In this document: in pieces, positions 1 to 24,768 of the stretch | Position numbering within the stretch: position 1 is the first letter of the stretch | Layout: each line of letters opens with the position of its first letter | Virus record (IMG/VR): IMGVR_UViG_3300042549_005655 | Coordinates: 1 to 24,768 of that record | Strand: one strand, 5' to 3' | Length of the DNA stretch: 24,768 nucleotides | Source: a virus | The notes under the pieces: model-generated | What the model was told of the DNA's origin: nothing | The model's database searches: none | What the model saw: the letters and a program-made list of their open reading frames with translations, nothing else | Translations under genes and position numbers: made by a program

Positions 1-897
1 AATCAAAGATGTTGCATTATGTATTAAAGTTAATGAGCCTGTGAATCTTACATATCTTAAAGTCCCTTCACTTCCTGTACCAAATGAAGCTATTGTAGCT
101 GTTCCTGTTATATCTACGTTAGCTGAATTAGCTGAATATATATTAGTAGTTGTTGCACTTGCTAGTATTACAGTTGGAGCTTCGTTTAATGCTCCTGTTA
201 AAGTTCCGCCACCTAGAAATTTAGGTCTAAAATAATTAGTCCATAAATTTGTATAAGTTACTTTTTTAGACTTATTCGAATCTTCTGAATCTGATATAAT
301 AGTACTATCTGCATCTACTACTGTTGTTTTTGCACTATTACCATTTATCCAACCACCAAATAGAGTATTTGTGAGCCAAGTTAAACCTACTACCCACGCT
401 CTTGACGCTATTTGTGCAACTGCATTGCCATCATTTTTGTAGTATAACTCCCCATCACTCCCAGCAAATATAGCAGTTTCAGAAGCAGAAGCAGTAGCAT
501 TGCTAGATTGATGTTTTAACCCAACGTGCCCATTTCCACCTGTACCATTTACCTTAACTCCTTTACCATTTAAGTTGTAATTACCTATATCAATGTCTTG
601 GTTTGCGTTGCCACCATCTAGGTCTAATTTTAAATCTAAAGCAGTTTGAGTAGCAGTAGAAATTGGTTTATTTAAATCACTTGTATTATCAACATTACCC
701 AACCCTACTAAAGATTTATTTAATGTTTGTTGTTCGGCTTGGTTTAATGAGTTACCAATATACACCTTACCATTTGCCAAATCAGAACTTAACCCACCAG
801 CATCAACTGCATCTGCTAATTGTCTGAAATTTTCATCAACTTCAAGGCTAGTTAATTTACTACCTTTATCTTCTCTATAAACTATATCTACTGGCAT
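1..897 (-). CDS. Tail fibre / receptor-binding-type structural protein (3' end cut by window edge)
   Basis: This is an open frame of 299 codons from ATG at 897 to the left edge with no stop, so the C-terminus lies outside the window. The N-terminus (residues 11-27) has the G-x-x-LT-x-x-EVD-x-NF-x-x-L pattern often found at the start of phage tail fibre or collar proteins. Residues 62-90 hold SLVGLGNVDNTSDLNKPIS followed by TATQTALDLK, a widespread phage fibre repeat that usually links N-terminal attachment regions to receptor-binding shafts. The rest is rich in Gly, Asn, Thr and Ser, as expected for a beta-rich trimeric fibre. The start overlaps the stop of the upstream gene by 10 nt, so it is the promoter-distal visible gene of the late operon. 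The role (host recognition or a virion appendage) is inferred from family; the receptor is unknown. Confidence 0.75.
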   Translation of the reverse strand, partial: MPVDIVYREDKGSKLTSLEVDENFRQLADAVDAGGLSSDLANGKVYIGNSLNQAEQQTLNKSLVGLGNVDNTSDLNKPISTATQTALDLKLDLDGGNANQDIDIGNYNLNGKGVKVNGTGGNGHVGLKHQSSNATASASETAIFAGSDGELYYKNDGNAVAQIASRAWVVGLTWLTNTLFGGWINGNSAKTTVVDADSTIISDSEDSNKSKKVTYTNLWTNYFRPKFLGGGTLTGALNEAPTVILASATTTNIYSANSANVDITGTATIASFGTGSEGTLRYVRFTGSLTLIHNATSLI

Positions 898-1412
898 ACT
901 GTTTGGCAATTAGAATATTTATTAATCTCTATTGTAATATCAAATTTTAATAATGTTGATAATGGATTTAGTTTTGTAACTACATTTCCTAATTCTTCAT
1001 TATAAATTCTAAACTTATCATTATCAAAATTAGTAATGTTAATAGTTAAATTATTAACTCCTAAGTCTAACTTATTTTGATAGGTTAAATTTTGGTATAA
1101 AGTAGTTAAAACGGCATTGTAAATATTATCCTCAGTTTGTTTTTTTGCATAAACAATAATCGAATAATTCTTACTTACAATCGTTTCAAATCCATCTCCA
1201 AAACCATTATCATAATTATTATTTTGGCTTGTTTCTCTTTGTTGAAAATATAATTGAACATCATATTTATCATCTAAAACAACTTTTTCCGAACCAATAT
1301 AATTTATTATTTTACCTTCCTTTTCAACTACATCAACCACGCCAAAAATACCACTTTTTACCCCTGTAAAAGTAGTTTTAAATCGTGTAACTAATAAATC
1401 TATAATATCCAT
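888..1412 (-). CDS. Putative tail-completion / tail terminator protein
   Basis: A 174-aa protein with no motif I can name. It is mixed alpha/beta, opens with a short helix (MDIIDLLVTRFK) and then has several beta-strand-like stretches, a shape compatible with small tail terminator proteins. Position supports this: it follows an HK97-gp10-like gene, is downstream of capsid and connector genes, and precedes the fibre. It starts at a TAATG junction with the preceding gene (stop and start share one A), which argues for translational coupling. The C-terminus has two cysteines (NCQTVC). The tail-completion role is an inference from synteny only; it could equally be another head-tail joining protein. 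Confidence 0.5.
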   Translation of the reverse strand: MDIIDLLVTRFKTTFTGVKSGIFGVVDVVEKEGKIINYIGSEKVVLDDKYDVQLYFQQRETSQNNNYDNGFGDGFETIVSKNYSIIVYAKKQTEDNIYNAVLTTLYQNLTYQNKLDLGVNNLTINITNFDNDKFRIYNEELGNVVTKLNPLSTLLKFDITIEINKYSNCQTVCQ

Positions 1413-1855
1413 TATTTTAAATATTTAGCTAGTATTTCATTAAATGCTTTTTTTTCTTCTTTACTTAAAGCAAATAATTTTTTAAATCTTTGCTCTTGAT
1501 ATTCAGCTTTTTGTGAACCGTTTGGAGTTTGTTTATTTCCGTTCGGTCTTTGTTGATAACCAAAACTATATTTTCCCTTTCTATTTACACCCCAAATATA
1601 CTCGTTACTCATTTCTCCACTAAGAGTAAAGTTTATATTTGAGTTATTTCGGTTAAACTTTTTTGCTCTATATTTTAAGTAACTTAGATTTTTATAATTA
1701 CCAAAGTTACTGTTATTTATATCTTTACCTTCAAATATCCTTTGTTTTTGAACTGCATAAACAGTTGAAGTAGCTATACGTGTAGCTTTATCAACTAATT
1801 GTTTATCAAATATTGACAAATTTAATTTCTTTGATACAGTTACTTTAACTTTCAT
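1412..1855 (-). CDS. HK97 gp10-like / phage virion morphogenesis protein
   Basis: A small, very basic protein of 147 aa. It opens with a beta-strand-like MKVKVTV, followed by a helix and then the arrangement G-x-x-(Y/F)-x-x-L-x-x-x-Y, a basic stretch, and LSGEM-x-x, which resembles the gp10-like and virion-morphogenesis families that complete heads or tails. The C-terminus is a charged helix (SKEEKKAFNEILAKYLK). I chose the ATG at 1855 because it makes a 4-nt ATGA overlap with the stop of the upstream gene, a junction type seen elsewhere here. An ATG at 1867, four codons earlier, is also possible and would give 151 aa. It sits between the connector gene and the tail-terminator candidate, as expected for a head-tail joining component. 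Confidence 0.55.
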   Translation of the reverse strand: MKVKVTVSKKLNLSIFDKQLVDKATRIATSTVYAVQKQRIFEGKDINNSNFGNYKNLSYLKYRAKKFNRNNSNINFTLSGEMSNEYIWGVNRKGKYSFGYQQRPNGNKQTPNGSQKAEYQEQRFKKLFALSKEEKKAFNEILAKYLK

Positions 1856-2853
1856 ATTTGACGCCAAACTGAATGAACTATTGCATTATTTTCGAAACAA
1901 TCATCACAAGGAACGCAAATATTGTCGAAATAACTTAGTAAACTCTTTTCACTTTCTAGTTTTGAATCACTAATTAATTTATCTATTTGCTCACTTGTAA
2001 ATTCAATTGTAAATAAATTCAATCTTTCAGAATGCTTTTGCTCTTTGTATAAATTAGATAATAAAAGCAATGCAAGTGAATGAATTAAATTCTCTTTAAT
2101 AGAACAAATAAAAGCATCCATAGAGCAGTTAATTTTAAAATTAACTACCATTCCATAAGTACCTTGACCTTGCTCAATAGTATTTACATTTACTACTGTT
2201 TTTTGTGATTTAGCTGGTAAAATACAAATGTTATACCAATCAATATTATAGTAAAGTAAATCTAAGTTTGAGTTATAAGTAAATGCCGTTTTTTTACTTT
2301 GAATTTGGTTTGAATCATAACAAATAAAAATATCTGTTTGTCTTTCAACATCTTCAAAATATTCATACTCAAATTTTACAGTATTAAATCCTTCTGTTAA
2401 ATTAGTTGTAAACTCGTATAATTTTACATTGGTAACTAAATTAAATACATAAAATTTAGCATTACTTACAGCACTTTCAGAGTAAATATTTATACTATAA
2501 AATTTAATACTTTTATATTCTCCTAAATATTGCTGATAACGAATACCAACATATTTATTTTCTTGATCTAAAAGTGTTTCTTTGCCTGTATATGCACCTA
2601 CTTTCTCAATAAATGCTTTATTATGAGTTCTTACTATTTTATTGAATTGTTGCATAAACATAGTCTTATACTCAAGTATAGTCCTACGTTGTACTTTATT
2701 CCATAAATTTATATAATTATCTAGTTCATCATCTGCCAATGAATCTAAGTTATGAAGCGATACACCTTCCATATCATTAATATAGAATCCACTTGGCGGT
2801 ATTACTTCATTTCCGCAATAATTTAAACCTATATAGTCAAGTAAACAATCCAT
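1852..2853 (-). CDS. Conserved Bacteroidetes-phage structural protein, probable head-tail connector
   Basis: A 333-aa protein placed immediately after the major capsid gene. The N-terminus (DCLLDYIGLNYCG, then PPSGFYINDMEGVSL) and the C-terminal helical region with SERLNLFTIEFT and a CVPCDDC cluster look like an uncharacterised structural family I associate with Bacteroidetes siphophages and prophages; that is a recollection, not a search result. The middle third is rich in beta strands (IKFYSINIYSES and similar), suggesting a beta-sandwich domain between helical ends. An in-frame TTG at 2871 would add six residues. I prefer the ATG at 2853 because the TTG lies inside the TAACTTTG promoter-like box just after the terminator. 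Connector function is inferred from gene order. Confidence 0.55.
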   Translation of the reverse strand: MDCLLDYIGLNYCGNEVIPPSGFYINDMEGVSLHNLDSLADDELDNYINLWNKVQRRTILEYKTMFMQQFNKIVRTHNKAFIEKVGAYTGKETLLDQENKYVGIRYQQYLGEYKSIKFYSINIYSESAVSNAKFYVFNLVTNVKLYEFTTNLTEGFNTVKFEYEYFEDVERQTDIFICYDSNQIQSKKTAFTYNSNLDLLYYNIDWYNICILPAKSQKTVVNVNTIEQGQGTYGMVVNFKINCSMDAFICSIKENLIHSLALLLLSNLYKEQKHSERLNLFTIEFTSEQIDKLISDSKLESEKSLLSYFDNICVPCDDCFENNAIVHSVWRQI

Positions 2854-2868
2854 TTCAATTCTTTTTTT

Positions 2869-2895
2869 CAAAGTTAAAAAAAAAGCCTTAACAAA
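2869..2895 (-). promoter_or_regulatory. Promoter-like element after the capsid terminator
   Basis: On the minus strand TAACTTTG (2876-2869) matches the Bacteroidetes -7 consensus TAnnTTTG. A TTTG at 2895-2892, in the loop of the adjoining hairpin, is 15 nt upstream, slightly shorter than the usual 17-23. If used, it would restart transcription for the connector, tail-completion and fibre genes with a leader of only about 10 nt before the ATG at 2853. Moderate support; the -33 spacing is imperfect. Confidence 0.4.
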
Positions 2896-2913
2896 TTAAT
2901 GCTAAGGCTTTTT
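2880..2913 (-). terminator. Intrinsic terminator after major capsid gene
   Basis: A perfect 11-bp stem (arms 2880-2890 and 2903-2913, core AAGCCTTA/TAAGGCTT) encloses a 12-nt loop at 2891-2902. On the minus strand it is followed by a run of nine Ts. It lies 19 nt after the capsid stop codon and fits factor-independent termination, or partial termination that would leave capsid mRNA more abundant than downstream connector mRNA. Its loop is nearly the same as that of the hairpin at 21405-21432. Confidence 0.8.
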
Positions 2914-2931
2914 ATTTTTATTAAATAACTA

Positions 2932-4014
2932 CTAAGATGCTGAATTTGCTTTGTAGCTTAATAAGTGATTAACACCTTGTAAAGTGTCACCATATCCGAA
3001 TGCTTCAGTTGGTTGAATCCAAACACCAGCATTTACTGAAAGTTTAAGATTGTATTTCAAACCACAAGATAAGAACTCCATTTTTGCATCCCATAACAAA
3101 CCATGTACAATAGGGTCTTCAATTGTAAATGTTTGTACAGTTCCTAAATCAACTGCAAATTCTTTAACAAATCTAGGATTTGTCCATACTTGGAATGCAC
3201 CTTTACCAGCTACGATAATATCGTTTGCACCTTTATTATCCACGTATTTATCAACCTCAAATTGATAACCTGAATTAATAGAGCTTTCAATACCTGAATT
3301 TTGTAATCCTGTGTAATTTGATAATCTTGCGAATTTCTCAAAGTTACCTTTACCAATAATATAAGGATTACCAGCCATTTGAATATCAGAACAATCTGAC
3401 ATAATTTCTTGAATACCTGAATAAACAGGAGCACCACCAACAATACCAGTAGCACCAGCATGAATCACATCAATATCCTTTTGAGTAGTTGAACCACCAT
3501 AAAAAGAACCAAAATTAGTGTAAATTCTATCAACAACTTCTTTATTTAATGCCGTTCTAATTGCATCAGTTTTTCTTAAAAAACGCTCGTAAAACTCACG
3601 CATTTTAATCATTGAGTTTGCAGGTAACCCTAAGCCTTGAATTGCTTGAGATGCTGATTGTTCTAATACTGCTACAGTATCTAAAGTTAATGTAATATCT
3701 ATTTCTTTGTAAATATCTAATACAAAATCTTCTGTGATAAATGAATCTTCTGTTCCTGGTTCACATGAAGGCTCATCGCTAACTTGTGCCATTGTAGCAC
3801 GAGGAATATATTTAATTACACCTTTATAATAATGCCCAGCATCATACAGATTACTTAATTTAGAACCTGCTTTATTTTCTTCAGAAATACCTACTTTTAG
3901 TGTACCTACAGGAGTTTGTAAATACTCAGGATTTTGGGTAGTTGCTACCTCTTTTAATGCAAAAAGAATGTCTCTTGCTCTACCTGTTACATTTAGCGAT
4001 GGAATACCAGCCAT
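2932..4014 (-). CDS. Major capsid protein
   Basis: A 360-aa protein directly after the scaffold gene and before a strong terminator, the usual place for a highly expressed capsid gene. It begins MAGIPSLNVTGRARDILFAL and has alternating helices and strands. A long helical region around 115-165 includes FYERFLRKTDAIRTALNKEV, and the C-terminal half is beta-rich with conserved-looking stretches such as NPRFVKEFAVDLG and WIQPTEAFGYGD. This layout is compatible with an HK97-type shell protein, but I see no diagnostic motif proving the fold. No separate prohead protease gene is visible nearby, so maturation may not involve cleavage, or the protease may be unrecognised. The assignment rests on order, length, terminator and general resemblance to capsid proteins of Bacteroidetes phages. 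Confidence 0.75.
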   Translation of the reverse strand: MAGIPSLNVTGRARDILFALKEVATTQNPEYLQTPVGTLKVGISEENKAGSKLSNLYDAGHYYKGVIKYIPRATMAQVSDEPSCEPGTEDSFITEDFVLDIYKEIDITLTLDTVAVLEQSASQAIQGLGLPANSMIKMREFYERFLRKTDAIRTALNKEVVDRIYTNFGSFYGGSTTQKDIDVIHAGATGIVGGAPVYSGIQEIMSDCSDIQMAGNPYIIGKGNFEKFARLSNYTGLQNSGIESSINSGYQFEVDKYVDNKGANDIIVAGKGAFQVWTNPRFVKEFAVDLGTVQTFTIEDPIVHGLLWDAKMEFLSCGLKYNLKLSVNAGVWIQPTEAFGYGDTLQGVNHLLSYKANSAS

Positions 4015-4026
4015 AATATTAATATT

Positions 4027-4854
4027 TTATACTGTTTGGTGAATTTGTTGATTAAGTCTATCCGCCCATGAGTTAGTTTTTACTTGTACAGTTTGAGTTT
4101 GTGGTGTAGCTTGTGGCGTAGCTTGTTGAGAAACTTTTAACAGTTTATTTTCAGCTAATGCTTTACTTACAACATCCTCATAACGTCCTTCAAAAGATAA
4201 ACTTTCATCAGCGGTTTGGCGAAGTTCTATTTTACCATTAATTAAAACAGGCTTAGCACCTACTTTATTAAGGTATTCATTCAATGCCATTTTTGAAATT
4301 GAATCAATAAAAGGAATTTCAGTATTTAAAGGATTTTTTCTAATGTAATCAGTTGTAATCCAATCAAGTCTTTCGTTTTGATGTTGTTGAACTAATTCCT
4401 TATTAGCATTTGCGAAACTTTCCTTTTCTGCTTGTATTTCCTTCATTTTTTGCTCATATTGAGCAATCAATTCAGCTTCTTTTTTTGAACCATCTTTAGC
4501 ACCGTTTATGCTATCAATCAAAGTTTTAGCTTCCTTTGTAAGTAAACCAATTCTTTTAAATGATTGTGGCTCAGTTGCTTTTAATTCGTCGTACTTTTCG
4601 TCAGTAATACCAAAAGTTTTGAAATTTTCTTTTAGTGTTGCATCAATACCGTCACTAAATTGGCTAAAATAATGACCTTTAATTTCTTTGTCATTTTTTG
4701 CTTTAGTAATTGATATTAAAGAACTAAATGAAGGTGCTAAAGTTTCATCAACTTCAACTGTTTCAACTGACTTCAGTAAATTTTGGAATGATTCAGAATT
4801 AATTTCCGTTCCCGATTTCTCGGCTAATTTTAATAAGATTTCTCCAAGTTTCAT
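4027..4854 (-). CDS. Head scaffolding protein
   Basis: A 275-aa, strongly helical and charged protein 12 nt upstream of the capsid gene. Residues about 108-165 form a long Lys/Glu/Gln-rich coiled coil (AQYEQKMKEIQAEKESFANA and flanks), and the C-terminal region has a low-complexity QQATPQATPQTQTVQ linker (about 245-259) before a short conserved-looking tail (SWADRLNQQIHQTV). Coiled-coil body, flexible linker, short C-terminal capsid-binding tail and location just before the capsid gene are typical of phage scaffolds. It begins a minus-strand unit next to a divergent regulatory region and is separated from portal and MuF by the plus-strand cassette. It could also be a minor head protein, but scaffold is the best fit. 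Confidence 0.7.
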   Translation of the reverse strand: MKLGEILLKLAEKSGTEINSESFQNLLKSVETVEVDETLAPSFSSLISITKAKNDKEIKGHYFSQFSDGIDATLKENFKTFGITDEKYDELKATEPQSFKRIGLLTKEAKTLIDSINGAKDGSKKEAELIAQYEQKMKEIQAEKESFANANKELVQQHQNERLDWITTDYIRKNPLNTEIPFIDSISKMALNEYLNKVGAKPVLINGKIELRQTADESLSFEGRYEDVVSKALAENKLLKVSQQATPQATPQTQTVQVKTNSWADRLNQQIHQTV

Positions 4855-4892
4855 TGGACTGTAATTATTTAGTTTAAACTTATGGCAAATAT

Positions 4893-4923
4893 ATTGTATA
4901 TTAAAAAAACATTATTACATTTG
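4893..4923 (+). promoter_or_regulatory. Bacteroidetes-type promoter of the accessory operon
   Basis: TTG at 4893-4895, a 20-nt spacer and TACATTTG at 4916-4923 match the TTG-N17-23-TAnnTTTG consensus of Flavobacterium and relatives. Transcription would start near 4928-4932, about 18 nt before the ATG of the RHH gene. It would drive the whole plus-strand cassette to the terminator at 7137-7162. Confidence 0.6.
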
Positions 4924-4938
4924 TAACATAGTGTAACA
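4915..4938. repeat. Candidate operator: TGTAACA repeats
   Basis: TGTAACA occurs at 4922-4928 and again at 4932-4938, exactly 10 bp apart (one helical turn). TTACA at 4915-4919 forms an inverted repeat with TGTAA at 4922-4926 across the -7 box. Such closely spaced short repeats over a promoter are the usual operators of ribbon-helix-helix proteins, and an RHH-like gene starts 10 bp downstream. Binding is inferred. Confidence 0.45.
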
Positions 4939-4947
4939 CTTTAATAC

Positions 4948-5088
4948 ATGAGTAAGAATAGAATAACTGCACATACAACCCCTTTTGTTAAACAATACTA
5001 TGAAAAATTAGCAAAAGATAGAAGGACTTCAATAAGTCAAGTTGCGGAAGAAGTATTGTATAATGAAGCTAAAAAAAATTCAAAATGA
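4948..5088 (+). CDS. Small ribbon-helix-helix (CopG/Arc-like) regulator
   Basis: A 46-aa protein whose pattern fits an RHH DNA-binding domain: a short strand near ITAHTTPF (residues 6-13), helix 1 FVKQYYEKLAKDRR (13-26), a turn with TSIS, and helix 2 ISQVAEEVLYNEAKK (29-43). RHH proteins act as dimers that insert a two-stranded beta ribbon into the major groove. It is the first gene of the plus-strand cassette, directly behind a promoter with tandem TGTAACA repeats, so autoregulation of the cassette and perhaps repression of the divergent scaffold promoter is a sensible inference. Its stop overlaps the next start as ATGA. Being so short, the family call rests on pattern alone. Confidence 0.6.
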   Translation: MSKNRITAHTTPFVKQYYEKLAKDRRTSISQVAEEVLYNEAKKNSK

Positions 5089-5225
5089 GTGATGAACAAT
5101 ATAATTTAGAATTAATTGCAGAAACTGTAGTTAATGTTGAAAGGAAATATAAACGCTTTTTAATTAGTCTTATATTAACTTCTTTAGTATGTTTTGCAAT
5201 GTTAACAATAATTATAATTAAATAA
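5085..5225 (+). CDS. Small single-pass membrane protein
   Basis: A 46-aa protein with an acidic N-terminus (MSDEQYNLELIAETVVN), a basic anchor (ERKYKR) and one hydrophobic segment at about residues 25-45 (FLISLILTSLVCFAMLTIII) ending in Lys. By the positive-inside rule the N-terminus should be cytoplasmic. It overlaps the previous gene by ATGA and joins the methyltransferase gene through TAATG, so it is embedded in the operon. Function unknown; small phage membrane proteins of this kind often affect entry, lysis timing or superinfection, but nothing in the sequence decides this. Confidence 0.6.
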   Translation: MSDEQYNLELIAETVVNVERKYKRFLISLILTSLVCFAMLTIIIIK

Positions 5226-5722
5226 TGAAAAAACAACCAAGTAAACACATTTGGGATTCTGAAACAGAATGTGCAAAGTTCTTAGCTAACTTTTGCGAAA
5301 TGTCAAATTTATTTAAAATCCTTGAAGTAGGAGTTTGGCAGGGTGCTACATCGGTATATCTTGAAAAAGTTTCAAGTGAATTTGTAGGTATTGATATTGT
5401 TAATGAGCAAATAACAAGCGAATTAATAAAGAGTAAAACCTTAGTAGGAGATTCTATCGAAGTAATGAAAACTTTACAATCAAACTACTTTGATTTGATT
5501 TTCATTGATACTACACACGAATATGAACGTACTAAAATTGAATTTAAAGAGGCTGAAAGGCTTATTAAACAAAACGGTTATATTGCTTTGCATGATTCAA
5601 TTTCGCATCAAGGTGTAAAGAAATGGATTGACGAAATTAAAGGTAATAAAGGACTTGAAATTATAACCTTTGAAACACCAAACGCTAACGGTTTAACTAT
5701 TGTAAAATATTTGTATGAGTAA
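5225..5722 (+). CDS. Class I SAM-dependent methyltransferase (Methyltransf_24-like)
   Basis: A 165-aa protein with a compact Rossmann-type methyltransferase core. Motif I is ILEVGVWQGAT (residues 32-42), the acidic residue after strand 2 is D57 in VGIDIV, VGDS (74-77) is the next cofactor loop, DLIFIDTTHEY (90-100) is the strand-4 region, and GYIALHDS (118-125) follows strand 5. This FIDxxHxY plus LHD pattern is typical of the Methyltransf_24 group, which often modifies sugars or other small molecules, rather than of DNA methyltransferases; no DPPY or NPPY catalytic motif is present. The substrate cannot be told. It starts at TAATG and overlaps the next gene by 8 nt. Together with the window's glycosyltransferase it might act on glycans, but that link is speculative. 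Confidence 0.75.
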   Translation: MKKQPSKHIWDSETECAKFLANFCEMSNLFKILEVGVWQGATSVYLEKVSSEFVGIDIVNEQITSELIKSKTLVGDSIEVMKTLQSNYFDLIFIDTTHEYERTKIEFKEAERLIKQNGYIALHDSISHQGVKKWIDEIKGNKGLEIITFETPNANGLTIVKYLYE

Positions 5723-6128
5723 CGAACTAGAAGATTATTATACCTTTCAAAGAGGTAATACTTATAATATATCATTAAATGATATTAATATAGGTAATTT
5801 TGTTTTTCAAAGATTTGATACTTACCCTAACTGTCATTTTCTAAATAAAGGTAACAATACATTTGTTGAATTTGATAATTTATCTATTAGATTAGATGAA
5901 ATAGATAATTACGAAATAAACCTAATTAAAGAATCTGATTATATTGATAGCAGTAAATTAATTAATGGAACAAAATATTTAATTGGTTCAACTAAAGAAA
6001 ACGCTAAATATTATACTGTAGTTAGTAAATATTCAGAAGGTTATTATGTGTTAAACCATGAAAATAATCAAATTCAAAAATTTATGTATTTATCTTTTGT
6101 AAATTATAAAGTATTTAAAAATGCTTGA
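5715..6128 (+). CDS. Hypothetical protein of the accessory cassette
   Basis: A 137-aa, Asn/Tyr/Ile-rich acidic protein with many beta-strand-like stretches (TYNISLNDINIGNFVFQRF, YYTVVSKYSEGYYVLNH) and no transmembrane segment or motif I recognise. The C-terminal half reads like a small barrel (GTKYLIGSTKENAKYYTVVS). It overlaps the methyltransferase by 8 nt and the superinfection-immunity-like gene by 8 nt, so the three are probably translated together. The very high AT content matches the rest of the cassette. No function is proposed. Confidence 0.6.
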   Translation: MSNELEDYYTFQRGNTYNISLNDINIGNFVFQRFDTYPNCHFLNKGNNTFVEFDNLSIRLDEIDNYEINLIKESDYIDSSKLINGTKYLIGSTKENAKYYTVVSKYSEGYYVLNHENNQIQKFMYLSFVNYKVFKNA

Positions 6129-6291
6129 GTTTATACAGACAGTAATAGTAATACTATTATATTTCTTACCTTCATGTTTAGCACATGATAGTAAAAACTT
6201 TGGTCAAATATTGGCTTTAAACCTTTTATTAGGTTGGACTATTATTGGTTGGATTGTAGCTTTAATTTGGAGTTTAGCACCTAAAAAGTAA
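6121..6291 (+). CDS. Superinfection immunity-type small membrane protein (Imm-like)
   Basis: A 56-aa protein with two hydrophobic segments: about residues 5-20 (IQTVIVILLYFLPSCL) and 30-51 (ILALNLLLGWTIIGWIVALI). Between them is a short polar loop starting AHDSKN, and the end is basic (PKK). The YFLPS-x-x-AH hairpin and the LNLLLGWT-x-IGWIVAL-x-W segment are hallmarks of the family named after T4 Imm, an inner-membrane protein that blocks DNA injection by a second phage. Many members in bacterial genomes have no tested function, so exclusion is likely but not proven. It overlaps the upstream gene by 8 nt and meets the next at TAATG, inside the plus-strand cassette. Confidence 0.75.
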   Translation: MLEFIQTVIVILLYFLPSCLAHDSKNFGQILALNLLLGWTIIGWIVALIWSLAPKK

Positions 6292-6632
6292 TGGTAAATT
6301 TTGAGTATATAAAAAATCATGAAAAAGAAATAAAAGAACTATTTAATAATAGTTCTTTCTTTTATCCTGAAAAAATTGAAGATATTTCATCAAGAATAGA
6401 ACATAATAATGGTATAAGGTTATTTTGCACTAGAAATGTTTATCGTGGCGATATTTCAGTAATTAAAAATATTGTAAAAGTAATGAAGCTATTAAAAGCT
6501 AATCATTTTCAATTTCATGATAATGCTAATAATTTTTGGTTAGACTTTTATTATATTCTATCTGAAAAAGAATTAAACGAAATAAAGAAGTTTAATTTAT
6601 TAAAACAATTAAATGAATTAGAGAATGGATAA
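6291..6632 (+). CDS. Hypothetical protein of the accessory cassette
   Basis: A 113-aa soluble-looking protein, mostly helical and Lys/Asn-rich, with the stretches IKNHEKEIKELFNNSSFFYP and LLKANHFQFHDNANNFWLDF. Several His and aromatic residues sit in the middle, but they form no metal or catalytic motif I can name. It starts at TAATG behind the Imm-like gene and overlaps the next gene by 8 nt. No homologous family recognised. Confidence 0.55.
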   Translation: MVNFEYIKNHEKEIKELFNNSSFFYPEKIEDISSRIEHNNGIRLFCTRNVYRGDISVIKNIVKVMKLLKANHFQFHDNANNFWLDFYYILSEKELNEIKKFNLLKQLNELENG

Positions 6633-6837
6633 AACACTTAAATATATTCAATCATTTTATACAAATGCTGAGTTTATAAATGGCAATGAGTTAAAATTAT
6701 CTGAAAGTTTTGTACTTAAAAAAACTTGCTCTTGTGGTTTCTTAAAGCTTTACAAAGATAATAAACACATTGATAGTGTAAGAACTGGCAACAATACTTT
6801 AATGCTTCAACAAATTAAAAAATATTTAGGCTACTAG
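6625..6837 (+). CDS. Hypothetical small protein of the accessory cassette
   Basis: A 70-aa basic protein with a CSCGF motif (Cys at about 35 and 37) in the middle, a predicted helix at the N-terminus (LKYIQSFYTNAEF) and another at the C-terminus (LMLQQIKKYLGY). Two cysteines alone do not make a zinc site. It overlaps the preceding gene by 8 nt and lies 4 nt before the next. Function unknown. Confidence 0.5.
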   Translation: MDKTLKYIQSFYTNAEFINGNELKLSESFVLKKTCSCGFLKLYKDNKHIDSVRTGNNTLMLQQIKKYLGY

Positions 6838-6841
6838 AATT

Positions 6842-7138
6842 ATGTTAAGTAACTTAGCTTATTACAATAATGGTAAATATAAAACAAAATGTTACCATGG
6901 CAATGAAGGTAGTATATCAAACCTTACTTTATATAAAAAAACTTTTATTGGTTATATAGAAGTAGATTGTAAAGGATTAACTATTTCTAATTATATTAAC
7001 AAAAATAACTTAATAAAAGATATTGATTTTTATAATCAAAATAGTAAGGATGTTGATTATAAAAATAAAATGGTATTAATATATAACTTATTTATTATTA
7101 TGATTGGTATTTTTATTTTCTATAAAATTTTAAATTAG
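6842..7138 (+). CDS. C-terminally anchored hypothetical membrane protein
   Basis: A 98-aa protein with a polar, Asn/Tyr/Lys-rich N-terminal domain and one hydrophobic segment at about 76-96 (MVLIYNLFIIMIGIFIFYKI). The basic DYKNK just before it, and the absence of a signal peptide, suggest a tail-anchored protein with the main domain in the cytoplasm. It is the last gene of the plus-strand operon; its TAG stop (7136-7138) lies in the left arm of the terminator hairpin, and the last few codons overlap the 3' end of the convergent MuF-like gene. It is the third membrane protein of the cassette. Function unknown. Confidence 0.55.
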   Translation: MLSNLAYYNNGKYKTKCYHGNEGSISNLTLYKKTFIGYIEVDCKGLTISNYINKNNLIKDIDFYNQNSKDVDYKNKMVLIYNLFIIMIGIFIFYKILN

Positions 7139-8032
7139 GCTACTAATTAAGTAGCCTTTTTTATCTATTTCGGGAACTACCAACTCATCAACTGGCAATA
7201 TTTGATGCCTACAATTATAACCACCTCTATAAGTGTAAATTGTTTTTTCGTTTGTTTCGGGAATCCTTCCACCGCCTTTGTTTTTCTTAGTTTTACAACT
7301 TTCCCAAAGTGATGGAGTTTTACCCCAATATGCAACCTCTGATTTATGAAAATATCTACCAACACGTTCTAAACAGAAACATCTTGAGGTAATTTGCTTA
7401 CCGCCTTGATATAAAAACCATTCAAAATCTAAGTCATCAGTAACCGCTTTTATATAGTTACCTTGATATTGATATAAAGCATCATGAGTAATTTGAGATA
7501 CATACCTTTCCAGTCCTCCTAACTCTTTAGGTTGTCCTAAAATTTCAATCTTAAGTGATTGTTGCAACTCTTTATAAGACAAACCATTTACAACACTTTG
7601 ATTTAAAATGTTTTTAATTGGCGTTTCTAAAGCTTGTTTTAAACCAGCTTGTGTAAGGCTTTCAACTGTTGTTTCGATATTTAAAACACGTATTGCATCA
7701 TAAACTTTCTTTACTTCAAAACTTGTATTGATAGCTGAAAAATAAGTATTCATTAATGTTTGTACCTCATTAAATCCTTTTACATACTCATTTAATTTAT
7801 TGATGTAATCAGTATTTAAAACAATACTATCAATGTTTGAGTTTATTTTACTTACTTGTTTTAAGTTGTTTACGCTTGTTTTAATTGAATCTCCTGTACG
7901 GTCTAATTTAGTAATCTCATTTACTACATTATCGTAAATTTCTTTTTGAATACTATTAAGTGAGCCTTCAAACTTATTTGAAAACTCACTTATAACAGTA
8001 TCAATCTTTTCAATTATCTCCTCAGGTGTCAT
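7130..8032 (-). CDS. MuF-like minor head protein
   Basis: A 300-aa protein immediately after the portal, starting at a TAATG junction with it. The N-terminal two thirds are helical. The C-terminal third carries the typical MuF-family layout: a helix ITHDALYQYQGNYIKAV (181-197), then SRCFCLERVGRYFH (216-229), a glycine-rich stretch and finally YRGGYNCRHQILPV (268-281). C218, C220, H229, C246, C274 and H276 could bind a metal. MuF proteins are minor capsid components encoded next to the portal and are implicated in head assembly and early DNA delivery. There is no C-terminal toxin extension as in some family members. Its last codons overlap the convergent accessory operon and its terminator. 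Confidence 0.75.
   Translation of the reverse strand: MTPEEIIEKIDTVISEFSNKFEGSLNSIQKEIYDNVVNEITKLDRTGDSIKTSVNNLKQVSKINSNIDSIVLNTDYINKLNEYVKGFNEVQTLMNTYFSAINTSFEVKKVYDAIRVLNIETTVESLTQAGLKQALETPIKNILNQSVVNGLSYKELQQSLKIEILGQPKELGGLERYVSQITHDALYQYQGNYIKAVTDDLDFEWFLYQGGKQITSRCFCLERVGRYFHKSEVAYWGKTPSLWESCKTKKNKGGGRIPETNEKTIYTYRGGYNCRHQILPVDELVVPEIDKKGYLISSLI
7137..7162 (+). terminator. Terminator of the accessory operon at a convergent junction
   Basis: AGGCTACT (7137-7144) and AGTAGCCT (7150-7157) form a perfect 8-bp stem with a 5-nt loop, followed by Ts to 7162. It overlaps the stop of the plus-strand gene and lies within the last codons of the minus-strand MuF-like gene. It is a good plus-strand terminator; on the minus strand the following tract is weaker. 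Confidence 0.75.
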
Positions 8033-9765
8033 TATACTTGTGGCGTAGGTATTAACGTAGGTTTGTTAGCTTTCAAATACTCTTCTGCGTATTTATCTAC
8101 TATCTCAAATCTTTTCAGTAATGGTAACTCTTGAAAGTTTTTAATCTCCTCAAATGCTTTTGTAACAAACTGATTAATTAAATTATGAGTAATAATAGTT
8201 TTTTGGCTAACTCCTGTTGATTGCATTGTAAGTACATCATCTGAAGTTGCCCCACGTAAAGGGTCTAACTGAATAATATTTGTATGAAATGCTATTTGTC
8301 TAGGGTTACCTGCAAACTTTTTAGAAACATACGCCAATTCCATTTCTTCTAAAATAGAACTAGAAATACCGTTTTGTTTTGCTAATGCAATTTGTTGTTC
8401 TAATTCAGAAACTCCAACAATATCATAGTTTGTTGGTGTAGTAATGAATGGCAATTGATTATTCAACTCCTCACTACCTAAACCTAATAACACACCATAT
8501 CTTTGGTCATTTATAAACTTAATTATATTTTTAAATACAACTTGGCAAATATAATCAGCAACTTTAAATATAAATAAATTTGTTTGTTCCCAATCGTAAG
8601 CCTTAGATGTTCCGCTAGTATTCATCGGCATTTCTGACAAATGGCTCATGTTTACCGCATCATAACCACTATTAATAAGTTGTTTAATATCTTCGCTTAA
8701 AAACTTAATAGGGTCAAGATTTCTATCAATATATTTTTTTGGCGCCCAACTTGGTAGTGCATCTTCTCCACCTTTAGTAGGTCGAACCACCAAATCAGCA
8801 AATGTACTACTTTTTGCTATTCCTGTACCATCGCAATGACTACAAGTATGTCTAGTTATAGAGCTTCCTATTTTTTTCTCTATTTGCCCTTGACCGTTAC
8901 AATGCATACAAATTTGTTGCCCATAAATTGCACTTTCAAGGTATGTATGCATCTTAATACCTGCGTTTTTATCGGTATTTTCTACTAATGCTTGGTCAAA
9001 GTCTGGAACAATACCAGCAATAAAAGATTCATAAAGAAAGTTATCTTTTAAGTATTTTATTACTCCACCATTATAAATAAATGGTATGTAACCTGAGTTA
9101 TGAACCCAAATAATATCGGTATTATACTGTCCTTTTTCATTTTGAACTAACTTGTATAAATTAACTTTATCCCAAATAGTCCAAACTTTCTTTCCTTCTT
9201 TTAGAATCAATAAATCATAATCAATATACTGACAATCTTCAATACAATAATAGTAAGGCAAAGGCTCTACAAATTCACTTTCTTGTATTTCATAAATTTC
9301 TCCTTCAATAGCTTCGTGAATATGCTTTGGCATTGTAACTTGAACTCCATTTGCATCTTGCAAAAAGTTTTCAAAGTTGTAATTAAAGAACCAATTTTGA
9401 ATAGATTTGTATTTACCAAATCCTTTGGTTATATAATCGTAAATACCTTGTCCATCAGCTACTTTAGGACTTTCATTACCTTTTATAATTACAAAGTCAT
9501 TTGCTCGGCTAATTTTTGATAAAACAGAAGTTATTTTACTTGTACCTTTTTTAGTAATAGGTCTGTAAATCTTTGCTTTATATTCTTTAATCCAATCAGG
9601 CTCAGAAGGTTGATAAGATGTTAGTAATTCTGCAACATCCTCATATTTACCGCTAAAATGCTTTTTAAGTGCTTTGTAAAGTCTTATTTGCTCATCCCTT
9701 ACGTATGCATCATGATAGCGAGTAATATACTTATCAATGAAATCTTTAGAACCTATTTGTAACAT
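8032..9765 (-). CDS. Portal protein with a DnaJ-like zinc motif
   Basis: A 577-aa protein with the length and position of a portal (dodecameric DNA gate at the capsid vertex), directly before the MuF-like gene and upstream of scaffold and capsid. The N-terminal part has stretches common in such portals (RDEQIRLYKALKKHF, YKAKIYRPITKKGTSKI). The C-terminal part has long helices around EMPMNTSGTSKAYDWEQTN and EELNNQLPF. Residues 286-315 hold two CxxCxGxG motifs, CMHCNGQG (286-293) and CSHCDGTG (308-315), the signature of DnaJ cysteine-rich zinc repeats. I infer an inserted zinc-binding loop or knuckle. The rest of DnaJ (J domain, HPD) is absent. It is followed 1 nt-overlapping by MuF and preceded by the glycosyltransferase gene. 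Confidence 0.75.
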   Translation of the reverse strand: MLQIGSKDFIDKYITRYHDAYVRDEQIRLYKALKKHFSGKYEDVAELLTSYQPSEPDWIKEYKAKIYRPITKKGTSKITSVLSKISRANDFVIIKGNESPKVADGQGIYDYITKGFGKYKSIQNWFFNYNFENFLQDANGVQVTMPKHIHEAIEGEIYEIQESEFVEPLPYYYCIEDCQYIDYDLLILKEGKKVWTIWDKVNLYKLVQNEKGQYNTDIIWVHNSGYIPFIYNGGVIKYLKDNFLYESFIAGIVPDFDQALVENTDKNAGIKMHTYLESAIYGQQICMHCNGQGQIEKKIGSSITRHTCSHCDGTGIAKSSTFADLVVRPTKGGEDALPSWAPKKYIDRNLDPIKFLSEDIKQLINSGYDAVNMSHLSEMPMNTSGTSKAYDWEQTNLFIFKVADYICQVVFKNIIKFINDQRYGVLLGLGSEELNNQLPFITTPTNYDIVGVSELEQQIALAKQNGISSSILEEMELAYVSKKFAGNPRQIAFHTNIIQLDPLRGATSDDVLTMQSTGVSQKTIITHNLINQFVTKAFEEIKNFQELPLLKRFEIVDKYAEEYLKANKPTLIPTPQV

Positions 9766-9769
9766 AAAA

Positions 9770-10672
9770 TTAATGTTTTAGCCTTTCCTTTAAGAAATTA
9801 AATTTGTCAATCCAAACCCAACGTGAATTTGTCATAAATTTACCACTTCTTTGATAATATACCAACACAAGTGTATTATAGAAATTTTTTAATTCAGTTC
9901 CTAATCTATTACCAGCCATTGATACAAAGTAATAAGTTTCATAGAGTTTCTTTCTATCAACCAAATTAACTTGATTTGCACCTGCTGGATACCAAAATAT
10001 CGGCTGATATGGTTTTTCTTCTTTAACATTGTTTAACGCTAAAGATATGCTAAAAGCAAATTCATCGCCCATACCGTTCGCCCATTCTCTAGTACCAAAA
10101 TCCTTTTTTCTAAATCTTTCCTCCGCAGTTTCAAATATTGCCTTAGCTTTATTTGTTTTCTTAAAGTATAAGAAACTACTTTGAATATGATAAAAAATCG
10201 CATCTTTTTTAAACTTGAAATATTTATTTAAATCGTTAATACATTCCCCTTCTGCATTCCAAAATACACTACGTTCGCTAGTAATTGGGAATACATCATT
10301 TTCACTATAACAAGTAAATCCAAAGTCTTTATGCTTGAATTTCTCAAATAATGAATTAATATCTTGTTTTGGTAACCAAATAGAATCAACATCTAAAAAG
10401 ATTGTTTCTTCAAATGGACTAAACTCGTAAACCCTTGTCTTAGTGTAAACGTGTTGCTCTTTACCTTCAATTGTGTAAAAACTTGGTTCAAGTTCCGTAA
10501 AGCTATCAAAATAACTTTTTTGTAATTCTGTTAAACCTGTTAAATTACCCTTTGTATGTACTAAGTGTATTAAAATAGCCTTATCGCATTGTTTCAACGA
10601 TAAGGCTAAATTAAATGCCATCTTAGGGTAATTAGTATGTCCTGTTGCTACTAATATTATCCCTCTTTTCAT
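9770..10672 (-). CDS. GT-A type glycosyltransferase with DXD motif
   Basis: A 300-aa protein beginning with a Rossmann-like strand (KRGIILVATGHTNYPKMAFN) and carrying ETIFLDVDSIWLP, in which D94-V-D96 is the DXD motif that binds the metal and the nucleotide sugar in GT-A enzymes. GDEFAFSISLAL around residue 204 and IFWYPAG further on resemble acceptor or base regions of GT8-like enzymes. It probably transfers a sugar from a nucleotide sugar in the cytoplasm. It lies between a probable tail tube gene and the portal, all in the same direction with 4-5 nt gaps, so it is expressed with virion genes. Glycosylation of a virion protein is one reading; modification of host surface glycans is another. 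Acceptor unknown. Confidence 0.7.
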   Translation of the reverse strand: MKRGIILVATGHTNYPKMAFNLALSLKQCDKAILIHLVHTKGNLTGLTELQKSYFDSFTELEPSFYTIEGKEQHVYTKTRVYEFSPFEETIFLDVDSIWLPKQDINSLFEKFKHKDFGFTCYSENDVFPITSERSVFWNAEGECINDLNKYFKFKKDAIFYHIQSSFLYFKKTNKAKAIFETAEERFRKKDFGTREWANGMGDEFAFSISLALNNVKEEKPYQPIFWYPAGANQVNLVDRKKLYETYYFVSMAGNRLGTELKNFYNTLVLVYYQRSGKFMTNSRWVWIDKFNFLKERLKH

Positions 10673-10677
10673 GTTGC

Positions 10678-11202
10678 TTAATTAAATATTCCTGCTGGTG
10701 CTGGATATGAAATAGCCATATTTTCATTAGTCCATTTACACATAACCTCATAAGTTACTACATCTGTAGTATTTTCAGTTATTGCTTCTTTTGCAGATAA
10801 TGATAACGGAGCATCAGTATTGTAAATTTTAGTTTCAGTTCTATACCATAAAACATAGTTTTTGGCATTTTTAGTGAAATTATTATACCAAACCTCATTA
10901 TTTTGAGTAGTATTTGGGTCAAAGTAGTTTAAGGTATGGATTCTACCTGTAAACTCCGTTGCTTCGTCACCGAAACCAGCACCCTCAGAAACTGCTCCAC
11001 CATCGTAATTACCACGTACTTGTGGAATTATAATAGCATCGCCACTAGCAATTAAAGCATTCCATTCTGAAGCATCAGTTGGGTCTAAAATTGTTGAATT
11101 TTTATTTACAAAAGCAACCGAGCGAACACGCCCTAATTCTTTTGGTAAACATGCAAGAACTTCGTAAACGCCTTGCTCTACGCAATTGTCATAAACACTC
11201 AT
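10678..11202 (-). CDS. Probable major tail tube protein
   Basis: A 174-aa beta-rich protein with the pattern AIIIPQVRGNYDGG (residues 75-88), a glycine-rich EGAGFGDEATEF and a mid-section YVLWYRTETKIY. The C-terminus ends with TYEVMCKWTNENMAISYPAP. The length, composition and absence of catalytic motifs fit a tube-forming protein, and I associate this pattern with a structural family frequent in Bacteroidetes siphophages (recollection, not a search). No other gene in the tail block is a better tube candidate, although a tube gene usually sits before the tape measure gene, not after it. It could instead be a head decoration or another structural protein. Confidence 0.45.
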   Translation of the reverse strand: MSVYDNCVEQGVYEVLACLPKELGRVRSVAFVNKNSTILDPTDASEWNALIASGDAIIIPQVRGNYDGGAVSEGAGFGDEATEFTGRIHTLNYFDPNTTQNNEVWYNNFTKNAKNYVLWYRTETKIYNTDAPLSLSAKEAITENTTDVVTYEVMCKWTNENMAISYPAPAGIFN

Positions 11203-11214
11203 TTGTATATTAAT

Positions 11215-11940
11215 TTAACAGTTTGAATTTTGATAATTAAATATTGTTTTATAAATCTTTGATTTACATTGCATTAGACTATAAAGTTTTACAAACGTAG
11301 GAACAAAGTTTTCACAAATATAAGGAACTCCATCAATATTGCAATAATCGTGAATACTAATAAAATTTAGTCTTTCAAGTTCGTATTTTGGTAGTGATGC
11401 AGTTGATATAGTTTCAACATCTTGTAATGATGCTGAAAGCCTTATTTTAGTATTATTCGAATCTATGTAAACAGTTTCTTCAACTGGATATTCATTTTCA
11501 TCAAAGGTAAATTGAGTATAAGCGTAACCTTTCCAACCAGCATACGAAACACCATCTATCATTTCATTATTTGAGTACTCAAACTCATGTATATTTTGCC
11601 AATAATCAGCAATTACAAAATGCTCAGAAACTCCTAAAATAATAGGCTCTAATGGGTCTGTAGTGGTTTGAGTATTTTGATAAATCATTGCATACAATTG
11701 CCTATTATAGTAAGCATCTTGTAAGTTTAAATCGATTTTAACTGTATATCTACCTGTACTGAAAGAAGTCATTACCCACTCAGTTAAACAAGTTCCATCG
11801 CAATCAAACCACCCTAGAATAGGAGTTGATACATCGGTTTGAATTTGCATAGCAAACCAACCCCAAGATGGAAACTTTTGTTCGTAAGGTGGTCTTGTTT
11901 CCCCTCTTTGTCCTTGATATTTATACAGAGTTTCAACCAT
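11215..11940 (-). CDS. Putative tail-tip structural protein
   Basis: A 241-aa protein rich in aromatic residues and predicted strands. It has a WGWFAMQIQTD / ILGWFDCDGTCL stretch (residues about 26-52) that reads like a beta-sandwich, and several cysteines (CDGTC, CNIDGVPYIC, C-terminal NSNC). It begins at TAATG with the upstream gene and lies 12 nt before the tail tube candidate. No family recognised with confidence; a distal tail or baseplate component is inferred from being in the run of genes downstream of the tape measure. Confidence 0.5.
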   Translation of the reverse strand: MVETLYKYQGQRGETRPPYEQKFPSWGWFAMQIQTDVSTPILGWFDCDGTCLTEWVMTSFSTGRYTVKIDLNLQDAYYNRQLYAMIYQNTQTTTDPLEPIILGVSEHFVIADYWQNIHEFEYSNNEMIDGVSYAGWKGYAYTQFTFDENEYPVEETVYIDSNNTKIRLSASLQDVETISTASLPKYELERLNFISIHDYCNIDGVPYICENFVPTFVKLYSLMQCKSKIYKTIFNYQNSNC

Positions 11941-12839
11941 TATGCAGAATAGTTTTTAGCTATGTAGTTAATGTTAAAGTAAAAATAAACATCCTTATTT
12001 AATGCTATAGTATTATTCCCATTAAGTTGTAATACTAATTGAGTAGTAGTGTTAAAATATGCAAAACCTGTTAGTATTTGGTCAACTGTTGTAGAACTTG
12101 AATTGTAAACTACCCCTGTAATTGGGAATATAGCATTAATATTTGAAAGTTCTCCCACTTGATTAGCACTTTCATAATTAGGGTCTAAATCAACATACAA
12201 ATCTATTTTTTTATCAGTTAAATTTTGGCTCGAATTAAAAACAGAAACACCTCCATTAATACTAACTTTTTTACCTATTTTAGAGCCTTGCATTTGAAAC
12301 TCAATACCACTAACACCACTTAATCCACCAGCATTTATATTAGTAAATATATCTGTTTGAGTGTCATCAAATATCAAACTACCATAAACGTAATCATTTC
12401 TTAGTTGATATGTGTAAGGCACAATTACCCAATCTGAAATTAATGTAGTATCTGCAATATTATTATTAAATGTTACTCTACCAACTAAATTAGTTGATGT
12501 TGTTCCACTTTCAATATTGACAATGAAAAATTTTGAAGGATTAGCTAAAGAAAAGAATTTTACAGTTTGATTTGCATTACCTACATATGAACTGTGTATT
12601 GTAGTAAAGTTATAATCTTCACCAATTAACATGGTTGATAGTGAAAATGATGCTCCTGTATATTTCGCAATATTCTCAGGGTTAGCATATTCTACATCAA
12701 AATCAGTTGAACTACTCTTAACTAATCTTTGTCCGATTGTACCACCAGCAAATTCATTAACTGCATCTACTAAATTATCATTTTTAGTTTTAATTGCACT
12801 CCACAAATCGGATGTTAACCATTTTGTTAATAAAGCCAT
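11940..12839 (-). CDS. Putative tail appendage / fibre-like protein
   Basis: A 299-aa protein with a helical N-terminus (MALLTKWLTSDLWSAIKTKN), then GGTIGQRLVKSSSTDFDVEY (residues 32-51), a pattern often found near the N-termini of phage fibre or appendage proteins. A long beta-rich, Ser/Thr/Asn-rich body follows, with repeated predicted strands such as FFIVNIESGTTSTNLVGRVT and KKVSINGGVSVFNSSQNLT. It has no enzymatic motif. It follows the SprB-repeat protein by 1 nt and precedes the next gene at TAATG, so it probably forms part of the same tail-tip assembly. A receptor-binding role is possible but not shown. Confidence 0.5.
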   Translation of the reverse strand: MALLTKWLTSDLWSAIKTKNDNLVDAVNEFAGGTIGQRLVKSSSTDFDVEYANPENIAKYTGASFSLSTMLIGEDYNFTTIHSSYVGNANQTVKFFSLANPSKFFIVNIESGTTSTNLVGRVTFNNNIADTTLISDWVIVPYTYQLRNDYVYGSLIFDDTQTDIFTNINAGGLSGVSGIEFQMQGSKIGKKVSINGGVSVFNSSQNLTDKKIDLYVDLDPNYESANQVGELSNINAIFPITGVVYNSSSTTVDQILTGFAYFNTTTQLVLQLNGNNTIALNKDVYFYFNINYIAKNYSA

Positions 12840-12840
12840 T

Positions 12841-13221
12841 TTATATAAAGTCGTCTAATGTACAATTTAAGAAATTTTCTAATCTTTTATTTGTGTCGAT
12901 TATATCTTGTAAAGTTGAACCACTATACAACCCACAATCAACATTTTCATAAAGAAACTTACTAACCCAACCTAAATTATTGAATTGGTCTTTAACAGTA
13001 ATAACGTATTTACCAACCCCTAAGCCTGCAAATACATTACTAGTCTGAAATGTTTTACCATTGTCAATAGAATATAAATATGGTTGCCTTCCACCTGTAA
13101 CTGCAATAGTTATTACACCATCATTTAAGTTACTAACTGGATTTATAGCACTAAATACCGTAACATTAAGCACGTTATTAGCGATAAATTTACAACCATT
13201 TAATTTAGAAATATAAATCAT
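12841..13221 (-). CDS. Small tail protein with a SprB-like repeat
   Basis: A 126-aa protein. Residues about 33-82 match the plan of the SprB repeat: NDGVITIAVTGGRQPYLYS, then DNGKTFQ, a short variable part, then GVGKYVITVKDQFNN (consensus idea: DG-x-I-x-(I/V)-x-V-x-GG-x-x-PY-x-Y-S-x-D-x-G ... L-x-x-G-x-Y-x-V-x-V-x-D). In Flavobacterium these beta-sandwich repeats occur many times in SprB, the cell-surface gliding adhesin; here only one copy is present, with a C-terminal helical tail (STLQDIIDTNKRLENFLN). It lies directly downstream of the large distal tail gene, so it may decorate the tail tip. Binding to host surface is an inference. Confidence 0.65.
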   Translation of the reverse strand: MIYISKLNGCKFIANNVLNVTVFSAINPVSNLNDGVITIAVTGGRQPYLYSIDNGKTFQTSNVFAGLGVGKYVITVKDQFNNLGWVSKFLYENVDCGLYSGSTLQDIIDTNKRLENFLNCTLDDFI

Positions 13222-13224
13222 AAT

Positions 13225-15405
13225 CTATTCAACATAGTCACATTCAACATAATCAGATTCTACATATTCCATATTGCACTCATCCGAATCAACGAAAGAT
13301 TTAAGCAATTGTATGTTAGCTAGTCCTTTTTGTGGATTATACTCCAAATTTAAAATAAATCCTTGAATAATTGTATTGTTTACTGAATTAACTTTTATTT
13401 CTGCATTTGTTGCTGACTTTATTGTCTTATAGTTAGTCCAACTTAAAGGTGCTTCAAATATTACTGTGTAAGGCTCAAACAAAGGTTTATTTGCAGTATT
13501 GTATTCTTCATTAAATATTAAATCGTCATTTTCAGTTAATAATTGCTTTTCAAAATTATTACTACATAAACTATTTAACTTTGTACTCATTAAATAATTC
13601 TTTGTAGCCGATGCAAACGTAGATTTAGATCCTGCAAGTTTACAATAAGCACCCGAAAACTGTTTGTTATGAAGTAATAAATTTCTTACAGGACTTAATC
13701 GCAAATTGTACGATGTTTCTGGACTAAGAATATTATTAACTTCTATAAAGTTTTCATTCTTTTCAGCAAGGTTTAATTCACTTGGTATGCCATCAAAATC
13801 AACCGTTCTTTTTGTTGCAATAATGAAAATATCATTATCAAATTTCCAATCGCTTGTACTTGTTGTTTTGTATTGTTGCCTTCTAGTAAACTCAATAGCG
13901 TAATGGTCTGCAATGCCACTAGAAACTGCTAAATACTCATTTTTTATCTGAGTTATTGGCGTGTTGTATTCTCGCATGGTTGCAAAACCATCTAATGTAT
14001 TTGCTTTGTCCGTTCCTTCCTCTGTACCATCTTTAGCGTAACCAATTTTTATAGTATTGTAAATATAATCTTGTTGCATTTCAATTACTCTACTTCTAAT
14101 TGTATTGAATTGAATTACAACCTCATTACGGTTATAAAAATACTCTACTGGCTCAATAACTACTAATCCATCTTCAAAACCTATTCCTAAATTAAAGACA
14201 GGTTGAACTGCATCAAATAAAGCTTTAAAGCTTGTGAAAAATGGCTTTTCTTCAAACTTTCTAACACTTAAGCCATTGGTTAAAGAAGTAAACGAACCGC
14301 AACCATTTTGTAAATATCCAATATCCTTTCTTCCAAAGAAATCAGATTTAAACTTATTTGCTCCAAATAGTTGCTCCGTTGCTTTGTCGAATGCTTCATG
14401 TATAAGTACTGTTTTGGCGGTGCTTGAATCGGTTAATGTTATAGCTTCAATGTTTAAAAATGAAGGGTTTGTAAATGTTGTAATGAAATTACTTGTTAAT
14501 GGAAACCCACTTATAGTAGTATAATTTGCTAAAACAAAAGCAATTTTTACTTCATCATTTTCATTCAATGATAAAACAAAAGAATCATTATAATCAATGG
14601 CTTGTGTTATTGTACCACCTCCTGTACTAGTTTTAGAACCATAATTTATTAAAGGTGTTGCAGTACCTCCATTTATTTGTATAGTTAATTGTAAATTAAA
14701 ATTCCTTTGTTTACTTGAAAAGTTTTGAAATTGTCCGTTAAAATCAAAAGTAAATGTATAATCACTTGTGAATTTAGCTTTAAATATTTTACCAACTGCC
14801 CCCCATGATTCTGCTGGACTTGTTTGTAAATCTTCAAAAGCACTTTCTAAATCATCTGTATTTATAACAATAGGAGGAACTATAAATAAAGTTTTTAACT
14901 CATTTGTAGTATATTCAGCTATTGTTGGAACGCTTAAACTACTTTGAATAAAATTAGATGTCAATACAATAGCTTTACTATGTAAAGTCATTTCGTTAAT
15001 ATCCGTACCGTCAAACAAATCAAACTTCTTATCCATATTATTGAATAAAGTCAATGATTCATTTTGTTCCTCAAAGTTTAACGTACAACTACAAAAATTC
15101 CCCTCTTTTATACTGAAATTAGAGAAGTTACCTTTACCTGTAAATACTTCTTCAAACTCTAAGTTTTCAGCACATTGTACACTAATTTTTAAGCTAATAT
15201 TTGCTAATATACCAAGTGTTTCAAATAGATTTCTGAGTAATAAATAACCATTACCTATAAACTCTAAATCGTTAGTATACTCATAAAAAATGCCATGATA
15301 TTTCTTATCTCTTTTAACTTTAATAGCCGAAACATCCCAACCTATTGGCTCGGATATTTCAGTACTATTATTGTCTTGGTCTATTAACTCAAATTTATAT
15401 TTCAT
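13225..15405 (-). CDS. Large distal tail / baseplate hub-type protein
   Basis: A 726-aa protein starting at TAATG right after the tape measure gene, the usual place for a distal-tail or tail-associated hub protein. The N-terminal ~120 residues (KYKFELIDQDNNSTEISEP, IKVKRDKKYHGIFYEYT) are beta-rich and look like a tail-joining domain. The middle contains IGFEDGLVVIEPVEYFYNR (roughly residues 410-430), a strand arrangement similar to hub domains. The extreme C-terminus holds a short acidic repeat, YVESDYVECDYVE. I see no lysozyme or peptidase motif. The protein type is familiar from Bacteroidetes siphophages, but the exact role is inferred from position and size. Confidence 0.6.
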   Translation of the reverse strand: MKYKFELIDQDNNSTEISEPIGWDVSAIKVKRDKKYHGIFYEYTNDLEFIGNGYLLLRNLFETLGILANISLKISVQCAENLEFEEVFTGKGNFSNFSIKEGNFCSCTLNFEEQNESLTLFNNMDKKFDLFDGTDINEMTLHSKAIVLTSNFIQSSLSVPTIAEYTTNELKTLFIVPPIVINTDDLESAFEDLQTSPAESWGAVGKIFKAKFTSDYTFTFDFNGQFQNFSSKQRNFNLQLTIQINGGTATPLINYGSKTSTGGGTITQAIDYNDSFVLSLNENDEVKIAFVLANYTTISGFPLTSNFITTFTNPSFLNIEAITLTDSSTAKTVLIHEAFDKATEQLFGANKFKSDFFGRKDIGYLQNGCGSFTSLTNGLSVRKFEEKPFFTSFKALFDAVQPVFNLGIGFEDGLVVIEPVEYFYNRNEVVIQFNTIRSRVIEMQQDYIYNTIKIGYAKDGTEEGTDKANTLDGFATMREYNTPITQIKNEYLAVSSGIADHYAIEFTRRQQYKTTSTSDWKFDNDIFIIATKRTVDFDGIPSELNLAEKNENFIEVNNILSPETSYNLRLSPVRNLLLHNKQFSGAYCKLAGSKSTFASATKNYLMSTKLNSLCSNNFEKQLLTENDDLIFNEEYNTANKPLFEPYTVIFEAPLSWTNYKTIKSATNAEIKVNSVNNTIIQGFILNLEYNPQKGLANIQLLKSFVDSDECNMEYVESDYVECDYVE

Positions 15406-18380
15406 TAGTTACCGTATCTTTTGTTCAATAATTCGGTTTTTTTTCCTTGCTTGTAAAGATACTTATTATATCCGTTTTCATCCATAGAAATAGCTAATTT
15501 TGGTTGATTCTTATAAGCATTAACCAATTCAGCATTATCAACATTTACAATTACATTTGATTGTTGTTGTTTTACTTCTAATTGTCCTGAACGTACTAAT
15601 TGACCTAATTTTACAAGCTTAACAAGTTCTTTATTACTTAAACCTTTACCTCCTATTGCTAAATTATCAGCCGTTGGTAGTATTCTTTCTCCTTCGTGTG
15701 CTAAAATAGGAATTGTATCAATGCCTTTTTTATTACCGTTCAAATCTAAATAATCAGTACCTTTGAAATATTTAGGTGGTTGTCTAGATGCAATCGCTCC
15801 AGCTTGTGCAAGTCCTAAACCTGAAACTAAAGCAATTAAGAACGGATTAGGCATTACTTTTGTAATTGCTAAAGCAGTATTAATAGCAACCTCAGTTAAT
15901 TTAATTTGTTTATCAAAATTAAATTCCTTAACCCTTAAATCTAATTGTAACTTTTTATATTTTTTATCAATTGCTTCTTTTTCAGATTCAGTTAAGTTTT
16001 TATTACTTAACTCTTGTTCACGTTGAACATTTAAAGCATCAGATTGATTTTGAATATCTTGTTTATAATTTTCACTATAAATAGTTAGTAATGTATCAGC
16101 TAATTGTCTTGAAATAGCTAAAGCTTTTTCACGTTCACTACGTTTCTTTTCTTCTGAATCCTTAGTCATTTGCTCTGACTTGTCATTTGTAAGCTTTTCA
16201 ATTTGTAGCTTTTTATCGCTTATTTCCTTAGCTATCTTTATTTCATCTTCTCCAAGTTCTTTTTTGCGTTCTAATGATTGAATCTCAATAGTTAATCTAT
16301 CAACCTCATGCTTTTTAGTTGTTTCGGTTATTTTGTTTTGATACGATTGATAAACATCGTTAAACTCCTTACCTTGCAATCCTTTTAACTTTTCGTTACG
16401 TTCTTTATAAATAGCAATTAAGTTTTCATTCTCAATTGTTTTTTGCTTAGTTAAAACCTCATCAGTATTTGTAGTTTCTCTATCTAAATCAATTTGCTTA
16501 AGCTTATCTTGTTGTTCTAAATACTTTTGTGCCTGTTTTTGGTAAAATGTTTCCTCAGCAACTAAAATATCAATTTGATATTCACCTTGCCTAACAATCA
16601 TTTGTTCCTTTGTTTGCTTATCAATTTTGGTTAAAACCCTTGCATATTCAGTGTATAAATCAATCTTTTGTTGGTTATATCTACCTTCAATTCTTAATCC
16701 TTCAATTTGCTTTTCTTCATCGTTTTTATTACGTTCGTTGAGTCTTTTACTTTCTTGCTCCCTAGCGTTCAATAATGCCAAACGCTCTTTAAAATCATTT
16801 TTTTCTTTCTTAAGTCTTTCTTCTTTAGCTTTAGATATTTCAGCCTCAGTATTTTCAACATCTTTTAAAGATGCTTTGTATTGTTCGTTGATAATGCCAG
16901 TTTCAGCTTTTAATTTATTTAATTCAGCTAATTGATTAATATATAAATCTACATAATTTTGCCCTGTTTTACCTACTGAAGATAAATCATTTTCCCCAAT
17001 TATTAAAGATGTAATATTTTTATCTTTTGGGTTTATTTTACCTAAATCTGAATTATCATCTTTTACTAATCTAAAATCATCTTGTATTGCTTTTAATCTA
17101 ATTTCAGCATCTTTGATATTTTTTAAATTTTGATTCAATAAACTTGTTTCAGTTTTTAATAATTCATCATTTACATTTTTGTTGCCTTCTTTTGCTATTT
17201 TAATAACCCTATCATAAATATTTTTATATGCTTCTCCTTGTGATTCTAATAGCTTACCTGATCTTGTTTGTGCTTCCATATCAGCAGTATCAAACAATGA
17301 TGAAATTTTTTCAAGCATTGCATTAAAACCTTTGATAGTGTAGTTAATGAAACCAGTAGTACTACTACCCATTTTTACTAACAACTGATTCCAACTATCC
17401 CCCATTGCAGATAGTTGCCCTTCGGTAGTTTGTGCAAGTTGTTCAGATAATTTATAGAATTTACCACCTTCAGCAGTCATAGACTCCAAAGCCTTAGTAA
17501 CCTCAGGAAATCCGATTTTACCCGTTTCAATTAACTTTCTTACCTCACTTTCAGCAACTCCAAACTGTTTAGCAAACTCTTCAATTACTGGGATACCACG
17601 ACCTGTTAACTCATTTACATCTTGTTGATATAGACGCCCTTGTGTTTTAAACCTTCCAAATTTTTCAGATAATTCAGTAATACTATTTCCTGTACCAGCT
17701 GAAACATCTGAAAGCATTGTAAGTGTTTTTGAAATATCAGTTGATGCAACACCCATAGCAATCAATGAACGTGTTGATTGTTGAATTTCAACTAAACTAA
17801 AAGGTGTACTTTTAGCCAATTCAATCAACTGTGCATTTAGTATATTAGCTTGTTCTTTGCTTTTAAGCATAGCAGACAAACTCATTACAAATGTTTCGTT
17901 GTTCTTTGTAGCTTCCAATACTGCACTACCAAACGCAATAACACCACCAACGGCAAATGCCCCAGCAATAGCACCTTTAAGCCCTCCCATAGTGCTTGAA
18001 AGAACTCCACTATCTTTGCTAGTACTTTTTATTTGTTCGCTTAACTGCTTACTGTTTTGAGTAGCACTTTTAAACTTTTCAGATGTTTCTTTAAAGTCTT
18101 TATTTACTTGTTGTGCTTTTTTTGATAGTTCACCGTTAGTATCGCCTGTTCTTTTAATCTCACTTTGTAGCCTACGATGTTCAGCCTGTAACTCAAGCAT
18201 CTTAGCCCTATTTGAAGCTACTGATTGTGTTTCTTTGTCAAATGAAGCAGATAGTTTATCAGTTGATAACTTAGTATTATCAATATCTTTTATCAAATCT
18301 TCATAATCCTTTTGAGCTTTAGTGATATCTTTTGTATCAATATCAAACTCAACTTTTACCACGTTTATATCAGTAGCCAT
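15405..18380 (-). CDS. Tape measure protein
   Basis: The longest gene: 991 aa, mostly alpha-helical coiled coil. Residues about 160-345 match the tape-measure N-terminal domain, including LLSDVSAG-like MLSDVSAGTGNSITELSEKF, QDVNELTGRGIPVIEEFAKQ and the stretch up to LSAMGDSWNQLLVKMG. Hydrophobic segments occur at about 133-155 (GGLKGAIAGAFAVGGVIAF) and about 840-865 (PFLIALVSGLGLAQAGAIAS), as expected for a protein that enters the host membrane during DNA ejection. The C-terminal GIDTIPILAHEGERILPT is also common in this family. At about 1.5 Angstrom per residue a tail of roughly 150 nm is implied. It is preceded by the chaperone and followed at TAATG by the distal tail gene. Confidence 0.9.
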   Translation of the reverse strand: MATDINVVKVEFDIDTKDITKAQKDYEDLIKDIDNTKLSTDKLSASFDKETQSVASNRAKMLELQAEHRRLQSEIKRTGDTNGELSKKAQQVNKDFKETSEKFKSATQNSKQLSEQIKSTSKDSGVLSSTMGGLKGAIAGAFAVGGVIAFGSAVLEATKNNETFVMSLSAMLKSKEQANILNAQLIELAKSTPFSLVEIQQSTRSLIAMGVASTDISKTLTMLSDVSAGTGNSITELSEKFGRFKTQGRLYQQDVNELTGRGIPVIEEFAKQFGVAESEVRKLIETGKIGFPEVTKALESMTAEGGKFYKLSEQLAQTTEGQLSAMGDSWNQLLVKMGSSTTGFINYTIKGFNAMLEKISSLFDTADMEAQTRSGKLLESQGEAYKNIYDRVIKIAKEGNKNVNDELLKTETSLLNQNLKNIKDAEIRLKAIQDDFRLVKDDNSDLGKINPKDKNITSLIIGENDLSSVGKTGQNYVDLYINQLAELNKLKAETGIINEQYKASLKDVENTEAEISKAKEERLKKEKNDFKERLALLNAREQESKRLNERNKNDEEKQIEGLRIEGRYNQQKIDLYTEYARVLTKIDKQTKEQMIVRQGEYQIDILVAEETFYQKQAQKYLEQQDKLKQIDLDRETTNTDEVLTKQKTIENENLIAIYKERNEKLKGLQGKEFNDVYQSYQNKITETTKKHEVDRLTIEIQSLERKKELGEDEIKIAKEISDKKLQIEKLTNDKSEQMTKDSEEKKRSEREKALAISRQLADTLLTIYSENYKQDIQNQSDALNVQREQELSNKNLTESEKEAIDKKYKKLQLDLRVKEFNFDKQIKLTEVAINTALAITKVMPNPFLIALVSGLGLAQAGAIASRQPPKYFKGTDYLDLNGNKKGIDTIPILAHEGERILPTADNLAIGGKGLSNKELVKLVKLGQLVRSGQLEVKQQQSNVIVNVDNAELVNAYKNQPKLAISMDENGYNKYLYKQGKKTELLNKRYGN

Positions 18381-18384
18381 AAAT

Positions 18385-18456
18385 CTATTTTTTTGATTCG
18401 TTTTTCTTAAGTTCTTCTAAAACTAATAAATATTCTAATATTGTCAATCGTTTAAC
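18385..18456 (-). other. Candidate -1 programmed frameshift site and extension of the tail chaperone
   Basis: In the chaperone reading frame the last codons read TTA AAC GAT TGA. The heptamer GTTAAAC (18456-18450) has the right phase for simultaneous slippage of TTA to GTT and AAC to AAA. A -1 shift there avoids the TGA at 18446-18444 and continues for 21 codons (RLTILEYLLVLEELKKNESK and K) to TAG at 18387-18385, only 4 nt before the tape measure ATG. The product would be 237 aa instead of 217. AAGGAA at 18470-18465, 8 nt upstream of the heptamer, could serve as a stimulatory internal Shine-Dalgarno as in dnaX. No clear downstream stem-loop was found. Confidence 0.55.
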
Positions 18457-19097
18457 AAAATCAATTCCTTCAACTCTGAAATCTGCAATTCTAAAGAATT
18501 CAACAAATCTTTGTTCTTGTTGTTTGGCGTGATTGACTGCATAATTCTTTCTAACTGTTCTATTTTCAGTTGCGATGTTGCCTTCGTTAAGTTCGTAAAG
18601 ATGTCCGAATCTACCTTTGACAAATTTAACGAGGGTAGTAATTCTTTTAATGGTACGCTCAAAAAAAAAGACTCCACTTTAAGTTTTTTCCACTCCTTTA
18701 TTTTCTTTTCGTTGTAAGTTTCATCATAAGTTAAATGACTTTCATTATCATCAAACCACATAATAGAACCTAAACGAAGTATAGTATCATAATCTGAAAC
18801 AGTACTTAATCTATACTTTAAATCTTGTGTAAGTTGTGCAACTTCTGTTAATTTACCCCTATTTGTAGCATCTAAAATAGCCTCAACGTGTGCAGTCATA
18901 AACTTACTATCAACCTTCATTTCCATTTCATTGTAGTACTGAATTGCCATTAAGGCACGTTCACAAGGAATATTTATGAAATCGTTAATGTGATAGTATT
19001 GTTTACCACCAAGTGTAAAAGCTTTTTCAATTACATACTTTGGACTTTCTTTTTGCCAAACTGGTTTGCTAAATAGTGACTTAATCTTGTTTATCAT
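18444..19097 (-). CDS. Tail assembly chaperone (G-like; possible G-T fusion by frameshift)
   Basis: A 217-aa mostly helical protein just upstream of the tape measure gene. It begins MINKIKSLFSKPVWQKESPK and has a middle region with CERALMAIQYYNEMEMKVDS, DYDTILRLGSIMWFDDNESH and a C-terminal leucine-rich helix (DLLNSLELQISELKELILLN). In siphophages this position is held by assembly chaperones that coat the tape measure, expressed in a short and a frameshifted long form. The short form ends at 18444 and a -1 frame stays open to 18385 (separate entry). Sequence similarity to known chaperones is not evident to me, so the assignment rests on position, helical character and the frameshift arrangement. 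It overlaps the upstream membrane-protein gene by 17 nt. Confidence 0.65.
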   Translation of the reverse strand: MINKIKSLFSKPVWQKESPKYVIEKAFTLGGKQYYHINDFINIPCERALMAIQYYNEMEMKVDSKFMTAHVEAILDATNRGKLTEVAQLTQDLKYRLSTVSDYDTILRLGSIMWFDDNESHLTYDETYNEKKIKEWKKLKVESFFLSVPLKELLPSLNLSKVDSDIFTNLTKATSQLKIEQLERIMQSITPNNKNKDLLNSLELQISELKELILLND

Positions 19098-19344
19098 AAT
19101 ATTTATTAACTAATATACTAATACTCATTGCAATAGGAATAGAAAAATAATTTGATTGATTTATTGATACAACCAACAAAGTGTACCAAAATGAACTACA
19201 AATATTACACAACCATAAAGGTTTACTTATTATTTCGTACTTATCAAACCTATTTAAAAACGACAAAATATGTCCATTTTCAGTAATAGTTTGCATAACT
19301 AAAGAAATACTAAAACCTATTATAGCATCAACGAATAAATTCAT
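19081..19344 (-). CDS. Small membrane protein with a CxxC-SFW motif
   Basis: An 87-aa hydrophobic protein with segments at about 4-20 (FVDAIIGFSISLVMQTI), 50-62 (SSFWYTLLVVSIN) and 66-80 (YFSIPIAMSISILVN), and the motif LWLCNICSSFW (44-53) in which C46 and C49 precede a membrane segment. Similar C-x-x-C-x-x-FW patterns occur in small membrane proteins of phages, but I cannot name a family confidently. It overlaps the gene before and the gene after by 17 nt each, so it is clearly part of the late operon between terminase and tail chaperone. Possible roles include holin-like or envelope-related functions; none is shown. Confidence 0.6.
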   Translation of the reverse strand: MNLFVDAIIGFSISLVMQTITENGHILSFLNRFDKYEIISKPLWLCNICSSFWYTLLVVSINQSNYFSIPIAMSISILVNKYYDKQD

Positions 19345-19672
19345 TTGTTATTATTGGATTAGTGTTTACAAACTGAATTATAATACAATCATAATCAGTA
19401 TTATACATAATTGGTAATGTACTATTTAATTCTGCAAATATAGCAATATCATAAAGCTTATAATTACTTAAAAATCCTTTTGGTAGTTCGGTTAAATCTA
19501 ATACAGTTGTACCATCTAAGATAGTACAATCTAATATTTGTTTGTTACCTAAACTATTAGTAATTATACATTTAGCTTCTAAATCGTCAGAATCTAAATC
19601 ATTTATTTGTAGCGTTTCGCAACAGTTTGAAAGTGGATAAGCTACATAACCATTTTGGCAAAGTGGATTCAT
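19328..19672 (-). CDS. Hypothetical beta-rich protein downstream of terminase
   Basis: A 114-aa acidic protein with alternating short strands (AKCIITNSLGNKQILDCTIL, YKLYDIAIFAELN, YDCIIIQFVN) and six cysteines, four in the N-terminal half (MNPLCQ, NCCETLQ, AKCII). It begins 24 nt after the terminase stop and overlaps the membrane-protein gene by 17 nt. A small structural protein is plausible from its location in the packaging-to-tail block. No family recognised. Confidence 0.55.
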   Translation of the reverse strand: MNPLCQNGYVAYPLSNCCETLQINDLDSDDLEAKCIITNSLGNKQILDCTILDGTTVLDLTELPKGFLSNYKLYDIAIFAELNSTLPIMYNTDYDCIIIQFVNTNPIITNEFIR

Positions 19673-19696
19673 TGCATTATGTTTTATGCAAATGTA

Positions 19697-20923
19697 CTAA
19701 ATTAATCTACAAAATTGCGAATGATAAGAGTTTAAATAATACCTAAAATTATCTAAGTTGTGAGTTAATTCCATGTTTGATTTATCAATGTTACCGAAAG
19801 CATCAACTTGAACGTACATTAAATCTTTGATTGTACCTTTGCATTTAGGGTTTATTTTTACGTTTTTATGTTTTTCTAAAATAGAATTGACTAAAACTCT
19901 ATTGTTTTTGTGGCTTGGGTTACTACGTGGTGCATCAATATTATTGAAAGAAATATCCAATTCCTTTTGAATAATATCGTACATACAAACTAAACCTTTT
20001 GTACTCTTTTCTCTTGCCCAACCACTGGCATCGCCTGTTACTTTAATTGGGTTTCCTCTATCGCAATACTTTGCTTTAATTTGTCCTAACAACTCATAAA
20101 TATCACTTGTTGATAATCTAAATTCGTCTATTTGATAAATAAAGTCCGCAGTATGTTGAAACACACTACAAGTCATTGGGTCAACATTAAAGTCAAATGA
20201 TAAATAAATAGTACCACCTTCTAAATATTCAGCTTCATTTGAAATGTGTTTTGTATCGTTGAAAGCATATGCAAAAGCATTACCTGTAAAGTTAATATAT
20301 TCAGCTTCAAACTCTTGTTGATAAGTTAAACTGTCTATTTGTGATTTAATTTCTTCTATCTCAGATTCAAGTATAAAAGGATTTGATGTTGTTGGCATAT
20401 GAAAACTTTGCCAATCCTCAAACTTTTTACTATTTTCATCTAAAGTGTGAAAGTAGTTATTAAATCCATCTGGAGTACTCATAAAAAAAGCATCTCCAGC
20501 ATAATCTGCTAAAGTTGGTCTTATTGCTTTGTTCCATGATGTTTCCATATCCTTTACAAAAGCAACCTCATCTATTATTGCTCTATGGAACTTTTTACCA
20601 CGTCCAGCACGTTTTTTTTCTAAAGAAAATATTTGAACTGAGCCACCTGTTTTAAAAGTGATACGGTATTTAGATTCATTTTTATAAGTAATAATTGATT
20701 CTAATCTATCTTTTATCTCATCCCAAAACTCATCGCAAAAATTATAAGAAGGTACAAAATAACCAACCTTACCACCTTGTAAAATGGTATCAATTGCTAG
20801 TCTTACAGATAATATTGTTTTACCCCAACGTCTTCCATTTCTGAGTACGTTAAATCTTTTTTTATTATCATAAACTATCTTTTGTCCTGTGTGAAGTTTT
20901 GGTCTTGATACAGATAATTCCAT
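19697..20923 (-). CDS. terL: Terminase large subunit
   Basis: A 408-aa packaging motor with both expected domains. ATPase: Walker A GRRWGKT (residues 30-36), Walker B RAIIDEV with D118 and E119, and FFMSTPDG (146-153) as the coupling motif. Nuclease (RNase H-like fold): LSFDFNVDP with D244, VTGDASG with D298, and HNLDNFRYY with D391 as candidate metal-binding acids. The length is typical. It docks on the portal, drives DNA into the prohead with ATP and cuts the concatemer. It starts at TAATG after the small subunit. The sequence alone does not tell cos from pac packaging. Confidence 0.93.
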   Translation of the reverse strand: MELSVSRPKLHTGQKIVYDNKKRFNVLRNGRRWGKTILSVRLAIDTILQGGKVGYFVPSYNFCDEFWDEIKDRLESIITYKNESKYRITFKTGGSVQIFSLEKKRAGRGKKFHRAIIDEVAFVKDMETSWNKAIRPTLADYAGDAFFMSTPDGFNNYFHTLDENSKKFEDWQSFHMPTTSNPFILESEIEEIKSQIDSLTYQQEFEAEYINFTGNAFAYAFNDTKHISNEAEYLEGGTIYLSFDFNVDPMTCSVFQHTADFIYQIDEFRLSTSDIYELLGQIKAKYCDRGNPIKVTGDASGWAREKSTKGLVCMYDIIQKELDISFNNIDAPRSNPSHKNNRVLVNSILEKHKNVKINPKCKGTIKDLMYVQVDAFGNIDKSNMELTHNLDNFRYYLNSYHSQFCRLI

Positions 20924-21372
20924 TAGTCCTCAACTACTCTAATAGTAATTTCTTTAGCAGTATCCTCCTCTTGTTTTTTGTCTCCGTATTCTTTAGGTGC
21001 TAATCTACCCATTAACCATTGGCGAGTTTGAACACGTAATTTAGAGCGCTCAACAAATTCTCTATCCATTTTTACCTGACCTAAGTCGTTGACCATTTCA
21101 TCACCGCTTGAATCGTCTGCAATATCAATAATTTGTTGCTTTAAAAATTCTGCTTGTAACTCTTTAGCACGTGCGTAATTGTGGGAAAAATATTCATGTT
21201 CGTGTTTCCAATTAAAAACAGTCCAAGGGTCTAAATTAAACTCTTCTGAAATTTTATGTATTCCATCTTTTGAAGTTGCAATTCTATAACAAATTTTATC
21301 TGCAAGTTCATCTGAATACTTTGTTGGTCTTCCTCTTTTCTCGGTATTATCCGACTTAATTTCGCTATTCAT
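20923..21372 (-). CDS. terS: Terminase small subunit
   Basis: A 149-aa protein with the classical small-terminase layout. The basic N-terminus GRPTKYSDELADKICYRIA leads into a helix-turn-helix (about 25-57, ISEEFNLDPWTVFNWKHEH), then a helical oligomerisation region (ARAKELQAEFLKQQIIDIAD) and a conserved RSKLRVQTRQWLMGRLAPKE (109-128), a segment common to this family. It recognises the packaging site on phage DNA and recruits the large subunit, whose gene follows at TAATG. It is the first gene of the late packaging/tail block, 18 nt after a promoter-like box. The start ATG at 21372 fits the short leader. Confidence 0.88.
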   Translation of the reverse strand: MNSEIKSDNTEKRGRPTKYSDELADKICYRIATSKDGIHKISEEFNLDPWTVFNWKHEHEYFSHNYARAKELQAEFLKQQIIDIADDSSGDEMVNDLGQVKMDREFVERSKLRVQTRQWLMGRLAPKEYGDKKQEEDTAKEITIRVVED

Positions 21373-21389
21373 AGCCTAGTTGTTTGGTT

Positions 21390-21421
21390 CAAAATTAAAT
21401 AAAAAAAGCATAACAAACAAA
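21390..21421 (-). promoter_or_regulatory. Promoter of the terminase/late operon overlapping the terminator
   Basis: On the minus strand TTTG (21421-21418), a 20-nt spacer and TAATTTTG (21397-21390) match TTTG-N17-23-TAnnTTTG. The -33 element lies in the loop and the spacer covers the stem and U-tract of the hairpin at 21405-21432. Transcription would start about 5 nt after the box, giving a leader near 12 nt to the terS ATG at 21372. Confidence 0.55.
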
Positions 21422-21432
21422 TGCTATGCTTT
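21405..21432 (-). terminator. Intrinsic terminator upstream of terminase
   Basis: Arms 21405-21412 (AAAGCATA) and 21425-21432 (TATGCTTT) pair over 8 bp around a 12-nt loop. On the minus strand the stem is followed by seven Ts and more A/T. It would end transcripts coming from the replication module before the late operon. The loop (ACAAACAAATGC on +) is almost the same as that of the hairpin at 2880-2913. Confidence 0.7.
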
Positions 21433-21470
21433 AATTCACACTATTATAAGGGTTAGTGAGCGTTTCCCTA

Positions 21471-21484
21471 TTACACAAATGTAA
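21471..21484. repeat. TTACA-CAAA-TGTAA palindrome, candidate regulatory site
   Basis: TTACA (21471-21475) and TGTAA (21480-21484) form an inverted repeat with a 4-nt spacer. On the minus strand the site contains TACATTTG, a -7-like box, but no -33 TTG at a proper distance. The half-sites are the same as at 4915-4926 in the accessory control region. It may be an operator or an orphan promoter; it also covers the end of the split small gene. Confidence 0.3.
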
Positions 21485-21725
21485 TACTTTCTTTTAGAAT
21501 ATTCATATTGTGAATTGAATTAGTTGGATAATTTAATATTTCACCACGCCTCCATTTGTTGTACTTCATAAGTATATTATAATTATACTCGCAAATAGGT
21601 TTAACTACGATAGCTATGTAGTGTATAGCTTCGCCAATTTATTCAGGTGTATAGCTATTTTTTACATTTTGCAAAATATGTACAACGTGTGCATTACATA
21701 TTATTTTTGCTTGTTCTAGGTTCAT
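21471..21725 (-). pseudogene. Small gene split by an in-frame TAA (84-codon frame)
   Basis: From ATG at 21725, which overlaps the previous stop as ATGA, the frame reads 28 codons (MNLEQAKIICNAHVVHILQ, then NVKNSYTPE), meets TAA at 21641-21639, and in the same frame continues for 55 sense codons (IGEAIHYIAIVVKPICEYN, then YNILMKYNKWRRGEILNYP and so on) to TAA at 21473-21471. Both parts look like coherent protein and one C-to-T change (CAA to TAA) would explain the stop. The second part could still be made from ATG at 21569 (32 aa). Alternatives are a natural short ORF followed by chance open sequence, a sequencing error, or stop readthrough. No family recognised. The rest of the 500-bp stretch 21373-21872 holds the elements listed separately and one further small gene. 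Confidence 0.45.
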
Positions 21726-21883
21726 ACAATTCTATAATAATTTATTTGCTCCTTAGTTTCGTAGTGTCCTGATTTAAGCGGATGTGCATTATACCAATCT
21801 ACATATGCCTTATTTCTTAATTTATCTTCGTAAGATTGTTTATTTAACTTTTCGTGTGACATCGTGAATACTCTAATTTTCAT
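21722..21883 (-). CDS. Hypothetical 53-aa protein
   Basis: A short frame from ATG at 21883 to TGA at 21724-21722: MKIRVFTMSHEKLNKQSYED, a basic helical stretch, then YVDWYNAHPLKSGHYETKEQ and a short tail ending YYRIV. It overlaps the VRR-NUC gene end by 11 nt and the next small frame by ATGA, and its codon use looks like that of its neighbours, which supports it being real. Its His/Tyr/Lys content offers no catalytic pattern I can name. Probably an accessory of the replication module. Confidence 0.5.
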   Translation of the reverse strand: MKIRVFTMSHEKLNKQSYEDKLRNKAYVDWYNAHPLKSGHYETKEQINYYRIV

Positions 21884-22118
21884 TTGCTTGTTTTATTATT
21901 GCGTTAAAACCTAATTTAATTAACTCTTTTTGTCTAAATAGTTGTAATGGCTTAACTGTATCGTGAGCTTCTTTACTTTCAACAAATAAAGGTATTTCAT
22001 TAGCTTTTAAACACAATAAATCCATTATGCCTGGCTTATTTGTAATTCCTAATTTAATTACATAATAACCTTGTTTTTCGTACTCTTTAATGAGTTTAGT
22101 TTGATGCTTTGATGCCAT
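21873..22118 (-). CDS. VRR-NUC domain nuclease
   Basis: An 81-aa protein that is nearly all VRR-NUC domain, a PD-(D/E)xK-fold nuclease. The pattern is an N-terminal helix (SKHQTKLIKEYEKQG), strand YYVIKLG, NKPGIMDLL with D33, PLFVESKEA with E47 and K49 forming the catalytic E-x-K, then KPLQLFRQKELIKLGFNA, in which the helix after KPLQ is typical. Stand-alone VRR-NUC proteins of this length are common in phage replication modules and are thought to resolve branched DNA. The start overlaps the end of the helicase gene by 23 nt, suggesting coordinated expression and a functional link with the helicase. Confidence 0.8.
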   Translation of the reverse strand: MASKHQTKLIKEYEKQGYYVIKLGITNKPGIMDLLCLKANEIPLFVESKEAHDTVKPLQLFRQKELIKLGFNAIIKQANEN

Positions 22119-23460
22119 AATGTTTATTGAATTTATTAATAGTATAATCTTTTTTCTTACCTACAGATTCAAATATTTTTTCTTCAATTCCACCATGAGA
22201 AAATATAAAATAAACATCATTTTTTAACCTTTCTTTAGTAGTCATTCTATCTCTAATTTGCCAATATGAAGTAGCTGAGAAATCTAAATTTAATAATATC
22301 AAATAATTGGCTTTACTAAGATTTACGCCTTCTCTAATACTTTGTATTTGCCCTACAATATGTTTTGATGTTGAGTTAAATTCGTGTAAATCTTCGGTTA
22401 TTTCACTTCCAAAAACTTCTTTTAACATCATTAATTCAGCTTTAAATTTATAAATTATAGCTAATTTATATCCTTTAAATTTTTCTTTAATAAATTCAGC
22501 TTTAGTTTTATCAAATACTAATCTTTCTTCATTTTCAAACTTAATAGTACCTGAGTATATTTGATGCAATTTTTGTTGTAATTTAACGCTTGTATCTGCT
22601 AAAATAACATTATCACCTTTCTCAATAACTCTATCTTTTAATAATTTATTAGCTAAATTATAAGTAGTATCTTTCATTTTTACATACAAAATATGCTCTT
22701 CTACTTTTGATTCAAAACCAGCTTCATTTTGTGAAAATGATAGCACTAAATGCTTATATGAATTTTTAATTAATTCAATAGACTTTTTTTGTCTTTCAAT
22801 TAATTCATTTTGATATTTATTAAATTGATTTATAATTATATCATAATCAGTATTTAATTTACTTACTTCACGCTTTTTTATTGCGATAAATTTATAAATA
22901 TTTTCAACTGAATTACTATAATCAGCTTTATTAAATCCATTAATTACAAAATCAACTTTAACACAATTATTACCATTAAAGAATTGATAAAAATTTCTAA
23001 ATTGATTAAATGGATTGTAATTTGATAAATACAATTGATGATAAATTTGCATTTCACTTTCAGGCGTTGGTGTACCTGAAAGTAAAAGCATAGGTATTTT
23101 ACTAAATCTTTTTTTAATATCTAAAGTGTATTTACTTGGCTTTGGAAAACTAGCGTATTGGTGTGATTCATCAATTATTATAAAATCAAAATTATTTTCT
23201 TCAATTTTATGTAATGATTCTTTATTAATACAAGTTAACTTATAAGTGAATTTCATTGCTTCAAAATCACTTTGAATGCTTGAAATAGCTTTTAACTTTG
23301 TAATAAATAAAACATTATTTTTGCTTAATAATTTAGCAACCTCTAAAGATGTTAAAGTCTTTCCTGTTCTTACTTCAGCTTGAAAGTATGCTAATTTATA
23401 TTTACTAATAATTTCAGTTAATTTATTAGCGTTTTCTATTTGGTATGGTCTTAATTGCAT
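22096..23460 (-). CDS. SF2 DNA helicase (SNF2/DEAD-like)
   Basis: A 454-aa two-domain helicase. It starts MQLRPYQIENANKL, a typical SF2/SNF2 opening, with Walker A AEVRTGKT (28-35), motif II DESH (97-100) and motif III SGTPTP (128-133). In the C-terminal lobe VGQIQSIREGVNLSKANYLI and SATSYWQIRDRM (roughly 365-405) correspond to motifs V and VI. A long helical insert (about 185-245, KKREVSKLNTDYDIIINQFN and following) separates the lobes. It likely uses ATP to translocate on or remodel DNA in phage replication or recombination. It overlaps the DUF3987 gene by 10 nt upstream and the VRR-NUC gene by 23 nt downstream, a trio often seen in phage replication modules. Confidence 0.82.
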   Translation of the reverse strand: MQLRPYQIENANKLTEIISKYKLAYFQAEVRTGKTLTSLEVAKLLSKNNVLFITKLKAISSIQSDFEAMKFTYKLTCINKESLHKIEENNFDFIIIDESHQYASFPKPSKYTLDIKKRFSKIPMLLLSGTPTPESEMQIYHQLYLSNYNPFNQFRNFYQFFNGNNCVKVDFVINGFNKADYSNSVENIYKFIAIKKREVSKLNTDYDIIINQFNKYQNELIERQKKSIELIKNSYKHLVLSFSQNEAGFESKVEEHILYVKMKDTTYNLANKLLKDRVIEKGDNVILADTSVKLQQKLHQIYSGTIKFENEERLVFDKTKAEFIKEKFKGYKLAIIYKFKAELMMLKEVFGSEITEDLHEFNSTSKHIVGQIQSIREGVNLSKANYLILLNLDFSATSYWQIRDRMTTKERLKNDVYFIFSHGGIEEKIFESVGKKKDYTINKFNKHYGIKASN

Positions 23461-24768
23461 TCTTTCAAATAATGGTTAATTAATTGTTTACTTACTCCTA
23501 ATATTTCTGCTATTTCAGATTTTTTAAAACTTGGATTAGCTTTAAATATTTCAATAGCTTGTTCTTTTTTAGTCTTACTTTCGTTAGCTTTAACTACTTT
23601 TTTTGCTTCGCTTTTTTCAATATTATCAAACTTGATTTTTTTAGCTTGATTAATAAAGTAATTAGCTAACAATTCAGCTTTTAAAATAGATTCTTTACTA
23701 ATTACATCGTATTCAGTACCATGAATAATACTATCTAAAGTATTTAATAATAAAGCAAATCTAGGTATGTAAGATTTTAATTTAGGATACATACTTTTAA
23801 AATACTCAGTTTCGTTATCTGAATTTTGATAACCAGTTATAGTATTATAAATTCTACTCCATTCATTTTTAGCATCATTATCAAACCTTGCTATATGACT
23901 TACAATTTCATTATCTTCATTGTAAACTATTAATGCAGTTTTAACAGTTTGATAAAAATCTACTATAAAATCATTATACCAAGTAATAATATTTTCTTGC
24001 ATTTCTCTATCATTGTATAACTCAATTTCTAATTCAGGAAATACAAGTAATATCCTATCAATAAAACCGTTATCTTTATTTTCTTCTGTAAAGAATTGTG
24101 TTAAAATACTAGGTTGAATACCTCCTAAAATTGGAATTATAGGACTTTCAACAAATGAACTTTTTGCAGTTTTTCTGTTTACAGATACGCCTTGATTACT
24201 CCATGAACTTAGCCAAAATTCTAAATCAGAACCTTGTCTATATTTATTCATATCCTTAAAGAAGCCAGCTAACTCATCCTTAAATACTCCGATTGAATTT
24301 TTATTTTCTTCATGTAATTCAACCAATGCCTCCAAAGTAACATCATTAACAATAAATTGTGTTTTTTTAGGCTCTTTAATAATCTCTGATGTTTCTTTTT
24401 CTTTTTTATCTAGTTTCTCATAATGTTCATATTTTTCACGCTCTTTAATGTAGTTTTTTATTTCTTTATTATTTATTTTCTTTAATGGGAAAATAATATT
24501 ATTAATACTTGGTGTTTTACCTAGTCCAGCTTTACCAACACAAGAAACCCAAACTGTTGCATTTTCTAACCACCCTTTTTTTACTTCAATTTTTATTGCA
24601 TTACCAACAATAACTGATAATAGCCATAAAAAACTAGCACCCATAAAATCTACACTAGAATCTAAAGTTTTATTACACTCTAAAATGTAGTTTTGTATTT
24701 CTGTAGGGTAAATTTCAATAGGGAAATCTATTTTTTCTAAAATAGGCTTTTCTATTTTTTCTTCTAAC
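23451..24768 (-). CDS. DUF3987-type ATPase, primase/helicase-like (5' end cut by window edge)
   Basis: An open frame that runs off the right edge; 438 residues are visible. Upstream of the first visible internal ATG (24644) the frame continues with IEIYPTEIQNYILECNKTLD, a typical DUF3987 lead-in, so the true start lies outside. The visible part has Walker A GKAGLGKTPS (about 78-87), a Walker B-like FKDELAGFF (about 162-170), then GSDLEFWLSSWSNQGVSVNR, all characteristic of DUF3987 proteins found in phage and plasmid replication modules. The C-terminus ends in a helix-turn-helix (about 405-437, KKSEIAEILGVSKQLINHYL). A role as a replicative helicase/ATPase, perhaps with a primase domain upstream, is inferred from the family. 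Confidence 0.8.
   Translation of the reverse strand, partial: LEEKIEKPILEKIDFPIEIYPTEIQNYILECNKTLDSSVDFMGASFLWLLSVIVGNAIKIEVKKGWLENATVWVSCVGKAGLGKTPSINNIIFPLKKINNKEIKNYIKEREKYEHYEKLDKKEKETSEIIKEPKKTQFIVNDVTLEALVELHEENKNSIGVFKDELAGFFKDMNKYRQGSDLEFWLSSWSNQGVSVNRKTAKSSFVESPIIPILGGIQPSILTQFFTEENKDNGFIDRILLVFPELEIELYNDREMQENIITWYNDFIVDFYQTVKTALIVYNEDNEIVSHIARFDNDAKNEWSRIYNTITGYQNSDNETEYFKSMYPKLKSYIPRFALLLNTLDSIIHGTEYDVISKESILKAELLANYFINQAKKIKFDNIEKSEAKKVVKANESKTKKEQAIEIFKANPSFKKSEIAEILGVSKQLINHYLKECN

What the first reader, a model, noticed from the sequence alone, without database searches (positions are those of the whole stretch)
2869..2913. Hairpin-promoter element with a conserved loop, copy 1 (after capsid gene)
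The hairpin loop ACAAATTAATGC matches ACAAACAAATGC at 21413-21424 in 10 of 12 positions, while the stem sequences differ but still pair. Both copies run through a U-tract directly into TAAnTTTGAA on the minus strand. A covarying stem with a fixed loop suggests selection on the loop itself, either as a -33 element or for binding a protein or RNA, i.e. a terminator-restart insulator between transcription units.
Basis: partly seen in the sequence, partly recalled or inferred. Interest (0 to 1): 0.6.

Follow-up and report, generated by a model that had tools for sequence, protein, structure and literature searches.

The report
Phage terminator hairpin abutting a promoter
This is an ordinary kind of transcription stop signal at the end of a probable phage capsid gene, running straight into a start signal for the next gene; its hairpin loop, however, turns out to be a recurring, direction-specific loop sequence found in the terminators of many unrelated phages and some bacteria.

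Summary
Both minus-strand hairpins fold far better than shuffles (z -5.6 and -4.9), carry U-tracts and run into TAACTTTG/TAATTTTG, 15-17 nt before an ATG. The "12-nt loop" pairs three bases further in (A-U, C-G, G.U), so the true loops are 6 nt: UUAAUU and UUUGUU.

Best reading: two intrinsic terminators, copy 1 18 nt after the stop of the probable capsid gene, each overlapping a Bacteroidota sigma-A -7 box, so transcription can stop and restart within about 10 nt.

The loop similarity is not explained by promoter function. The core UAGCA-UUWRNU-UGUUA recurs in dozens of contigs, 26 protein-unlinked groups in all, with compensating outer stems; most copies lack a TAnnTTTG box. In an unbiased survey of 225 viral terminators UUAAUU is the third commonest loop after UUCG and GAAA, and UUNRNU hexaloops exceed every one of 5000 shuffles. 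The reverse-complement class is almost absent, so the preference acts at the RNA level.

At the orthologous site in the nearest usable relative the terminator persists, but neither loop nor promoter does. A general link between terminators and TAnnTTTG was not found. I score it a new variant of a known kind.

The parts
2880..2913 (-). Intrinsic terminator hairpin, copy 1: 14-bp stem, loop UUAAUU, inner core UAGCA/UGUUA
   Evidence: fold z -5.6; terminator scan; begins 18 nt after the stop of the 360-aa gene
2871..2884 (-). U-tract of copy 1 (part of the 3' stem arm plus the tail)
   Evidence: sequence
2869..2876 (-). TAACTTTG, sigma-A type -7 box; start site predicted near 2864, leader about 11 nt
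   Evidence: sequence; box position -12 to -5 from PMC9723704
1852..2853 (-). Gene downstream of copy 1; start set to ATG 2853 by the conserved MDC[LF].DYIGL start in the relative
   Evidence: alignment A1
2932..4014 (-). Probable major capsid gene (360 aa) upstream of copy 1
   Evidence: synteny with portal, head morphogenesis and scaffold-like genes in G039/L162; not confirmed by family or structure searches
21405..21432 (-). Intrinsic terminator hairpin, copy 2: 11-bp stem, loop UUUGUU, same inner core
   Evidence: fold z -4.9; identical in the same-species contig L003
21390..21397 (-). TAATTTTG, sigma-A type -7 box of copy 2; start predicted near 21385, leader about 13 nt; TTTG at spacings 16 and 20 upstream
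   Evidence: sequence
20923..21372 (-). Terminase small subunit gene, downstream of copy 2
   Evidence: phrog_1482, E 4.9e-30

Best explanation
Each copy is a Rho-independent (intrinsic) terminator whose U-tract runs into the -7 box of a Bacteroidota sigma-A promoter. Transcripts of the capsid operon (copy 1) and of the region before the terminase genes (copy 2) are released at the U-tract, and host RNA polymerase can start again about 10 nt further on, making a short leader for the next gene. This would set capsid mRNA apart in amount from the genes behind it. The loop is similar in both copies because it belongs to a preferred class of terminator loops, UUNRNU (UUAAUU most often), which phages, and rarely bacteria, use much as they use UUCG and GAAA loops: probably a compact fold that helps the hairpin form quickly behind RNA polymerase. 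Shown here: hairpins, U-tracts, positions, -7 boxes, recurrence, covariation of outer stems, orientation bias. Inferred: actual termination, actual initiation, and the reason the loop is preferred.
For: Folding z-scores -5.6 and -4.9. Copy 1 lies 18 nt after a stop codon. Of 52 distinct hairpins with the core, all lie outside long ORFs and many sit 15-40 nt after a stop. The post-capsid gap of relatives L162/G039 and L171/G018 also holds a strong terminator, with other loops; L181 has a weaker terminator-like hairpin there. The same core follows an HK97-type capsid gene by 18 nt in L312, and lies downstream of major head genes in L332 and in the T4-type L314. Unbiased survey of 225 viral terminators: UUAAUU is the third commonest loop; 6 of 51 hexaloops against 0.9 expected, P 0.0006 for any hexamer; UUNRNU 14 against 5.0, maximum 12 in 5000 shuffles; reverse-complement class 1. 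Outer stem pairs change on both sides in 58 cells against 13 +/- 3 in shuffles while the core stays fixed. UUAAUU occurs in 12 of 26 protein-unlinked groups. -7 boxes match TAnnTTTG (PMC9723704, PMC7366714) with an ATG 15-17 nt on.
Against: No RNA data. At the orthologous site in G039 the -7 box is absent, so the promoter is not conserved. Terminators are not more frequent before TAnnTTTG than before the reversed motif (7/128 vs 4/75), so one or both boxes could be coincidental in AT-rich DNA. The inner core was fixed by the search pattern, so its invariance, the G.U pair included, is untested; the innermost three outer pairs were pre-filtered. The full core is rare: 0 of 296 Bacteroidota genomes, 0 of 42 unselected viral records. 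The nearest relatives of the window (L003, L004) do not cover copy 1.
Confidence: 0.68

Rival explanations
1. The loop is conserved because it carries the -33 box (TTTG) of the overlapping promoter.
For: Both loops contain TTTG on the 3' side; copy 2 has a TTTG at spacing 20. Other contigs pair the same loop with TAnnTTTG at spacing 15-17: the L229/L332 group, L260, L271. TTG at spacing 20 is slightly enriched in front of candidate promoters (0.078 vs 0.013).
Against: Most contigs with the same loop have no TAnnTTTG, and several belong to phages not known to infect Bacteroidota. Spacing 15 in copy 1 is short. No -33 motif could be identified in Flavobacterium johnsoniae, as cited in PMC7366714.
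Confidence: 0.12
2. The loop is the binding site of an RNA-binding protein or small RNA (for example a boxB-like antitermination signal), so the terminator is regulated.
For: Fixed core with covarying outer stem and orientation bias. Phage phi21 boxB uses a pyrimidine-flanked UAAC hexaloop, CUAACC (PMC12550061), close in form to UUAACU and UUAAUU.
Against: The hairpin itself carries the U-tract, unlike boxB, which lies upstream of its terminators (general knowledge). It recurs across many phage and bacterial lineages with no shared partner gene found. No Rfam family matched at gathering threshold.
Confidence: 0.1
3. Both are plain terminators; the -7 boxes after them are chance matches in AT-rich DNA and the two copies are alike only through duplication or shared base composition.
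For: 68 TAnnTTTG sites lie in the 24.8-kb window; no enrichment of terminator plus -7 box across Bacteroidota phages; the promoter is absent in the relative.
Against: Both boxes lie 15-17 nt before the start codon at the beginnings of two gene groups; both read TAAnTTTGAA; an independent contig group (L229/L332) has the same terminator + TAACTTTG arrangement.
Confidence: 0.25

Closest known systems
Intrinsic (Rho-independent) terminator behind a major capsid gene, e.g. after gene 13 of phage SPP1 (PMC6316719)
   Same: Hairpin plus U-tract right after a capsid gene (gene 13 ends at 8777, terminator 8775-8815). Another SPP1 terminator (11,255-11,304) has the loop TTAATT.
   Different: In the window the U-tract runs into a Bacteroidota-type -7 box; the SPP1 stems and sequences are unrelated.
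UUCG and GNRA tetraloops of terminators
   Same: A short loop sequence recurs on unrelated stems; UUCG and GAAA were the two commoner loops in the same survey.
   Different: Here a hexaloop, UUNRNU; no structure or stability measurement is known to me. U-UNRN-U may be a U-turn as in UMAC loops (PMC12550061), but that is inference.
Bacteroidota sigma-A promoter (TAnnTTTG, -33 TTTG)
   Same: Exact -7 consensus 15-17 nt before the start codon.
   Different: Overlaps a terminator; -33 box poorly placed in copy 1.
Recycling termination and reinitiation at the nearest promoter (PMC6978380, PMC11347151)
   Same: The anatomy, terminator next to promoter, is what that mechanism would favour.
   Different: Not tested here; described for E. 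coli RNA polymerase with much larger distances allowed.

Membership tests
Intrinsic terminator | Stable GC-containing hairpin followed by a U-tract | tested here: met
Intrinsic terminator | Lies at the 3' end of a gene or operon | tested here: met
   copy 1: 18 nt after a stop codon. Copy 2 lies at the far end of a 350-nt non-coding gap, so there it is only indirect.
Intrinsic terminator | RNA 3' ends and factor-independent termination | not testable with these tools
   needs Term-seq or in vitro transcription
Bacteroidota sigma-A promoter | -7 box TAnnTTTG | tested here: met
   TAACTTTG and TAATTTTG
Bacteroidota sigma-A promoter | -33 TTTG about 19-21 nt upstream of the -7 box | tested here: inconclusive
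   copy 2 yes (spacing 20), copy 1 no (spacing 15 only)
Bacteroidota sigma-A promoter | Conserved in relatives | tested here: not met
   orthologous gap of L162/G039 has no TAnnTTTG; copy 2 has no informative relative
UUNRNU terminator hexaloop class (defined here) | Loop over-represented and oriented among unselected terminators | tested here: met
boxB/nut antitermination hairpin | Hairpin upstream of, and separate from, the terminator, with a cognate N-type protein | tested here: not met
   the hairpin carries its own U-tract; no N-like gene was identified, but it was not searched for specifically
Integron attC site | R''/R' boxes plus L boxes and extrahelical bases, in a longer site | tested here: not met
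   only GTTAGGC-like letters in some copies; outer stems vary freely and the sites are under 40 nt
Any Rfam 15 family | Match at gathering score | tested here: not met
   0 matches in the window; best sub-threshold hits only

The most novel reading that the evidence does not exclude
UUNRNU is a third general terminator loop class beside UUCG and GNRA, folding as U.U-closed UNRN U-turns and raising termination efficiency. A frequent version with a UAGCA/UGUUA core spreads among phages of several host phyla, and in Bacteroidota phages the same letters double as part of a promoter for immediate restart.
Probability: 0.3. Interest if true: 0.6.

Novelty: new variant of a known kind. Interest (0 to 1): 0.4.

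Why it matters
If the loop class is real it gives a simple, testable rule for recognising phage terminators in AT-rich genomes, where GC-based predictors are weak. It would add a hexaloop to the short list of loops that evolution repeatedly picks for terminators. It also warns against reading a fixed terminator loop as a promoter or protein site. The stop-and-restart arrangement behind a probable capsid gene bears on how Bacteroidota phages set capsid dose.

Tried and rejected
Chance similarity of two hairpins: unlikely, but not the whole story. The -33 box as the reason for conservation: disfavoured. Terminator-promoter overlap as an enriched device in Bacteroidota phages: not found (7/128 vs 4/75). 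The G039 copy at L168:879 was first taken as another terminator-promoter; it lies between convergent genes and its TAGTTTTG is inside a gene end. Integron attC: rejected. Rfam: nothing at gathering level. Capsid by AlphaFold2: uninformative. Capsid relatives by protein search in the phage and viral collections: none at first; found only through portal, terminase and the downstream gene. A small RNA from the 350-nt gap ending at copy 2: the fold gives little support (z -2.4 including the terminator, -1.3 for the whole gap). SPP1 records were not in the collection.

Full report
What is there. The window is a complete 24,768-base virus record of IMG/VR, AT-rich, with a tailed-phage structural gene set mostly on the minus strand: terminase small and large subunits, tape measure, portal. 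The host phylum is inferred as Bacteroidota from the TAnnTTTG promoters and from the company it keeps; no host link was found. The two elements lie in two of the three gaps of more than 50 nt between co-directional minus-strand genes: 2872-2931 between the probable capsid gene and the next gene, and 21373-21721 before the terminase small subunit gene.

Anatomy. Copy 1 (minus strand, 2913-2880) is AAAAAGCCTTAGCA-TTAATT-TGTTAAGGCTTTTT followed by T's and TAACTTTGAA; copy 2 (21432-21405) is AAAGCATAGCA-TTTGTT-TGTTATGCTTT followed by TTTTATTTAATTTTGAA. Both fold much better than shuffles (z -5.6 and -4.9). The -7 boxes end 15 and 17 nt before ATG 2853 and ATG 21372; ATG 2853 is the likely start because the relative's protein begins at the same conserved residues. 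With the box at -12 to -5 (PMC9723704), starts are expected near 2864 and 21385, about 10 nt beyond the end of the terminated RNA.

Orthologous sites. In the more distant relative G039 (portal 38%, downstream gene 31-32% identical) the gap after the capsid homologue holds a strong terminator, AACAAAGAGCCTG...CAGGCTCTTTGTT plus T's, with a different loop and no TAnnTTTG. L171/G018 has a terminator with a UUCG loop there and L181 a GC-rich hairpin, while L179 and L180 have none. So the terminator position behind the capsid gene is often kept; the loop and the promoter are not. G039 does have a terminator followed by TATATTTG and an ATG elsewhere, before the homologue of gene 18444-19097.

Loop recurrence. 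A scan of all IMG/VR for TAGCATN{2,4}TTGTTAN{1,5}GCTTTTT returned 70 stretches; of 52 distinct contexts 38 are hairpins with stems of at least 9 pairs. Restricting to hexaloops gave 52 distinct hairpins; the loops are TTAATT 25, TTTATT 8, TTAAGT 4, TTTAGT 2, TTTGTT 2 and single others. By shared proteins they fall into 26 groups (7 viral, 19 bacterial), 12 of which have TTAATT (binomial P about 3e-14 if this letter combination had a 2% chance). None lies inside a long ORF and many begin 15-40 nt after a stop codon. Some follow capsid genes: L312 by 18 nt (PF05065), with L332 and the T4-type L314 downstream of major head genes. In the L310/L314 group the hairpin runs into a GATAAATA sequence, like a T4-type late promoter: the same stop-and-restart plan with a different promoter type. 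Among named phages, Chryseobacterium MA9V-2 and Pseudoalteromonas PH357 have AGCATTAATTTGTT; variants are in Vibrio K476 (AGCCTTAATTGGTT), Curvibacter P26059B behind its capsid gene, and Leuconostoc LN03 behind its major tail gene.

Controls. The core letters were fixed by my pattern, so only two things are informative: which four free loop bases are used, and how outer pairs behave. On 32 distinct hairpins the outer pairs change on both sides in 58 cells against 13 +/- 3 in shuffles; the three innermost outer pairs had been pre-filtered for pairing, so part of this is by construction. The fully unbiased test is the survey of 225 terminators in 2.75 Mb of viral DNA not chosen for the motif: UUCG 11, GAAA 11, UUAAUU 6; within 51 hexaloops UUAAUU has 6 against 0.9 expected (P 0.0006 for any hexamer) and UUNRNU 14 against 5.0, more than in any of 5000 shuffles, while the reverse-complement class has 1. 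Several of the UUAAUU cases come from the same few Bacteroidota phages (Cellulophaga phi19:1, Polaribacter P12002L), so the effective number is smaller than 6. The class UUNRNU was named after seeing the loops of the first part of this sample, so its P value is optimistic. The full core itself is rare: 0 of 296 Bacteroidota genomes and 0 of 42 unselected viral records.

Promoter side. Across Bacteroidota phages, TAnnTTTG upstream of candidate genes is preceded by a terminator in 7 of 128 cases, and the reversed motif in 4 of 75: no association. Individual good cases exist: crAss001 25019, FCL-2 735, G038 twice. TTG at spacing 20 is slightly enriched. The loop's TTTG is at spacing 15 in copy 1 and 16 in copy 2, and copy 2 has a second TTTG at 20. 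I therefore rate the -33 role possible for copy 2, weak for copy 1, and not the cause of loop conservation.

Mechanism. Termination at the U-tract is very likely from anatomy alone; initiation at the -7 boxes is likely but unproven. An RNA polymerase released there would find a promoter within a few bases, which fits recycling termination (PMC6978380, PMC11347151), though that work did not test such overlaps. The loop class U-UNRN-U resembles the pyrimidine-flanked UAAC hexaloop of phi21 boxB, which folds like a GNRA loop (PMC12550061); a fast-forming compact loop would explain why unrelated terminators converge on it. That step is inference.

Novelty. Terminators behind capsid genes, and terminators next to promoters, are known (SPP1, PMC6316719). 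I found no report of a UUAAUU or UUNRNU terminator loop preference in the papers searched; SPP1 Table 2 does list one terminator with loop TTAATT, without comment in the passages read. Papers outside the open library were not searched.

Noticed in passing
window 4916-7157: A plus-strand cassette (methyltransferase PF13578 plus small ORFs) sits between the scaffold-like gene and the head morphogenesis gene, with its own TTG-N19-TACATTTG promoter-like site at 4916 and a terminator at 7137-7157; in relative L162 these two flanking genes are adjacent, so it looks like an inserted moron.
   Followed up: partly
window 8032-9765 (-), residues 286-315: The portal protein carries a DnaJ-type CxxCxGxG...CxxCxGxG zinc-finger-like stretch whose cysteines and glycines are invariant in L161 and L162 (A2); unusual for a portal.
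   Followed up: no
window 21433-21721: About 290 nt of non-coding DNA upstream of copy 2, with a TACATTTG at 21483 (-); it could encode a short RNA ending at copy 2 or hold a packaging site. Folding gives only weak support.
   Followed up: partly
L310, L314, L318, L322, L324, L362, L366: T4-type marine contigs: the same hairpin core is followed within about 10 nt by a GATAAATA late-promoter-like sequence and a start codon.
   Followed up: partly
L388, L403, L406, L439: Cytophagales-type genomes (and one MAG labelled Proteobacteria) carry a near-identical terminator AAGCACTTAGCATT[A/T]ATTTGTTAGGTGCTTTT; L413, L442 and L450 share another, AAGAAGCGATAGCATTAATTTGTTATCGC, which with a one-base variant occurs twice within L413 (one copy behind a trigger factor gene).
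   Followed up: no
window 9770-10672 (-): A 300-aa protein between portal and tail genes, conserved in L162 and L177 at the same place (34-43% identity), function not assigned here.
   Followed up: no

Follow-up and report, generated by a model that had tools for sequence, protein, structure and literature searches.

The nearest described arrangement to the one reported here appears, by analogy, to be the ant moron or immunity I region of phage P22 (mnt, arc, ant and sieA). In the P22 genome (NC_002371), the arc/ant promoter (14793-14821) and the minus-strand mnt promoter (14798-14826) overlap by 24 bp (14798-14821), with the Arc operator (14798-14818) inside the overlap, the Mnt operator (14822-14844) just beyond it, arc as the next gene and sieA nearby. 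The ant moron varies among P22-like phages, and the accessible part of PMC2629481 suggests a role for it in setting the level of the tailspike. MuF polymorphic toxins, as described in excerpts of PMC5576092, come with small downstream immunity genes, and Bxa, itself a MuF fusion, is reported in excerpts of PMC11699363 to be neutralised by two adjacent immunity proteins, one of them an ADP-ribosyl hydrolase. We use the term moron as the accessible text of PMC4378225 and PMC2629481 does, for genes with a promoter before and a terminator after them, inserted relative to related phages and unlike their neighbours in composition.

Our analysis concerns a single virus record of 24,768 bases, which we call the window, with a GC content of 22.5-33.2% in 1-kb steps and genes mostly on the minus strand. 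Its head genes are placed as follows.

8032-9765, minus strand: portal gene (PHROG 7376)
7130-8032, minus strand: MuF-like head morphogenesis gene, 300 aa, without a toxin tail (PHROG 2468 'head morphogenesis', E=0.0065; length and similarity)
4027-4854, minus strand: scaffold gene, assigned by position (homologues in loci L006, L035, L037, L038 and L041)
2932-4014, minus strand: capsid gene, assigned by position (homologue in L006)
2880-2913, minus strand: terminator-like hairpin after the capsid gene (hairpin analysis)

Between the MuF-like gene and the scaffold and capsid genes lie eight plus-strand genes (4948-7138), so the accessory island led by a 46-aa gene that the initial annotation had described is present. 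With a probability of about 0.5, we read it as a multi-gene moron lying just upstream of a head-gene promoter, with a lead protein that would repress its own operon. The scaffold and capsid proteins had no family match in family profile searches, and apart from the evidence listed, the name MuF-like is taken from the place of the gene after the portal. No similar DNA was found when the window was compared with the phage collection by megablast, tblastn of the portal and capsid in phages gave zero matches, and scanning viral_contigs with the capsid alone or the 137-aa cassette protein alone revealed no relative. The two nearest contigs stop inside the MuF gene, short of the promoter junction, and provide no within-species promoter comparison. 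From the promoters and the relatives discussed below, we infer a Bacteroidota host.

Two features of the genes around the portal were seen along the way. At portal residues ~284-316 there are two CxxCxGxG-type cysteine motifs resembling those of DnaJ (PF00684, E=0.00048, a match below the cut-off), whose cysteines are invariant in the portals of L006 and L010. The adjoining minus-strand gene (9770-10672) encodes 300 aa with 43% identity to the L010 gene in the same place; Pfam gave no match for its product, and our impression is that of a glycosyltransferase.

The reverse cassette consists of the following parts.

4948-5088, plus strand: 46-aa lead protein, probable ribbon-helix-helix repressor (weak PHROG Arc-like match; helices in the model)
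5085-5225, plus strand: 46-aa hydrophobic protein (gene calls and translation)
5225-5722, plus strand: methyltransferase (Methyltransf_24, PF13578, 5.2e-12)
5715-6128, plus strand: 137-aa protein, with a homologue at the same place in L010 (37 residues aligned)
6121-6291, plus strand: T4 Imm-like superinfection immunity protein (PF14373, 2.7e-15)
6291-7138, plus strand: three genes without assigned function, of 113, 70 and 98 aa (gene calls; family searches)
7137-7157, plus strand: cassette terminator hairpin whose T run is on this strand only

The anatomy of the cassette fits that of a moron, with a promoter before it and a terminator after it, both recognised by consensus and their activity predicted. 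Its genes are tightly packed (six of the seven joints overlap, by 1-8 bp), and its GC content is 23.8% versus 29.3% outside. By tblastn, the Imm-like protein matched 395 phage records, a large share of which carry an Imm annotation. PADLOC gave weak, methyltransferase-type matches and nothing else. These contents bear on the idea of a counter-defence operon with an Aca-like regulator, in which the small genes without assigned function would inhibit host defences and the 46-aa protein would limit their promoter. Varied small genes under a single promoter are what such an operon would look like, the core-promoter inverted repeats described below recall those of Aca-controlled operons (PMC9410906, in part), and the available part of PMC11065993 includes HTH or RHH domains among anti-defence candidates of archaeal viruses. 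However, the Aca families covered in the accessible part of PMC9410906 are HTH proteins, the PADLOC matches are weak, and the sole gene of a clear family is one for superinfection immunity, so we consider this explanation unlikely. In the moron and RHH-moron literature within reach, which leaves aside subscription journals, we found no publication describing this arrangement.

The cassette is missing from six relatives. No reverse gene lies in the MuF-scaffold interval of L006, L030, L031 (the same as L032, the two counted once), L036, L040 or L055. The order portal-MuF-scaffold-capsid is collinear in L006, L030, L031, L040 and L055, with the scaffold genes of the last four assigned by position, and L036 has a MuF-scaffold-capsid-like order. 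In L006, whose portal is 38% identical, 69 bp separate MuF from the scaffold gene. The MuF proteins of these loci are as short as that of the window, with 299 aa in L006 and 279-305 aa in L030, L031, L036, L040 and L055. L010, with a portal 44% identical and a MuF protein of 299 aa, has a homologous reverse cassette at the same place after MuF, comprising an Imm homologue, a stretch that aligns with the 137-aa protein over 37 residues, and an FkbM methyltransferase. Its contig ends inside the cassette and thus provides a partial twelfth interval for the comparison made below; a long, near-symmetric hairpin at the end of its MuF gene could stop transcription in both directions.

The initial annotation had taken the lead protein for a ribbon-helix-helix (RHH) protein, which we regard as a plausible candidate assignment. 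Its best PHROG match is 'Arc-like repressor' (phrog_3431, E=0.045, residues 2-42); none of nine non-gene frames of similar length scored at or below 0.1 in the control, but the match is weak because unrelated Pfam, PHROG and NCBIfam entries match the protein at E 0.06-0.1. Nothing significant was found for it in Pfam, in PDB sequences, or in phages and plasmids by tblastn, and no HTH family matched it in Pfam, PHROG or NCBIfam. The RHH_1 and RHH_3 profiles did not match in the window record, and RHH_1 gave one weak match, below the cut-off, across 12 records of pattern-hit or relative loci. A single-sequence model (mean pLDDT 83.5) has helices at residues 12-23 and 29-44 and an N-terminus of low confidence as a monomer, and might be what a lone RHH subunit looks like. 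Foldseek returned nothing at E<=0.001 with this model and VIA-align re-ranked 69 chains with a best Z of 4.2, a comparison that speaks neither for nor against the fold, as RHH chains were absent from both lists. In pairwise alignment, the score of the 46-aa protein against P22 Arc was reached by 35 of 255 control frames, and its score against Mnt by 6. On balance, we lean towards an RHH protein, and the layout of the junction suggests that it probably represses its own promoter.

At the junction between the cassette and the scaffold gene, the following elements were located.

4893-4896, plus strand: ATTG, -33 element of the cassette promoter, 19 bp upstream of TACATTTG
4916-4923, plus strand: TACATTTG, -7 box of the cassette promoter (TAnnTTTG consensus), predicted start ~4928
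4886-4893, minus strand: TATATTTG, putative -7 box of the head-gene promoter (TAnnTTTG match), without a consensus -33, predicted start ~4881
4915-4926, no strand: candidate operator, the inverted repeat TTACA-TT-TGTAA covering the -7 box of the cassette promoter (symmetry and shuffles)
4922-4928, plus strand: TGTAACA box 1, -6 to +1 relative to the predicted start
4932-4938, plus strand: TGTAACA box 2, +5 to +11, within the palindrome AGTGTAACACT (4930-4940)

The plus-strand promoter fits the consensus of the Bacteroidota primary sigma factor (TAnnTTTG with an upstream TTG or TTTG), which we took from the accessible parts of PMC7366714 and PMC9723704; the predicted starts follow from the latter, which places TAnnTTTG at -12 to -5. 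The pattern TTG-N19-TAnnTTTG occurs three times in the window, both strands counted, and arose in 0.25% of cases when the 93-bp gap was dinucleotide-shuffled 20,000 times. The -33 TTG had been placed at 4893-4895 in the initial annotation; the element itself stands and its position shifts one base to the right (4894-4896). The claim that it touches a minus-strand -7 match holds, as ATTG and TATATTTG have one base in common. The minus-strand box sits 31 nt upstream of the scaffold ATG, has no TTG ahead of it at spacings of 16-23, and by itself is found in 12% of shuffles of the gap, which is not significant. The missing -33 does not disqualify it, because the accessible part of PMC7366714 states that a -33 motif could not be identified in F. 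johnsoniae. The two -7 boxes are distinct elements with an inner distance of 22 bp, and the predicted core promoters, if both are used, have 4893-4916 (24 bp) in common. The divergent arrangement thus stands as a prediction from motifs, with the cassette promoter and the head-gene -7 box in common DNA. Elsewhere in the window, a 500-bp gap without a main ORF (21373-21872) contains a hairpin and the palindrome TTACACAAATGTAA, which includes, on the minus strand at 21483, a TACATTTG identical in its letters to the -7 box of the cassette promoter.

The TGTAACA repeats do overlap the predicted plus-strand start region, as had been claimed, and the inverted repeats at 4915-4926 and 4930-4940 span -13 to +13 of the cassette promoter. 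Shuffling the 93-bp gap produced the exact pair in 0.005% of cases, some 7-mer recurring at a 10-bp step in 2.5%, and two non-overlapping copies of some 7-mer within 20 bp in 29%, so what sets this repeat apart is mainly its position and internal symmetry. Lone copies of TGTAACA occur elsewhere in the window at +8161, +9758 and -3991. The 29% figure agrees with an unregulated moron, in which the promoter would be constitutive or early, the boxes would have arisen by chance in AT-rich sequence and the lead protein would have another role; the failure of the RHH_1 and RHH_3 profiles to match points the same way. So does a search of viral_contigs with the promoter-plus-repeat pattern TANNTTTGTAACANNNTGTAACA, where none of 16 stretches, several of them near-duplicates, was found before a small repressor-like gene; all were checked for a downstream ATG frame, 10 of the 16 being listed on both strands, and two had one (663 and 128 aa). 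However, the exact pair has internal symmetry over -13 to +13, and the 46-aa gene has the lead position and an Arc-like protein as its best PHROG match, so that we hold an unregulated moron to be somewhat unlikely. In L021, an unrelated viral contig, three TGTAACA copies follow at 10-bp steps right after a TAnnTTTG box (~8372-8394, minus strand).

A search of bacterial genomes with the MuF alignment gave 11 loci, with matches in 2/393, 7/300, 1/395 and 1/1 genomes (centre genomes and repeats included), and brought in four Bacteroidota-type prophages, L035, L037, L038 and L041, all four of which carry reverse-oriented genes in the interval from MuF to the head genes, along with scaffolds homologous to that of the window (E 1e-12 to 2.5e-7). 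The reverse gene of L035 encodes a 69-aa DUF7675 protein, those of L037 and L041 are frames of 86 and 104 aa with no confident family match, and L038 carries an HTH_3 regulator, two genes without assigned function and an ADP-ribosylglycohydrolase (8e-33). Their MuF proteins are long (713 aa in L035, 704 in L037, 809 in L038 and at least 664 in L041), and in L038 the protein has a match to PHROG 16625 'Bxa ADP-ribosyl transferase' (1.8e-11). Given these tails and the literature on Bxa and MuF toxins, the reverse genes of the four prophages are best read as MuF-toxin immunity genes of a known kind, and we dropped the idea that they occupy the same moron slot as the window cassette. In L038, a Bxa-like ADP-ribosyltransferase tail on MuF is followed by the reversed ADP-ribosylglycohydrolase, the two genes without assigned function and the HTH_3 gene within 5980-12785, and the spacer of its cassette promoter holds the palindrome TAAAATGTATTTTA.

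The window cassette could likewise descend from, or still be, an immunity locus of a MuF polymorphic toxin, and it does share its interval and orientation with the genes of these four prophages, in line with the MuF toxins and adjacent immunity genes known from Bacteroidales prophages (PMC5576092 and PMC11699363, both in part). We find this very unlikely, as the MuF proteins of the window and L010 have 300 and 299 aa and no tail, and the comparisons made showed no resemblance of any cassette gene to the reverse genes of the prophages.

Eleven complete intervals between MuF and scaffold could be read, five with reverse genes (the window, L035, L037, L038 and L041) and six without; they are few, come from loci that a small number of alignments could reach, and include phages as well as gut prophages. 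L036 and L041 are labelled as other phyla (Peregrinibacteria and Eubacteriales), possibly binning errors. Left out were L039 (the same as L058), L042 (L056) and L044 (L059), as remnants or contig ends, as well as L043 (no recognisable scaffold), L045 (weak match), and L054 and L057 (MuF remnants near contig ends), the last two with a reverse promoter and an 83-aa reverse frame after MuF, respectively. In the occupied intervals, the stretch separating the reverse genes from the first head gene had a -7 box 5/5 times on either strand; the full TTG-N17-21-TAnnTTTG promoter was found on the reverse-gene strand in 4/5 (not L041) and on the head strand in 4/5 (not the window). In L041, full promoters had been expected on both strands and the cassette strand had the -7 box only. 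The full reverse-strand promoter arose in 1.1% (window), 3.3% (L035), 2.7% (L037) and 1.3% (L038) of shuffles. Among the six empty intervals, the head strand had a -7 box in four and a full promoter in one, and the reverse strand had both in one (L031, inside a gene). Measured between their inner ends, the -7 boxes stand 22 bp apart in the window, against 75 bp in L037, 76 bp in L038, 135 bp in L035 and 158 bp in L041, where the two promoters do not overlap; divergence is common to the other occupied intervals, and overlap is seen only in the window phage.

The same intervals bear on whether scaffold and capsid have a promoter of their own, or depend entirely on read-through from the portal-MuF operon, in which case transcription would cross the cassette in antisense and the minus-strand -7 box would be a chance match. 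Read-through could occur because the 7137-7157 hairpin has no minus-strand T run, and it gains from the shuffle frequency of the lone -7 box and from L036, where the gap before the scaffold lacks such a box. Scaffold-strand -7 boxes also precede the scaffold in L006 (TAATTTTG) and L030 (TATATTTG), however, and the chance of this in the window, L006 and L030 together is 0.0007, a flattering figure because L036, with a similar 93-bp gap, has no such box. The stretches upstream of the scaffold in the window and L006 align better than 98.9% of 3000 base shuffles (p 0.011). The bidirectional potential of the MuF-end hairpin in L010 and the separate terminator of the scaffold-capsid pair also argue against read-through as the only source, and we judge it improbable. 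Relatives that lack a cassette also have a head-strand -7 box, so the promoter of the head genes probably predates the insertion.

Taken together, our preferred reading of a self-repressing moron would work as follows. The cassette lies between MuF and the head promoter, faces away from the head genes and has its own promoter and terminator, so that capsid transcription would still be possible, and scaffold and capsid would retain an older promoter just beyond the insertion point. The 46-aa protein, made first, would bind as an RHH repressor to the TGTAACA boxes, which cover the -7 box and predicted start of the cassette promoter, and once bound would shut down its own operon. In the weakest part of the proposal, polymerase on one promoter might exclude it from the other within 4893-4916, and repression of the cassette may then favour transcription of scaffold and capsid; a coupling of cassette state to scaffold expression is possible on this layout. 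A wider proposal is that reversed protective genes generally settle in the MuF-scaffold interval of Bacteroidota phages, with toxin immunity where MuF is toxic and regulator-led cassettes against rivals or defences otherwise, that the head promoter insulates the capsid, and that in the window phage the promoters have merged into an exclusive switch between immunity and head genes run by the 46-aa protein. We regard this as quite unlikely as a whole, its odds as a general moron slot being lowered by the long tails of all four prophage MuF proteins. If right, it would point to the MuF-to-scaffold interval, in backward-facing genes behind a TAnnTTTG promoter, as the site to look for cargo of Bacteroidota phages. 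The locus would also offer a compact test of whether a moron repressor tunes capsid-gene output, an effect of the kind suggested for the ant moron of P22 on its tailspike, and would connect a phage of the Bacteroidota type with a T4 Imm-like superinfection-immunity gene.

Compared with the P22 ant moron, the locus shares a variable cassette inserted in a late operon, a superinfection-exclusion gene within it, divergent promoters that overlap by 24 bp (14798-14821 in P22; 4893-4916, predicted, in the window), a suggested effect on the expression of a neighbouring structural gene (PMC2629481, in part), and a small repressor gene adjoining its operator, both being candidates in the window and the repressor a known RHH protein in P22. 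It differs in that the comparison with Arc and Mnt did not single out the 46-aa protein, the promoters are of the Bacteroidota type, and the cassette precedes scaffold and capsid rather than the tailspike. Both overlapping promoters lie inside the moron in P22, whereas one belongs to the head genes in the window, and the TGTAACA boxes, which cover the start site, are placed more like the Mnt operator than the Arc operator. The acr-aca operons, as far as the available part of PMC9410906 describes them, likewise have a regulator gene in an accessory operon and inverted repeats in the core promoter, but in the window the candidate regulator is the first gene and has no HTH match, and no anti-CRISPR was among the PADLOC matches. 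As in the prophage MuF toxin systems, accessory genes lie reversed between MuF and scaffold, although MuF has 664-809 aa with tails there and 300 aa with no C-terminal extension in the window, so that no toxin to guard against is visible. Divergent transcription and possible polymerase competition also recall the symmetric bidirectional promoters of E. coli (PMC12825309, in part), where pseudo-symmetric DNA serves both directions, whereas the window has two distinct -7 boxes. As judged from its sequence, we call the locus a moron of a known kind, in a variant that is regulator-led, has a promoter overlapping a head-gene promoter and belongs to a Bacteroidota-type phage.
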